Origin: Ilumatobacteraceae bacterium
Lineage (GTDB): Bacteria; Actinomycetota; Acidimicrobiia; Acidimicrobiales; Ilumatobacteraceae
Direction of reading: 5' to 3'
NCBI GenBank assembly: GCA_021298195.1
Contig: JAJTEQ010000031.1
Span: 1 to 53,970, forward strand
DNA length: 53,970 bases
Part shown: piece by piece, positions 1 to 53,970 of the stretch
Layout of the letters: each line of letters starts with the position of its first letter
Numbering within the stretch: position 1 is the first letter of the stretch
Position numbers and translations under genes: made by a program
The notes under the pieces: generated by a model
What the model was told of the DNA's origin: nothing
The model's database searches: none
The model's input: only the letters and a program-made list of their open reading frames with translations

Positions 1-1
1 G

Positions 2-235
2 ATCGACGCCGACGAGGCGGTGTCCATCGGCATGGCCTTGCGCGCGGAGGACGATGAGTCGTTGATGGACGCGACGATGACCTTGGCTCACGAGATCGCC
101 TCGAAATCGGCGTATTCCACCCGGGTGATCAAGCAGTTGATGGCGGCCGGTCGTGGCGATCGCACCCGGGACGCGCGCGCGCGAGAAGAAGCCCTGTTCG
201 CGGACCTGTTCAAGGGCGGGGGCTTCGGCGGCTGA
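2..235 (+). CDS. Enoyl-CoA hydratase/isomerase family protein, C-terminal fragment
   Basis: This is the last 77 codons of a gene cut off by the left window edge; the frame is open from base 2. The visible part reads IDADEAVSIGMA, then a helical segment with AHEIASKSAYSTRVIKQL and a basic/acidic tail. That is the usual C-terminal pattern of the crotonase fold, in which a DEA-x-x-xG turn is followed by the trimerisation helices. The substrate-binding and catalytic half lies outside the window, so neither substrate nor reaction can be assigned. It runs in the same direction as folE, 36 bp upstream of it, but folE has its own promoter-like box, so they need not be co-transcribed. Confidence 0.8.
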   Translation: MDADEAVSIGMALRAEDDESLMDATMTLAHEIASKSAYSTRVIKQLMAAGRGDRTRDARAREEALFADLFKGGGFGG

Positions 236-258
236 GCAGGGCCCGCGGAACCCGCCGG

Positions 259-264
259 TAGCGT
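259..264 (+). promoter_or_regulatory. -10 box for a probable leaderless folE transcript
   Basis: TAGCGT ends 7 nt before the folE ATG. The same spacing recurs before many genes here, and no Shine-Dalgarno sequence lies between the box and the start, so transcription probably begins at or next to the start codon. Confidence 0.55.
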
Positions 265-271
265 TCCGGCC

Positions 272-889
272 ATGTCCGCGAACCTCGAATCCGCGAGCGA
301 ACCGTCCACGTCGACCGAACGCATCGTCGACCACGAGCGCGCCGAGCGCGCCGTGCGCGATTTGTTGGAGGCCATCGGCGAGGATCCCACCCGCGAGGGA
401 TTGCTGGACACGCCCGGACGCGTCGCACGCATGTGGGCCGAGGTTCTGAGCGGCACCAACAACGATCCCGACCACCATCTCGCCCGCACCTTCGAGATCG
501 AGCACGACGAGATGGTGCTGGTGCGCGACATTCCGTTCACGTCGGTGTGCGAGCACCACATGCTCCCCTTCAGTGGCACCGCCCACATCGCCTACCTTCC
601 GGGCACGACGGGGCGCTTCACCGGCTTGTCCAAATTGGCCCGACTCGTCGAGGGTTACTCGCGTCGACTGCAGGTGCAGGAGCGACTCACCAGCCAGTTG
701 GCCGATGCCATGCAGAGCATGCTCGACCCGGTCGGTGTGCTGGTGGTCGTGGAGGCCGAGCACAGTTGCATGTCCATCCGCGGTGTGCGCAAGCCGGGCA
801 CCAAGACCGTCACCACGGCCGTGCGCGGCATCTACCGCACCGACTCGTCGGCGCGGGCCGAGGTGATGGCGTTCATCCAAGGGCACTGA
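272..889 (+). CDS. folE: GTP cyclohydrolase I
   Basis: This enzyme converts GTP to 7,8-dihydroneopterin triphosphate, the first step of tetrahydrofolate synthesis, in the cytoplasm. At 205 aa it has the usual family length. The zinc and active-site signature CEHHMLPF lies at residues 93-100, and the second metal region, [16 protein letters not shown], supplies His164 and Cys166. [23 protein letters not shown] (118-140) is the conserved core helix. About 20 N-terminal residues are low-complexity Ser/Thr/Glu and probably not part of the fold. The ATG at 272 is preceded by a TAGCGT box. A Nudix hydrolase follows 6 bp later and is probably co-transcribed. Folate also feeds the MetH encoded further right. 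Confidence 0.97.
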
Positions 890-895
890 GCCCTC

Positions 896-1441
896 GTGGG
901 TTTCCCTCATCCCACCATCGACGTGCCCGGTGACTGGCCCCTCGTTCGCGCGGAAGTCGAAAGAGCGGTCCACCGCGACACCCTCAGTGACGAGTTGTCC
1001 CGCGGTTTGAACGGCGACGAGTCCGTCGTTCCCGGGCACGTGTGCGCCACCACATGGATCCTCTGTCCCGACGCCACCCACACCCTGCTCGTGAAGCACC
1101 CATCTCTCGGTTGGTCGACACCGGGCGGGCACGTGGAACGGGACGAGTCCACGCGCGACGCCGGCTTGCGCGAGTTGGAGGAGGAGACCGGCCTCACCCG
1201 ATACGACGTGCGCGCGGTGTCGGACGCGCCGGCTTTCGTGCACGTCACCGACCGTGGAGGTGAACGACCTCATCGACACTGGAACGTGGCGTGGCTCTAC
1301 GTGGCCGACATGGACGCACCGCTGAGCCCAATCGAGGGCGCGCGTTGGTGGCCGGTCGATGCGCTTCCCGCGGGCCCCGCGGACCTGGCCGCGAAGATTC
1401 CCGAACTCGTGGCGCTCCTCGCGTCAGCGTCGGACGCGTAG
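896..1441 (+). CDS. Nudix hydrolase
   Basis: This 181-aa protein carries a complete Nudix box: GGHVERDE, a spacer, then RELEEETGL, matching G-x5-E-x7-RE-x2-EE-x-G. These residues bind the divalent metals used to cleave nucleoside diphosphates linked to another moiety. About 75 residues precede the box (the 'CATTWILCPDATHTLLV' strand region). The start is GTG at 896, 6 bp after the folE stop, so the gene probably shares the folE transcript. Some Nudix enzymes remove pyrophosphate from dihydroneopterin triphosphate, the FolE product. The adjacency makes that role attractive, but nothing in the sequence proves it, and a general house-cleaning role is equally possible. Confidence 0.88.
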   Translation: MGFPHPTIDVPGDWPLVRAEVERAVHRDTLSDELSRGLNGDESVVPGHVCATTWILCPDATHTLLVKHPSLGWSTPGGHVERDESTRDAGLRELEEETGLTRYDVRAVSDAPAFVHVTDRGGERPHRHWNVAWLYVADMDAPLSPIEGARWWPVDALPAGPADLAAKIPELVALLASASDA

Positions 1442-1458
1442 GAATCCCCCTGGTTCTT

Positions 1459-1501
1459 CTGGTGGCAGGAACAGCCAATTCTTGGCTGTTCCTGCCACCA
1501 G
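1459..1501. terminator. Perfect 20-bp inverted repeat between convergent genes
   Basis: The arms 1459-1478 and 1482-1501 are exact reverse complements separated by a 3-nt loop (TTC). The repeat lies between the Nudix gene and the convergent deacylase gene. A hairpin of this length would form on either transcript, so it is best read as a bidirectional terminator. It lacks the usual U-tract on either side. Confidence 0.7.
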
Positions 1502-1517
1502 TTCCACCAGTCGTGGG

Positions 1518-3251
1518 TCAGGCGCGCACGAGGCGACCGGGGCGGGCGCCGGTGTCGGCGCCGTTGCGGCGGGTCACCACACCGTTCACGATGGTGGCCA
1601 CGTAGCCGGTGGCCGTCTGCAGCAAACGGGTGCCACCCGCGGGCAGGTCGTCCTCGGCGTGCGGGAAGCCCAGCGTCAAGGCGTCCATGTCGATGATGTT
1701 GATGTCGGCCTTCTTGCCCTCGGCCAGAACACCGCGATCGTGGAAGCCCACCACGTTGGCCGTGTCGTGCGTCTGCACCTTCACCGCCTGCTCGAGCGTG
1801 AGCTTGGGCCCGCGACGACGATCGCGGGCCCAGTGCGTCAGCACGTAGGTGGGGATCGACGCGTCGCAGATCATGCGCACGTGAGCGCCACCGTCGGACA
1901 AGCCCGACACCGTCGCCGGGTGTTGCAACATCTCGTAGATGGCGTCCTGCGAACCACCCACGTAGTTGAAGAACGGCAACATCAGGAACGCTCGACCGTC
2001 GTCCTCGTTCAAGAGGTCGTAGGCGAACGACAACGAGTCCTGACCGTTGGCCTTGGCCATGTTGGACACCAGCAATTCCGGCCCGGGCTCGTAATCGGGC
2101 GGGGTGCCCATGGCGTACATCTTGTCCACCGACATCTGCATGAACGCCCCGATACCGTCGAACTGCTTGGTCGGATCGGCCGGCGCGTCGGTCTCGGCGA
2201 GAATACGGGCCTTCACGTCGCCCCGTCGCAGTTCGGCGCGCAGCTCGGGCATCGACAACTTCGACGCCAGGTCCATGAACGTGGGGCGCTTGGAGAAGAA
2301 GTGATAACCGTCCCAGCCGATCATCATGCCGAAGGGACGCGCGGCGATCTGCGGGTGCATGCGACCACCCTTGTCGTTGACGCGGTCGACCACGTCGAGG
2401 GCCTCGCGCCACGAATCGGCGTTCAATTCGTTCTGCAACATCGCGAAGGTCACCGGCAATCCGCTGCGCTCGGCCAAACCGGCCATCCAGTCCACCTCGC
2501 CGAGGAAGACCGGACGATCGAACTCCAGGCCCTGCGGAGCCACCTCGAACAATCCACCACCGGCGGCCACCAACGCGTCGGCCATGCCTTGTAGCTCGTC
2601 GAGGGCCGCGAAGGTGCCGGGCACCGGCTCTCCGTCGCGCGCCTTGTGGTTGAGCGTGCGACTGGTGGAAAAACCCACCGCACCCGCTTCGCGCGCCTCG
2701 CGCACGATGCGACCCATGGCCTCGATGTCGTCGGGAGTGGCGGCCTCGTTGCGCGCGCCACGATCACCCATGACGTAGGCCCGCACCGACGCGTGCGGAA
2801 CGTACGCGGCCACGTCCATGCTGTAGTGACGCGACGCCACGGCATCCAGATATTCGGGGAAGGTCTCCCACGACCACGTGATGCCCTCGTGCAACGCGGT
2901 GCCGGGAATGTCTTCGACACCCTCCATCAATTGCACCAGCCACTCCTCGCGACCCGGACGCACAGGCGCGAAACCGACGCCACAATTGCCCATCACGATG
3001 GTGGTGACGCCGTGACCCGACGTGGGTTCGAGAAGGTCGTCCCACGAGACCTGCCCGTCGTAGTGCGTGTGGATGTCGACGAACCCGGGGGTGACGACGC
3101 GACCCGTGGCGTCGATGACCTCGGCCGCCGCCTCGTCGATGGTCGGTGCGATGCGCGCGATACGACCGCCTCGAACGGCGATGTCGCCCCGGAACCGGGC
3201 CGACCCCGTGCCGTCGACGATGGTCCCCCCACGAATGATCAGATCGAACAT
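1518..3251 (-). CDS. N-acyl-D-amino-acid deacylase family amidohydrolase
   Basis: This 577-aa protein belongs to the D-aminoacylase branch of the amidohydrolase superfamily. It opens with [16 protein letters not shown], followed by the composite beta-sandwich and the metal-binding motif [12 protein letters not shown] (about residues 56-67). The family marker [12 protein letters not shown] comes at about 94-105, and the C-terminal region has SDGGAHVRM, which carries the catalytic Asp. Enzymes of this group remove N-acyl groups from D-amino acids; some homologs act on other N-acyl or cyclic amides, so the substrate is open. The ATG at 3251 is preceded on the minus strand by the purine-rich GGGGGAAG, a good ribosome binding site. 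The gene is transcribed alone, away from the MoxR operon, and probably ends at the hairpin at 1459-1501. Confidence 0.88.
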
Positions 3252-3291
3252 GTCTTCCCCCTCGACTCAGAGATTACAACTCGCACCCCTC

Positions 3292-3297
3292 TAGCCT
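3292..3297 (+). promoter_or_regulatory. -10 box for the MoxR operon
   Basis: TAGCCT ends 7 nt before the ATG at 3305, in the 53-bp gap between this operon and the divergent deacylase gene. The position predicts a leaderless transcript. Confidence 0.55.
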
Positions 3298-3304
3298 GTC
3301 GTCG

Positions 3305-4231
3305 ATGAGTTCTCTTCCCCCGGACCTCGACTCAGTGGAAGCCGTCGACGCGGCCCTCGGTCGTCTCGGTTACCTGGCTGATCGTGGGCTCGCCACGTCG
3401 GTTTTCCTGGCCCTCACCTTGCAGCGCCCGTTGTTGCTCGAGGGCGAGGCCGGCGTGGGCAAGACCGAGCTGGCCAAGGTGCTCGCCCGGCTGACCGGTG
3501 GCGAACTGATTCGCCTGCAGTGCTACGAGGGGATCGACGCCACGCAAGCCGTGTACGACTGGGACTATTCACGTCAGTTGTTGCACTTGCGCGCCGCCGA
3601 AGCCAGCGGTGAGGCCGCCGGCCTGGGCGCCGACGCTCTGGAGAACCAGCTGTACCAGGAACGCTTCTTGTTGCGTCGCGCCGTGTTGCGCGCACTTTCG
3701 CCGGCCGAGAATCCGCCGGTGTTGTTGATCGACGAGATCGACCGCGCCGACGACGAGTTCGAGGCGTATCTGCTCGAGGTCCTGTCGGATTTCCAAGTGA
3801 CCATTCCCGAGCTCGGAACGTTCACCGCGCCGCGACCGCCCGTCGTGATCCTCACGTCGAATCGCACGCGCGACGTTCACGACGCGCTCAAGCGTCGCTG
3901 CCTCTACCACTGGGTGGAGCATCCCTCGTTCGAACGCGAGGTGGCCATCGTCTCCCTGCGGGTTCCCGACGTGAACGGAAACCTGGCCCGTCAAGTGGCC
4001 GCCGCCACCGAGACCCTGCGCGCCATGCAGTTGTACAAACCGCCGGGCGTCGCCGAGACCATCGACTGGGCCACCGCTCTCGGTCGCCTCGGTGTGACCA
4101 CCCTCGACGAGGACAGCGTGCGCTCCACTCTGGGAACCGTGCTCAAGTACCGCGAGGATCAAGAACGTGTCGAAGCCGCCGACATGGCCGAGATCGTGAG
4201 GTCGGCGGTGCGACGCGCGCTCGTCGCCTGA
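3305..4231 (+). CDS. MoxR-family AAA+ ATPase (CoxD-like)
   Basis: This 308-aa protein has Walker A GEAGVGKT (residues 47-54) and Walker B VLLIDEID, with Asp143 and Glu144. ILTSNRTRDVHDALKRRC follows, matching the sensor-1 and arginine-finger region of MoxR ATPases. Together with VWA partners, MoxR proteins act as chaperones that help insert metals or cofactors. In carboxydotrophs the CoxD homolog helps build the CuSMo centre of CO dehydrogenase. The next gene, 1 bp downstream, is a CoxE-type VWA protein, and two XdhC/CoxI-type genes follow. That order supports a role in maturing a molybdenum hydroxylase. No hydroxylase catalytic subunits are encoded nearby, so the client enzyme is unknown. 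Confidence 0.92.
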   Translation: MSSLPPDLDSVEAVDAALGRLGYLADRGLATSVFLALTLQRPLLLEGEAGVGKTELAKVLARLTGGELIRLQCYEGIDATQAVYDWDYSRQLLHLRAAEASGEAAGLGADALENQLYQERFLLRRAVLRALSPAENPPVLLIDEIDRADDEFEAYLLEVLSDFQVTIPELGTFTAPRPPVVILTSNRTRDVHDALKRRCLYHWVEHPSFEREVAIVSLRVPDVNGNLARQVAAATETLRAMQLYKPPGVAETIDWATALGRLGVTTLDEDSVRSTLGTVLKYREDQERVEAADMAEIVRSAVRRALVA

Positions 4232-4232
4232 C

Positions 4233-5375
4233 ATGAACGCTCCCGCCGTCAACGAAGCGGTCGTCTCGCCCGCCGAGCGCATGGCGGTGGCATTCACCCG
4301 CGTGTTGCGCGGGGCCGGAATCACCACCCCCATCGGGAACGTCATCACCTTCACCGAGTCGATCGCTCGTCTCGGACTCGATCGGCGCGACGACGTGTAC
4401 TGGGCCGGTCGCGCGACGCTGATTCGTCGCCCCGAGGACATCGCGTTGTTCGATCGGGCGTTCGAGGTGTTCTGGAACTCCCGTCGCGCCGGATCCGACG
4501 ACGTCGAAGCGGAGACCTTCCATCTCACCATCAACATGGACGCCGAGGACGGCTCGATGGACGACGGCCAGGCGAACGTCGACGACGAAGACGACGACGG
4601 TTCGATCACCCTGCGCTTTTCCACCATCGAAACGCTGCGCACCAAGGACTTCGCCGCTTACTCCCCCGAGGAACTGCACCTGGCCCAGGATCTGATGTCG
4701 AAGCTCCGTCTCGTCGGCACCCCGCGTTCCTCGTTCCGCATGACGCCCGGATCGCGTCGCGGTCGACCCGACCTGCGGCGCACCGTGCGCTCCAGCTTGC
4801 GCACCGCCGGTGAGCCCGTCACCCGCCACCATCTGGAGAACGACCAGCGACTGCGACGACTCGTTCTGTTGCTCGACATATCGGGCTCCATGGAACCGTA
4901 CGCGCGCGCGTTGTTGCGCTTCGTGCAAGCGGCGGTGGCCGGTCGTCAGAAGGTGGAGGCGTTCGCCATCGGCACCCGTCTCACGCGCGTCACCCGCGAG
5001 TTGGGGTCCCGCGATCCCGACAAGGCTCTGCGCTTGGCGTCAGGGCGCGTGCAGGACTGGAGCGGTGGCACCCGTCTGGGCGAGTGTCTGCGACATTTCA
5101 ACGACGAATGGGGCGTACGCGGCATGGCCCGTGGCGCCATCGTGGTGGTACTCAGCGACGGCTGGGACCGAGGTGAACCCGAACTACTGGCCGAACAGAT
5201 GCGACGTCTGCAGCGGGTCAGTTTCCGCACGATCTGGGTGAACCCGTTGAAGGTGACCCCGGGCTACGCACCGTTGGCTCGCGGGATGGCGGCGGCGATG
5301 CCGTACGTCGACCGCTTCGTGGAGGGACATTCCGTCGAGGCCATGGAGCGCCTCGCCCACGAGATCGGCTCGTGA
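4233..5375 (+). CDS. VWA domain protein, CoxE family
   Basis: This 380-aa protein begins 1 bp after the MoxR gene. Its C-terminal half is a von Willebrand A domain with the MIDAS motif DISGS (Asp215, Ser217, Ser219) and a later LSDGWDRGEPELL segment supplying the second Asp region. The N-terminal half is helical and holds a very acidic stretch, DDGQANVDDEDDDG, at about residues 110-123. CoxE-type VWA proteins pair with MoxR ATPases, much as ViaA pairs with RavA, and help activate molybdenum-containing CO or xanthine dehydrogenases. Direct adjacency to the ATPase and to XdhC genes supports that pairing. There is no signal peptide, so it should act in the cytoplasm. Confidence 0.9.
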   Translation: MNAPAVNEAVVSPAERMAVAFTRVLRGAGITTPIGNVITFTESIARLGLDRRDDVYWAGRATLIRRPEDIALFDRAFEVFWNSRRAGSDDVEAETFHLTINMDAEDGSMDDGQANVDDEDDDGSITLRFSTIETLRTKDFAAYSPEELHLAQDLMSKLRLVGTPRSSFRMTPGSRRGRPDLRRTVRSSLRTAGEPVTRHHLENDQRLRRLVLLLDISGSMEPYARALLRFVQAAVAGRQKVEAFAIGTRLTRVTRELGSRDPDKALRLASGRVQDWSGGTRLGECLRHFNDEWGVRGMARGAIVVVLSDGWDRGEPELLAEQMRRLQRVSFRTIWVNPLKVTPGYAPLARGMAAAMPYVDRFVEGHSVEAMERLAHEIGS

Positions 5376-5415
5376 GGGGTGCCGCCCACGGGCGGTTCAC
5401 GGCAGACTGTGTCCC

Positions 5416-5733
5416 ATGCGCGAGATCCTCGACGACATCGACCGCTGGCGAACCGCCGGCAAGCAGGTGGCCGTCGCCCGCGTCATCAACATCGAAGGCT
5501 CCGGGCCCCGTGATCCCGGTGCGGCCATGGCGGTCAACGAGGACGGCGAGGTCGCCGGTTCGGTCAGCGGTGGCTGCGTCGAGGGCGCCGTCGTCAGCGA
5601 GGCCCTCGCAATCATCCACGACGGTGGTCCCGGCAAGATGGTGTCCTTCGGCTACTCCGACGACGAGGCCTTCGCCGTGGGACTCACCTGCGGTGGCATC
5701 ATCCGGCTCTACATCGAACGACTCGACTGGTAG
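5416..5733 (+). CDS. XdhC/CoxI domain protein, N-terminal domain only
   Basis: This 105-aa protein consists only of the XdhC/CoxI domain: EILDDIDRWRTAGKQVAVAR, then EGSGPRDPGAAMAV and VSGGCVEGAVVSEA, where the conserved cysteine sits. It ends LTCGGIIRLYIER, the second conserved cysteine region. XdhC proteins bind molybdenum cofactor, protect its sulfurated form and deliver it to xanthine dehydrogenase-type enzymes. Here the domain is a free-standing gene 2 bp upstream of a longer XdhC with a Rossmann domain, so the pair resembles the separate CoxI and CoxF genes of cox clusters. It is expected to work in the cytoplasm with the MoxR/VWA pair. The start is ATG at 5416, 40 bp after the VWA gene. 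Confidence 0.88.
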   Translation: MREILDDIDRWRTAGKQVAVARVINIEGSGPRDPGAAMAVNEDGEVAGSVSGGCVEGAVVSEALAIIHDGGPGKMVSFGYSDDEAFAVGLTCGGIIRLYIERLDW

Positions 5734-5735
5734 CC

Positions 5736-6548
5736 ATGTCGCTGTACGAGCAGTTCCGCGCGCACGTTCGGGCGCAGACACCGGTGGCCCTGGCCACCGT
5801 CGTCGAAGGTCCCGGCGTGGGCGCGAAGTTGATGGTCACGCGAATCGACGGCGCCGAGGAGGTGTCCGGATCGCTCGGTCATCCGGACCTCAATCGCGTG
5901 GTGGCCCGCGACACCGCCGGCGAACTGGAGGCCGGTCGAACCGGTGTGCGCCACTACGGACCCGAGGGACAGGCCACCCCCGAGGATCTGGTGGACACTC
6001 CCACGGTCGTGGTGTTCATCGAGAGTTTCTCGCCGCCGCCGCAGATGTGGATCTTCGGAGCGGTGGACTTCACCGCCGCTCTCGGTCGGGTGGCCAAGGT
6101 TCTCGGATACCGCGTGACCGTGTGCGACGCCCGCGAGATCTTCGCCACCAAGCGGCGCTTCCCCATGGCCGACGAGGTGATGGTCACGTGGCCCACGCCG
6201 ATGTTCGAGTCTCGGGGCCACACTCTCGGACCCCGCGACGCGGTGTGCATCCTCACGCACGATCCGAAGTTCGACGTGCCCGCCGTGCAGGGAGCATTGG
6301 CCACCAACGTGGGCTACATCGGCGTCATGGGTAGTCGCAAGACCCACGCCAAGCGACTCGAACGACTCGCCGAGGTCGGTGTTTCGTCACCCGAGCAGTT
6401 GTCACGGTTGATGTCGCCCATCGGTCTCGACCTCGGCGGTCGCACCCCCGAGGAAACCGCCATCGCCATCTGCGCCGAGATCATCGCCCGTCGCACCGGC
6501 CACACCGCGACCAGCCTGAAACTGACGAGCGGCTCCATCCACTCCTGA
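5736..6548 (+). CDS. XdhC family protein with Rossmann domain (CoxF-like)
   Basis: This 270-aa protein has a weak XdhC N-terminal domain (residues about 1-85, with GVGAKLMV and SGSLGHPDLNR) and an XdhC Rossmann domain that starts near residue 100 at QMWIFGAVDFTAALGRVAK. The C-terminal segment YIGVMGSRKTHAKR, followed by SPIGLDLGGRTPEETA, is the most conserved part of the family and is intact. The N-terminal half lacks the cysteines seen in the short upstream partner, so the two genes may divide cofactor binding and nucleotide binding between them. It is the last gene of the operon and faces the M24 peptidase gene across a short hairpin. The family role is molybdenum cofactor insertion or sulfuration; the enzyme served is not in this window. 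Confidence 0.88.
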   Translation: MSLYEQFRAHVRAQTPVALATVVEGPGVGAKLMVTRIDGAEEVSGSLGHPDLNRVVARDTAGELEAGRTGVRHYGPEGQATPEDLVDTPTVVVFIESFSPPPQMWIFGAVDFTAALGRVAKVLGYRVTVCDAREIFATKRRFPMADEVMVTWPTPMFESRGHTLGPRDAVCILTHDPKFDVPAVQGALATNVGYIGVMGSRKTHAKRLERLAEVGVSSPEQLSRLMSPIGLDLGGRTPEETAIAICAEIIARRTGHTATSLKLTSGSIHS

Positions 6549-6552
6549 CCCG

Positions 6553-6575
6553 CTGACGCGATCGCCGCGCGTCAG
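6553..6575. terminator. Short hairpin between convergent genes
   Basis: CTGACGCG (6553-6560) pairs perfectly with CGCGTCAG (6568-6575) around a 7-nt loop. It sits between the ends of the XdhC gene and the M24 peptidase gene, and its right arm contains the peptidase stop codon. A bidirectional terminator is likely, but there is no U-tract. Confidence 0.5.
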
Positions 6576-7717
6576 ACGTCGAGCACGACCAGATCGTGGT
6601 TCGCGTGGTTCATGGGGTCGGGACCTTCGCTGGTGGCCACCACGATGTCCTCCAATCGCATCCCCCACTTGCCGGCGACGTAGATGCCCGGCTCAACGCT
6701 GAACGCGTGACCGGCCTCGAGCGGCAACGTGTTGCCGCTCACCATGTACGGATCCTCGTGCGCGTCCATTCCGATGCCGTGACCGGTGCGATGGATGAAG
6801 TACTCGCCGAAGCCGGCCGCATCGATGACGTCACGTGCGGCACGGTCGACGCCTTCGCACGGCGTGCCCACGGTGGCGGCGCGCACACCGGCGGCCTCGG
6901 CGGCTTTCAACACCGCGTACGCCTCGGCGATGTCGCCGGGCACCGGACCGAGATGAACGCAACGCGTGATGTCGCTGCAGTATCCGTTCATGGTGCCGCC
7001 GAAATCGCACAGCACGATCTCGCCCCGTTCGATCACGCGCGACCCGGGGTGATGATGGGGACTGGCGGCGTTCTCGCCGGCGGCGACGATGGCGAAGTTC
7101 ACCACGTCGTGTCCCTCGGCCAACAATCGCGCCGAGATGTCGGCCGACACCTGGGCTTCGGTGCGACCGACAAGATCGATCTCACCAGCGTGCAACTGTG
7201 CCGCGACCCGATCGGCGGCGGCACCGGCGGCCTTCAGCGCGGCGATCTCGGCGGCGTCCTTGCGCATGCGAATAGGGCCCAACACGTCGACCGCGCGACG
7301 GTAGGTGGAACCGGGCAACAACGGCATCAGATCCACCAGGAAACGGGCCCACATGGTGTCGCCGATCGCCAACACCTTGGCCGCCGACGATGCCGTCACG
7401 AGCGCGGCCGTGAGCGCCACCGGATCCTCGGTCTCACCCCACGGCGCCATGTCGAACACCTCCGGCAAGTGGTTCACGCGTGGCGCCTCGAGGCGCGGCA
7501 CCACCAACGTGGCGTCGCCGTCGACCGGCAACACCAACATCGTGAGTCGCTCGAGGGGCATGGCGTGATAGCCGGTGAGATACGGCATGTCGAGACCGAC
7601 CGACAACAACGTGACGTCGATTCCCTGCTCGCGCATGGCGCGTCGGGTGCGTTCGATGCGATCGGAAAACACGGCCGCGTCGGCACCCGGCGCGGAGACG
7701 ATGGAATGACCACTCAC
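6572..7717 (-). CDS. M24 family metallopeptidase (Xaa-Pro aminopeptidase-like)
   Basis: This protein has an N-terminal creatinase/prolidase-type domain (about residues 1-145) and a C-terminal pita-bread domain. The five metal ligands of M24 enzymes are visible: the Asp of CDFGGTMNGYCSDITR and its second Asp, the His of HRTGHGIGMDAHEDP, the Glu of FSVEPGIYVAG and the Glu of MRLEDIVV. It probably removes N-terminal residues before proline from peptides in the cytoplasm. An upstream in-frame TTG at 7726 exists, but a TAGGTT box placed exactly 7 nt before the GTG at 7717 favours that GTG, giving 381 aa. The gene lies downstream of the pirin gene on the same strand, separated by 28 bp containing this promoter. 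Confidence 0.9.
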   Translation of the reverse strand: MSGHSIVSAPGADAAVFSDRIERTRRAMREQGIDVTLLSVGLDMPYLTGYHAMPLERLTMLVLPVDGDATLVVPRLEAPRVNHLPEVFDMAPWGETEDPVALTAALVTASSAAKVLAIGDTMWARFLVDLMPLLPGSTYRRAVDVLGPIRMRKDAAEIAALKAAGAAADRVAAQLHAGEIDLVGRTEAQVSADISARLLAEGHDVVNFAIVAAGENAASPHHHPGSRVIERGEIVLCDFGGTMNGYCSDITRCVHLGPVPGDIAEAYAVLKAAEAAGVRAATVGTPCEGVDRAARDVIDAAGFGEYFIHRTGHGIGMDAHEDPYMVSGNTLPLEAGHAFSVEPGIYVAGKWGMRLEDIVVATSEGPDPMNHANHDLVVLDV

Positions 7718-7724
7718 GCTCGCC

Positions 7725-7730
7725 AACCTA
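7725..7730 (-). promoter_or_regulatory. -10 box for the M24 peptidase
   Basis: TAGGTT on the minus strand ends 7 nt before the GTG at 7717. The box overlaps the alternative TTG start at 7726, which argues against that start. Confidence 0.5.
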
Positions 7731-7745
7731 CTGGCAGTCGCCGAT

Positions 7746-8615
7746 TCAGTTGCGATTGGTGCCGGGTCCGGTGGCCACGATCGAACCCAGTCGGCCGGCC
7801 TCGTAGTCCTCGAAGGCCCGGATGATCTCCTCGCGGGTGTTCATGACGAACGGCCCGTACCGCGCGATCGGTTCGTTCAACGGCTCCCCACCGAGGAGTA
7901 ACACCTCGCACTCCCGTTCCCCGGCGGTCACCGTCACCGACCCCGAGTCACGATCGCACACCACCATGTGTCCCTCGTCGGCCTCGACACCGTTCACGAC
8001 GACTCCGTTCACGAAGGGGTGGACGAGAGCCGTGTGACCATCGGGCACCTGCCAGTCGACGGACTCTCCGGCACGCAGGGACACGTGTGCGAACGTCACC
8101 GGGCTGGTGGTGTCCACGATGCCGTTCAAACCGTCGACCTCTCCGGCGATCACCCGCAAGGTTCCGCCGCCGTCCAGCACTCGCGATGGGATGTCGTACG
8201 CCTCGTAGCCCTGATAGCGCGGCGGGATCATCTTGCTGGCGGCGCGCAGGTTCACCCACAACTGGAAACCGTGCATGCGCCCACCGAGCCGCATCATCTG
8301 GTTCGTCGGCAGTTCGCTGTGCACGATGCCCGCACCCGCGGTCATCCACTGCACCGCTCCCGGCGTGATGACGCCGAACCCTCCGTTGGAGTCCCGATGC
8401 TCGATCTCGCCGGCCAACAAGTACGTGACCGTCTCGAATCCACGATGCGGATGATCGGGCGCACCCACCGCCTTGCCCGGCGCGTATTCCACCGGTCCCA
8501 TCTCGTCGAGCAACAAGAAGGGATCGATCGCCGAGATGTCGCCCGACGGAAACGGACGACGCACGATGAAGCCCCCGCCCTCGGCCTGACGGTGCGCCGG
8601 GACGAGGCCGAGCAC
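7746..8615 (-). CDS. Pirin family protein
   Basis: This bicupin protein is 289 aa when started at the GTG at 8615, 11 bp after the lipB-lipA stop. The N-terminal cupin keeps all four metal ligands of the pirin family: His55 and His57 in DHPHRGFE, and His99 and Glu101 in GIVHSE. ALVHPFVNGVVVNG marks the second cupin. Bacterial pirins have been reported with quercetinase-like dioxygenase activity or as regulators of pyruvate dehydrogenase. Its place at the end of an lpd-E2-lipoate operon makes the second idea worth noting, but it remains inference. The open frame continues far upstream through lipB-lipA; that extension is an artefact of GC-rich DNA. Confidence 0.9.
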   Translation of the reverse strand: MLGLVPAHRQAEGGGFIVRRPFPSGDISAIDPFLLLDEMGPVEYAPGKAVGAPDHPHRGFETVTYLLAGEIEHRDSNGGFGVITPGAVQWMTAGAGIVHSELPTNQMMRLGGRMHGFQLWVNLRAASKMIPPRYQGYEAYDIPSRVLDGGGTLRVIAGEVDGLNGIVDTTSPVTFAHVSLRAGESVDWQVPDGHTALVHPFVNGVVVNGVEADEGHMVVCDRDSGSVTVTAGERECEVLLLGGEPLNEPIARYGPFVMNTREEIIRAFEDYEAGRLGSIVATGPGTNRN

Positions 8616-8626
8616 TCGCCGCCGGT

Positions 8627-10264
8627 TCAACGCTTCACCGTCAACGACACCGGTACCGTCGTCTCGGCGGCCTGCTTGGCGTGATAGCTGGAGCGCGTGA
8701 GCGGACTGGATTCGACGTGTCCGATGCCGAGGCTCTCGCCCAGGTACTTCCAGCGGGCGAATTCGTCGGGGTGGATCCAGCGCGCCACCGGCAAATGGTG
8801 CGACGTGGGTCGCAGATACTGGCCGATCGTCACGATGTCGACGCCGATGCCGGCCAGATCGGCCAGACATCCGTCGACTTCCTCGACGGTCTCGCCCATG
8901 CCCAACACCAAACCCGACTTCACCACGAGTCCGGCCGACTTGGCGCGCGACAACACACCGAGACTGCGCGCGTAACCGGCCGAGGGTCGCACCGCGCGCT
9001 GCAGTCGAGCCACGGTCTCGATGTTGTGGTTGAACACGTCCGGGCGCGCGGCGACCAGGAGGTCGATCGACGACGCCTCGCCCTTGGCATCGGAGACCAA
9101 GGTCTCCACTTTGGTGTGCGGGTTGCGCTCGCGGATGACCCGCACACATTCGGCGACGTGCGCGAAACCACCGTCGGCCAGATCGTCGCGGGCCACCATC
9201 GTCAGCACGGCGTACGACAGCCCCATGCGCTCGACAGCCTCGGCCACCCGCGCCGGCTCGTCGCTCGCGGGCGGCTCGGGTTTGCGGGTGTCGACCAAGC
9301 AGAAGCCGCACGCACGCGTGCAACGCTCACCGAGCACCATGAACGTGGCGGTGCCGTCCTTCCAGCATTCGGACAGGTTGGGACAACCGGCTTCCTCGCA
9401 CACCGTCACCAGATCGAGATCGGCCAACGTGCGCTTGATGCGCAACACGTCCTCGCCGATGTTCACGCGCGGGCGCAACCACTCGGGTTTGCGATCGGTG
9501 ATGTCGAGTCCGGCCTCGACACCGGCATCGGCCAGGCGACCCAACAAGCGGACCGGTTCACCCGGACCCTCACCGCGCGAGAATCGCGACAGGTCCTCGG
9601 GGCGATGGACCCACGCCACGTCCTGTCGTTCGCCCGAACCATCGCTCCATTTCTCGGCGGCCAAACGGGCGACGATGTCGACCACGGTCTTCATGTCGAC
9701 GTCGAATCCCTCTTCACGCAACGACGTGACCGGGAACTCGCCGATACCGCACGGAACGATGTGCTCGCGCATGAAGGTCATGTCGGGATCGATATTCAGC
9801 GCGAAACCGTGCATGGTGCGACCGTGCGCCAGACGCACCCCGATGGCGCTGATCTTGCGCACCCGTTCGGTGCCCACGTCGAGCCACACGCCCGCGTACC
9901 CCTCCATGCGGCCCGCACCGGCGACCCCGATCTCACGGAGCGTGTCGATCACCAGTTGTTCGACCTCGCACACGTGTTGCGAGGCACCTATGGCGTTGTC
10001 GATGTTCAGGATCGGGTAACCGACCAACTGACCGGGCCCGTGATAGGTGATGTCCCCACCGCGCTTGACCGCGACGAAGTCGGCACCGACCGCGGCCGGG
10101 TCGCACTTCAGGTTCTTGTCCAGTTCGGCCCGCGGACCATGGGTGAAGACGTGCGGATGCTCGAGCAACAGCAGGTGCGACTCGGTTCCGTTCTCGAACA
10201 GCGCGGTCTGCAACTCCAGCGCTTCGCGATAAGCGACGCGCCCGATCCAGCGAACGCGCAACAT
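8627..10264 (-). CDS. lipB-lipA: Fused octanoyltransferase (LipB) and lipoyl synthase (LipA)
   Basis: One 545-aa open frame encodes both steps of de novo lipoylation. Residues 1 to about 215 are LipB, which moves octanoate from acyl carrier protein to the target lysine: RGGDITYHGPGQLVGYP (68-84), the active-site Lys137 in RKISAIGVR and the nucleophile Cys172 in VPCGIGEFPVTSL. Residues from about 240 are LipA, a radical SAM enzyme that adds two sulfurs: auxiliary-cluster cysteines 289, 294 and 300 in CEEAGCPNLSEC, radical SAM cysteines 315, 319 and 322 in CTRACGFC, and the C-terminal RSSYHA (524-529) with the serine cluster ligand. A linker of about 25 residues rich in Gly, Pro and Arg joins them, with no stop or frameshift. 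The ATG lies 3 bp after the E2 stop, so the enzyme is made beside its own substrate. Confidence 0.95.
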   Translation of the reverse strand: MLRVRWIGRVAYREALELQTALFENGTESHLLLLEHPHVFTHGPRAELDKNLKCDPAAVGADFVAVKRGGDITYHGPGQLVGYPILNIDNAIGASQHVCEVEQLVIDTLREIGVAGAGRMEGYAGVWLDVGTERVRKISAIGVRLAHGRTMHGFALNIDPDMTFMREHIVPCGIGEFPVTSLREEGFDVDMKTVVDIVARLAAEKWSDGSGERQDVAWVHRPEDLSRFSRGEGPGEPVRLLGRLADAGVEAGLDITDRKPEWLRPRVNIGEDVLRIKRTLADLDLVTVCEEAGCPNLSECWKDGTATFMVLGERCTRACGFCLVDTRKPEPPASDEPARVAEAVERMGLSYAVLTMVARDDLADGGFAHVAECVRVIRERNPHTKVETLVSDAKGEASSIDLLVAARPDVFNHNIETVARLQRAVRPSAGYARSLGVLSRAKSAGLVVKSGLVLGMGETVEEVDGCLADLAGIGVDIVTIGQYLRPTSHHLPVARWIHPDEFARWKYLGESLGIGHVESSPLTRSSYHAKQAAETTVPVSLTVKR

Positions 10265-10267
10265 GGG

Positions 10268-11614
10268 CTAGATCTCGCTCGACCAGTCGCGGGTCTCGAG
10301 AATCTCCTTCACCCGCACCAGGAAGCCTGCGGCGTAGGCGCCGTCGAAGGCGCGATGGTCCCAACTCATGGCCAGATGACCCACCGGGTGGATGGCGATG
10401 CTCTCACCACCGCCGGGCACCGAGACCACGACCGGCTTGCGGACGATGGCGTCGGTCGACAGGATCGCCACCTGCGGCTGGTTGATGATGGCCATGGTCA
10501 ACACGCTGCCGGCCGATCCGTTGTTCGAAATGGTGAAGGTGCCACCTTGAATCTCGTCGGGGCTCAACTTGCGACTCTTGGCCCGCGACGCCAGATCGCT
10601 GATCTCGCGGGCGATGGCCCGCAGACGCTTACCCTCGGCGCTGCGGATGACCGGCACCAACAGACCCTGGCCGTCGAGGTCGACCGCGACACCGAGGTCG
10701 ACGTAGCGGTGCACCACCAGGTCGGTTCCCGAGATGCTGGCGTTCATGTGCGGGAAGTCGGCCAACGCGTCGACGACCGCGCGCGAGATGAACGGCAGGT
10801 ACGTGAGACTGAAACCCTCGGCCGACTTGAACTCGTCCTTCGTGCGCGCGCGGGTCTGGTCGACGTTGAAGTAGTCGACCTCGACCACGCTGAACGCGTG
10901 GGGGCTGACACCCTTCGACATGACCATGTGCGAGCCGGTGAGCTGGCGAATCTTGGACAACGCCACCACGTCGTCACGCTCGCCGACGCGCACCACCGGA
11001 GCGGCCGTGACCGGGACGGACGTGGGCGCTGCAGCGGCGATCGGAGCGGCCACAGTGGGAGCGGAAGCGGGAGCGGGCGACGCGGCAGCCAGTTTGTCGA
11101 TGTGGTCGAGAACGTCTTCGCGGGTGATGCGACCGCCAGGACCGGTGCCCGTGATGCTGTCGACGTTCACGTTGTGCTCAGCGACCAGTCGTCGCACGAC
11201 GGGTGAGAGCAACCGGTTGTCGTTGCCCGAAACAACGGCGGGAGCCGGAGCGGGAGCCGGTGCCGGAGCAGGCGCCGCTGCGGGAGCGGGAGCCGGTGCG
11301 GAAGCCGGTGCCGGAGCAGGCGCCGCTGCGGGAGCGGGTGCCGGTGCAGAAGGAGCGGGTGCCGGTGCCGGAGCCGATCCCGCGGCACCCACCACGGCGA
11401 TCACGGCGCCCACCGGAACCGTGTCGCCTTCGGGCACGCGAATCTCGGTGAGCACACCGGCGATCGGCGACGGCACCTCGGTGTCCACCTTGTCGGTCGA
11501 CACCTCGAACAACGGCTCGTCGGCGGCCACCGAGTCGCCCACCTTCTTGAACCAACGCGTGATGGTTCCTTCGGTGACCGTTTCGCCGAGTTGCGGGAGC
11601 GTTACCTCTGCCAT
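10268..11614 (-). CDS. sucB: 2-oxoacid dehydrogenase E2 (dihydrolipoyl acyltransferase, SucB-like)
   Basis: This 448-aa protein is the acyltransferase core of a 2-oxoacid dehydrogenase complex. An N-terminal lipoyl domain carries the acceptor lysine, Lys42, in EVSTDKVDTE. A 53-residue Ala-Pro linker (77-129) is followed by the subunit-binding domain with LLSPVVRRLVAEHN and GPGGRITREDVL. The catalytic domain ends in SWDHRAFDGAYAAGF, with His420 and Asp424 of the HxxxDG motif. Actinobacterial proteins of this layout are usually called 2-oxoglutarate dehydrogenase E2, but pyruvate or branched-chain substrates cannot be excluded, because no E1 gene is in the window. It has one lipoyl domain where some relatives have two or three. 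AAGGA lies upstream of the ATG at longer than usual spacing. The operon order is lpd, E2, lipB-lipA. Confidence 0.93.
   Translation of the reverse strand: MAEVTLPQLGETVTEGTITRWFKKVGDSVAADEPLFEVSTDKVDTEVPSPIAGVLTEIRVPEGDTVPVGAVIAVVGAAGSAPAPAPAPSAPAPAPAAAPAPAPASAPAPAPAAAPAPAPAPAPAPAVVSGNDNRLLSPVVRRLVAEHNVNVDSITGTGPGGRITREDVLDHIDKLAAASPAPASAPTVAAPIAAAAPTSVPVTAAPVVRVGERDDVVALSKIRQLTGSHMVMSKGVSPHAFSVVEVDYFNVDQTRARTKDEFKSAEGFSLTYLPFISRAVVDALADFPHMNASISGTDLVVHRYVDLGVAVDLDGQGLLVPVIRSAEGKRLRAIAREISDLASRAKSRKLSPDEIQGGTFTISNNGSAGSVLTMAIINQPQVAILSTDAIVRKPVVVSVPGGGESIAIHPVGHLAMSWDHRAFDGAYAAGFLVRVKEILETRDWSSEI
11228..11386. repeat. Ala-Pro coding repeat in the E2 linker
   Basis: This stretch encodes the swinging-arm linker of E2 and is built from near-identical GCCGGAGC/GGGAGC/CGGTGC units, including a direct repeat of about 50 bp. 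The repetition explains the low-complexity Ala-Pro protein sequence and is prone to copy-number change. Confidence 0.8.
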
Positions 11615-11658
11615 GACCGTGTCGTCCTTCGTTCGTGTGCGGGCTGCGTGTTCGTTGG

Positions 11659-13077
11659 TTACGCGTTCAGGCTACGGCCGGTCATCGACAGCACGGTCTC
11701 CCCGAACAGTTCGCTCAAACTCGGGTGCGGCTGGATGAACTCGGCGACTTCGGCGACCGTGGCTTCCCAGTTCACCGCGAGGTAGCCGCCCGACAATTGT
11801 TCGGTGACCCACGGTCCGACCATGTGCACGCCCAGAATCTGGCCCGCCGTTCCGTCGGCGTTCTTCTTGGCCACGATCTTCACCAAGCCGTCGATCTCAC
11901 CCAGGATCTGGGCGCGACTGTTGGCACGGAACTGGTGCTTGGCCACCACCACGTCGAGCCCGGCCGCTTTGGCCGCGTCCTCGCCCGGTCCGGCCCACGC
12001 CACTTCGGGGTGACAGTAGATGGCCCACGGCACGCGGTCGTAGGCGATCGGCAACGGATCCTCGCCGAGCATGTGCTTGACGGCCAGGATCGCCTCGGCG
12101 TAGGCGACGTGCGCCAACTGCGGCGTGTTGATCAGGTCACCGACGGCGTAGACACCGGGTTCGTTGGTGCGACACCACGGATCGACGTCGACGAATCCGC
12201 GATCGGTCACCACGACACCGGTGCCCGCGAGGCCGAGCAAGTCGGCGTACGGACGACGACCGACCGACACCACCACCGCATCGACTTCCAGGGTTTCACC
12301 CTCACCGAACGTGACGACGGTGCCACCCGTCGCCGTGGGAGCGTGACTCTTCACGGCCACTCCGGTACGGATGTCGATGTTCTTCTTCTTGAACGACTTC
12401 ACCACGACGTTGGCGACATCGGTGTCGAGACCCGGAAGGATCTTGGGCAGACCCTCGAGAATGGTGACGGTCGCGCCGAGGTCGGCGAACGTGGAGGCGA
12501 ACTCGCAACCGATCGCGCCGCCACCGATGACCGCCACGCGCGCCGGTACGTGCTCGAGGTCGAGCACCTCGTCGCTGGTCATGATGGGACCACCACGATC
12601 GAAGCCGGGAATCGTGCGCGGCACCGAACCGGCCGCCAGGATCACGTGCGCCCCTTGAATGGTGGCCGACGACCCGTCGGCCATGGTGACGGCGACCGTG
12701 CGGTTGGCACCCAACGAACCGGTGCCGTTGAACACCGTCACCTTGCGGGCCTTGCACATGCCGCCGATGCCCTTGACGAGGCCCTCGACGATCTTTCGCT
12801 TGCGCGCCTGGGTCGTGGCGAAGTTCACCGCCGGTGACGACGACTCGATACCGAACTCCGACGCGTGAGCCACGTGTCGGTACACCGACGCGGTCTCGAG
12901 AAACGCCTTGGCGGGAATGCACCCGCGGTTCAGACACGTGCCGCCGAGAGCGTCGCGCTCGACCAAGGCCACGTTCATGCCGGCCGACGCCGCGTACAAC
13001 GCGGCGCCATAGCCGCCGGGACCGCCACCGATCACCACCAGGTCAAATTGCTCGGCCGTACGGACCACCTCCGACAT
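11659..13077 (-). CDS. lpdA: Dihydrolipoyl dehydrogenase (E3)
   Basis: This flavoenzyme reoxidises the dihydrolipoyl group of E2 and reduces NAD+. The FAD-binding motif LVVIGGGPGGYGAALYAA comes at about residues 13-30. The redox-active disulfide is GGTCLNRGCIPAK, Cys48 and Cys53. The NAD-binding motif is VIGGGAIGCEFAS, and the C-terminal His-Glu active-site pair lies in HPHPSLSELFGE. All are intact. The chosen ATG at 13077 gives 472 aa; a TTG 30 bp upstream is possible but overlaps the likely -10 box. The gene leads the unit lpd-E2-(lipB-lipA)-pirin, with 44 bp between it and E2. E3 may serve several complexes in the cell. Confidence 0.95.
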   Translation of the reverse strand: MSEVVRTAEQFDLVVIGGGPGGYGAALYAASAGMNVALVERDALGGTCLNRGCIPAKAFLETASVYRHVAHASEFGIESSSPAVNFATTQARKRKIVEGLVKGIGGMCKARKVTVFNGTGSLGANRTVAVTMADGSSATIQGAHVILAAGSVPRTIPGFDRGGPIMTSDEVLDLEHVPARVAVIGGGAIGCEFASTFADLGATVTILEGLPKILPGLDTDVANVVVKSFKKKNIDIRTGVAVKSHAPTATGGTVVTFGEGETLEVDAVVVSVGRRPYADLLGLAGTGVVVTDRGFVDVDPWCRTNEPGVYAVGDLINTPQLAHVAYAEAILAVKHMLGEDPLPIAYDRVPWAIYCHPEVAWAGPGEDAAKAAGLDVVVAKHQFRANSRAQILGEIDGLVKIVAKKNADGTAGQILGVHMVGPWVTEQLSGGYLAVNWEATVAEVAEFIQPHPSLSELFGETVLSMTGRSLNA

Positions 13078-13106
13078 CTGTGCGCCCGTGGCGCTGTGCG
13101 CAGACA

Positions 13107-13112
13107 ACGGTA
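13107..13112 (-). promoter_or_regulatory. Possible -10 box for the lpd operon
   Basis: TACCGT on the minus strand lies 29 nt upstream of the lpd ATG at 13077, which would give a short leader of about 20 nt containing GGGCG as a weak ribosome binding site. The region 13113-13199 shows nothing further that I can name. Confidence 0.35.
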
Positions 13113-13199
13113 GCCGTCAGGCGGGTCGGGCCACGGGGCTCATGACCCATTTCATGTACCGAAACGGGCATGTTCCGGGCCGAACGTTGCACCAACGGC

Positions 13200-13628
13200 T
13201 CAGGGTGCCCAGCGACGCAACTCCCCACCTCGCTGGTACGCCACGTACTGCTCGGCCTCGACGGCCGGAAACCGCAAGGTACAGCGGATCTCCGCCCCAC
13301 CGTCCGGAACGATGGTCGTGGCATCACACGCTCCGTCGGACACCGCCGCCGAGGGTTCGCTCAGTTCGCCATCACCCAGCATCGACCAGCCCTCGAGAAC
13401 CGCCGCACCGGGCACTCCCGACAACTCGACCGAGACGTTCACGCCAGAAGTCGTCGCTTCGATGGCGCTCACCACCACCGTCATGTCGCCGACCAGCGCT
13501 TCGTCACCCAACTCCAGCACCGGAACGTCGGCGCGGTCCGTGGCCACCTGCAAGAGTTTGATCCCCCCGGCCAACACGATCAGCAACCCGCATCCGACCG
13601 ACAACAGCAACAACGTGCGGGTCTTCAC
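13200..13628 (-). CDS. Small membrane-anchored protein of unknown function
   Basis: This 142-aa protein starts at a GTG (13628) placed 8 nt after a TAGCCT box. Residues 5-25 (TLLLLSVGCGLLIVLAGGIKL) form one hydrophobic helix after a short basic N-terminus, so it is either a signal anchor or a signal peptide. The remainder, about 115 residues, is acidic and beta-rich (TVVVSAIEATTSGVNVSVEL, EIRCTLRFPAVEAEQYVAYQ) and should lie outside the membrane; its cysteines 107 and 121 could form a disulfide. There is no lipobox. I do not recognise the family. It is divergent from kup, with 60 bp between the starts, but a shared role in potassium uptake is only a guess. Confidence 0.65.
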   Translation of the reverse strand: MKTRTLLLLSVGCGLLIVLAGGIKLLQVATDRADVPVLELGDEALVGDMTVVVSAIEATTSGVNVSVELSGVPGAAVLEGWSMLGDGELSEPSAAVSDGACDATTIVPDGGAEIRCTLRFPAVEAEQYVAYQRGGELRRWAP

Positions 13629-13636
13629 GACACCGC

Positions 13637-13642
13637 AGGCTA
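13637..13642 (-). promoter_or_regulatory. -10 box for the small membrane protein
   Basis: TAGCCT on the minus strand ends 8 nt before the GTG at 13628 and sets the start of this gene well inside a longer open frame. Confidence 0.5.
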
Positions 13643-13676
13643 GAGCCCGAAATGTCCACCCGAGGCACCGCGTGGC

Positions 13677-13682
13677 TAGCAT
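13677..13682 (+). promoter_or_regulatory. -10 box for kup
   Basis: TAGCAT ends 6 nt before the GTG start of kup at 13689, back to back with the box of the divergent small gene. Confidence 0.5.
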
Positions 13683-13688
13683 CGCGAC

Positions 13689-15530
13689 GTGACTTTCGAA
13701 CAAGAGTCGTCGAGCGACTCGAGCGGGTCCGTCGACTCCCCCACATCCGCCAGCGACCAATCCGGTGACGGACAACACGGCGGCCACAAGGCCGGCATGG
13801 GCGCCCTCGCCCTCGGGGCGTTGGGGATCGTGTACGGCGACATCGGCACCTCGCCGTTGTACGCGTTCCGCGAGGCGTTCGAGCACCAGCACCTCGACGC
13901 CTCGAACCCCGTGTACGCCTTCGGCGTGGCATCCCTGGCCTTTTGGGCCCTCGTGATCATCATCTCCATCAAGTACCTGACCTTCGTGATGAAGGCCGAC
14001 AATCACGGAGAGGGGGGAATCCTGGCCCTCACCGCGATGGTCATGCCCAAGGGCACCCTGAAAGGCCGCGGTCGCGTCGTGGTGGGTCTCGGTGTCTTCG
14101 GCACGGCGTTGCTCTACGGCGACGGGCTCATCACGCCGGCCATCTCGGTGCTGAGCGCCGTCGAGGGCGTGAAGGAGGCCACCACCGCCCTGGACGACTT
14201 CATCATCCCCATCGCCGTGGCCATCCTCGCCGTGCTCTTTCTCGTGCAAAAACGGGGAACCGCCGGCATCGGACGCGTCTTCGGTCCGGTGATGATGGTG
14301 TGGTTCACGGTCCTCGGTGTGCTCGGGCTCGGACAACTTCTCGAGGATGCCAGCGTGCTCAAGGCCGTGAACCCGATCTACGCGGTGGACTTCTTCGCCG
14401 AATCGCCCATGAAGTCGTTCCTCACACTGGGCTCCATCTTCCTCGTGGTCACCGGTGGTGAGGCGCTCTACGCCGACATGGGTCACTTCGGCCGTCGCCC
14501 CATTCTGTGGAGTTGGTACGGGCTCGTGCTCCCCGGACTTCTGCTCAACTACTTCGGACAGGCCTCGCTCATCCTGAACGATCCCGAAGCGGTCGAACGC
14601 CCGCTCTTCAAGATGGCTCCCGAGTGGGGAGTTCTGCCGCTGGTCGTGCTGGCCACCATGGCGACCGTCATCGCGTCACAGGCCCTCATCTCCGGTGCGT
14701 TCTCGCTCACGGTGCAAGCCGTTCAATTGGATTACCTGCCCCGCGTCAAGATCAGCCACACCTCGTCGTCGCACCGGGGACAGGTCTACGTGCCGCTCGT
14801 GAACTGGTTGCTGATGATCGGTTGTATCGGCCTGGTGGTGACGTTCCAGTCGTCCAAGGCCCTCGCATCGGCGTACGGAATCGCCGTCACGTCCACGATG
14901 CTCGTCACCACGCTGTTGTTCTACGAGGTGTGCCGCAACTTCCCGTTGCTGGTGGCCATCGTGCTGTTGGCCCAGATGACCACCTGGCGCCGCGGTCGCC
15001 AACTGGTGGCGGCGCGAATCCACCGTGGCGAGCGCCCCATCGTCGAGGTGCTCGACGAGCACGTGGACGTGGCCCGCGTGGCCGGCACCGCGGTGTTCAT
15101 GTTCAAGGATCTGGGCAAGGCTCCGCCGGCACTGGTGAACAATCTGAAGCACAACAAGGTGCTGCACAAGTGCACCCTGATCGTGGCCGTGCAAACCGCC
15201 GAGGTGCCCCGCGTGGACCCGAGCGAGCGGACCGTCGTCACCAAGGTCGAACCCGGAGTGTTCCAGATCCTGCTGCGTTTCGGCTTCATGGAGGAACCCG
15301 ACGTGGTGAGCGCGTTGTCGAGCATCAAGGAACGAGGCCTGGACTTCGATCCCAAGCAGGCCACGTTCTTCCTCGGTCACGAATCGATCGTCGCCGGCAA
15401 GGCCCCCGGCATGAACCCGGTGGCGGAGCAATTGTTCGTGTTGCTGAATCGCGGCGCCGACAGTGCCGGCCGGTTCTTCAACCTGCCCAAGGACCAGATC
15501 TTCGAGGTCGGTTCGCACGTCGAGATCTAG
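13689..15530 (+). CDS. kup: Kup-type potassium uptake transporter with an internal membrane-domain deletion
   Basis: This 613-aa protein belongs to the Kup/HAK/KUP potassium-proton symporters. After a polar 36-residue N-terminus comes GIVYGDIGTSPLYAF, the family signature of TM1, then SIKYLTFVMKADNHGEGG, NYFGQASLIL and the cytoplasmic C-terminal domain with NNLKHNKVLH and FFLGHES. The ending VGSHVEI matches the family. Compared from memory with E. coli Kup, the stretch between the TMLVTTLLFYEV helix and MTTWRRGR (residue 430 onward) is about 36 residues shorter. It lacks the usual D-x2-F-x2-AN...GGW loop, so TM11 and TM12 appear merged into one short hydrophobic run. The frame is intact, so this is a clean 108-bp loss or an assembly collapse. 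Transport function is therefore uncertain. Confidence 0.9.
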   Translation: MTFEQESSSDSSGSVDSPTSASDQSGDGQHGGHKAGMGALALGALGIVYGDIGTSPLYAFREAFEHQHLDASNPVYAFGVASLAFWALVIIISIKYLTFVMKADNHGEGGILALTAMVMPKGTLKGRGRVVVGLGVFGTALLYGDGLITPAISVLSAVEGVKEATTALDDFIIPIAVAILAVLFLVQKRGTAGIGRVFGPVMMVWFTVLGVLGLGQLLEDASVLKAVNPIYAVDFFAESPMKSFLTLGSIFLVVTGGEALYADMGHFGRRPILWSWYGLVLPGLLLNYFGQASLILNDPEAVERPLFKMAPEWGVLPLVVLATMATVIASQALISGAFSLTVQAVQLDYLPRVKISHTSSSHRGQVYVPLVNWLLMIGCIGLVVTFQSSKALASAYGIAVTSTMLVTTLLFYEVCRNFPLLVAIVLLAQMTTWRRGRQLVAARIHRGERPIVEVLDEHVDVARVAGTAVFMFKDLGKAPPALVNNLKHNKVLHKCTLIVAVQTAEVPRVDPSERTVVTKVEPGVFQILLRFGFMEEPDVVSALSSIKERGLDFDPKQATFFLGHESIVAGKAPGMNPVAEQLFVLLNRGADSAGRFFNLPKDQIFEVGSHVEI

Positions 15531-15575
15531 ACGTCACCGATTCGCTCCGGTCTCTCAACCTCACCGAAGCGGTCG

Positions 15576-15581
15576 TAGCCT
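15576..15581 (+). promoter_or_regulatory. -10 box for the TIGR01777 gene
   Basis: TAGCCT ends 6 nt before the ATG at 15588, suggesting a leaderless transcript for the four-gene run that follows. Confidence 0.5.
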
Positions 15582-15587
15582 GCGACC

Positions 15588-16493
15588 ATGTCCTCCCGCA
15601 CCATCGCCATCACCGGAGCCAGTGGCCTCATCGGCACCGCGCTCGCCGCGCACCTCGCTTCCACGGGTGATCGCGTCATCCGATTCACCCGCACCGGCTC
15701 CAGCTCGGATTCGACGATCGCCTGGGACCCCGCCGCGGGTCGCATCGACGCCGACCGCTTGAGGGGCGTCGACGCGGTGGTTCATCTGGCCGGGGCCGGC
15801 ATCGGCGACAAGCGATGGACCGACGACTACAAACGCGAGATCCTCGAGAGTCGCACCAAGAGCACCGCGCTCCTGGCGTCGGCCATGGCGGATCTCGCCG
15901 ACGGGCCCAAGGTTCTCCTGTCCGGCTCCGCCATCGGTTATTACGGCGCTTCGCTCGACACCGAGTTCGACGAGTCGTCGGCTGCCGGAACGAGTTTCCT
16001 CGCCGACGTGTGCGTGCAATGGGAGGCCAGCGCCGCCAAGGCCGTGGCCGCCGGCGTTCGCACCGCATACCTGCGCACCGGGATCGTGCTCAGCCCCGAG
16101 GGTGGAGCGCTCAAGAAGTTGTTGCCGTTGTTCAAGTTGGGTGCCGGCGGTCGCATGGGTTCGGGCCGCCAGTGGCAGAGCTGGATCTCGATCGACGACG
16201 AGGTGGCCGCCATCGACCATCTCCTGCGCTCCAACGTGAGCGGCGCCGTCAACCTGACCGCCCCGGAACCCGTCACGCAGGCCGAGTTCACCCGCGTGCT
16301 GGCCAAGGTTCTGAAGCGACCGGCGCTGTTGCCCGTTCCCTCGTTCGGACCCAAGTTGCTGCTCGGCGGAGAACTGGCCGACGCCCTGCTGTTCACGGGA
16401 CAAAAGGTGATGCCCAAGATTCTGGAGTCGAGTGGGTACTCCTTCATCCATCGCGACCTCGAATCGGCGTTGCGTCATCTTCTGAAGCGTTGA
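15588..16493 (+). CDS. TIGR01777 family epimerase (YfcH-like SDR)
   Basis: This 301-aa member of the extended short-chain dehydrogenase family has the N-terminal nucleotide-binding motif [35 protein letters not shown] follows at about residues 64-82, with the variant active-site region SGSAIGYYG near 106-114. The C-terminal [20 protein letters not shown] is the DUF1731 domain typical of TIGR01777. The substrate is unknown for the family. In Mycobacterium tuberculosis a relative (Rv2216) lies between dlaT and lipB, and here the gene is about 2.5 kb from the lpd-E2-lipB-lipA block, so some of that neighbourhood is kept. The FAD oxidase gene starts 1 bp after the stop, so the two are translationally linked. 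Confidence 0.9.
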
Positions 16494-16494
16494 C

Positions 16495-17745
16495 ATGACC
16501 GCTCCGTTACCCGAGCGTTCCGATGTGGTGGTGGTCGGAGCCGGATTGGCCGGTTTGTCGGCGGCGCGGTTGCTCCGTGAACGGGGGCACGACGTCACGG
16601 TGCTCGAGGCGTCCGACGGCATCGGCGGCCGGGTGCGCACCGACCGGGTCGACGGCTTCCTCCTCGATCGAGGCTTCCAGGTTCTGCTCACCGCGTACCC
16701 GGAGATGAAACGACAGTTCGACGTGGACGCTCTCGATCTGCGGGCCTTCGATCCCGGTGCGTTGGTGTGGATGAACGGTCGTGGGCACACGGTGTCGGAC
16801 CCCTTCCGCAAGCCGTCGACGTTGCTCGCCACCGCCACGGCGCCCGTCGGCACTCCCCTCGACAAGGGTCGCATCGCCGTGCTTCGGGCTCGGGTTCGTC
16901 GTGGTGACGGGTCCCAGTTGTTGCGGGGTGACGACATCACCACCGCCGAGATGCTTCGCGGGGCCGGATTCTCCGAGCGAATGGTGCGACGTTTCTTCAC
17001 CCCGTTGGTCGGCGGAATCCAGCTGGACCCGAACCTCGACGCCTCCCGACGCATGTTCGACGTGGTCTTCCGCATGCTCAGCCAAGGCGACGCGGCGGTT
17101 CCCGCGCACGGCATGGGCGTGATCCCCGCGCAGTTGGCGAGTCGTATCGATGCGGGTTCGATTCATCTGTCGACCCCGGTGACCGCGATCCACTCCGACG
17201 GCGTCGAGGTGGACGGTCGACGCGTCGAGGCGCACGCGGTGCTGGTGGCCACCGAGGGCCCGGTCGCGGCGACGTTGCTCGGACTGCCCGCGGTACGTTC
17301 ACGTTCGGTGTCCTGCGTCTACTTCGCGGCCGACGAGGCCCCCACCACGTCGCGCTACATCATTCTCGACGGCACGGCCGAGGGTCCGGCGCTGAACATC
17401 GCCGTGATGAGCAACGTCAGCCCGCACTACGCCCCCGCGGGAAGCCATTTGATCGCGGCCGCCGTTCCGGGTTCGCTCGACGACGGCCTCGAGACCACCG
17501 TGCGCGAACAGATGTCGCGGATGTTCGGACCCCGGGCCGAGTCCTGGCGACATCTGCGCACGTACCGGATCGCCCACGGACAGCCCGACCAGAGCCCGCC
17601 CTTCTCGCCGAAGAAGCGCGTCCATCTGCGTGACAACATCTTCGTGGCCGGTGACCACCGCGACACCGCGTCCATTCAGGGGGCGTTGTACTCGGGTCGC
17701 CGAGCCGCCGACGCCGTGCACGCCCATCTCACCCGAACCCGTTGA
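16495..17745 (+). CDS. FAD-dependent oxidoreductase, amine oxidase/phytoene desaturase-like
   Basis: This 416-aa protein opens with a dinucleotide-binding motif, [18 protein letters not shown], and the GG doublet [20 protein letters not shown] that follows in the amine oxidase/protoporphyrinogen oxidase/phytoene desaturase superfamily. The C-terminal FAD contact [21 protein letters not shown], then RRAAD, is also clear. The substrate cannot be told: related actinobacterial proteins are annotated only as NAD(P)/FAD-dependent oxidoreductases. No carotenoid or haem synthesis gene is adjacent. The start is 1 bp after the epimerase stop, and an SRPBCC gene follows 11 bp downstream, so it sits inside a tight four-gene run. 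There is no signal peptide. Confidence 0.88.
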
Positions 17746-17756
17746 AGGAGCAGATC

Positions 17757-18218
17757 ATGTCGAGTTCAGTGCCCAAGAAATCAGATCCGAGCAAGATCGT
17801 GTCGGTGACCGTGAAGGTGAACGCCGATCCGGCGACCATCTTCGACCTGCTGGCCGATCCGTCGAAACACGGCGAGATCGACGGCTCGGGTTCCATCCAG
17901 AACGCTCAATCGTCGGCACCCGCACGATTGTCGCTGGGCGCCACGTTCGGCATGGACATGAAACTCGGAGTGAAGTACAAGATCACGAACGAGGTCGTGG
18001 AGTTCGACGAACCGCGCCGGATCGCGTGGCGTCACTTCGGTGGTCACGTGTGGCGCTACATCCTGGAACCCGTCGAGGGTGGCACGATGGTCACCGAACA
18101 GTTCGACTGGAACACGTCGAAGTCGCAGTTGATGATGCGCGTCATGAACTACCCGGCCAAGAACCGGGTCTCGATCGAGAAGACGCTGAAGCGGCTCGCC
18201 GATCGATTCGCGTCATGA
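17757..18218 (+). CDS. SRPBCC family protein
   Basis: This 153-aa protein has the START/Bet v 1-type pattern: a first strand (KIVSVTVKVNADPATIFDLL), a turn with LADPSKHGEIDGSGS, and long strands that end in a C-terminal helix (VSIEKTLKRLADRF). Such proteins form a deep hydrophobic pocket and bind lipids, polyketides or other small hydrophobic molecules. The ATG at 17757 is set by a strong AAGGAG at 17745-17750, 6 nt upstream; a TTG at 17742 that overlaps the preceding stop is less likely. The gene lies between the FAD oxidase and a nitroreductase, with a 4-nt ATGA overlap to the latter, which suggests a small redox pathway with a hydrophobic substrate. Confidence 0.87.
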   Translation: MSSSVPKKSDPSKIVSVTVKVNADPATIFDLLADPSKHGEIDGSGSIQNAQSSAPARLSLGATFGMDMKLGVKYKITNEVVEFDEPRRIAWRHFGGHVWRYILEPVEGGTMVTEQFDWNTSKSQLMMRVMNYPAKNRVSIEKTLKRLADRFAS

Positions 18219-18778
18219 ACGTCGACCACGCGTCCATCGACGACGTCATCCGCGCGCGTCGCACCAACATGTTCGTCGACCGCGAACGACCGGTCCCCGA
18301 CGACGTCATCGTCGAATTGTGCGAGCTCGCCACGTGGGCCCCCAACCACAAGCGCACCTGGCCCTGGCGCTTCGCCTCGGTCACCGGCGCCGGTCGATCC
18401 CGACTCGGACGGGTGGTGTCGAACGCGATGGCCGCCCACGGCGACGACCCCAACAAGGTCAGCAAGGCTCTCACCAAGTACGAGCGCACCCCGAACATCT
18501 TGATCATCGGGTCGATCCCCGGTGACTCCGACGAGCGCACCACCGAGAATCGCGACGCGGTCGCGGCGGCCTGCCAGAACCTGATGCTGGCCGCCACCGC
18601 GCGCGGAATCGCCACGTACTGGGGTTCGTGTCCGAAGGGCTCGCACGACGCGGTGGCCGAGTTCGCCGGCTTCGATCCCGGCACTCACATCGCCGGAATC
18701 TTCTACGTGGGTTACCAAGCCGAGACGATGGAGACACCGCAGCGACCGGCACCCGTCGTCATGCGAATCGCGGATTGA
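18215..18778 (+). CDS. Nitroreductase family protein
   Basis: This 187-aa protein matches the FMN-dependent nitroreductase fold. It opens with SIDDVIRARRTNMFV, where RRT is a common phosphate-binding element. WAPNHKRTWPWRF is the usual AP-x-H-x-x-x-PWRF segment, and GIATYWGSCPKGS matches the flavin-contact region. Enzymes of this family use NAD(P)H to reduce nitro groups, quinones or flavins; the natural substrate is unknown. The ATG overlaps the stop of the SRPBCC gene in an ATGA, implying translational coupling. Its TGA stop abuts the stop of the convergent mutase gene, forming TGATCA with no spacer between the two genes. Confidence 0.88.
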   Translation: MNVDHASIDDVIRARRTNMFVDRERPVPDDVIVELCELATWAPNHKRTWPWRFASVTGAGRSRLGRVVSNAMAAHGDDPNKVSKALTKYERTPNILIIGSIPGDSDERTTENRDAVAAACQNLMLAATARGIATYWGSCPKGSHDAVAEFAGFDPGTHIAGIFYVGYQAETMETPQRPAPVVMRIAD

Positions 18779-20353
18779 TCAGGGCTGGTAGATCCCGAAC
18801 ACGCCGCGCAAAGCGTCGCTGATCTCGCCCAACGTCGCATCGGCCCGCAGGGCTTCCTTCATCGGGTACAGGAGGTTGTCGCTGGTCTTGGCCGCGGCCA
18901 CCACCGCGTCGAGAGCCGCTGTCACCTTGGCCTGGTCGCGCGCGGCCTTGTACTCGCCGAGCCGCTTCTTCTGACCACGCTCGAGCGCGGGATCGATCGG
19001 GAACACCTCGGGCTCGGGGTCGTCGTCGACACCGAACTTGTTGACTCCGACGATGACGCGCTCGTCGTCGTCGATGGACTTGGCGTACTCGTAGGCGGCC
19101 TGTTCGATCTCGTCCATCTGATAACCGGCCTCGATCGCCGCGACCGCACCGCCCATCTCGTCGATGCGCGCGATGTACTCCAGAGCCAATCGCTCGATCT
19201 CGTCGGTGAGCGTCTCGACCAGGTAACTGCCCGCCAACGGATCGGGGGTGTCGGCGATGCCGCTCTCGTAGCCGATGATCTGCTGGGTGCGCAGGGCGAT
19301 GCGCGCCGCGCGTTCCGTCGGCAGGCTGAGCGCCTCGTCGAATCCGGTGGTGTGCAGGCTCTGGGTTCCGCCCATCACCGCGGCCATGCTCTGCAACGCC
19401 ACGCGCACGATGTTGTTCTCGGGTTGCTGAGCGGTGAGCGTGCTTCCCCCGGTCTGGGTGTGGAACCGCAGCAACTTGCTCGACTCCTTCTTCGCCTTGA
19501 ATCGATCGTTCATCAGGCGGTACCAGATGCGGCGCGAGGCGCGGAACTTGGCCACTTCCTCGAAGAAGTTGTTGTGCGCGTTCCAGAAGAACGACAGACG
19601 CGGAGCGAAGTCGTCCACGTCGAGACCCGCGGCGATGGCGGCTTCGACGTACGCGATGCCGTTGGCGATGGTGAACGCGATCTCCTGCACGGCCGTCGAG
19701 CCCGCCTCACGAATGTGGTAACCGGAGATGGAGATGGTGTTCCATTTCGGGACGTGCTTCGCGCAGTACTCGAAGATGTCGGTGATGATGCGCATGCTCG
19801 GCCGCGGCGGGTACACGTACGTGCCACGGGCGATGTACTCCTTCAGGAGGTCGTTCTGGATGGTGCCGCTGATCGCGGTCGACGCCACGCCCTGCTCCTC
19901 GGCGACCAACTCGTACATCAGCAGAAGGATCGCGCCGGTGGAGTTGATGGTCATCGACGTGGTGACCTTGTCGAGCGGCAGGTCCTTCAGCAGCAATCGC
20001 ATGTCGGCCATGGAGTCGATGGCCACGCCGACCTTGCCCACCTCGCCCTCGGCGCGGGGATGATCGGAGTCGTACCCCATCTGGGTGGGGAGGTCGAATG
20101 CACACGACAGCCCGGTCTGTCCGGCACCGAGCAGGAACTTGAAGCGCTCGTTGGTGGACTCCGCCGTGCCGAAGCCGGCGTACTGGCGCATCGTCCACAA
20201 CTTGCCGCGGTACATGGTCGGATAGACGCCGCGGGTGTACGGGGGCTTGCCCGGCTCACCCAACTGCGTGGTGGCGTCGAAGCCGGCCAGGTCGGCCGCG
20301 GTGTACAGGGGCTTGATTTCGATACCGGAGTCGGTGCGGATGTCGTCGCTCAT
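18779..20353 (-). CDS. Methylmalonyl-CoA mutase, large (catalytic) subunit
   Basis: This 524-aa protein is the TIM-barrel catalytic part of an acyl-CoA mutase; it has no cobalamin-binding domain, so a separate small subunit must exist elsewhere. The substrate-contact residues favour methylmalonyl-CoA: Tyr58 in [13 protein letters not shown] (isobutyryl-CoA mutases have Phe), Arg176 in [17 protein letters not shown] (isobutyryl enzymes have Gln) and the catalytic His213 in [10 protein letters not shown]. The enzyme interconverts succinyl-CoA and methylmalonyl-CoA in propionate metabolism. An adenosyltransferase that makes its cofactor is encoded 6 kb away. An ATG at 20353, 8 nt after a TACAGT box, is preferred over an upstream GTG. 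The 3' end abuts the nitroreductase gene. Confidence 0.94.
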
Positions 20354-20361
20354 CACCCCCG

Positions 20362-20367
20362 ACTGTA
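20362..20367 (-). promoter_or_regulatory. -10 box for the mutase gene
   Basis: TACAGT on the minus strand ends 8 nt before the ATG at 20353 and supports that start. Confidence 0.45.
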
Positions 20368-20407
20368 CGGGGCGGGCCCGCCGATCACCCATCTCGGGAC
20401 GAGGATC

Positions 20408-20791
20408 TCAACGGGCGGCGACGAGGGCGATCTCCATGCGCCAGTCGGGGCGCGCCAGGGCGGGCACGGTGACCAACGTGCTGGCGGCCCGATGCCCACC
20501 GAGCGCGGCGTCCCGCGCCGCCATCACGGGAGCCAGCGGCTCTCCGACCACGACGTAGGTGGTGACCGAAACGATGTCGGTCACGTTCATCTCCGCCTGC
20601 TCGAGGATGGCCCGCAGGTTGCTCCACACGGTGGCGGCCTGCTCGGCCAGATCCGCCGGCACCGATCCGTCGGCGGCGATCGGCACGATGCCCGACGTGT
20701 GCAGAAGTCGTGCGGGGCCGACACTCAGGATCGCGTGCGCGTAGTTGGCCGCGGTCGGGGCGATGCCCGAGGGGGCGATCTCGAAGTTCAT
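20408..20791 (-). CDS. ridA: RidA family protein
   Basis: This 127-aa protein fits the RidA/YjgF/YER057c family, small trimeric proteins that hydrolyse reactive enamine and imine intermediates. Visible family features are LLHTSGIVPIAADGSVP near the N-terminus, AEQAATVWSNLRAILEQAEM in the middle and the C-terminal HRAASTLVTVPALARP, ending MEIALVAAR. The conserved Arg of the active site is probably Arg100 in LGGHRAAS; the usual terminal E-I-E reads M-E-I here. The ATG at 20791 follows a CACAAT box by 6 nt. The gene lies 54 bp upstream of the mutase gene on the same strand, but the mutase has its own promoter-like box. Confidence 0.88.
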   Translation of the reverse strand: MNFEIAPSGIAPTAANYAHAILSVGPARLLHTSGIVPIAADGSVPADLAEQAATVWSNLRAILEQAEMNVTDIVSVTTYVVVGEPLAPVMAARDAALGGHRAASTLVTVPALARPDWRMEIALVAAR

Positions 20792-20797
20792 GGAACG

Positions 20798-20803
20798 ATT
20801 GTG
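20798..20803 (-). promoter_or_regulatory. Possible -10 box for ridA
   Basis: CACAAT on the minus strand ends 6 nt before the ridA ATG. It is a weaker match than the TAGNNT boxes elsewhere. Confidence 0.35.
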
Positions 20804-20865
20804 CCACCACGAGGGCGCGGTCCCGCTCGTCGCCGAGGCTGGTGGGTGGCGCGCGGTGTCGGGTC

Positions 20866-20871
20866 TAGTCT
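20866..20871 (+). promoter_or_regulatory. -10 box for the class II aldolase gene
   Basis: TAGTCT ends 7 nt before the GTG at 20879. It picks this GTG out of a very long open frame that runs in from the left. Confidence 0.5.
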
Positions 20872-20878
20872 TCGTCAC

Positions 20879-21682
20879 GTGACCACCAACGCCGAATCCG
20901 CTCTCGCCGCCGCCCAGGGCGGCAACGCCAACCTGCTCGCGATGCCCTCGTTCAACACCGTCGAGGAGGAGCGCGCCTACCGCAAGTCCCGTCTGGCCGG
21001 TGCGTTGCGCATCTTCGGCCGCATGGGTTTCGGCGAGGGTGTGGCCGGCCACATCACCGTGCGCGACCCCGAGAAGCCCGATCACTTCTGGGTGAACCCC
21101 TTCGGCCTCAGCTTCCGCCACATGCGCGTGAGCGATCTGCTACTGGTGAATCACCACGGCGAGGTCGTGGTGGGCGATTTGCCCGTCAACCGCGCGGCCT
21201 TCGTCATCCACTCGGCGATCCACGCGGCACGCCCCGACGTGATCGCCGCCGCGCACGCGCACTCGGTGCACGGAAAAGCGTTCAGTTCGCTCGGCATACC
21301 CCTCGATCCCATCACCCAGGACGCCTGCATCTTCTACGAGGATCACGTGGTGATCTCCGAGCAGGGTGGTGCCGTCGTGTTCGACGTCGACGCCGGCAAG
21401 GAACTGGCCTCCATGTTCCCGCGCGGCAAGGCGGCCATCCACCAGAACCACGGCCTGTTCACCGTCGGCAGCACCGTCGAGGAAGCCGCGTTCTGGTTCT
21501 TGTCCATGGATCGTTCGTGTCAGGCGCAACTGCTCGCCATGGCCGCCGGCACCCCCAAGCACATCAAGCCCGAATACGCCGCCTACACGCGCGATCAGAC
21601 CGGGCATTCGCTCGCGGGATGGTTCCAGTTCCAACCGCTGTGGCAGGAGATCTGCCGCACCGATCCCGAACTGTTCGACTGA
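20879..21682 (+). CDS. Class II aldolase/adducin family protein
   Basis: This 267-aa protein has the zinc-dependent class II aldolase/adducin fold. GFGEGVAGHITVRDP near residues 50-64 is the usual N-terminal GxxxGNIS-like loop. The metal-binding AHAHSVHGKAF (about 122-132) supplies two histidines, and IHQNHGLFTVG (about 191-201) supplies the third. Members split sugar phosphates, or act as decarboxylases or hydrolases; nothing here fixes the substrate. The frame continues upstream for more than 1.5 kb antisense to the mutase gene, but similarity to the family begins only near the GTG at 20879. An EamA transporter gene follows 47 bp later on the same strand. Confidence 0.9.
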   Translation: MTTNAESALAAAQGGNANLLAMPSFNTVEEERAYRKSRLAGALRIFGRMGFGEGVAGHITVRDPEKPDHFWVNPFGLSFRHMRVSDLLLVNHHGEVVVGDLPVNRAAFVIHSAIHAARPDVIAAAHAHSVHGKAFSSLGIPLDPITQDACIFYEDHVVISEQGGAVVFDVDAGKELASMFPRGKAAIHQNHGLFTVGSTVEEAAFWFLSMDRSCQAQLLAMAAGTPKHIKPEYAAYTRDQTGHSLAGWFQFQPLWQEICRTDPELFD

Positions 21683-21729
21683 ACTCCGTCGATCACTCCC
21701 CTGCCCCCGAGTCCCCCGTCGGGAGGTTC

Positions 21730-22566
21730 ATGGCCACGGCGTCGCCGGAGGCTCTCTTCGTCCTGAGCGCGACCGCGCAGTACATCGGCGCCGTCATCGC
21801 CATCGACCTGTTCGATCGGGTGGACCCGGCCACCGTGGCGTGGTTGCGCGTGTTCGGTGCCGCCGTCGCCCTGCTGTTGGTGTCGGGACGTCACCTGTTC
21901 CGGCCATGGACCCGTGCCGATTTCGTGGCCATGACCGTGTTCGGCGTGGCCACCGCGCTGATGAACACGTTCTTCTACTTGGCCATCGATCGCCTGCCGC
22001 TGGGCAAGGGTGTCGCCATCGAGTTCATCGGCCCGATCGCCGTGGCCGCGGTGCGCACGCGTTCACGACGCAACGCGCTGGCTTTGGTGTTGGCTGCCAT
22101 CGGCGTCGCCGTGTTGTCGGGAGTCGAGATCGACGGTGAACCACTCGGGCTGTTGTTCATCTTCCTGGCCTCGGCCATGTGGGCCACCTACATCGTGATC
22201 GGATCGAAGGTGGCCCAGCAGAATCGTGGTGTCTCCGGCCTCGGATTCGGCTTGTTGATCGGCTCCGTGGTGATCACCCCCATCGGCGCGCCGTCCAGTG
22301 GCCCCGTGTGGTCGTCCCCCTACTTGATCCTGTTGTGCATGTTCGTCGGCGTGATGTCGAACGCCATCGGCTACGGCATCGACCAGTCGGTGTTGCGACG
22401 CATTCCCATCCGTCGTTTCAGCGTGCTGCTGGCGCTTTTGCCGGTGACGGCCACCGTGGTGGCCTTCATCGCCCTCGATCAACGACCGTCGGCGATCGAC
22501 CTGGTGGGAATGGCGTTGGTGCTGACCGGCGTCGTCGTGCAGGAACGCGAGAAACTCGACGCGTGA
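21730..22566 (+). CDS. EamA/RhtA family transporter (DMT superfamily)
   Basis: This 278-aa membrane protein has about ten hydrophobic helices in two repeats, as in drug/metabolite transporters. RVDPATVAWLRVFGAAVALL and LYLAIDRLPLGKGVAIEFIGPIAV-like motifs (the latter at about residues 82-103) are typical of the RhtA amino-acid exporter branch. It probably exports amino acids or related small molecules across the cytoplasmic membrane. The ATG at 21730 has GGGAGG just upstream (21721-21726), a tight but good ribosome binding site. The end is convergent with the moeB-like gene, and 17-bp repeats begin 6 bp after the stop. Confidence 0.88.
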   Translation: MATASPEALFVLSATAQYIGAVIAIDLFDRVDPATVAWLRVFGAAVALLLVSGRHLFRPWTRADFVAMTVFGVATALMNTFFYLAIDRLPLGKGVAIEFIGPIAVAAVRTRSRRNALALVLAAIGVAVLSGVEIDGEPLGLLFIFLASAMWATYIVIGSKVAQQNRGVSGLGFGLLIGSVVITPIGAPSSGPVWSSPYLILLCMFVGVMSNAIGYGIDQSVLRRIPIRRFSVLLALLPVTATVVAFIALDQRPSAIDLVGMALVLTGVVVQEREKLDA

Positions 22567-22572
22567 GCGCGG

Positions 22573-22640
22573 GTCAGTGAAAGAGCCGTGTCAGTGAGAA
22601 AGCCGGGTCAGTGAGAGAGCCGTATCAGTGAGAAAGCCAC
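22573..22640. repeat. Four tandem 17-bp repeats across the moeB stop codon
   Basis: Four head-to-tail copies with consensus GTCAGTGAGAGAGCCGT start at 22573, 22590, 22607 and 22624, each differing at only a few positions. They run from the intergenic gap into the last codons of the minus-strand rhodanese-MoeB gene. Because 17 is not a multiple of 3, each copy is read in a different frame; the TGA present in the units ends the protein only where it falls in frame. The number of copies therefore determines the C-terminal tail. Confidence 0.85.
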
Positions 22641-23778
22641 CGTCGAGGTCGCGCACCTGGATCTTGTCGCGATTCGCCCAGGTCACCGGGTTGGTCGGGT
22701 CGGCTTGCAACTTGAAGGTACGGAAGCTCATCTCGGTGGTGTCCACCGCCAGGATGCGACCGATCAAACCGTCACCCAACTCGAGCAGGATCTTGATGGC
22801 CTCGAGGGCCTGGATGGAGCCGATGATGCCCGGCAACACACCGAGCACGCCGGCCTCGGCGCACGACGGAGCCAGTTCGGCCGGCGGCGGCTCGGGAACC
22901 ATGTCGCGATAGGTCGGACCCTGCTTCGGATGGAACACCGACACCATTCCCTCGAAACGGAAGATCGAACCGTGCACGACGGGGATGCCCAACTTCACGC
23001 TGGCGTCGTTCAGCAGGTACCGCGACGGGAAGTTGTCGGCGCCATCGACGATCACGTCGTACCCGGCGATGATGTCCATGATGTTCTCGGCCGACAAGCG
23101 CGTGTCGTAGGTGACCACGTCGACGTCGGGGTTCAACAGAGTCAACGTCTTTTTCGCCGAGTCCACCTTGCGATCACCGATGCGATCGATGTTGTGCAGA
23201 ATCTGACGTTGCAGGTTGCTGGCGTCCACCTCGTCCATGTCGACGATGCCCAACGTGCCCACACCCGCGGCGGCGAGGTACAAGGCCGCCGGTGAACCGA
23301 GTCCGCCCGCACCGAGCAACAACACCTTGCTGTTCAACAGCTTGGCCTGGCCCTCGACACCCACCTCGGGCAACAACAGGTGGCGCTTGTAACGATTCGT
23401 CTGCTCGGCGGTGAGCGACGCCGGCGCCTTCCACGCGCGTCCCTCGTCCTTCCACTTGCCATAGCCACCGGCCATCGACAGCACGTTGCCATACCCCAAT
23501 TCGCCCAGGGTCTTGGCCGCGAACGCACTACGCACACCACCGGCGCAATAGACCACCACGGTGGAGTCCTTGTCGAGAATGCGTCCTTCGATCTGGGCCT
23601 CGAGATGGCCGCGCGGGATGTGCAACGCCCCGAGCAGTGCGCCCTCGGCGTATTCGTCGGGTTCGCGCACGTCGAGCACCGTGACGCCGCCGGCGTCGAT
23701 CAATGTCTGGGCGGCCGCGGTGTCGATCTCGGTGATCTCGGACTTGGCCGCGGCTAGGAGGTCTCGGAACGTCGCCAT
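22591..23778 (-). CDS. moeB: Rhodanese-MoeB/ThiF fusion (sulfur-carrier adenylyltransferase)
   Basis: This 395-aa protein has an N-terminal rhodanese domain (about residues 15-115) with the active cysteine Cys78 in VVYCAGGVRS. The ThiF/MoeB adenylyltransferase domain follows (about 122-380): GAGGLGSPAALYLAAAGVG (156-174), DEVDASNLQRQIL and PSCAEAGVLGVLPG. MoeB-type enzymes adenylate the C-terminal glycine of sulfur-carrier proteins for molybdopterin, thiamine or thiolated metabolites, and the rhodanese domain supplies sulfur. In actinobacterial MoeZ the order is the reverse, MoeB first. The zinc CxxC pairs of E. coli MoeB are absent, as in MoeZ. The last 14 or so residues (FLTDTALSLTRLSH) are encoded by 17-bp repeats and look recent. 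The start has a TAGGCT box 6 nt upstream. Confidence 0.92.
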   Translation of the reverse strand: MATFRDLLAAAKSEITEIDTAAAQTLIDAGGVTVLDVREPDEYAEGALLGALHIPRGHLEAQIEGRILDKDSTVVVYCAGGVRSAFAAKTLGELGYGNVLSMAGGYGKWKDEGRAWKAPASLTAEQTNRYKRHLLLPEVGVEGQAKLLNSKVLLLGAGGLGSPAALYLAAAGVGTLGIVDMDEVDASNLQRQILHNIDRIGDRKVDSAKKTLTLLNPDVDVVTYDTRLSAENIMDIIAGYDVIVDGADNFPSRYLLNDASVKLGIPVVHGSIFRFEGMVSVFHPKQGPTYRDMVPEPPPAELAPSCAEAGVLGVLPGIIGSIQALEAIKILLELGDGLIGRILAVDTTEMSFRTFKLQADPTNPVTWANRDKIQVRDLDGGFLTDTALSLTRLSH

Positions 23779-23784
23779 GGCGAA

Positions 23785-23790
23785 AGCCTA
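23785..23790 (-). promoter_or_regulatory. -10 box for moeB, sharing the cobB stop codon
   Basis: TAGGCT on the minus strand ends 6 nt before the moeB ATG. Its first three bases are the TAG stop codon of the upstream sirtuin gene, so the promoter and the end of the neighbouring gene use the same bases. Confidence 0.5.
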
Positions 23791-24633
23791 CCGGTTTGGT
23801 CGGGAATTCAACCGGCCGGCGGGTCCGTCTCCGGTGGCCCGGAACACCAGCGTGGGAAGGAATTCGCTGATGTCGCCCCGCAGGCTGACGGTGGCGAAAT
23901 GGTCGCGATCAGTGGGCTGGCCGTTGATGATCACGGTACGGGCTCCCGCGGCCCGGGCGCGCGCGATGGTGTTGGCCGCCGGGGTGACACCGAGCGAGGT
24001 GCCGATGGCCAGAAAGAGGTCGCAGGCCTCGGACGCGATCATGGCCGCCCCGATGACCTCCTCGTCGAGGGCCTCGCCGAACAGCACGACGTCACGCTTC
24101 ATCACTCCCCCGCACAACAAGCAACGCGGGTCGTGGTCACCCGCGGCCACACGTTCGACGGTCTCGTCCACCGGTCGGCGATCACCACAACCGAAACAGC
24201 GCGAGAAACGCCAGGTGCCGTGCAACTCGTGAACGATCTCGGGCGAGTTACCGGCCGCGATGTGCAGACCGTCGACGTTCTGTGTCGCCAGGCCGAGCAA
24301 CTTGCCGCGACGTTCCAGTTCGACCAACGCCAGATGACCGACGTTGGGAGTGATCTTTCCCATCCGACGATCGAGCGCCGCGCGCCAACCCGCGCGCCGA
24401 GCCTCTTCGTCCTCCAGGTAGTAGCGGACCTGCGCCGCGCGCTCGGCGCCGGGATTCAACGTCCACAAACCGTTCGGTCCGCGAAAGTCCGGCACCCCCG
24501 AACCCGTCGAGATACCGGCCCCGGTGAGCACGGTGATCCGCTCGGCCGCGGCGACCCAACCGACGACTTCGTCGAACAGCGGATCGTCGAGGACGTGGCG
24601 ATGGGATGGTCGGACACCCGCGCAGTCTCCCAC
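23788..24633 (-). CDS. cobB: SIR2 family NAD-dependent protein deacylase
   Basis: This 281-aa sirtuin keeps all the core motifs: LTGAGISTGSGVPDFRG (NAD binding, about 36-52), LATQNVDGLH (115-124), HELHGT with the catalytic His138, and a four-cysteine zinc site (Cys146, 149, 171, 174). GTSLGVTPAAN and INGQPTDRD complete the Rossmann part. It removes acyl groups from lysines using NAD+, and in bacteria commonly regulates acyl-CoA synthetases. The start is taken as GTG at 24633; it lacks a clear promoter box or ribosome binding site, so the true start could lie slightly downstream. The gene is divergent from the 24692 gene and only 9 bp before moeB. Confidence 0.92.
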   Translation of the reverse strand: MGDCAGVRPSHRHVLDDPLFDEVVGWVAAAERITVLTGAGISTGSGVPDFRGPNGLWTLNPGAERAAQVRYYLEDEEARRAGWRAALDRRMGKITPNVGHLALVELERRGKLLGLATQNVDGLHIAAGNSPEIVHELHGTWRFSRCFGCGDRRPVDETVERVAAGDHDPRCLLCGGVMKRDVVLFGEALDEEVIGAAMIASEACDLFLAIGTSLGVTPAANTIARARAAGARTVIINGQPTDRDHFATVSLRGDISEFLPTLVFRATGDGPAGRLNSRPNR

Positions 24634-24691
24634 CGATCACCAGCGTCTCGCCACCTGCGCTCACCCCCGCCGCGATCACCTCGGAGGCTTC

Positions 24692-25195
24692 ATGACCACA
24701 CGTCCCACCAACTCGTCGTCCGACCGACTCGTCGTCTTGCCGTGGCGCGATCCGCTGATCGAGCGCCTCGGTCACGACGCACTGGGCGACTACGTCGAAG
24801 TGTTCTGGCTCGGCATCCTCGGACCGACCGCCACGTGGTTGCTCCGGCGATTGGCGCTGATCGCGGTGGCGCACCCCGATGGGCATCGAGTGGATCTTGC
24901 CTCCACCGCCGCGGCTCTGGGTCTCGGCTGGGACGCGAGCCGAACCAACGCGTTCGCCCGCGCCCTGCAACGACTGGTGATGTTCGGCCTGGCTCGCCAA
25001 TTGAACGACGCCGTGGCCGTGCGAACGGTGGTGCCACCGTTGAGTGTGCGTCACCTGTCCCGACTACCCGAACGTCTGCAGCGGGCTCACGCACTCTGGA
25101 GCGACGTCGACAACTTCGCGGCTCTCGCCGTCGCCCACGACCTGCACGACGAGCAGGACGACGAAACGACGGCGGTCAGCGCTTCGGCTTCGTGA
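24692..25195 (+). CDS. Hypothetical protein, possible winged-helix
   Basis: This 167-aa protein has a good ribosome binding site (GGAGG at 24683-24687) before its ATG. The N-terminal part, LVVLPWRDPLIERLGHDALG, continues into EVFWLGILGPTATWLLRRLA, a helical region. A segment with ASTAAALGLGWDASRTNAFA, then LQRLVMFGLARQL, resembles the recognition and wing helices of winged-helix domains, but I cannot name a family. The C-terminus is acidic. There is no membrane helix or signal peptide. The last 20 bp overlap the convergent leucyl aminopeptidase gene, so both stop codons lie inside the partner's coding sequence. Confidence 0.72.
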   Translation: MTTRPTNSSSDRLVVLPWRDPLIERLGHDALGDYVEVFWLGILGPTATWLLRRLALIAVAHPDGHRVDLASTAAALGLGWDASRTNAFARALQRLVMFGLARQLNDAVAVRTVVPPLSVRHLSRLPERLQRAHALWSDVDNFAALAVAHDLHDEQDDETTAVSASAS

Positions 25196-26633
25196 AGTTC
25201 AGCGCCAGATCGATGAGCAATCGGGTTCCGAAGCCCGTCGCGCCACGGCTGAGCCAGCCATCGTCACCGTCGACACTCATGGGGCCGGCGATGTCGAGGT
25301 GCGCCCACGGAACGTCGCCGGTGAACTCGGCCAGGAAGAGCGCCGCCGTGATCGCTCCGGCGTAGGGACCACCGATGTTGCGCATGTCGGCCACGTTCGA
25401 ATCGAGCAGACGTCGGTAGTCGCGCTCGAGCGGCAACTGCCACACCGGCTCGTCGGCGCGACCCGCCGAGTTCTTCACCTGATCGATGAACGCATCGTTG
25501 GTTCCGAGCACGCCGGCGATCTTGGTACCGAGTGCGGCCATGCAGGCTCCGGTGAGGGTCGCGATGTCGACCATGGCATCGGGCTTGGTCTCCACGCCGA
25601 GCGACAAGCCATCGGCCAGCACCAAGCGACCCTCGGCGTCGGTGTTGTGGATCTCAGCGGTCTTGCCGTTGCGGAACGTGAGGACGTCACCCATGGCGAC
25701 CGCGCTTCCCGACGGACGGTTGTCGGTGCACATCAGGTAGCCGGTGACCTTGGTGCGGCAGCGCAGAGCCTTCAGCGCGCTCATCGCCGACAACACCGCG
25801 GCCGCGCCCGACATGTCCATCTTCATGTTGGCGTGGCTGGCGTCGCTCGGCTTCAAACTGATTCCACCGGAGTCGTAGGTGATGCCCTTGCCCACCATGA
25901 CGAGGTGGCCCGTTGCACCGGCGGGCGAATACGTCAGTTTCACCATGCGCGCCGGTTCGGTGGAGCCCCGGTTGACGCCGAGCAATCCGCCACAACCCAT
26001 GACGGCCAACTTGTCGTTGTCGAACACCTCGACCTCGAGGCCGGATTCCTTGGCCATGGCCACCGCGCGATCGGCGAGCATTCGTGCGGTCAGGTACGCC
26101 GGCGGGGTGTTGGCCAGATCACGGGCGGTCCACGCGGCCGCCGAGGTCGTGCGACCACGCTCGACTCCGGCATCACAACCCTTGGCCCGCGAGCCCGTGG
26201 CCACGAGAGAAAGCGTGACCGCCGGGTTCTCGACACCGGACTTGAGGTCGGTGTACCGGTACGACGCCAACACGAAACCTTCCACCGCGGCCTGCGCCGC
26301 CGAACGGGCATCGAGCGAGACCGAATCCACGAGCGTGGTGGCCACCGAGGCGCGGCGCGACGCCGCACGGGCGAGCGCCGCGGCCGAGCGGCGAACCGTC
26401 GCCGCGGTCGCCTTGCGCGGATCACCGATGCCCACCGCGATGACGGTCGGACCCGACGACGACGGCACGGTCAGCGTTTGGCCCACCTTGCCGTCGAAAC
26501 CGTGCGCGGTCAGCGCGGCACGAGACAAACCCAGCTGCCGCGGCACGGCTCCGGTGGTTCCCACCGGCACACCGATCACCTCGACGGTCTTGGGGATGGA
26601 TCGGACGGACTCGACGGTGACGTTGTTGGCCAT
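25176..26633 (-). CDS. pepA: Leucyl aminopeptidase (M17)
   Basis: This 485-aa protein has the N-terminal macro-like domain and the C-terminal M17 catalytic domain. GKGITYDSGGISLKP carries the first metal ligands, MKMDMSGAAAVL adds another, and NTDAEGRLVLADGL is the family signature with the catalytic Arg. The ending DVPWAHLDIAGP and SRGATGFGTRLL is also typical. It releases N-terminal residues from peptides in the cytoplasm using two metal ions. The ATG at 26633 follows a TAAACT box by 6 nt. The M. tuberculosis relative pepB lies near dlaT, lipB and lipA, and here the gene is again in the same region, though 12 kb away. The 3' end overlaps the 24692 gene by 20 bp. Confidence 0.94.
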   Translation of the reverse strand: MANNVTVESVRSIPKTVEVIGVPVGTTGAVPRQLGLSRAALTAHGFDGKVGQTLTVPSSSGPTVIAVGIGDPRKATAATVRRSAAALARAASRRASVATTLVDSVSLDARSAAQAAVEGFVLASYRYTDLKSGVENPAVTLSLVATGSRAKGCDAGVERGRTTSAAAWTARDLANTPPAYLTARMLADRAVAMAKESGLEVEVFDNDKLAVMGCGGLLGVNRGSTEPARMVKLTYSPAGATGHLVMVGKGITYDSGGISLKPSDASHANMKMDMSGAAAVLSAMSALKALRCRTKVTGYLMCTDNRPSGSAVAMGDVLTFRNGKTAEIHNTDAEGRLVLADGLSLGVETKPDAMVDIATLTGACMAALGTKIAGVLGTNDAFIDQVKNSAGRADEPVWQLPLERDYRRLLDSNVADMRNIGGPYAGAITAALFLAEFTGDVPWAHLDIAGPMSVDGDDGWLSRGATGFGTRLLIDLALNFTKPKR

Positions 26634-26639
26634 GGGCCG

Positions 26640-26645
26640 AGTTTA
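26640..26645 (-). promoter_or_regulatory. -10 box for pepA
   Basis: TAAACT on the minus strand ends 6 nt before the pepA ATG. Confidence 0.45.
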
Positions 26646-26667
26646 GTGATCGCGGTGCGAGCCCGAC

Positions 26668-27216
26668 TCAGATGACGTCACGAACCGGTAGGGATTCGCC
26701 CTCTTGCCAACGAGCCATGGTCCAGAGCAAGTCGGAAAGACGGTTCAGATACGGCACCACGTGTGACGGCGGCGGGGCCGCCATCAAGGCGTGTCGTTCG
26801 GCGCGGCGCACGACGGTGCGCGCGACGTCGAGCCATCCCGACACCTTGTTGCCCCCGGGGACCACGAATTCGGTGGGACGATCGAAGCGGGTGTCGAGTT
26901 CGTCGATCATCTTCTCGAGACGATCGACCATTCCGGATTCCACGCAGGTCACACCGGGGTCGAGTTTCGAGCGGTTCTCCGGAAGTGTGGCCAACTCGGC
27001 CATGAGCACCCACAGGTCCCGCATGATCGGAATGAGCAAGGACTCCAACTCCGAGCCGGCCCCGGATTCGGCGCGAGCCATGCCGATGACCGCCTGAGCC
27101 TCGTCGACGGTGCCGTAGGCCCGCGGAAGTTGGCTGTCCTTGGGAACACGTCCCCCGTAGAAGAGACCGGTGGTGCCGTCATCACCTTCTCGGGTATACA
27201 CACGCACCTTGGCCAC
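26668..27216 (-). CDS. ATP:cob(I)alamin adenosyltransferase (PduO type)
   Basis: This 182-aa protein converts cob(I)alamin and ATP to adenosylcobalamin, the cofactor of methylmalonyl-CoA mutase. The N-terminal ATP-binding motif TREGDDGTTGLFYGGRVPK, the middle RAYGTVDEAQAVIG and the C-terminal ARTVVRRAERHA, then NRLSDLLWTMAR, are the three conserved blocks of the PduO family. A longer frame starts 93 bp upstream, but a TAGCGT box exactly 7 nt before the GTG at 27216 and the start of family similarity fix the shorter form. It lies 34 bp upstream of pepA on the same strand; pepA has its own box. The mutase subunit it would serve is encoded about 6 kb away. Confidence 0.93.
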   Translation of the reverse strand: MAKVRVYTREGDDGTTGLFYGGRVPKDSQLPRAYGTVDEAQAVIGMARAESGAGSELESLLIPIMRDLWVLMAELATLPENRSKLDPGVTCVESGMVDRLEKMIDELDTRFDRPTEFVVPGGNKVSGWLDVARTVVRRAERHALMAAPPPSHVVPYLNRLSDLLWTMARWQEGESLPVRDVI

Positions 27217-27223
27217 GTCGGAG

Positions 27224-27229
27224 ACGCTA
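27224..27229 (-). promoter_or_regulatory. -10 box for the adenosyltransferase gene
   Basis: TAGCGT on the minus strand ends 7 nt before the GTG at 27216. Confidence 0.55.
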
Positions 27230-27314
27230 CAAGGGTGTGACCGATGACGAGAGGTCAGAACCGGCAAACACACGCGAAAACCCGATGAACCTTCGGTCAC
27301 ACGCCGCATAGGGG

Positions 27315-27320
27315 TAGCGT
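27315..27320 (+). promoter_or_regulatory. -10 box upstream of the first metH start
   Basis: TAGCGT ends 7 nt before the ATG at 27328, which begins an out-of-frame copy of the metH start. In the second copy the matching bases (27380-27385) read AAGCGT, so the key first T is lost there. No cobalamin riboswitch is apparent in 27230-27314. Confidence 0.5.
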
Positions 27321-27445
27321 TTCCTCGATGTCCCGACAGCCCTATCTCGACGCGATCAACGAACGGGTCATCGTCTTCGAAGCGTTTCCTCGATGTCCCG
27401 ACAGCCCTATCTCGACGCGATCAACGAACGGGTCATCGTCTTCGA
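27316..27445. repeat. Perfect 65-bp tandem duplication over the metH start
   Basis: Bases 27316-27380 and 27381-27445 are identical. The unit holds most of the promoter box, the start codon and the first 17 codons of metH. Since 65 is not a multiple of 3, the first ATG is out of frame with the rest of metH. The exact identity means the event is very recent or an assembly artefact. Confidence 0.95.
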
Positions 27446-27540
27446 TGGCGCCTTCGGGACGTTCGTGCAGGGACTCGATCTCGGGCCCGACGACTTCGGC
27501 GGCGCGTCACTCGAAGGGTGTAACGAGATGCTCTGCTTGA
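27328..27540 (+). other. Out-of-frame upstream reading frame made by the metH duplication
   Basis: Translation from the first ATG gives 70 residues. The first 17 equal the MetH N-terminus; the rest is a shifted frame ending at 27540, inside metH. The peptide has no expected function. It matters because this ATG, not the metH ATG at 27393, has the best promoter spacing, so ribosomes on a leaderless transcript would enter the wrong frame. Confidence 0.6.
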
Positions 27541-30500
27541 CGCGTCCCGACGTCATCCGACGGATGCACTCGGCCTTCCTCGACGTGGGCGTCGACGCGT
27601 TGGAGACCGCCAGCTTCGGAAGCTTCTCCACGGTGCTCACCGAGTACGACATCCCCGAGCAGGCGTACGAATTGAACGTGGCCGCCGCTCGTCTGGCCCG
27701 CGAGACGGCGAACGACTACGAGTCCGACGGTCGCTCGCGTTACGTCGCCGGATCCATCGGACCCGGCACCAAGTTGCCGAGTCTCGGTCACATTCGTTTC
27801 GCCGAACTGCGCGACGCGTACGTCGAACAGGCACGGGGCTTGTTGGTCGGCGGCGTCGACCTCTTCCTCATCGAGACCTGCATGGACCTGTTGCAGATCA
27901 AGGCCGCGATGATCGCCTGTCGCCGCGCCATGGCCGCCGAGGGTCGCGAGGTGCCCATCCAGGTGCAGGTCACCATGGAGACCACCGGACGCATGTTGGT
28001 CGGATCAGAGATCGGAGCCGCGCTCACCGCGATCGGTGCGATGCGACCCGACGTGTTCGGAATCAACTGCGCCACCGGACCGGCCGAGATGCAGGAACAC
28101 CTGCGCTATCTCAGTCAGTACGCGACCATGCCCATCAGCGTGTTGCCGAACGCCGGGCTTCCGAGCGTCGTCGACGGACGCACGCACTACGACCTCACCC
28201 CCGAGAAACTGGCCGAGTTCCATCGCCATCACGTCACCGATCTCGGCATCGGCGTGGTGGGTGGCTGTTGTGGCACCACCCCGGCGCACCTGAAGGCCGT
28301 CGTCGACGCGGTGCGCGGGCTCGCGGCCCCCCGCCGCACGGCCCTGATCGAGCCGAGCGTGTCGTCCATCTACTCGTCGGTGCCCGTGAAGCAGGACAAC
28401 TCGTTCCTCATCATCGGTGAGCGCACGAACACCAACGGTTCGAAAGCCTTCCGTGACGCCATGATCGCCGGCGACTGGGACAACTGCACCAAGATGGCCA
28501 CCGAGCAGATCCGCGAGGGCGCGCACGTTCTCGACGTGTGCGTCGACTACGTGGGTCGCGACGGCGTGGTCGACATGGACGAGATCGCCTCACGCTTCGG
28601 CACCCAAGCCAGTGTTCCCCTCGTGCTCGACTCCACCGAGCCCCAGGTGATGGAGGCCGGACTCATGCACATCGGCGGCCGGGCCATCTTGAACTCGGCC
28701 AACCTCGAGGACGGCGAGGAACCGGGCAGTCGTCTCGACCGCGTGTTCTCGCTCGCTCGCGAGTACGGCTGCGCGGTGGTGTGCTTGTTGATCGACGAGA
28801 AGGGCCAAGCCCGCGACGTCGAGTGGAAATTGGAGATCGCCCATCGTCTGCACCGAATCGCGGTCGATCGGTACGGACTGACCGCCAGCGACCTCATCTT
28901 CGATGCCCTCACGTTTCCGTTGTCGACCGGCGACGACGATCTGCGCCTCGACGCCCAACACACCATCGACGCGATTCGGCGCATCAAAGCCGAGATCCCC
29001 GGTTGTTTCACCACGCTCGGAGTGTCCAACGTCAGCTTCGGTCTGAAGCCCTCCGCCCGCCATGCGCTGAACAGCGTGTTCCTGCACGAGTGCGTGTCGG
29101 CCGGGCTCGATTCCGCGATCGTGCACGCCGGCAAGATCGTGCCCCTGGCTCGCATGCCCGAGGAGCACAAGCAGATCTGTCTCGACCTCATCTACGACCG
29201 GCGCACAGGCGACTACGACCCGCTGAAGAAGTTGCTGGAGGTCTTCGCCGACGTCAACACGGTGGCCACGGTGCGCGAGGACCGCTCGGGTTGGAGCGTC
29301 GAACAGTTGCTGAAGCAACGCATCATCGACGGCGACCGTGAGGGCCTGACCGACGAACTCGACGCGGCGATGGCCGGTGGACTCGCTCCGCTCACCATCG
29401 TCAACGACATCCTCCTCGACGGCATGAAGGTCGTCGGCGAGCTCTTCGGTTCGGGCCAGATGCAGTTGCCCTTCGTTCTGCAGAGCGCCGAGACCATGAA
29501 GGCCGCCGTGGCACACCTCGAGCCGCACATGGACAAGGTCGCGGGCTCGTCGTCCAAGGGCAAGTTGGTGTTGGCCACCGTCAAGGGCGACGTGCACGAC
29601 ATCGGCAAGAACCTGGTCGACATCATCTGCACCAACAACGGCTACGAGGTGCACAACCTGGGCATCAAGATCCCCATCTCCGAGATGGTGCAGAAGGTTA
29701 AGGAAGTGGGTGCCGACGCGCTCGGCATGAGCGGTTTGCTCGTGAAGAGCACCCTCATCATGCGCGAGAACCTGATGGAGATGAACGACCTGGGTCTCGC
29801 CGACGTGCCGGTGCTGCTCGGCGGTGCCGCCCTCACTCGCACCTACGTGGAGAAGGATCTGCGCGAGGTCTACAACGGTCGGGTCTTCTACGGTCGCGAC
29901 GCGTTCGAGGGTCTCAGCACCCTCGACAAGTTGATGGAGATGAAGCGCTCCGGGTCCGATGATCCCGACTTCGGCCGTGTGCCCTCGGGTCGCGTGCTGC
30001 CGGCTCGTTCGGGTGCCACCAAGGAAGCGGTGGAGGTCCCGGCGCGTTCACCCGAGGTCGCCGCCGACAACACCGTGTTCGAACCGCCGTTCCTCGGCAC
30101 CCGCATCGTGAAGGGCATCCCCCTCGACGACATCGTCCAGTACGTGAACGAGACCGCTTTATTCCGCAACCAATGGCAGTTCCGTCCCGAGGGTGACGAA
30201 ACCGACGAGGACTTCAAGACCCGCCTGCGCGCCCGACTGCGCGTGGAACTGGCCGAGGCCAAGGCCGCCGGATTCCTCGTGCCGCAGGTGGTGTACGGCT
30301 ACTTCTGCGTCAACTCCGACGGCGACGACCTCGTGGTGTGGAGCGACGCCTCGCGCACCACCGAGATCGAACGCTTCCACTACCCACGCCAGAGCGAATC
30401 ACCGTTCATGTGCATCGCCGACTTCTTCCGAGCCGTCGACCAGGGTCCGGATTACGCGGCTTTCCACATCGTCACCATGGGAAACGCCGTCAGCGAGGAA

Positions 30501-30776
30501 GCGGCCCGACTGTTCGCGGCGAACGAGTACCAGAAGTACATGATCGTGCACGGTCTCGGCGTGGAGATGGCCGAGGCCCTCGCCGAGTTGTGGCACAAGC
30601 GCATCCGCGAGGAATGGGGCGATCTGGAGGACAACGCCACCGTGGCCCGACTTCTGGAAGCCGGACGGCTGGGCATCCAGGTCAGCGAGGAGACGGGCTG
30701 GCAGTACCAGCCCGAACAGACCACCTCGGCGATCATCTGCCACCATCCGCAGGCCAAGTACTTCGTCGCCCGCTGA
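27393..30776 (+). CDS. metH: Cobalamin-dependent methionine synthase
   Basis: This 1127-aa enzyme transfers a methyl group from 5-methyltetrahydrofolate through cobalamin to homocysteine. Four modules are visible. The homocysteine domain (about 1-310) has zinc ligands in GINCATGPAEM and GGCCGTTPAHL. The pterin domain (about 325-590) contains IIGERTNTNGSKAFRD. The cobalamin domain (about 620-870) contains KGDVHDIGKNLV, with the cobalt ligand His735. A C-terminal SAM activation domain starts near 890 (FEPPFLGTRIVKGIPL). It is about 100 residues shorter than E. coli MetH. The start at 27393 is the only ATG in frame with this N-terminus; it lies in the second copy of a 65-bp duplication and lacks both a Shine-Dalgarno sequence and an intact promoter box, so expression may be impaired. 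Confidence 0.95.
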   Translation: MSRQPYLDAINERVIVFDGAFGTFVQGLDLGPDDFGGASLEGCNEMLCLTRPDVIRRMHSAFLDVGVDALETASFGSFSTVLTEYDIPEQAYELNVAAARLARETANDYESDGRSRYVAGSIGPGTKLPSLGHIRFAELRDAYVEQARGLLVGGVDLFLIETCMDLLQIKAAMIACRRAMAAEGREVPIQVQVTMETTGRMLVGSEIGAALTAIGAMRPDVFGINCATGPAEMQEHLRYLSQYATMPISVLPNAGLPSVVDGRTHYDLTPEKLAEFHRHHVTDLGIGVVGGCCGTTPAHLKAVVDAVRGLAAPRRTALIEPSVSSIYSSVPVKQDNSFLIIGERTNTNGSKAFRDAMIAGDWDNCTKMATEQIREGAHVLDVCVDYVGRDGVVDMDEIASRFGTQASVPLVLDSTEPQVMEAGLMHIGGRAILNSANLEDGEEPGSRLDRVFSLAREYGCAVVCLLIDEKGQARDVEWKLEIAHRLHRIAVDRYGLTASDLIFDALTFPLSTGDDDLRLDAQHTIDAIRRIKAEIPGCFTTLGVSNVSFGLKPSARHALNSVFLHECVSAGLDSAIVHAGKIVPLARMPEEHKQICLDLIYDRRTGDYDPLKKLLEVFADVNTVATVREDRSGWSVEQLLKQRIIDGDREGLTDELDAAMAGGLAPLTIVNDILLDGMKVVGELFGSGQMQLPFVLQSAETMKAAVAHLEPHMDKVAGSSSKGKLVLATVKGDVHDIGKNLVDIICTNNGYEVHNLGIKIPISEMVQKVKEVGADALGMSGLLVKSTLIMRENLMEMNDLGLADVPVLLGGAALTRTYVEKDLREVYNGRVFYGRDAFEGLSTLDKLMEMKRSGSDDPDFGRVPSGRVLPARSGATKEAVEVPARSPEVAADNTVFEPPFLGTRIVKGIPLDDIVQYVNETALFRNQWQFRPEGDETDEDFKTRLRARLRVELAEAKAAGFLVPQVVYGYFCVNSDGDDLVVWSDASRTTEIERFHYPRQSESPFMCIADFFRAVDQGPDYAAFHIVTMGNAVSEEAARLFAANEYQKYMIVHGLGVEMAEALAELWHKRIREEWGDLEDNATVARLLEAGRLGIQVSEETGWQYQPEQTTSAIICHHPQAKYFVAR

Positions 30777-30798
30777 CCATCGACCTGACTCACGGGTG

Positions 30799-30804
30799 TT
30801 GAAT
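30799..30804 (+). promoter_or_regulatory. Possible -10 box for the YceI gene
   Basis: TTGAAT ends 7 nt before the ATG at 30812. It overlaps another in-frame ATG at 30803, which is why the later start is preferred. Confidence 0.4.
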
Positions 30805-30811
30805 GTCGGTC

Positions 30812-31555
30812 ATGAAGAAGTGGATCGTTCGGGCCGTCGTTCTCGCCGTCGTGGGTGTCGGTCTCGTGTACGGCGGGATCCTGCTGTGGACCAAGGTGAT
30901 CGATCCCCCGGAGGATCGCTTCGACTCCGCTGACCTCGCAGCCGTCGTCGACGTCACCACGACCGGCCTCGAGGCGGCGAGTTCCACGACCATTGCCGAC
31001 GCCCCGACCACGCCGTCGACTCCCTCCGACGACGAACTCTCGGGATCGTGGACGGCGACCACCGGCTCCGAAGTCGGATACCGCGTGAAGGAGGTCCTCG
31101 GCGGCGTCGACACCGAAGGCGTCGGCCGCACCGACGCGGTCACCGGCACCTTGGTCATCCGAGGAACCACCATCACGGAAACCACCTTCGAGGTCGAGGT
31201 CGCCACCATCACGAGCGACAGCACCCGACGCGACTCTCAGTTCGCCGGACCGATCATGGAGACCTCGATTCACCCCACGGCATCGTTCCGATTGACGCAA
31301 CCGATCGAACTCGGCTCCGTCCCCGCGCCGGGTGCCACGATCACCGCCGTCGCCACGGGGGAACTCACCTTGCACGGAGTCACGCGTGACGTCTCCTTCG
31401 AGGTGAGCGCACGCATGGAGAACGGAGTGATCGGAGTGCTGGGCAGTATCGAGATCCGCTTCGCCGACTACGACATCGACAACCCGTCCAACGGTTTCGT
31501 CACCACCGGCGACGACGGTCTCATCGAATTCGTGCTGGCCTTCGCGCGCGCCTGA
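30812..31555 (+). CDS. YceI domain protein, membrane-anchored
   Basis: This 247-aa protein begins with a basic N-terminus and one hydrophobic helix (about residues 4-25, ending before KVIDPPEDRF). A Thr/Ser/Pro-rich linker leads to a YceI domain of about 170 residues: SWTATTGSEVGYRVKEVLGG, DSQFAGPIMETSIHPTASF and GELTLHGVTRDVSFEVSA are the family's recurring motifs. YceI domains form lipocalin-like barrels that bind polyisoprenoids or other amphiphiles, and this one should face the outside of the membrane. It is 35 bp downstream of metH but has its own promoter-like box. An in-frame ATG at 30803 would add three residues. It is convergent with the ABC exporter genes. Confidence 0.87.
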   Translation: MKKWIVRAVVLAVVGVGLVYGGILLWTKVIDPPEDRFDSADLAAVVDVTTTGLEAASSTTIADAPTTPSTPSDDELSGSWTATTGSEVGYRVKEVLGGVDTEGVGRTDAVTGTLVIRGTTITETTFEVEVATITSDSTRRDSQFAGPIMETSIHPTASFRLTQPIELGSVPAPGATITAVATGELTLHGVTRDVSFEVSARMENGVIGVLGSIEIRFADYDIDNPSNGFVTTGDDGLIEFVLAFARA

Positions 31556-31567
31556 GCGTCGCGAACG

Positions 31568-33367
31568 TCAGTGGGGCTGACTGGCTTCCCACGCCGAGGC
31601 CAACGCCGCGTAGCGGCCGCCGAGAGTCACCAACTGATCGTGTGAGCCGAGTTCGACCAACTCGCCGTGATCGACGACCGCGATGCGATCGGCTCGGCGC
31701 ACGGTCGACAACCGATGCGCCACCACGATCACGGTGCGCCCGTTCATCAGGCTCTCGAGGGCGTGCTCGACGACCGCTTCCGTGCCGGGATCGAGGTTCG
31801 ACGTGGCCTCGTCGAGCACCAACACCGCGGGATCCACCAACGCGGCGCGAGCCAAGGCCACCAGTTGGCGCTCGCCCGCCGACAACCGCGACCCCCGCTC
31901 GCGAACCTCGGTGTCCAGACCCTCGGGGAAGTCCGCGAAGCGCTCGAGGGCTCCGATGGAGGCCAGTGCTCGCTCGACCTCGGCGTCGGTGGCGGTCGGA
32001 CGCGCGATGCGAACGTTCTCGCGAATGGTGCCGCCGAAGCAGAAGCCCTCTTGGGGCACCACCACGATGCGACGGCGCAGGTCGCTCATCGATGACTGCC
32101 GCAGATCGACACCGCCGAAGCTCACCGTGCCGCACGTGCCGTCCGCCATGCTGGGGTCGTAGAGACGGGCCATCAACTTGGCCAAGGTGGACTTTCCGGC
32201 ACCCGTCGGACCCACCAACGCCAATCGCTCTCCGTCGGCCACCGTGATGGAGACGCCACGTAACGCCGGACGGTCCGCGGTCTCGTAGGAGAACGTCACG
32301 TCGACGACGTCGATGGCGCCACGCGCGGGCAACGGCGTGGGGTGCTCCACCTCGTCGACGTCGGGCTTGGCGTCGACGATGAGGAACAACTTGTGCAACG
32401 CCGCGGTAGACGATTGCACGGTGTTGTAGAGCTGACTCAATTGTTGGACCGGGTCGAAGAGATTGGCGAGCAGCAGGATGAACGCCGTGACGGTGCCGAT
32501 GCTGACCGCGTCACGATGCACCAACCAACCGCCGATACCGATGATCGCTCCGGTCGCGGCGATGCCGGCGAACTCGACCAGGCCGAAGTACCAGGTGCTC
32601 ACCTTCACGCTGTGCATGTGCGAGTCGAAAAGCGCCCGGTTCGTGGAGTGGAACCGGCGCGAACGGGCGTCCTGCTGTCCGTACGCCTGAATGACCCGAA
32701 CGCCGGTGATTCCCTCCTGGAGCGTCGACAAGTTGTCGCCCACCTTCTCGCGCACGTCCAGATACGCACGATTCGACTGCTTCTGGAATCGCACGGACGC
32801 CAGAACCAGCAACGGCAACACGACCAACGCCACCAGCGCCAATTGCCACGACATCACGAACAGCACGATGACGGCCAACACCAACAGCAGGAACGCCGAC
32901 ACGAACTGCAACAACCCGAACTGGATCAGTTCGCCCATGGACTCGATGTCGTTGGTCATGCGCGAGACCAACACGCCGGCCTTCTCGCGATCGAAGAACG
33001 CCATCGATTGCCGTTGCAGTCGTTCGAACACGGTGAGGCGCAGGGTGCGCAGAAAGCCCTCGCCCGCGCGGTTGATGGCGAGATATTGCAGGCGTCCCAC
33101 GACGTACCCGAACGCGGTGATGCCCAGGTACACGACGATCAACCAGTTCAACACCCGCCCGTTGCCGTCCTCGATCCCGTGATCGATGGCGTAACGCAAC
33201 AGCAACGGTCCCGCCAACGTGACCAGGGTGCTGACGAGAACCAACGTCAGTGCGGAATGCAGGATTCGACGTTGCGGACGCGCCAGGTCGTAGGAACGGC
33301 GCAACGTGCGCAACGTCTGGACGCGGTCGAGGCGATCCTCCTCACTGATGGCGGCCATGCCCCACAT
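31568..33367 (-). CDS. ABC exporter half-transporter with canonical ATPase site
   Basis: This 599-aa protein has a six-helix exporter domain (about 35-320) and a nucleotide-binding domain. Walker A is VGPTGAGKSTLAKLM, the signature motif is LSAGERQLVALARA (one change from LSGGQ), Walker B is VLVLDEATSNLD with the catalytic Glu, and the switch His lies in VVAHRLSTV. The ATG directly follows the stop of the upstream ABC gene, with a GGGGAGG ribosome binding site inside that gene, so the two are co-translated. With its partner, whose Walker B ends in Asp-Asp, it should form a heterodimeric exporter of drugs, lipids or peptides. The substrate is not predictable. Confidence 0.93.
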   Translation of the reverse strand: MWGMAAISEEDRLDRVQTLRTLRRSYDLARPQRRILHSALTLVLVSTLVTLAGPLLLRYAIDHGIEDGNGRVLNWLIVVYLGITAFGYVVGRLQYLAINRAGEGFLRTLRLTVFERLQRQSMAFFDREKAGVLVSRMTNDIESMGELIQFGLLQFVSAFLLLVLAVIVLFVMSWQLALVALVVLPLLVLASVRFQKQSNRAYLDVREKVGDNLSTLQEGITGVRVIQAYGQQDARSRRFHSTNRALFDSHMHSVKVSTWYFGLVEFAGIAATGAIIGIGGWLVHRDAVSIGTVTAFILLLANLFDPVQQLSQLYNTVQSSTAALHKLFLIVDAKPDVDEVEHPTPLPARGAIDVVDVTFSYETADRPALRGVSITVADGERLALVGPTGAGKSTLAKLMARLYDPSMADGTCGTVSFGGVDLRQSSMSDLRRRIVVVPQEGFCFGGTIRENVRIARPTATDAEVERALASIGALERFADFPEGLDTEVRERGSRLSAGERQLVALARAALVDPAVLVLDEATSNLDPGTEAVVEHALESLMNGRTVIVVAHRLSTVRRADRIAVVDHGELVELGSHDQLVTLGGRYAALASAWEASQPH

Positions 33368-35227
<1,860 letters not shown>

Positions 35228-35234
35228 CGTTCCG

Positions 35235-35240
35235 AAACTA
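35235..35240 (-). promoter_or_regulatory. -10 box for the ABC exporter operon
   Basis: TAGTTT on the minus strand ends 7 nt before the GTG at 35227 and lies within the alternative six-codon extension. Confidence 0.45.
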
Positions 35241-35294
35241 CTCACTCACCTCGCGGGGGCACCGGCTCATTCCCTTCGTGCCACACCCCCTCGG

Positions 35295-35300
35295 CAGGCT
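35295..35300 (+). promoter_or_regulatory. Possible -10 box for the 35307 gene
   Basis: CAGGCT ends 6 nt before the ATG at 35307. Spacing fits the local pattern, but the first base differs from T. Confidence 0.35.
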
Positions 35301-35306
35301 GAGGTC

Positions 35307-35582
35307 ATGATCACGAACCAGCCGCACACCCCCGACATGAACATGAGCACCCACGACGAAACATCCGAGAATCACCCCGCCGAGCAACTGACCCTCGAGG
35401 GTTTCGCCGATCCTCGGGTCGGCATCGATCCCCGCTTCATCCTCTCCGACGAAACGTGCCGCATCGGACGCCAATACCTCGCCGAGATGCGTCGGATTCT
35501 GGCGAGCGGCCGGGCGCAGACCGACATCCAGAACGGTCGCGCGACCGCCGCGCAACACGACGGGCGAGCGCAGGCCGCCTGA
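35307..35582 (+). CDS. Small hypothetical protein
   Basis: This 91-aa polar protein starts MITNQPHTPDMNMSTHDETS and is rich in Asp, Glu, Arg and Gln. It has no membrane helix, no cysteine pair and no motif I know; the single cysteine is at about residue 51 (SDETCRIGRQ). Its second half is predicted helical (GRQYLAEMRRILASGRAQTD). The gene lies between the ABC operon and the convergent luciferase-like gene, 20 bp from the latter's stop. Length, codon use like its neighbours and a promoter-like box support a real gene, but it could still be spurious. Confidence 0.5.
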   Translation: MITNQPHTPDMNMSTHDETSENHPAEQLTLEGFADPRVGIDPRFILSDETCRIGRQYLAEMRRILASGRAQTDIQNGRATAAQHDGRAQAA

Positions 35583-35602
35583 CGGAACCCTTCGCGCCGG
35601 CG

Positions 35603-36604
35603 TCAGCCGGCGCTCGGAGACAATGCCTTCACGGATTCCCAGTAGTTCAGTTCGGGATCCAGGCCCAAGATGGCCAACGAGCTGGTGGTGACACCGTTGG
35701 CAAAGTACTCGTCGATCTTGGCGCGACAATGCGCGGGCGAGCCGTGGATCAAGATGTCGTCCACCACCTCGTCGGGAATCGCGGCCAACGCGGCCTTGCG
35801 GTCACCGGCCTTCCACAGGTCCCACATCTCCTGCAGAAGTTCGCCGCGACCGAGCCAACGATGGAAGTCCGCGTACACCGGCACGTTCAGATACGCCGCA
35901 ATGGCGAAGCGGCCGGCGGCCCGAACCACGTCGGTGTTCTCCGACGGACACACGAAGATGCGCGCCACGATCTCGCGCTGCTCTCCGCCGGCGGCGCCGT
36001 GAACGACCGCGGCCACCTTGGACACGTCGGTGGGTGACAACCAGTTGATGATGGCGCCGTCGCTCTCGCGACCCGCGAGCCTCAACATGCCCTCGCGCAA
36101 GGCCGCCACCAGGATCTTGGGTTTCTGTTCCGGGCGCACGCCCAACTTGAACCCGTTCACCTCGAAGGTGTCGTACTTCTTGGCCACCTTCTCCCCCGAC
36201 AACGCGTCGTTCAGGAAGCGCACCACGTCGCGCACCTTCTTGTACGGCTCCACGAAGGGGATGCCGTTCCAGCGCTCGACGATGACGTTGCTGCTGGATC
36301 CGATGCCGATGGCGAAGCGTCCCGGGGCCGCATCGGCCAGGCTCGCCACGCTCTGGGCGAAGCAGGCGGGTGAACGGGTGTACGCCGGAATGATCGCGGT
36401 GCCCAGACGCAGGCGTGGCTCCCATGCCGCGGCCATCGCCAACGGAGTGAAACCGTCGGCCCCGTCGGATTCGGCCGACCAGATGTCGGAGTAACCCATG
36501 TCGGCCAACTCCATCAAACGTTCGCGATGCGTGTGCAGGTGACCGGGTAAGGGCACCGTCATGCCGTCACGACGAGGAAGACCGGAACCGGAAGATTGCG
36601 TCAT
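35603..36604 (-). CDS. LLM class (luciferase-like) F420-dependent oxidoreductase
   Basis: This 333-aa protein has the bacterial-luciferase-like barrel: a helix with RERLMELADMGYSDIWSAES, strand LRLGTAIIPAYTRSPACFAQ, GRFAIGIGSSSNVIVERWNG, and the C-terminal IPDEVVDDILIHGSPAHCRAKI-type segment. In actinobacteria this subgroup mostly uses coenzyme F420, as in mycobacterial LLM enzymes, and the SSSNVIVE loop fits. The substrate is unknown. The next gene upstream on the same strand is a double-hotdog thioesterase 47 bp away, so an acyl-CoA or lipid pathway is possible. A TAAGAA box lies 7 nt before the ATG. Confidence 0.9.
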   Translation of the reverse strand: MTQSSGSGLPRRDGMTVPLPGHLHTHRERLMELADMGYSDIWSAESDGADGFTPLAMAAAWEPRLRLGTAIIPAYTRSPACFAQSVASLADAAPGRFAIGIGSSSNVIVERWNGIPFVEPYKKVRDVVRFLNDALSGEKVAKKYDTFEVNGFKLGVRPEQKPKILVAALREGMLRLAGRESDGAIINWLSPTDVSKVAAVVHGAAGGEQREIVARIFVCPSENTDVVRAAGRFAIAAYLNVPVYADFHRWLGRGELLQEMWDLWKAGDRKAALAAIPDEVVDDILIHGSPAHCRAKIDEYFANGVTTSSLAILGLDPELNYWESVKALSPSAG

Positions 36605-36651
36605 GTCCGCATTCTTACTGTTCGGGCATCCCGCGCGGGTACGCGCCGGGA

Positions 36652-37503
36652 TTACTTGGATTCCGGGCGATGTTTACCGGCCGGGCCCGGACCGGGCATG
36701 TCGCGCCAGAAACGCACGATGCAACTCTGACTGGCCGTGGCCATCAAGGTGCCGTCTTCGGCGAACATGTGCACCAATCCGTGCCCGAAGCCGCGCTGGA
36801 CCATGTGGATGCGAATGTCGAGCAACACCCACTCGGTGGGTACGAGGCGACCGATACGCAACGTGTTGTCGAGGCTGTTGCCACCACCGCGAATGCCCAG
36901 AGCTTGGCCCACGCCCATCGGGACGAAGTCGCCCAGGATCGCCAACGTCGACGCGTCGACTCCCTCGATCACCTCGGGGATCCGGGTCCACATCAACACC
37001 TGCCCGTCGCTCGGCGTGCCGTCGAGCTCGGACAGTTCTTCGCGACCCTTCACGATGCGTTGGTCCATGCGACCGCTGATGGTTCCGGACCAGTCGAGCA
37101 CGTGCGGTCGTTCCTTGCAGTCCAGGGGCGACGGAACGTTCGGGGGCATCGATTCCCATTGCCCGGTCTCGTCGAGATCACGGTCTCCGAGAGCGGCGTT
37201 CACCGTGAGAATCTCGCGGTCACCCACGTGACACACCGCGCGGGCTTGGCTGATCTGGTGGCCCGACACCGCCAACGTGACGTCGATGTCCATCACCTCG
37301 CCGGGCTTGGCATAGGACAAATACTGCCCCGTGGCCCACACCGCGCGGCGACCCGACGTGCGCTCCATCGCCGAGATGGCCGCCCCCAACCCGCAACCGC
37401 CGAAGAGGAAGCCGCCACCTGTCGAGATGCCCGGCACCACGGGCAACACCCATCGATACGGATTGTGCGTGGGTTCGAGACCGAGGAACTGGAGGCTGTC
37501 CAT
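36652..37503 (-). CDS. Acyl-CoA thioesterase-like double-hotdog protein
   Basis: This 283-aa protein shows two hotdog halves. The first has GGFLFGGCGLGAAISAMERT, then VWATGQYLSYAKPGEVMDID, the usual long helix and strand pair. The second has GGGNSLDNTLRIGRLVPTEW, then DIRIHMVQRGFGHGLVHMFA and DGTLMATASQSCIVR, which matches the C-terminal half of TesB-like thioesterases with the Asp of the active site in SLDNT. It probably hydrolyses acyl-CoA in the cytoplasm; chain length cannot be read from sequence. The ATG at 37503 follows a TAGAGT box by 8 nt. It is divergent from the amidase gene, and their two boxes lie within a 50-bp gap. Confidence 0.83.
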   Translation of the reverse strand: MDSLQFLGLEPTHNPYRWVLPVVPGISTGGGFLFGGCGLGAAISAMERTSGRRAVWATGQYLSYAKPGEVMDIDVTLAVSGHQISQARAVCHVGDREILTVNAALGDRDLDETGQWESMPPNVPSPLDCKERPHVLDWSGTISGRMDQRIVKGREELSELDGTPSDGQVLMWTRIPEVIEGVDASTLAILGDFVPMGVGQALGIRGGGNSLDNTLRIGRLVPTEWVLLDIRIHMVQRGFGHGLVHMFAEDGTLMATASQSCIVRFWRDMPGPGPAGKHRPESK

Positions 37504-37511
37504 CCTTCATG

Positions 37512-37517
37512 ACTCTA
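37512..37517 (-). promoter_or_regulatory. -10 box for the thioesterase gene
   Basis: TAGAGT on the minus strand ends 8 nt before the ATG at 37503. Confidence 0.45.
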
Positions 37518-37539
37518 GATGGGGACTCCGGATCGGCAC

Positions 37540-37545
37540 TAGCGT
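37540..37545 (+). promoter_or_regulatory. -10 box for the amidase operon
   Basis: TAGCGT ends 8 nt before the ATG at 37554 and rules against an earlier in-frame ATG at 37509. Confidence 0.55.
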
Positions 37546-37553
37546 CGCCGTTC

Positions 37554-38981
37554 ATGGCAGTGACCCTCGGCGCCCCGACCTCTTCTGACACGTGGAAGGG
37601 AGATGCCTGTTCGTTGGTGGATGCTTTCCGTCGCGGGGAACGATCGCCCATGGAGGAACTCGATGCATCGCTCTCGGCCATCGCCGCCAGCGAACTCAAC
37701 GCCTTCTCCTTCCTCGACCCCGAACGCGCGCGCGCCGACGCCGAACGCGCCGACGTGAACCTGCCTTTCGGAGGTCTGCCCATCGGCGTGAAGGAACTCG
37801 ATCAGGTCACGGGCTGGCCCGACACCGAGGCGTGCGCGGTCTTCGCCGATCGCACGGCGACCCACACCTCGGTGATGGTCCAACGTCTGCAGGCGGGTGG
37901 TGCCGTGCTCGCCGGTCTGACGACCGCGAGTGAGTTCGGTGGCGTGAACGTGACGCGCACCGTCCTGAACGGCGCCACGCACAACCCCTGGCGACAGGGG
38001 CGCACACCGGGCGGTTCGTCGGGCGGTAGCGCCGCGGCGGTCGCCGGTGGATTGGTCACGCTGGCCACGGCCGGCGACGGCGGTGGATCCATCCGGATCC
38101 CCGCGGGCTTCACCGGTCTCGTCGGCTTGAAGGCCACGTTCGGTCGTATCCCGCGTGCACCTCACGCCCAACTCGGCAATCTCACGGTGAACGCCGGTTG
38201 CGTGTCGCGCAGCGTGCGCGACACCGCGCGCTGGTTCGACGTGTGCGCCGGACGTGATGGCCGTGACCCGCTCAGCCTCGCCGACACCGATCCGTGGGAG
38301 CCCCGACTCGGTTCGTTCCTCGAGACGTTGCGCGGAAAGCGCGTCGCCGTCGCTTCCGATTGGGGCGGTGCGGTCGTCTCGCCCGCGATGTGGGACGTCC
38401 TCTCCTCGCGCATCGACGGACTGATCGCCGACTTCGGATGGAAGCGCGTCGACATCGACACCTCGTTGCCGAGCATGGGAGCGGCCTGGAGCATCAGCGG
38501 CATGATCGAGATCCACGCCGCGTTGGCCGAGCATTGGCCCGCGTGCGCCGACATCCTCACCCCCGAGATGCGATTCGGTCTGGAATCGACCATCGGTCGC
38601 TACGGCGCCGAGGCTCGGGCCCGCATCGAATCGCGACGCAGTGCACTGAACGAGCGCATGGCCGCGATCCTGGATTCGAGCAGCGGCGTGGACTTCGTGC
38701 TGACCGCCAGCAATCCCGACGTGGCCTTCGACGCTGAGGGTCCGTTGCCGTCGGAGTTCGGTGGTGTGCATGGTGGCGCCGGCAACAACGGGCGACTCAC
38801 GTTTCCCGCCAACCTCTACGGCAACCCGGCCATCTCGATTCCGGCGGGAGACGTGGACGGACTCCCGGTCGGCTTGCAGGTGGTGTCACGACACTTCACC
38901 GAGCAACTCCTCCTCGACATCGCACTGCACGTCGAACGCAGCACTCCGTGGCCGTTGGTGGCCCCGGGTAGCCCCCGGTGA
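37554..38981 (+). CDS. Amidase signature family hydrolase
   Basis: This 475-aa amidase keeps the Ser-cisSer-Lys triad region: Lys80 in GLPIGVKELD, the serines of TPGGSSGGSAAAVAGG (155-156) and the likely nucleophile Ser179 in GDGGGSIRIPAGF. These enzymes hydrolyse amides ranging from small nitrile-derived amides to peptides or acylated amines. It lacks the neighbours (gatB, gatC) that would make it GatA. The ATG at 37554 follows a TAGCGT box; family similarity also begins after it. Its stop overlaps the GTG of an MFS transporter by 4 nt, and a CaiB-type CoA-transferase follows, so the three genes form an operon. Confidence 0.92.
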   Translation: MAVTLGAPTSSDTWKGDACSLVDAFRRGERSPMEELDASLSAIAASELNAFSFLDPERARADAERADVNLPFGGLPIGVKELDQVTGWPDTEACAVFADRTATHTSVMVQRLQAGGAVLAGLTTASEFGGVNVTRTVLNGATHNPWRQGRTPGGSSGGSAAAVAGGLVTLATAGDGGGSIRIPAGFTGLVGLKATFGRIPRAPHAQLGNLTVNAGCVSRSVRDTARWFDVCAGRDGRDPLSLADTDPWEPRLGSFLETLRGKRVAVASDWGGAVVSPAMWDVLSSRIDGLIADFGWKRVDIDTSLPSMGAAWSISGMIEIHAALAEHWPACADILTPEMRFGLESTIGRYGAEARARIESRRSALNERMAAILDSSSGVDFVLTASNPDVAFDAEGPLPSEFGGVHGGAGNNGRLTFPANLYGNPAISIPAGDVDGLPVGLQVVSRHFTEQLLLDIALHVERSTPWPLVAPGSPR

Positions 38982-40369
38982 CCGACGCTCACGTCACCGA
39001 CTCGGTGCACCGCCGAACCTTGGCGGTCGGTTTGGTGTTGTCCACCTCGCTGGTCGCTTTCGAGGTGACTTCGGTACTCACCGCGCTCCCCACCATCTCC
39101 GACGAACTCGACGGCGACTCGCTGTACGGAGCGACCCTGGCCGCCTACATGTTGGCCAACCTCGTCGGTCTCGTCGCGTCCGGCGAGCAAGCCGACCGCC
39201 ACGGCCCACGTCGTCCCTTCATCGTGTGCATCACGGTGTTCGTGATCGGTCTCGTCGTCGCCGGAATCGCCAACGACATGGTGATCGTGTTGTTGGGTCG
39301 CATCGTTCAGGGTGCCGGAGCGGGTGGTTTGGCTCCGATCACGTTCGCCCTCATCGGACGGGTCTGGCCCGCCGACGGTCGCGCCACCATCCTCGCGTGG
39401 GTGTCGGCCGGCTGGGTTCTGCCCAGCCTCGTCGCCCCGGGTCTCGCCGGTTGGATCACCAACGAAATCGACTGGCGTTGGGTGTTCATCGGTATCGCAC
39501 CATTGGCGATCATCACCGCTCTCGTCGTCGTGTCCGCCATGGGCTCGCTACCGATCGATCCCCATCTCTCGTCGGCGCGCGACCGATCCAGCCGAGTTCC
39601 ACTCGCGCTCGGTCTGGCCCTCGGCGTCGGACTGGTCATCGGCGGCGTTCAATCACCCGACGCCGCCGTCGCCGTGGTGTCCACCGCGGTCGGCGTCACC
39701 GTCGCGATGACGTCGTTTCGCCGACTGATGCCACCGGGAACCCTTCGCGCCCGGCCGGGATTGCCCGCGATCCTCGCCTGTCGATCGTTGGCCACCGCCG
39801 CCTTTCTGGGTGCCGACTCCTTCATTCCGTTGGCCGCCGATCGGATTCACGGCGCATCGGCCACGGTGCAGGGTTTCGTGATCATCGGTGCGGCCCTGGC
39901 GTGGAGCGTGGGATCGGCGCTCAGCAGTCGTCGTGACTCCCCCGAACGCGATCTGGCCCGCACGTCACGCGGGGGATTCCTCTTGCTCATCATCGGATTG
40001 GCCGGCGTCCTGCCCGTGCTGTCGGCGGACTGGTCGTTGCTGACCACCTTTTTCACCTGGTGCATCGCCGGCCTCGGCATGGGACTGCTCTTCGTGCCGA
40101 CGTCGGCCGCCGCCCTCGAGTACGCCGACAGCGGAACCGAGGGGACCATCGGGAGCCAGATCAATCTGGCCGACAACGTGGGCTTCGCGCTGATGGGTGG
40201 CCTCGGTGGTGCCACGGTGGCCGCGTCGGATCGCACCCAATGGCCCCTCTCCCACGCACTCGCGTCGAACCTGATCATGGCGATCCTGTTCGGTTTTCTC
40301 GGACTCTTGCTCGCTCGACGCATTTCGCGACGGGGTTCGTCGGGCAACATGGCGCATGCCGACAACTGA
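38978..40369 (+). CDS. MFS transporter, DHA2-like
   Basis: This 463-aa membrane protein has about 12-14 hydrophobic helices. The loop between helices 2 and 3 reads GEQADRHGPRRPFI, the G-x3-D-R-x-G-R-R motif of the major facilitator superfamily, and LGRIVQGAGAGGLAPITFAL is the family C-type motif region of drug/proton antiporters. It probably exports a small molecule using the proton gradient. The GTG start overlaps the amidase stop (GTGA), so translation should be coupled; the 3' end overlaps the CoA-transferase gene by 14 bp. The amidase neighbour might act on the transported compound, but that is inference. Confidence 0.9.
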   Translation: MTDAHVTDSVHRRTLAVGLVLSTSLVAFEVTSVLTALPTISDELDGDSLYGATLAAYMLANLVGLVASGEQADRHGPRRPFIVCITVFVIGLVVAGIANDMVIVLLGRIVQGAGAGGLAPITFALIGRVWPADGRATILAWVSAGWVLPSLVAPGLAGWITNEIDWRWVFIGIAPLAIITALVVVSAMGSLPIDPHLSSARDRSSRVPLALGLALGVGLVIGGVQSPDAAVAVVSTAVGVTVAMTSFRRLMPPGTLRARPGLPAILACRSLATAAFLGADSFIPLAADRIHGASATVQGFVIIGAALAWSVGSALSSRRDSPERDLARTSRGGFLLLIIGLAGVLPVLSADWSLLTTFFTWCIAGLGMGLLFVPTSAAALEYADSGTEGTIGSQINLADNVGFALMGGLGGATVAASDRTQWPLSHALASNLIMAILFGFLGLLLARRISRRGSSGNMAHADN

Positions 40370-41561
40370 CGACACCTCCGTTCCGCCCGGTCCCTTGACC
40401 GGTATCAAGGTTCTCGATCTCTCCGTGATGATCTCCGGTCCACTCGCCGGGATGATGCTGGCCGATCAGGGTGCCGACGTCATCAAGGTGGAATCGCCGG
40501 GTCTCGGCGACTTCATGCGCTATCTGGGTTCGTCGAAGGGCGGGATGACCGGCATCTTCCTGAACAACAACCGGGGCAAGCGATCGATCGTGATCGATCT
40601 CAAGAAGCCCGAGGGCATCGATCTGTTGAAGAAGCTCGCGGCCACCGCCGACGTCGTCATCCAGAATTTCCGACCCGGCGCGGTCGAACGACTGGGAATC
40701 GGTTACGAGGATCTGCGCGCCGTCAATCCACGACTGGTCTATTGCAGCATCAGTGGCTATGGCCCCGACGGCCCGTCGAGCGGACACCGGGTGTACGACA
40801 ACGTCATCCAAGCGGCGTCCGGCCTGGCCGGAGTGCAGACGGATCCCCGAACCGGAGAACCGTCGCTGTTCCGCACGCTCATCTGCGACAAGGTCACCTC
40901 GCTCACGGCCGCGCAAGCGATCACCGCCGCGTTGTTCGCGCGAGCCGCCGGCAACGCCGAGGGGCAACACGTCGTGCTGGCCATGCTCGACGCCGCGGTC
41001 GCCTTCATGTGGCCCGATTCGGGCATGGACGCCGTGCTGTTGGACGACGACGCGAACCGCACGCCGACCATCGGCGAGAACTACGGCATCACGCGTTTGA
41101 GGGACGGTTTCGCCGCGGTCTCGGTGGTGAGCGACGACGAGTTCCGCGGATTGTGCGCGACGTACGGTCGACCCGAACTGGCCGATGATCCTCGATTCTC
41201 GACCATGATGGCGCGTGGCCAGAACGCGTCGCAGTTGGTTCCGCTCATGTCGGAACTGAACGCGCAGATGGAGGCCGCCGATTTCGTGAAGCGTGCTCAG
41301 GCCAACGACGTCCCCGCCGCATCGGTCGTGCGCATTCCGGATCTGCCCTCCCAGCCCCAGATCGAGAACAACAAGGTCTTCGTCGAGCGCGAACACCCCA
41401 CGGCGGGTCGCGTGCGCGAGCCACGACCCGCGGCCCGCTTCTCGTCCACGCCGGCCCGCGTGGGTGACTTCGCCCCCTCGGCCGGCCAGCACAGCGACGA
41501 CGTGGTGGCCGAGATCGGCCTCGATCCCGTGGCTCTGCGCGCGGCCGGGGTCATCCACTGA
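40356..41561 (+). CDS. CaiB/BaiF family CoA-transferase
   Basis: This 401-aa class III CoA-transferase starts with PLTGIKVLDLSVMISGPLAG and has LADQGADVIKVESPG, NNNRGKRSIVIDLKKPEG and CSISGYGPDGP, all standard family motifs. The catalytic aspartate is probably Asp178 in LICDKVTSLTA. These enzymes move CoA between carboxylic acids such as carnitine, formate/oxalate or bile-acid derivatives; the acids used here are unknown. The ATG lies 14 bp inside the end of the MFS gene. Enoyl-CoA hydratase, thioesterase and mutase genes elsewhere in the window point to active acyl-CoA metabolism. Confidence 0.93.
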   Translation: MPTTDDTSVPPGPLTGIKVLDLSVMISGPLAGMMLADQGADVIKVESPGLGDFMRYLGSSKGGMTGIFLNNNRGKRSIVIDLKKPEGIDLLKKLAATADVVIQNFRPGAVERLGIGYEDLRAVNPRLVYCSISGYGPDGPSSGHRVYDNVIQAASGLAGVQTDPRTGEPSLFRTLICDKVTSLTAAQAITAALFARAAGNAEGQHVVLAMLDAAVAFMWPDSGMDAVLLDDDANRTPTIGENYGITRLRDGFAAVSVVSDDEFRGLCATYGRPELADDPRFSTMMARGQNASQLVPLMSELNAQMEAADFVKRAQANDVPAASVVRIPDLPSQPQIENNKVFVEREHPTAGRVREPRPAARFSSTPARVGDFAPSAGQHSDDVVAEIGLDPVALRAAGVIH

Positions 41562-41564
41562 CCC

Positions 41565-41591
41565 GTCCCGCGTGGTCCACGACGCCGGGAC
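41565..41591 (+). terminator. Probable terminator after the CoA-transferase gene
   Basis: GTCCCG (41565-41570) pairs with CGGGAC (41586-41591), and inside them CGTGG (41571-41575) pairs with CCACG (41577-41581); a four-base bulge interrupts the right arm. It directly follows the stop codon and separates this operon from the pilin genes. There is no U-tract. Confidence 0.4.
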
Positions 41592-41642
41592 GACGCATGT
41601 CGCCGGTGTCTTGACGAAAGCCTGACGAAACGCCCACGGCCG

Positions 41643-42185
41643 ATGGCCGATACCCGTCCGAGCGCGAGACGGGACCGGTTGATGGCACGACATTCGAGGA
41701 AAGACGAAGGCGCCAGCCTGGTGGAGACGGTGATCGCCGTCTCGCTGATGGGACTCGTCGTGGCCGGCGTGTTGGGGGCCATGTGGTCGTCGGTGCGCTT
41801 GTCGCGCTTTTCCGACGACCAAGCCAAGGTCGAGGCCGTGCTGGGAAGTGCGGCGGATCGGTTGGCGAACTACGCCTACATCCCCTGCCCCACACTCACC
41901 GGCAACGGCGGATACCTGCCCATCGTGCAAGCCGCCGCCGGCACGGTGGACTGGCCCGTCTCCACCGTCACGTTGGTCTCGCTGCGCCACTGGTCGCCGA
42001 CGTCGCCGTCGCAAGGCACCTGGGTCACCACCAACGGACTCACGGCCGGCGAGTGCAACGAATCCGCGTCGCTCACCACCGCCCGCACCCTGCAATTGAT
42101 CACCATCTCGGTGACCTCGCCGTCCGGATACACCAAGACGCTCGAGGTGGTGAAGAACAATGTCTTTCCGCGCGTCATCTCGTGA
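41643..42185 (+). CDS. Type IV prepilin-like protein (minor pilin)
   Basis: This 180-aa protein has a prepilin N-terminus: a basic leader ending in Gly, then ASLVETVIAVSLMGLVVAG, with Glu at +5 of the mature protein and a hydrophobic helix. That is the class III signal cut and methylated by prepilin peptidase, giving a subunit that packs into a pilus-like fibre. The globular part has cysteines in IPCPTLTG and AGECNESAS that could form a disulfide, and long beta strands at the end. From ATG 41643 the leader is 23 residues; ATG 41682 would give a 10-residue leader, closer to those of the next two genes and possibly the true start. It overlaps the next gene by 26 bp. The product cannot be the major pilin by any evidence here, and its role is inferred from the cluster. 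Confidence 0.8.
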   Translation: MADTRPSARRDRLMARHSRKDEGASLVETVIAVSLMGLVVAGVLGAMWSSVRLSRFSDDQAKVEAVLGSAADRLANYAYIPCPTLTGNGGYLPIVQAAAGTVDWPVSTVTLVSLRHWSPTSPSQGTWVTTNGLTAGECNESASLTTARTLQLITISVTSPSGYTKTLEVVKNNVFPRVIS

Positions 42186-43866
42186 CGAGACCGATCGAGG
42201 GATGACCCTCGTCGAGTTGCTCATCACGGTCACCATCCTCGGCGTCATCATGTCGTCGTTGGCCGCGGCGGTCATCGTGATGCTGCGATCCGAGGCACCC
42301 ACCCGGGATCGCATCGCCGAATCCAAGGACGTCACGTTCCTGCAGGCCTGGATTCCCACCGACCTGGCATCGGCGGTCTCGCGCAACGTCGAACCGACGT
42401 ATCAACCCGCGGCGGCGACCATGCTCCCCGGCACGAACGTCATCACCATCACCAGACCGGATCTGTCCGGCTCTTCGGCGCCGTCGTACGTCACCATCAG
42501 TTATCGCTACGTGAACGACGGCGACGAATGGCAGTTGCGGCGTTACGAGATTCGCAACCCGAACGGGCCGAGCCCCGAGGTGACGCAAGTGGGCGTGGCC
42601 CACGAACTGGCCGCACCGCCACCCACGTGGACGGCGACCCAACCACCGGTGCACGCCGTTCTCGTCACGGCGCGAAATCAAGTGGTCTTGCGTCCCATCG
42701 GTGAGGACATCGACGTCACCTTCGCCAGTGGTGAGGTGTTCACCACCGGAGGAGCCGGACTGTCCTCCGAGGATCAACTGCCGACCAACTACACCGGTGG
42801 CATCGTGGACCCGGCGGCACCTCCGAGTCGGTGCGGTGGAACGGTCACCATCGTTCTCGACACCTCCAGTTCCATTCCGTCGCAGAACGGTCAGACCGCA
42901 CTGGTGAACGCGGCCCTCGGCTTCATCGACGCGTACACGGGAACCCCCACGTTCATGCGAATCGTGGGATTCGACATCTCCGCGTACTCGTACTACCCCA
43001 CCACCGCCGGTCAATACGTCAACATCCTCAACCCGTCATCGTCGCTCACGGCCATGCGCAACAAGGTCGACGCCCAGGACACCTCGTCGGGGCGTTGGGG
43101 TGGTGGCACCAATTGGGAGGACGGACTCTGGCAGGCGTTTCGCACGACATCGGGAACGCCCTTCGCGCAGCTTCCCGAGCTCGTGGTGTTCGTGTCCGAT
43201 GGTGAGCCCAATCGAAATCGAACCAACCTTCCGAGCGATGGCGACACTCGGTACAACTCCACGGATCTCTCGCGCGCCGTCACGGCGGCCAACTACGGGC
43301 GTGGAACCGGTGCCCGCGTGGTCGGGGTGCTCGTCGGCAACGATGCCAGCACCACCAACCAGGACCGGATGAGGAGCGTGGTCGGTCCGGTCACCTGGAA
43401 CGGCACCGGGCCAACCAACCTCGGCAACGCGTCGGCGGCCGACTTCTTCCTCCCCGCCAATTCGGCCTCGTTCGCCCAACTGGGCAACGTGCTGCGCGCC
43501 ATCAGTGCCGCCCAATGCGGTGGAACCGTGACGGTACAGAAGCGCATCGAGGTCGGGGGCTCGCTCGTCGAGGCCAGCGGCGTGTGGAGCTACACCACCG
43601 ATGTCGGGGTTCGCGAGCTCGATCTGGCGACCTCGTCGTCGATCACCTTCGACTACACCTTCCCGACCGGCACCACCACCCGCTCCGTGCGCATCGGCGA
43701 GACCCCGGTGGCGGGCTACACGTTCGTGCGGGCCGAGTGCACGTCGGCCGGCGCCCCACTGGGAGCGGACCGCATCACGTCGCCGACCGACGGCACCTCC
43801 GGAGTGATCATCACGCTCACGCCCGACGAGGCCGTGTCCTGCGTGATGATCTCGAGGCCGTCATGA
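42160..43866 (+). CDS. Prepilin fused to a von Willebrand A domain (putative pilus-tip adhesin)
   Basis: This 568-aa protein joins three parts. Residues 1-14 are a prepilin leader ending in Gly, and MTLVELLITVTILGVIMSSL follows with Glu at +5. Residues about 40-220 form a pilin-like beta region. Residues about 226-450 are a vWA domain with a complete MIDAS: DTSSS (234-238), Thr317 in GGGTNWEDG and Asp347 in VFVSDGEP. Residues about 453-568 are beta-rich (GVWSYTTDVG, RIGETPVAGYTFVRAECTSA, VIITLTPDEAVSCVM) and resemble the prealbumin-like repeats of actinobacterial surface proteins. The motif CGGTVT stands just before (225-230) and just after (453-458) the vWA domain. Minor pilins that carry a vWA adhesion domain are known in Streptococcus sanguinis (PilB). 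By analogy this protein would sit at a fibre tip and bind a ligand through its metal site. Confidence 0.85.
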   Translation: MSFRASSRDETDRGMTLVELLITVTILGVIMSSLAAAVIVMLRSEAPTRDRIAESKDVTFLQAWIPTDLASAVSRNVEPTYQPAAATMLPGTNVITITRPDLSGSSAPSYVTISYRYVNDGDEWQLRRYEIRNPNGPSPEVTQVGVAHELAAPPPTWTATQPPVHAVLVTARNQVVLRPIGEDIDVTFASGEVFTTGGAGLSSEDQLPTNYTGGIVDPAAPPSRCGGTVTIVLDTSSSIPSQNGQTALVNAALGFIDAYTGTPTFMRIVGFDISAYSYYPTTAGQYVNILNPSSSLTAMRNKVDAQDTSSGRWGGGTNWEDGLWQAFRTTSGTPFAQLPELVVFVSDGEPNRNRTNLPSDGDTRYNSTDLSRAVTAANYGRGTGARVVGVLVGNDASTTNQDRMRSVVGPVTWNGTGPTNLGNASAADFFLPANSASFAQLGNVLRAISAAQCGGTVTVQKRIEVGGSLVEASGVWSYTTDVGVRELDLATSSSITFDYTFPTGTTTRSVRIGETPVAGYTFVRAECTSAGAPLGADRITSPTDGTSGVIITLTPDEAVSCVMISRPS

Positions 43867-45314
43867 AACGATGCGGGTCCGACGACCGCGGCTCGGCGTT
43901 GCTGATGGTCATGATCCTGATGGTGGTCGGAGGTGTCATCGCCACCGGGTTGTTGACGTACTCGCAAGCGGTCATTCGTGCTCGACCCGCGTTGCACGAA
44001 CGCATCGCCGGTGCCGAGGCCGTGAAGTCCGGCACGCGCATGGCGATCACCCTTCAACGCGAGTTCGGCCCGTCCGACTGTTTCACCGGTAGCACACAGT
44101 GGACGATCGCCGGCGCCGACGTGACGGCCACCTGCACGAGCCTGTCCCATTACACCACCGGTCGCGGTCGCGTCGGAACGGTCGTCACCGCGAACTCGGG
44201 TACCCCATCGAGCATCGTCACTCCGACGTGGGCCGGAAGCGTGGCCCGCGCCCTGTCCGGAGACGTGTCGATCAACACCGGAGCCATGGGCGTTTCGTCC
44301 TCCTCGGTGATCTCTCGCGGTACCAACGACACGTACTCGTGGACCGAGGTGCCGACGCCGTGGTGGCAGACGGTCGGCGACCTCGACGGCGTCACGCGCA
44401 CCTATCCGTCCCTGCCCCAGGTGCCCAGTTATTCGCGGCCGGGTTCGCAGGCGTCCATCGGTTCGTGTCTCGTCTACTTCCCCGGGCGCTACCTCGGAAC
44501 GACGCCGCTGACGCTGACCGGCGGCACCCATTACTTCGCCTCGGGTGTGTACTACTTCGAACGGCCACTCGTCATCACGGGAGGGGCACAAGTCGTCTTC
44601 GGAGAGGGCTTGTACTCCGGTTGCGCGGTCGATGCTCAAGCCGCCTACGCCGCCACCGCTCCCAAGAGTCACGAGATCACCGGCAAAGGGGCCACGCTGT
44701 TGCTCGGGGACATCGCCGCGCTCACCGTTCAGGAGTCCTCGGTCCGCTTCAACCGTCGAGTGTCGACGGCGTCCAACCGTGGAAGCGAGGGGGTGTCGAT
44801 TCGTACGGTGAACTTCGGTCAATCGAACGCCTCGGTCACGGTCCCCGCGGACTCGGTGTTGCTCGCCGACGGTTCGACCACCCCGGTCACGAGCCATTCC
44901 ATCGTTCCGATCGCCAACTCGACACCGGTTTCGTATCGCACCTCGACCCTCTCGCCGACGACGTCGTGGGCGGTGGACGTGCGGCTGAACGGAACATCAG
45001 TGACCGCCAACCGGTTTCTCGCGGACGGCTACATCTTCGTTCCCAATGCCGGTGTGCGCGTCACCGGCACCACCGCCACCTACGCCTGGTCCAGTTCAAG
45101 CGGCGTGGTGGCCACGCGAGTGGAGCATTCCCTGGCGCAAGCGCCTTCGACGTCGACGAACTACGTCACGGGCGTGGTGTCCCAGACGATCCAACGCAAG
45201 GTGCGGCTGTCGGTCACCGCCGCCACCGACGGTCACTCCGCGGTGTCGACCGCGGTCGTCGAAGTTCACGCCGACAAGAGTTACGCCATCAACTCGTGGG
45301 TCATCGATCCGTGA
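43863..45314 (+). CDS. PilX/GspK-like pilin-related protein lacking Glu5
   Basis: This 483-aa protein begins MKRCGSDDRG, then SALLMVMILMVVGGVIATGL: a short leader ending in Gly and a hydrophobic helix, but with Met where mature pilins have Glu5. PilX- and GspK-like minor pilins that cap a fibre can lack this glutamate. After the helix comes AEAVKSGTRMAITLQREFG, a helical spine typical of PilX N-terminal regions. About 400 residues follow that are rich in Ser, Thr, Gly and Val with strongly beta sequence (GTHYFASGVYYFERPLVITG, SVTVPADSVLLADG), fitting an extended extracellular domain. The ATG overlaps the previous stop in ATGA, so the three pilin genes are translationally coupled. The large domain has no family I recognise. 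Confidence 0.78.
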   Translation: MKRCGSDDRGSALLMVMILMVVGGVIATGLLTYSQAVIRARPALHERIAGAEAVKSGTRMAITLQREFGPSDCFTGSTQWTIAGADVTATCTSLSHYTTGRGRVGTVVTANSGTPSSIVTPTWAGSVARALSGDVSINTGAMGVSSSSVISRGTNDTYSWTEVPTPWWQTVGDLDGVTRTYPSLPQVPSYSRPGSQASIGSCLVYFPGRYLGTTPLTLTGGTHYFASGVYYFERPLVITGGAQVVFGEGLYSGCAVDAQAAYAATAPKSHEITGKGATLLLGDIAALTVQESSVRFNRRVSTASNRGSEGVSIRTVNFGQSNASVTVPADSVLLADGSTTPVTSHSIVPIANSTPVSYRTSTLSPTTSWAVDVRLNGTSVTANRFLADGYIFVPNAGVRVTGTTATYAWSSSSGVVATRVEHSLAQAPSTSTNYVTGVVSQTIQRKVRLSVTAATDGHSAVSTAVVEVHADKSYAINSWVIDP

Positions 45315-45324
45315 CGGACCCGCG

Positions 45325-46191
45325 TCAGCCGGCCAGCACCGCGCGGGCCACCAGATCGGTGCCGAACGCGGTGAGAATCGCCAGGTACATGAGCCCGGTC
45401 GCCGCCATCACCGCCGAGTACGCCCGCTCGGTCAGCGCTTTCAAGGTCACGACGCCCAGAACGCCGGTGGTGACGGCGCAGGCCGCCCAGAACCAGCCCA
45501 ACTGACCGCTCCACCCGTCGTCCACCGAACCGGAGAAGACGCTGAACATTCCGGTGGGGATCGACATCACCACCACCTCCGCCGGCCACGACCACAGGAA
45601 GGCGCGCACGATCTCGTTCACGTGTCGACGCGGCAGCCCCGGTTGCACCAGATACCAATGGCCGAGAAGCATCGCGTCGCTCACCAATCCGAGGAAGATC
45701 GCGCCGACGATGATGCGCGACACCGCCAACACATCGGCTCCACCGGCGGTGATTCCGGCGGCCACCAGCACGGGAAGGCCGACGATCACCGGGAGGAGAT
45801 CGAGTCGCGGATCGAATTCAGGACCCGAGTCGCGAACCTGAACAGAACCGCGTCGATCGATTCCGGTCATGCGCGCCACACGCTCGGTGCGCTCGTCGTG
45901 TTGCTCGAGGAAACCACGTACACCGGCGCGTCGACGAACGATGCTCTGCACCAACGGCACCAGGCACGCCACGGCCACCAGGACACCACCGACATCGCGC
46001 ACGCCCTCGGCGGCGCCGTCGAACGATGTGCCGGCGAACAGGATCGCTCCGCCGGCCATGACGAAATAGGTTCCACGAAGGAGCCAGCCGTAACCGAGGC
46101 CGACCTCACGATGCCGAGTGGTGAACCAACAACCGAACATTCCGCCGATCGCCCATTGCAGGAGCACGGTGGTCGCATCGAGTTGAATCAC
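45325..46191 (-). CDS. Integral membrane protein of unknown function
   Basis: This 288-aa protein has about seven to eight hydrophobic helices, such as VLLQWAIGGMFGCWFTT, LRGTYFVMAGGAILFAG, LPVIVGLPVLVAAGITAGG and WFWAACAVTTGVLGVVTLKAL. A cytoplasmic loop in the middle is charged (RTERVARMTGIDRRGSVQVR). I do not recognise the family. The GTG at 46191 is chosen because a TAGCGT box ends exactly 7 nt upstream; another GTG at 46200 overlaps that box. It is convergent with the pilin operon (10 bp apart) and divergent from the lipoprotein gene (54 bp apart). Its position next to the pilin cluster is the only hint of function. Confidence 0.75.
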   Translation of the reverse strand: MIQLDATTVLLQWAIGGMFGCWFTTRHREVGLGYGWLLRGTYFVMAGGAILFAGTSFDGAAEGVRDVGGVLVAVACLVPLVQSIVRRRAGVRGFLEQHDERTERVARMTGIDRRGSVQVRDSGPEFDPRLDLLPVIVGLPVLVAAGITAGGADVLAVSRIIVGAIFLGLVSDAMLLGHWYLVQPGLPRRHVNEIVRAFLWSWPAEVVVMSIPTGMFSVFSGSVDDGWSGQLGWFWAACAVTTGVLGVVTLKALTERAYSAVMAATGLMYLAILTAFGTDLVARAVLAG

Positions 46192-46198
46192 GGTCGTC

Positions 46199-46204
46199 AC
46201 GCTA
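46199..46204 (-). promoter_or_regulatory. -10 box for the membrane protein gene
   Basis: TAGCGT on the minus strand ends 7 nt before the GTG at 46191. Confidence 0.5.
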
Positions 46205-46233
46205 CGACCAGTCCTCACCTTCGCGACGCACCG

Positions 46234-46239
46234 TAGGCT
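46234..46239 (+). promoter_or_regulatory. -10 box for the lipoprotein gene
   Basis: TAGGCT ends 6 nt before the GTG at 46246, back to back with the divergent membrane protein gene. Confidence 0.5.
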
Positions 46240-46245
46240 GACGAG

Positions 46246-46917
46246 GTGCTTGCGAACGTGCGTGGATTCACCTCGACATCGGTCGCGACCGTGGTTCTGG
46301 CCCTCACTCTTTCGTCGTGTTTCACCGGATCCCGACCGACGCTCGAACCGGCCGACACGATTGTTCCCCTCGACGACCCCGCCGCGGCCGACGTCGTCAC
46401 GGCTCTGGCGACGACCGCGACGACCGCGTTCACCATCGAATACGAGATCGTCACCAAATTCGGCGGGCAGACGACCCGCGCCGTGATCGCCACCGATGAG
46501 ATCCTCGGAACGAGTGTCGAGATCGGCGACATTCGTTATCTCTTCACCGCCGAGGGCACCACGTCCACGTGTTCCACGACGACGTTCGAGTGTGCGACGG
46601 GCATCGACGAGACCCGGGTCTCCGATCGTCAGTTGACGTCCACCTTCTTCAAGCAGTCGGCGATCGAGCGAATCCGTCAGGACGCCCGTGTCGCGATCGG
46701 CCCGGCCACGGGCTACGAAGGAACGACCGATGTGGGTCGTGCGAGTCGTTGTGCCGACTTCTCGGTGATCGACGCCCAGGGTGCCTCGCGAACCAAGACG
46801 TATTGCGTCTTCGAGGATTACGGCGTCATCGCGACGATGGACGTCGCCGATTTGTCCGTGCGCACGGTGAGGGTCGAGGACACCGTCGATCCGGCGCGCT
46901 TCCAACCGCCGGCCTGA
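46246..46917 (+). CDS. Putative lipoprotein of unknown function
   Basis: This 223-aa protein begins with a signal peptide ending in the lipobox LSSC (Cys25), so the mature form should be lipid-anchored on the outer face of the membrane. The mature part is beta-rich and contains paired cysteines: STCSTTTFEC near residues 107-116, and later SRCADF and KTYCVF. Two disulfides are possible. It resembles the many actinobacterial lipoproteins that measure or bind envelope components, but I know no family. Codon use and a promoter-like box match its neighbours. The gene is followed by 24-bp repeats that belong to the convergent NlpC/P60 gene. Confidence 0.72.
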   Translation: MLANVRGFTSTSVATVVLALTLSSCFTGSRPTLEPADTIVPLDDPAAADVVTALATTATTAFTIEYEIVTKFGGQTTRAVIATDEILGTSVEIGDIRYLFTAEGTTSTCSTTTFECATGIDETRVSDRQLTSTFFKQSAIERIRQDARVAIGPATGYEGTTDVGRASRCADFSVIDAQGASRTKTYCVFEDYGVIATMDVADLSVRTVRVEDTVDPARFQPPA

Positions 46918-46948
46918 TCATCCCGTCTGCGTCGGAACCCCGACACGT

Positions 46949-47108
46949 CTCCGTCGGGTCCCCGTCACGTCACTCCGTCGGATCTCCGTCACGTCACTCC
47001 GTCGGATCTCCGTCACGTCACTCCGTCGGATCTCCGACATGTCACTCCGTCGGATCTCCGACATGTCTCCGTCGGGTCCCCGTCACGTCACTCCGTCGGA
47101 TCTCCGAC
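46949..47108. repeat. 24-bp tandem repeats at and beyond the NlpC/P60 stop codon
   Basis: Six copies of a unit such as CTCCGTCGGATCTCCGTCAC+GTCA start at 46949, 46973, 46997, 47021, 47045 and 47067, followed by a partial copy at 47091; the fifth copy is 22 bp. The partial copy encodes the last six codons of the minus-strand NlpC/P60 gene (VGDPTE), and the next copy supplies its stop. Read on that strand, each full unit again encodes GDPTE and a TGA. There are no unique spacers between units. Confidence 0.9.
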
Positions 47109-47789
47109 CTTGCTGCGCTTCATGGAGTAGTTCGCCATGAACTTGATCTCAACGACGCGACCCGACCGAGGCGAGTGGATGATCGCTTTCCCCACTCCGA
47201 GCCACATCATCACGTGGCCGGGATAGCGAACCAGATCCCCGGCTTGGGCCGTGTCGAACGTGCGCGGTTCGGCGGCTCGGATCTGCGCGGTGGAATTGCG
47301 CGGCAACTGGAAGCCGGCCATCGACCACGCGAAAGTGGTCAGCCCGGAACAATCGAACCCGACTCCGGGCAGCGAGGCGTTGCGCTTGTACGGGACCCCC
47401 AATTGAGTGAGGGCCCCCAACACCGCCACTTGGTGCTCACGATCGGCCCGACTCCATGCCAATTCGAACTGTTCCCCCGGCGTCCACAGTCGCGCGCCCA
47501 CCGCCGCGGCCAGTTCGGCCCGCGCCGCGACGTATTCCGCGGACAACGCGTCACCCCCGGCGATGTCGCGGCGCAGCAGGGACAACGCGCGAGTGGCGAC
47601 GTCGGCGATGGGGTCGCTCAGTCGCACCGCCGCCGGCGCCACCGCCACTGGCGCGGCCGACACCGTTGGTACACCTCCCCACGCGGGGGCCACGACCAGG
47701 GCGACGGCCACGGCCATACCCGAACCGACAACCCGGGTCCCGCGGGGACGGCGTGCGCCCCTCGGGGGTCGACGATCGGTTTTGGGCAT
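47088..47789 (-). CDS. NlpC/P60 family cell-wall hydrolase
   Basis: This 233-aa protein has a basic N-terminus and a hydrophobic segment (about residues 19-46, ending SAAP) that should act as a signal peptide. A helical region follows, then an NlpC/P60 domain. The catalytic Cys147 lies in VGFDCSGLTTFAW, His192 in YPGHVMMWLG and His205 in AIIHSPRSG. Such enzymes cut peptidoglycan stem peptides and help in cell separation. The ATG at 47789 follows a TATCGT box by 6 nt; a longer upstream frame is antisense to the nucleotidyltransferase gene. The last six codons and the stop belong to a run of 24-bp repeats that continues past the gene. Confidence 0.9.
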   Translation of the reverse strand: MPKTDRRPPRGARRPRGTRVVGSGMAVAVALVVAPAWGGVPTVSAAPVAVAPAAVRLSDPIADVATRALSLLRRDIAGGDALSAEYVAARAELAAAVGARLWTPGEQFELAWSRADREHQVAVLGALTQLGVPYKRNASLPGVGFDCSGLTTFAWSMAGFQLPRNSTAQIRAAEPRTFDTAQAGDLVRYPGHVMMWLGVGKAIIHSPRSGRVVEIKFMANYSMKRSKVGDPTE

Positions 47790-47795
47790 CCCGAC

Positions 47796-47801
47796 ACGAT
47801 A
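47796..47801 (-). promoter_or_regulatory. -10 box for the NlpC/P60 gene
   Basis: TATCGT on the minus strand ends 6 nt before the ATG at 47789. Confidence 0.45.
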
Positions 47802-47910
47802 GAGAGGGCCATTTCGCAACACAACCGTCACATTTGTCGCCGGACCGACACAATTCCAGTCGGAGCCGGTGTCTCCCGCCTCGGACCCCGAAAAACCGCA
47901 GGTCACGGGG

Positions 47911-47916
47911 CAAGAT
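47911..47916 (+). promoter_or_regulatory. Possible -10 box for the nucleotidyltransferase-coxG pair
   Basis: CAAGAT ends 6 nt before the ATG at 47923; spacing fits the local pattern although the first base is not T. Confidence 0.4.
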
Positions 47917-47922
47917 GAACGT

Positions 47923-48510
47923 ATGACGTCGCCGCCGACACCGTCCCTGCCGGGCGTGGCCGTGCTTCTCGCCGCTGGGGCAGGGTCCCGCTTCATCGGT
48001 ACGACCCACAAACTCCTGGCCCCTCTGGGCGACCGAAGCGTCCTCGAGGCCTCGCTGGCCGCGGTACGCGCCGCGGGGTTCAGTTCCATCGTGGTGGTCA
48101 CCGGCGCCGTCGCGATTCCGCCCTCGTATCTCGACGACCCGACCATCGTCGTGCGCCACAACCCGGACTGGGCACGAGGCCAAGCGACATCCATCGACGT
48201 CGGTTTGCGGGCGGTCGCCGAACTCGGCTCGCACGTGGCCGTCATCGGACTCGGTGACCAACCATTCGTCACCGCCACCGCCTGGCGTGACGTGGCCCGC
48301 GCCGAGTCACCGATCGCGGTGGCCACCTACGACGGCACGCGAGGCAATCCGGTCCGACTCGAGGCCGACGTGTGGCCCCTGTTACCAACGACCGGCGACA
48401 TCGGTGCACGGGAACTCATGCGCCTGCGCCCCGAACTCGTTCGCGAAGTAGCCTGCGATGGTTCCGCGGCTGACATCGACACGCAGGAGGACCTCGCCCC
48501 ATGGACCTGA
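47923..48510 (+). CDS. MobA-like nucleotidyltransferase (MocA-type)
   Basis: This 195-aa protein has the N-terminal nucleotide-binding loop VAVLLAAGAGSRFIGTTHKLL and the metal-site motif VIGLGDQPFV of the MobA/MocA family. These enzymes attach CMP or GMP to molybdopterin; MocA makes the cytosine dinucleotide form used by xanthine and CO dehydrogenases. A later GTRGNPVRLEADVW matches the cofactor-binding region. The ATG at 47923 is preferred to a GTG further left. The stop overlaps coxG by 10 bp, so the two are co-translated. It would make the cofactor handled by the XdhC proteins encoded 41 kb to the left. Other sugar-nucleotide activities are less likely in this context. Confidence 0.88.
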   Translation: MTSPPTPSLPGVAVLLAAGAGSRFIGTTHKLLAPLGDRSVLEASLAAVRAAGFSSIVVVTGAVAIPPSYLDDPTIVVRHNPDWARGQATSIDVGLRAVAELGSHVAVIGLGDQPFVTATAWRDVARAESPIAVATYDGTRGNPVRLEADVWPLLPTTGDIGARELMRLRPELVREVACDGSAADIDTQEDLAPWT

Positions 48511-49178
48511 ATCATTCGATCACCGTCAATCAATCGATCGCCGAGACCTGGAAGATCCTCACCGACCTCGAGCGCATCGCGCCGTGTCTGCCCGGAGCTC
48601 AACTGCAAGAGGTCGACGGCGACGTCTACAAGGGAGTGGTGAAGATCAAGGTCGGACCGATCGTGGCCCAATTCAAGGGCGAAGCTCAGTTCGCCGAACG
48701 TGACGACACCAACTTCAAGGCCACGTTGAAGGCGTCGGGACGTGACACGGGCGGAAAGGGCAATGCGTCGGCCACCATCACGGCTCAGTTGACCGCACTG
48801 TCGGACACTTCCACCGAGTGCAACGTGGTCACCGATCTGGCGATCACCGGCAAGGTGGCCCAGTTCGGTCGAGGTGCAATGGCCGACATCAGCGAGAAAC
48901 TCATCGCCCAGTTCGCCGACAACCTCAACACCTTGATCGACACCGAAGGCGCCACCGCACCCGCGACCGACACCTCCGCGCCGGCTCCGAGTGCGTCCGA
49001 CACCTCGGGCGAACTCCCCAAGGTGCGCAAGATCGAAGGTCCCGCAGCCGAACCGCTGAACCTGCAAGACGTCGCCGGAGGCGCGATGATGAAGCGGATT
49101 CTCCCGTTGCTGGCCGGATTGGCCGCGCTCGGACTGTTCCTCAAGAGGATCGTCTCGCGCCGTCGCAAGAAGGCCTGA
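48501..49178 (+). CDS. coxG: CoxG family protein (CO dehydrogenase subunit G-like, SRPBCC)
   Basis: This 225-aa protein has an SRPBCC domain (about 1-150): LNHSITVNQSIAETWKILTD, RIAPCLPGAQLQEVDGD and YKGVVKIKVGPI are the opening motifs of the CoxG family. A Thr/Ala/Pro linker (about 150-170) follows, then a C-terminal hydrophobic helix, ILPLLAGLAALGLFL, with a basic tail. CoxG recruits CO dehydrogenase to the cytoplasmic membrane in carboxydotrophs. The C-terminal anchor here fits that role. It shares a transcript with the MobA-like gene. The large, medium and small subunits of a dehydrogenase are not in the window, so its partner is not known. Confidence 0.88.
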   Translation: MDLNHSITVNQSIAETWKILTDLERIAPCLPGAQLQEVDGDVYKGVVKIKVGPIVAQFKGEAQFAERDDTNFKATLKASGRDTGGKGNASATITAQLTALSDTSTECNVVTDLAITGKVAQFGRGAMADISEKLIAQFADNLNTLIDTEGATAPATDTSAPAPSASDTSGELPKVRKIEGPAAEPLNLQDVAGGAMMKRILPLLAGLAALGLFLKRIVSRRRKKA

Positions 49179-49229
49179 GCGGATTTTCGAATCGATCGTT
49201 GCATCGATCCTCGTGAAGCGTCGTCGTTC

Positions 49230-49703
49230 ATGAATTCGCGACCGGCGCCCGCCACGGTCGACGTCGACGCGGTCACCCGCCTCTTGGGTCGTCGTCCGAA
49301 CGGTTGGTTCGAAGTGGTGGTGCGTTCGCCCGAGGGAGATCCCGTCGTGTTGCGCAACGCTCCGTTCATGGACGATGGCACCCCCATGCCCACCTTGTTC
49401 TGGCTCTGCGACCCGACGATCACCGTCCTCGTCAGTCGTCTCGAGGCCGACGGCGGGGTCGATCGAGCCGAGGCCGAAGTCGATGCCGCCGAACTGGCCG
49501 CCGCCCACCACCGCTACGCATCGGAACGCGACGCCGACATCGCCGACGACCACGTGGGGCCCCGTCCGTCGGGGGGCGTGGCCGGCACCCGGGTGGGCGT
49601 GAAGTGTCTGCACGCGCATTACGCCTGGCACCTCGCCGGTGGTGACGATCCGGTGGGTCGGTGGGTCGAACGTCGACTCGCGCCGGCCGAAGGAGTTGGT
49701 TGA
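49230..49703 (+). CDS. DUF501 domain protein
   Basis: This 157-aa protein matches DUF501, seen in many actinobacteria next to exopolyphosphatase genes: VTRLLGRRPNGWFEVVVRSP near the start, MPTLFWLCDPTITVLVSRLE in the middle and the His/Cys-rich end VKCLHAHYAWHLAGGDDPVG. Function is unknown. The conserved Cys and His residues near the C-terminus could bind a metal. The TGA stop overlaps a TTG codon at the head of the ppx gene, and AGGAG inside this gene can serve the downstream start, so the two are coupled. An AAGCGT sequence lies 8 nt before the ATG but lacks the leading T. Confidence 0.85.
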   Translation: MNSRPAPATVDVDAVTRLLGRRPNGWFEVVVRSPEGDPVVLRNAPFMDDGTPMPTLFWLCDPTITVLVSRLEADGGVDRAEAEVDAAELAAAHHRYASERDADIADDHVGPRPSGGVAGTRVGVKCLHAHYAWHLAGGDDPVGRWVERRLAPAEGVG

Positions 49704-49705
49704 TC

Positions 49706-50632
49706 GTGCCCGTGGCCGCCATCGACATCGGCACCAACTCCACCAACCTGTTGGTGGTGGACGACGACGGATCGACATTGCATCGGATCGTCGAGGTGAC
49801 GCGTCTCGGCGTCGGGGTCGATCGGTCCGGATCGCTCGCGCCGGACGCCATCGATCGGACGGTGGCCTGTCTCGATCGGTACGCGACGATCCTTTCCGGG
49901 TTCGGTGCGTCGACCCCGGTTCCGATGCGCGTCTCGGCGTCGAGTGCTTGTCGCGACGCGGCGAATCGCGACGAGTTCTTCGACCGCGTGACCAGCGTCC
50001 TCGGTCGTCGACCCGAACTGATCAGTGGGCACGACGAGGCGCGTCTCGCGTATCGCGGTGCGATCACGGGCCTCACCCCCGACCCCATGGGCCACGTCGT
50101 GATCGACATCGGCGGAGGTTCGACGGAGTTCGCGTACGGTGACGTCGAACTTCGCCACACGCACAGCATCGACGTCGGCGCCGTGCGCCTGACCGAGCGA
50201 CACCTCGAACACGATCCGCCCCGTCCCGAGGAATTGTTGAACGCCATCGGCGACGTGCAGGACCTGTTCGACGACATGATCCGCTCGATCCCGGCCATGG
50301 CGGGCGCGCGTCAACTGATCGGAGTCGCCGGAACCATCGTCACGTCCGCGGCCGTCGAGATCGGACTGGCGACCTTCGACGCCTCACGGGTCCACGGATT
50401 CCGGTTCGAACGAAACGCCGTCGAGGACGTCTTTCGCACGCTGGCCACCGAGCCCTTGAACGACCGCGTGCACAACCCGGGTTTGCCGCGCGAGCGCGCC
50501 GACGTCATCGTCGGTGGCTTGTGCGTGCTCGTCGGACTGCTCCGACGGTGGGACGCCGACGAGATCATCGTGTCGTCGCGCAACATCATGGACGGGATTT
50601 GTGCTGAACTGCTCGAGGAGTCAGCACGATGA
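49706..50632 (+). CDS. ppx: Ppx/GppA family exopolyphosphatase
   Basis: This 308-aa protein has the acetate kinase/actin-like fold of Ppx/GppA phosphatases. AAIDIGTNSTNLLVVD is the first phosphate loop, SASSACRDAANRDEF and GHDEARLAYRGA follow, and VVIDIGGGSTEFAYG is the second loop. GVAGTIVTSAAVEI completes the ATP-binding-like core. It removes phosphate from polyphosphate or from guanosine pentaphosphate. It lacks the C-terminal HD domain of the longer E. coli Ppx, like the shorter actinobacterial Ppx. The GTG at 49706 is chosen because AGGAG (49691-49695) lies 10 nt upstream; a TTG at 49700 is possible. The next gene starts inside its stop (ATGA). Confidence 0.92.
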   Translation: MPVAAIDIGTNSTNLLVVDDDGSTLHRIVEVTRLGVGVDRSGSLAPDAIDRTVACLDRYATILSGFGASTPVPMRVSASSACRDAANRDEFFDRVTSVLGRRPELISGHDEARLAYRGAITGLTPDPMGHVVIDIGGGSTEFAYGDVELRHTHSIDVGAVRLTERHLEHDPPRPEELLNAIGDVQDLFDDMIRSIPAMAGARQLIGVAGTIVTSAAVEIGLATFDASRVHGFRFERNAVEDVFRTLATEPLNDRVHNPGLPRERADVIVGGLCVLVGLLRRWDADEIIVSSRNIMDGICAELLEESAR

Positions 50633-51252
50633 GCCACCACGACGTCCATCCCGCGCGCACCGCCGCCGTCCGCTTGTACGGGCGGCGCGTCGTGTTGCGT
50701 CCCCTGGTTCCACCGGACTTCTCCGGCTGGTCCGAGGTGCGTCGACGGAACCACGAATGGCTCACCGTCTGGGAGCCGTCCCGACCCGTGAACTCCCCCG
50801 ACCCCAGCACCGATCGCGAGGCTTTCTCGGCCCGTTGCGCGTTGCGCGATCGCGAGCGTCAGTCCGGCACCGCCTACGCCTTCGGCATGTTCGTCGACAA
50901 CGCCTTTGCCGGAGAGGTCAATCTCAACAACGTCGTGCGCGGGGCGATGATGGGCGGCTCCGTCGGTTACTGGATCGACCAAGCACGAGCCGGACATTCC
51001 TACACGTCGGAGGCCGTCGTCGTGTTGAGTCGATACGCGTTCGAGGAATTGGGCTTGCATCGACTCGAGATCTGCATCGTGCCCCGCAACGCGAACTCGC
51101 ACCGGGTGGTGGCCAAGTTGGGGCTACGCAACGAGGGCACCGCCGAGCGCTTCCTCGAGATCAACGGCACGTGGGAGGACCACGTGCGTTACGGATTCAC
51201 CTCCGAGGAATGGACCGCGCGCCGCGACGAACTCGCGGCCGCGTGGTTGTGA
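50629..51252 (+). CDS. GNAT family N-acetyltransferase, RimJ-like
   Basis: This 207-aa protein reads RLYGRRVVLRPLVPPDFSGW at the start, MMGGSVGYWIDQARAGHSYT in the core (strand beta4 and the acetyl-CoA loop) and LEICIVPRNANSHRVVAKLG near the end, which is the RimJ/RimL pattern. Relatives acetylate the N-terminus of ribosomal proteins or small amines. In actinobacteria it is often found beside other house-keeping genes, here DUF501 and ppx. The ATG overlaps the ppx stop. Its TGA stop abuts the stop of the next, convergent gene, giving TGATCA. Confidence 0.9.
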   Translation: MSHHDVHPARTAAVRLYGRRVVLRPLVPPDFSGWSEVRRRNHEWLTVWEPSRPVNSPDPSTDREAFSARCALRDRERQSGTAYAFGMFVDNAFAGEVNLNNVVRGAMMGGSVGYWIDQARAGHSYTSEAVVVLSRYAFEELGLHRLEICIVPRNANSHRVVAKLGLRNEGTAERFLEINGTWEDHVRYGFTSEEWTARRDELAAAWL

Positions 51253-51573
51253 TCAGGCCGACTGGGCCCAGTTGCGGTACGCGGCGGCTTTTTGTCGACG
51301 CACCACGGTGCGACGCTTCCACTCCTTGACCTTCCAATGCCTCAGTTTGCGACCATGGTCGAGTTTCTTGACCGCTCGTTCCGCGTCATGATGATGCGCG
51401 GGTTTCCACTCGGTGCCGGGCTCGTCGGCATCGTCGGGCTCGAGTCCGTGACTCACCAGGTCGGCGAGTTCGTGCAACTCACTCTTCACCCGGTGACGTT
51501 CGCCGTGGGCGTGGGCCCGCAACTCGGCTCTCGGTAGCGGTACCGCTTCCTGGCTTCGATGGCGCTTGCTCAT
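51253..51573 (-). CDS. Small basic hypothetical protein
   Basis: This 106-aa protein begins MSKRHRSQEAVPLPRAELRA and is rich in Arg, Lys and His throughout, with an acidic patch (GLEPDDADEPGTEWKP) in the middle and the basic C-terminal run LRHWKVKEWKRRTVVRRQKA. It has no membrane helix. The charge suggests binding to nucleic acid or to a ribosome, which is inference. The ATG at 51573 is set by an excellent ribosome binding site, GAGGAGGG, 6 nt upstream, and a classical -35/-10 promoter lies further up. That is unlike the leaderless pattern of most genes here. Its stop abuts the GNAT gene stop. Confidence 0.68.
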   Translation of the reverse strand: MSKRHRSQEAVPLPRAELRAHAHGERHRVKSELHELADLVSHGLEPDDADEPGTEWKPAHHHDAERAVKKLDHGRKLRHWKVKEWKRRTVVRRQKAAAYRNWAQSA

Positions 51574-51612
51574 CGGTCCCTCCTCTGGTTCCGTTGAACT
51601 CCCCCTGAGCGA

Positions 51613-51640
51613 AAGGTACAACACTTTCGCGGAATTGCAA
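51613..51640 (-). promoter_or_regulatory. Vegetative-type promoter for the small basic protein
   Basis: On the minus strand TTGCAA (51635-51640) and TACCTT (51613-51618) are 16 bp apart, a standard -35/-10 arrangement. The resulting leader of about 30 nt holds GAGGAGGG before the ATG at 51573. Confidence 0.5.
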
Positions 51641-51673
51641 GGGCGGTTTAGCGGTACGGAAGTGGGTTTCCGA

Positions 51674-52447
51674 TCAGGACTTCTTCGACGAAATCTGCGA
51701 CTGCAGGGCCTTGATGCGCTCCTCGAAGAACGGTTGGCGGGTGCTCCACAACTGTGGTGTCAGTTCGCGGGCCACGGCGTCGGGGTGCTCGCTCACGTCG
51801 GCCATCGCCTTGATGGTCTTTTTCGTTTCGATCACCAACTCGCGCGGAGCGGCCGCGGCACGGGCCGCCATCTCGTGGGCCACGTTCAGCATCTGGTCGT
51901 CCTCCACGCAACGATGCACGATGCCGAGTCGTTCGGCTTCGGTGCCATCGACCACTTCACCGAAGATCACGGTGGCCATCGTGGTCTGCGGTCCGGCGAT
52001 CCGTCTCAACATCCAGGTGTGTCCGCCTCCGGGATGGATGCCGATCTGCAGGAACCGGGTGTCGAAGCGAGCGCGTCGCGCCGCGATGCGAACGTCGCAG
52101 CCGAGCGCGAGATTCATGCCGGCACCGACCGCCGCACCGTTCACCGCGGCGATGGTGGGTAGTTCACTGCGCGCGATGCGCAGGAAGCCTTCGTATATGT
52201 TGCCCAAACTCTCGGCCGTGCTGGTTTGTAGGTTGCCCAGATTCGCACCGGCGCAGAAGGCGGGCGCGGTGCCGGTGACCACGATGGCCCCGATCGCCGA
52301 ATCGGATTCCACGCGATCCATGACCGCCACGATCTCGGCCACCAACGGGGCGGTGAGCGTGTTGCGCTCGGCGGGATTGTTCAAGGTGATGGTGGCCACA
52401 CCATCGGCCACGTCGAGAAGGACGAGAGGACTGTTCGATTCGGTCAC
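51674..52447 (-). CDS. Enoyl-CoA hydratase/isomerase family protein without canonical glutamates
   Basis: This 257-aa protein has the crotonase fold: GVATITLNNPAERNTLT at the start, the oxyanion-hole loops AFCAGANLGNL and AAVNGAAVGAGMNLALGCD, and a C-terminal helical part with ERIKALQSQ. Compared with rat mitochondrial enoyl-CoA hydratase, the two catalytic glutamates are replaced: Glu144 by Asn112 (GAGMNLALGCD) and Glu164 by Phe132 (RFDTRFLQIG). The oxyanion-hole residues are kept. It is therefore unlikely to be a standard hydratase and may be an isomerase, hydrolase or dehalogenase of the same fold. The GTG at 52447 follows a GAGAAT sequence by 6 nt. It is divergent from the Nudix gene. Confidence 0.88.
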   Translation of the reverse strand: MTESNSPLVLLDVADGVATITLNNPAERNTLTAPLVAEIVAVMDRVESDSAIGAIVVTGTAPAFCAGANLGNLQTSTAESLGNIYEGFLRIARSELPTIAAVNGAAVGAGMNLALGCDVRIAARRARFDTRFLQIGIHPGGGHTWMLRRIAGPQTTMATVIFGEVVDGTEAERLGIVHRCVEDDQMLNVAHEMAARAAAAPRELVIETKKTIKAMADVSEHPDAVARELTPQLWSTRQPFFEERIKALQSQISSKKS

Positions 52448-52479
52448 CGGAGCATTCTCGCAGACGTTGCGGCCGTGCC

Positions 52480-52485
52480 TAGTGT
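52480..52485 (+). promoter_or_regulatory. -10 box for the Nudix gene
   Basis: TAGTGT ends 6 nt before the ATG at 52492. Confidence 0.5.
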
Positions 52486-52491
52486 TGGTGC

Positions 52492-53184
52492 ATGGCGAAT
52501 GCTGAGAGCGACGAGGCCGCGCAGAAGGCCCGCAAGAGTCGCCCGGCAGCCACGGTGATCCTCACGAGAATCGCCGAACGATCACCCTGTGGTTTGGAGG
52601 TGTTGTTATTGCGCCGCAGCGACGTGGGCGCCTTCGCCGGCATGTGGGTGTTCCCCGGCGGACGCGTGGACGACGCCGACGAGGGCCCCGACGACTATTC
52701 GCGGGCCATGTCGGCCGCCGTCCGGGAGGCCCACGAGGAGGTCTCGGCCCGGGTCGACCGCGCGACCCTGGCTCCGTGGAGTCACTGGACGCCCCCGATG
52801 TCGGCGCCGGCCCGCTTCACGACCTGGTTCTTCGTGGCCGCCCACGACGACGGCGACATCACCATCGACAACCACGAGATCGTCGACTACCGCTGGATGG
52901 CTCCCGATCGGGCACTGGCCGCCGAGCTACCGATGGCTCCGCCCACCATCGTCACTCTTCACGAACTCCACGAAGCGGGCGACCACCACACCATCCGTCG
53001 CGGGCGTTCGAATCCCCCCGCGTACGTCACCCGTCCCGGCCGCACCACCGACGGACAGGACGTGATGATGTGGAACGGCGACGCCGGATACGAATCCGGT
53101 GACGCCGACACCAAGGGACCACGGAATCGACTGGTGATGCTGAACGGATTCGGCGGCACCGACTGGATCTACGTCCGTTCCTGA
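52492..53184 (+). CDS. Nudix hydrolase, long-box type
   Basis: This 230-aa protein has a Nudix domain with GMWVFPGGRVDDADEG, a short insertion, then AAVREAHEEVSARV. The core REAHEE is intact, but the stretch between the glycine and the REx2EE part is longer than the standard 23-residue box, as in the NUDT19/coenzyme A diphosphatase-like group. It probably cleaves a pyrophosphate bond in a coenzyme or nucleotide; CoA or its derivatives are candidates given the acyl-CoA genes around it. The C-terminal 60 residues (RPGRTTDGQDVMMWNGDAGY and on) are outside the fold and unfamiliar. An unknown gene follows 39 bp downstream with its own promoter-like box. Confidence 0.86.
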   Translation: MANAESDEAAQKARKSRPAATVILTRIAERSPCGLEVLLLRRSDVGAFAGMWVFPGGRVDDADEGPDDYSRAMSAAVREAHEEVSARVDRATLAPWSHWTPPMSAPARFTTWFFVAAHDDGDITIDNHEIVDYRWMAPDRALAAELPMAPPTIVTLHELHEAGDHHTIRRGRSNPPAYVTRPGRTTDGQDVMMWNGDAGYESGDADTKGPRNRLVMLNGFGGTDWIYVRS

Positions 53185-53209
53185 GGGAATTCCCGCGCGA
53201 ACCAGCAAG

Positions 53210-53215
53210 TAGCGT
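53210..53215 (+). promoter_or_regulatory. -10 box for the 53224 gene
   Basis: TAGCGT ends 8 nt before the ATG at 53224. Confidence 0.5.
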
Positions 53216-53223
53216 CGGGATCG

Positions 53224-53820
53224 ATGATCGACCACGTGTTCACCGACGTCATCAGCGCGCTTCGCGACGCTTTCGAACGCGCCTTTCTCGAGCGTCAAGC
53301 GTTCGAAGAGCACTTCCAGGTCGACGTGATGTTGGGCGACATCACCTGGGAAACCAGCTACGGGCTTCCGGGTGAGGGACTCCCGCCTCGCGTGGTCGCC
53401 CACGTCACCTTCGACTGGCCGTCGTGGAGCCAGACCGCGTACCGACGTTGGTACGTCGACGAGAAACTCGACCAGCAACCATCGATCGAGATGGAAGTGG
53501 TGTTGCGCATCCAACGCATCAAGGATCAACCGGACCTCGAACTGGTGCGGTCATTTCTCCCACAACTCAGCCCCCTCATCGGAGATGGGCGACTCGAGCG
53601 CGCGGGTCTCACCCTCGAGACCACTCATCTGGACGACGAGGAACTCGTCGAACACGCGGTGGAGGTCACCTACGAGGGTCTGTACGAACTGTCCGAGGAA
53701 TCGTTGGCCGACGGGGCCAGCTCGTTGCTCGACGACCACTTCGGGGCCCTCGGCGGCTGGGTGGCCGCCATGCTCGTCAAGATGGGCGACGTGCAGTACA
53801 CATTCCTACCCGCCGACTGA
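53224..53820 (+). CDS. Conserved-looking hypothetical protein
   Basis: This 198-aa soluble protein has no signal peptide or membrane helix. It starts with an amphipathic helix (MIDHVFTDVISALRDAFERA), then long strands containing the tryptophans WETSYGL and FDWPSWSQTAYRRWYVDEKL. LVRSFLPQLSPLIGDGRLER follows, then an acidic C-terminal half. The sequence looks like a folded single domain, but I recognise no family or catalytic motif. A clear promoter-like box and even codon use support a real gene. It sits between a Nudix hydrolase and an enoyl-CoA hydratase gene. Confidence 0.7.
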   Translation: MIDHVFTDVISALRDAFERAFLERQAFEEHFQVDVMLGDITWETSYGLPGEGLPPRVVAHVTFDWPSWSQTAYRRWYVDEKLDQQPSIEMEVVLRIQRIKDQPDLELVRSFLPQLSPLIGDGRLERAGLTLETTHLDDEELVEHAVEVTYEGLYELSEESLADGASSLLDDHFGALGGWVAAMLVKMGDVQYTFLPAD

Positions 53821-53873
53821 CATCGACATCGACGCAACGACAACGACGAAACCTCCGACGAAAGCGAACGAGC

Positions 53874-53970
53874 ATGACTCTTCTCACCGACAACGACAGC
53901 GTGGTTCTGCTGGAGGTCAGCGAACGTATCGCCACCATCACGTTGAACCGTCCGGCGGCCCGCAACGCGT
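53874..53970 (+). CDS. Enoyl-CoA hydratase/isomerase family protein, N-terminal fragment
   Basis: The window ends 32 codons into this gene. The start reads MTLLTDNDSVVLLEVSERIA and continues TITLNRPAARNA, the first strand and the LNRP-x-x-RNA turn that open nearly every crotonase-fold protein. Catalytic residues lie beyond the edge, so no activity can be assigned. Only a weak GAACGAG precedes the ATG. The stretch 53821-53873 is rich in CGAC/ACGA triplets and shows no promoter box I would rely on. Confidence 0.78.
   Translation, partial: MTLLTDNDSVVLLEVSERIATITLNRPAARNA

Follow-up and report, generated by a model that had tools for sequence, protein, structure and literature searches.

Three overlapping genes as a probable minor-pilin tip complex of a type IV pilus in an Ilumatobacteraceae bacterium

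Results

Gene layout of the module

The window, meaning the whole analyzed stretch of 53,970 nucleotides, contains three overlapping forward genes, referred to here as I, J and K, whose features are as follows:

41682..42185, + strand: gene I, predicted small minor pilin of 167 aa in a GspI/PilV-like operon position, with a leader to G10 and Glu5 present (from the sequence, relatives' starts and alignment)
42160..43866, + strand: gene J, predicted modular minor pilin of 568 aa, with a leader to G14 and Glu5 present (N_methyl match of 25.3 bits, above cut-off, and alignments)
42202..42831, + strand: pilin module of J, residues 15-224, of putative fold (alignment map)
42832..43518, + strand: vWA module of J between invariant Cys225 and Cys453, with MIDAS residues D234-x-S236-x-S238, T317 and D347 (Pfam match below cut-off, and alignments)
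43519..43863, + strand: C-terminal prealbumin/SpaA-like domain of J, residues 454-568 (SpaA_4 match of 21.6 bits against a cut-off of 27.3, the confident part of the structural model, and weak Foldseek matches to sortase-pilin structures)
43863..45314, + strand: gene K, predicted minor pilin of 483 aa in a GspK/PilX-like position, with a leader to G10 and Met in place of Glu5 (sequence and alignments)
44448..44762, + strand: residues 196-300 of K, short regular strands, possibly a beta-helix (low-confidence model, pLDDT 60-67 in the best blocks)
44955..44960, + strand: residues 365/366 of K, the insertion point in relatives, with no insert here (position dependent on the alignment)

The original prediction of three overlapping genes was borne out, with I and J sharing 26 bp (42160-42185) and J and K sharing the 4 bp of ATGA (43863-43866). 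It had the module begin at 41643, and here the three-gene block stood while its start did not. Gene I most likely begins at the ATG at 41682, because the relative L027, although 98% identical, lacks a start codon where 41643 would fall, and because the usable starts of gene I in relatives lie only a few residues upstream of the cleavage glycine. The trio is not a product of chance, as the 26-bp overlap is kept in all 10 close relatives that have both genes and as dN/dS is 0.08-0.16 against two relatives (a third, L038, was saturated). Scanning the module for promoters and terminators yielded a single promoter-like and a single terminator-like site, both uninformative.

Prepilin leaders

Each gene had been said to open with a prepilin-type leader and helix, and this agrees with the alignments, where the Asp and Gly of the leader are invariant in 31 I, 32 J and 33 K proteins and Glu5 is invariant in I and J. 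The leaders have the form of class III leaders, namely DEG^ASLVE in I, DRG^MTLVE in J and DRG^SALLM in K, and in all three proteins a hydrophilic leader ending in Gly is followed by a hydrophobic helix. When close relatives were included, Glu5 was counted in 37/37 I, 38/38 J and 0/41 K proteins, with 12 frames left out (one pilA frame, then 11 more that were truncated I, J or K frames or pilA frames matching the J profile). It should be noted that for this count the cleavage site was picked by a script favoring Gly or Ala; that Asp, Gly and Glu5 are invariant follows from the alignments, independently of that script. With the N_methyl profile, J scores above the cut-off, I scores below it and K gives no match. 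Genome-wide, the only N_methyl matches at E<=1 are genes I and J and a pilin on another contig of the same genome, C88. In the window's I, J and K, no TadE/F-type minor pilin of the Tad family was matched at E<=1, and the Pfam scan found no family besides the prepilin motif, vWA and the SpaA-like domain.

Extracellular domains of J and K

The original prediction also spoke of two large extracellular cargo proteins, which is upheld for J, with its vWA and prealbumin-like domains, and is not upheld for K, in which no domain was recognized. In J, the MIDAS (DxSxS/T/D) and four Cys are invariant in the alignment of 32/32 proteins. The vWA match reaches E<=0.01 in Pfam for 21 of these 32 members, while the window's own J scores below the Pfam cut-off for vWA, as it does for SpaA. 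Outside the family, J is short and lacks vWA in six genomes, and the arming of J with vWA thus looks like an innovation of the family. The AlphaFold models of J and K were built from shallow alignments (12 and 13 rows) and have mean pLDDT values of 41 and 38, respectively, too low for folds of the GspJ and GspK kind to be read from them. Foldseek with the J model returned nothing at E<=0.001, and its top-ranking matches were weak ones to sortase pilins. When gene I was compared with solved structures, two matches were obtained, both at chance level.

The window's K has no domain recognized by Pfam, no lectin domain and none of the long inserts of some relatives. Among the 33 aligned K proteins, 12 bear inserted sequence of 161-755 aa at residues 365/366, and Pfam matches comprise Fn3 (10 proteins), PA14 (4) and F5/8 type C (2), domains that would be fitting for a role in adhesion. 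A comparison of the K profile, A5, with solved structures had PA14-type chains as its top matches, which represent the inserts of relatives rather than the window's K. A trade-off between the cargo of J and that of K was also considered, as longer J proteins tend to go with shorter K proteins over 27 modules (rho -0.64, or -0.79 without the window). This was not upheld by independent contrasts on a midpoint-rooted tree of 29 modules (r -0.23, p 0.23), and the anticorrelation can therefore be explained by shared ancestry.

Pilus machinery in the genome

That pilus machinery is missing near the module is correct locally for PilB and the prepilin peptidase, the genome-wide profile matches for pilus ATPase and prepilin peptidase all being on contigs other than the window's. 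It is not correct for the genome, and the phrase 'without pilus machinery', if taken as absence, has to be abandoned: contig C88 carries pilB-pilC-pilD-pilT-pilA together. The search of the rest of the genome for pilB, pilC and pilD that had been proposed as a check thus found them, so the genome does not lack the peptidase and ATPase whose absence had been named as an argument against the prediction. The PilD of C88 is the only prepilin peptidase found in the genome, which is 91% complete, and the gene adjoining pilD and pilA is named PilT by similarity and gene context. PilM gave no match in the window's genome and was found in only 2 of the 121 family genomes, in one of them below the cut-off. 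PilO was likewise found in 2/121, with a profile that detects only 3 of 14 control genomes. The labels CaiB, RlmI, amidase, epimerase, crotonyl-CoA reductase and Tad/CpaF come from reading the sequences and not from profile matches.

The position of the module differs between genera. In sister genera, I-J-K is found within or beside the pil locus: it is flanked by pilA on one side and the pilT-to-pilB genes on the other in G102, G252, G206 and G230, and lies within the pil operon in G200 and G166. In the window's genus, I-J-K occupies a locus apart from the pil genes, and in the 4/4 genomes for which the full pil locus is available, pilT is the direct neighbor of pilA and I-J-K is missing there. 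The unlinked trio of the window fits this separate location. Two congeners with no PilB-type match have no module and an empty site at that position.

Conservation and co-occurrence across the family

Looking for the same three-gene order in other Acidimicrobiia had been suggested, and the order I-J-K proved to be kept in all 32 copies, as counted by looking next to every J for an I and a K; 30 copies are complete, and in the other two, I or K is cut by the end of the stretch. The distances of I, J and K are correlated with one another (0.79-0.86 over 30 modules). Of 121 family genomes, 38 of the 44 with K have a PilB-type ATPase, as opposed to 10 of the 77 without K (p=5e-16, to be read with the species not being independent). 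Here, PilB-type denotes a best E of <=1e-80 (48/121 genomes), the K and PilB classes were read by hand from tables, for part of this classing at most 14 candidates were scored per genome, and G169 was counted as K-negative, although the broader profile A5 gives a weak K there. In 11 of the 38 genomes with both genes, K and PilB share a contig and are no more than 20 kb apart. No PilB-type match was obtained in six of the K-positive genomes, four of them less than 90% complete and two (G192 and G210) 94% complete. At the level of the genus alone, the co-occurrence is not significant (6/7 versus 0/2, p 0.08). One relative, with a single-contig genome, carries the pil machinery together with two I-J-K modules.

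Discussion

Proposed role of the trio

Taken together, we consider that the trio probably serves as the priming, adhesive tip complex of the type IV pilus in this bacterium. All three proteins would be exported as prepilins and cut after the leader glycine by the PilD of C88. The trio would then form in the membrane, prime filament growth driven by PilB and PilC, and end at the tip, with K, which is without Glu5, capping the complex. At the tip, the vWA domain of J, with its complete MIDAS and predicted metal binding, and the prealbumin-like domain would be displayed as an adhesin, and PilT may retract the pilus after binding. We thus infer that the proteins are cleaved, assemble into a complex, reside at the tip, bind metal and mediate adhesion, and that the pilus retracts. 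The resemblance to a priming or tip complex of a type IV pilus noted in the original prediction is hence supported, in the form of a minor-pilin module with an adhesin-like extracellular domain.

The same genes could instead cap a short filament, the pseudopilus (endopilus) of a device resembling type II secretion, pushing or recruiting exported proteins across the cell wall, with vWA binding the cargo. We regard this as unlikely, even though I-J-K in a single operon with a K lacking Glu5 is also the arrangement of type II secretion in the part of the cited account used here (PMC9934059), and even though the closest solved relatives of the genome's own PilB are GspE and PilB equally. Of similar bearing is the cultured relative Ilumatobacter coccineus YM16-304, for which no pili are reported by electron microscopy and pilus genes are given as absent in the portion of its genome paper drawn on here (PMC3910706). 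However, the window's genome and those of relatives encode, together with PilB, a retraction ATPase of the PilT type, while type II secretion is described, in the passage cited, as having lost PilT (PMC10191384), and the adhesin-type domains of K relatives are better suited to a surface tip. A DNA-uptake (competence) pilus, whose tip trio would capture DNA for entry via ComEC, seems to us to have a similarly low probability. PilM was not found, as in the partial description of Com pili used here, and a ComEC-type gene is present in the window's genome and in 113/121 family genomes, but a gene so nearly universal does not discriminate by co-occurrence. Indeed, ComEC is present in G165 and G224, both of which lack the module and a PilB-type match. 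The presence of a PilT-type ATPase is, moreover, unlike that same description of Com pili, and MIDAS vWA domains suggest, by analogy with those treated in a section of PMC8179133, protein ligands.

Less probable than either is that the genes are relics, or that they encode ordinary surface proteins held in the membrane by N-terminal signal anchors. What would suit such a reading is the distance between module and machinery in the window, the large size of J and K, and a K leader with neither Glu5 nor an N_methyl match. Against it stand the purifying selection, the invariant leader residues, the co-occurrence with PilB and the modules embedded in the pil operons of relatives.

If the trio is a tip complex, a broader picture can be offered tentatively. 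Ilumatobacter-like Acidimicrobiia may have a retractable type IV filament (PilB, PilC, PilD and PilT, without PilM and perhaps without PilN/PilO) with an exchangeable I-J-K tip cassette, the ancestral priming trio with J itself turned into a MIDAS adhesin. One engine could serve one, two or more unlinked alternative tips, and the window's lineage might have lost the operon-embedded copy and use a relocated paralogue.

Comparison with known systems

The original prediction saw here a candidate for an undescribed system, whereas the module is better described as a new variation on two known themes, the I-J-K tip complex and the modular pilin. Genes for such tips have been described before; particular to this version are the union of the probable tip trio with an adhesion domain and its occurrence as a separate, movable block. 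With the HIJK complex (GspH-I-J-K of type II secretion, FimU-PilV-W-X of type IVa pili) it shares the I-J-K gene order, class III leaders, a K that alone lacks Glu5, and the location in relatives' pil operons. It differs in that J has a vWA with MIDAS, in that the module may be located at a distance from the machinery and occur two or more times, and in that no H gene appears among the three N_methyl matches at E<=1, although K too escapes this profile and the genome is incomplete. Also absent, according to Pfam scans of 32 J and 33 K members, is a PilY1-type domain. Compared with a canonical type IVa pilus, PilM is missing from what was found in the window's genome.

The PilC/PilY1 tip adhesins likewise place a vWA at the pilus tip alongside minor pilins, yet PilY1 is described in the section cited as a non-pilin with a C-terminal beta-propeller (PMC8179133), for which the J and K members gave no Pfam match. 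The same section describes Thermus ComZ and GspK as minor pilins with an extra domain inserted into the pilin beta-sheet, that of ComZ being a beta-solenoid (PMC8179133), while the model of the window's K gives only a low-confidence hint of a beta-helix. Similar in design is PilA-PilB-PilC of Streptococcus sanguinis, also a monoderm operon of three minor pilins (small, MIDAS-vWA and large), proposed in the excerpts used to be a tip complex and adhesin (PMC8179133, PMC9934059). In those excerpts its I-like PilA lacks Glu5, whereas here I has Glu5 and K does not, and here a prealbumin-like domain follows the vWA and the window's K yielded no lectin domain.

The pili of Actinobacteria studied so far are of the Tad type (PMC6916266), and the present analysis brings to view in this phylum a pilus locus that contains PilT and is apparently without PilM. 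The module links the canonical I-J-K priming complex with the vWA-armed modular pilins of S. sanguinis, as one protein would be both J by position and a vWA adhesin, and since cousins outside the family have a short J without vWA, the step by which J was armed can be traced.

Structure of the module and prepilin leaders

The minor-pilin genes I, J and K overlap as the original prediction had it, I with J by 26 bases and J with K by 4 bases:

41682-42185, + strand: minor pilin gene I
42160-43866, + strand: minor pilin gene J
43863-45314, + strand: minor pilin gene K

The start of I had been placed at 41643, which is probably too early. A 98%-identical relative lacks a start codon at that position, and usable starts in relatives lie a few residues ahead of the cleavage glycine, which makes 41682 the likely start. 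The 26-bp overlap is preserved in 10/10 close relatives having both genes, and dN/dS of I, J and K is 0.08-0.16 against two relatives (dS is saturated against a third). Further downstream, a 24-bp tandem repeat of about 7.5 copies occupies 46930-47106, directly past an open frame ending at 46917.

The N-termini of I, J and K all read as class III leaders, in agreement with the prepilin-type start proposed for each gene. The cleavage-site Asp and Gly are invariant in aligned I (n = 31), J (n = 32) and K (n = 33), as is Glu5 in the aligned I and J. Across all extracted copies, close relatives included and 12 truncated or pilA frames removed beforehand, Glu5 was found in 37/37 I, 38/38 J and 0/41 K.

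Domains of J and K

In Pfam, J of the window matches the prepilin motif above the cut-off, and its matches to vWA and to a SpaA-like prealbumin domain fall below it; among 32 J members scanned, VWA was matched in 21 and SpaA_4 in 6 at E<=0.01. The best match of the J profile among PDB chains was one named 'Flagellin hook IN motif family' (7e-11), and vWA-containing chains were matched too, among them inter-alpha-trypsin inhibitor heavy chain H4 at 5e-6 and integrin alpha-X at 1e-3. Residues D234, S236, S238, T317 and D347 of the MIDAS, the metal site of vWA, are invariant in 32/32 J, as are cysteines 225, 453, 527 and 561, the span from Cys225 to Cys453 being 229-642 residues long. AlphaFold modelled J poorly as a whole (pLDDT 41), with confidence in the C-terminal domain only; Foldseek with this model returned nothing at E<=0.001, the best rows being sortase-type pilins of streptococci.

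K of the window has no Pfam match, and its poor model (pLDDT 38) gives only hints of a long helix, a beta-helix and a C-terminal sheet. Among 33 K proteins, Fn3 was found in 10, PA14 in 4 and F5/8 type C in 2 (E<=0.01). Inserts of 161-755 residues are present in 12/33 K at a single alignment position, after residue 365 in the numbering of the window's K, which itself has none there.

Pilus machinery and co-occurrence

Pilus machinery had been described as missing near the module; elsewhere in the window's genome (G000, ~91% complete), a search located PilB, PilC, PilD and PilT, along with a pilin, all grouped on contig C88. The A24 peptidase on C88 is the sole one found in this genome, where N_methyl matches at E<=1 were limited to the C88 pilin, I and J. 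Among solved structures, GspE and PilB ATPases come closest to the C88 PilB and score nearly the same. Two more ATPases, on C23 and C104, sit in loci that we read from their sequences as Tad-like; the secretion-type gene at C23:17171-18085, CpaF-like by reading, has one in-frame TGA within its match. The PilB frame of the window's genus is 423-426 codons long in six genomes (C88 (L005) 12458-13723), versus roughly 560-660 in most other genera, and its N-terminal domain appears to be missing. A secreted-looking repeat protein of 1101 aa adjoins the pil locus (C88 (L005/L006) 18712-22017, minus strand).

Within the family Ilumatobacteraceae, 44/121 genomes were positive for the K profile. A PilB-type ATPase, defined by a best E<=1e-80, occurs in 38/44 K-positive versus 10/77 K-negative genomes (Fisher p 5e-16, although the species, being related, are not independent). 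Of the six K-positive genomes without it, four are <90% complete and two 94% complete. K lies <=20 kb from PilB on the same contig in 11/38.

Location in relatives and origin

The three-gene order, which was to be looked for in other Acidimicrobiia, recurs there, with 30/32 J flanked by complete I and K in order, and the I or K neighbour cut off in the remaining two. In four genomes of other genera of the family (G102, G252, G206, G230) the order is pilA-I-J-K-DUF429-pilT-pilD-pilC-pilB, and in two (G200, G166) pilB-pilC-I-J-K-pilD-pilT-DUF429; in further genomes the module is solitary or in tandem. The DUF429 protein follows pilT in pil loci of several family genera (L026 11805-12524, L072 1432-2151 and equivalents); the window's genus showed none between pilT and pilA.

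In that genus, the pil locus reads pilB-pilC-pilD-pilT-pilA-RlmI without I-J-K in 4/4 full loci (G000, G184, G199, G212; two additional loci are cut off), and in the same four genomes the module adjoins a CaiB-like gene. Sequence search of genome contigs gave 12 loci with the module, whose flanks, where both are present, are constant: the CaiB-like gene on one side and the gene at 45325-46905 on the other. The congeners G165 and G224 have an empty site, with the downstream gene within ~20 bases of CaiB, and their best ATPase matches (E 5e-61 and 9e-63) do not reach the PilB-type threshold. L029 and L030, contigs titled Bifidobacterium breve (MAG), bear this Acidimicrobiia module between its usual neighbours, and their species label seems to be mistaken.

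Across 30 modules the distances of I, J and K correlate with one another, and the trio therefore travels together. In a midpoint-rooted tree, 29 modules fall into two deep groups, one with the window's module and copies in G134, G162, G180 and G219, the other with all pil-locus-embedded copies that the tree included. As the window's copy thus falls outside the group of the embedded ones, its lineage seems to carry a paralogue of these. Two or three modules lie close together in some genomes (L070, L071, L073, L084), and the single-contig genomes G006, G134 and G181 each combine a single PilB-type gene with two modules. The within-genome paralogues compared were less similar than copies in other genera.

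A search of 395 genomes across the class, with a broader K profile, yielded 20 positives, of which six lie outside the family. In 4/6 of these loci (L105, L106, L107, L109) the I-, J- and K-like frames are direct neighbours; L104 has two pilin-like frames between J and K, and the I-like frame of L108 is ~4 kb away. Three of the loci (L104, L106, L109) have pilB and pilC ahead of I and J. All six J are short, with open frames of 223-440 aa, and vWA was not found in them (Pfam, E<=0.5). Read plainly, this makes an unarmed trio within a pil operon the ancestral state, with J acquiring vWA in this family.

Filament type

By sequence, the module qualifies as prepilins, shows the I-J-K order and the Glu5 pattern, and includes a vWA modular pilin. 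It does not fit PilY1, as no propeller was matched, nor a canonical type IVa pilus, as PilM was not found, nor a Com pilus, as PilT is encoded. PilM was found in 2/121 family genomes, one of them below the cut-off, versus 48/121 for the PilB-type ATPase (type IV pilus loci of L026, L072, L077, L119-L121). In the second of these, G158, PilO occurs as well, on a contig that carries one of its PilB genes; the search was therefore able to detect both in the family, though the PilO profile is insensitive (3/14 controls matched). The family apparently has a PilT-bearing type IV filament without PilM. G134 encodes PilB, PilC, PilD and PilT, and no pilA-like frame was seen in its stretches inspected.

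The available parts of the literature describe the pili studied in Actinobacteria as Tad type, with PilM, N and O part of Firmicutes type IVa pili (PMC6916266), and report some type IVa systems from monoderms, Actinobacteria among them, as well as numerous 'generic' systems in Actinobacteria, of which a large share lie near Tad (PMC6668835). For Ilumatobacter coccineum YM16-304, pili and pilus genes are both stated to be absent in the text available (PMC3910706); the lack of visible pili is evidence against easy expression. No description of the module was found among the matches listed, which were mostly titles and abstract openings, subscription papers being largely outside their scope.

Proposed mechanism and comparison with known systems

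Our proposal is modelled on GspIJK and S. sanguinis PilABC, as far as the accessible text describes them (PMC9934059, PMC8179133), and its sequence-level parts alone are shown here; from these analogues we infer cleavage, assembly, location, binding and retraction. PilD would cut the leaders of I, J and K, and the trio would assemble in the membrane, prime filament growth by PilB/PilC and be carried outward at the filament tip. There, the vWA of J may bind a ligand via a metal at the MIDAS, and PilT would retract the filament.

Modular pilins with vWA domains are already known in general (PMC8179133, available text), and GspIJK and PilABC would be the analogues for the working of I-J-K at the tip. 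The HIJK complex is described, in the accessible part of PMC9934059, as a set in which K alone is without Glu5, the same pattern as in I-J-K here.
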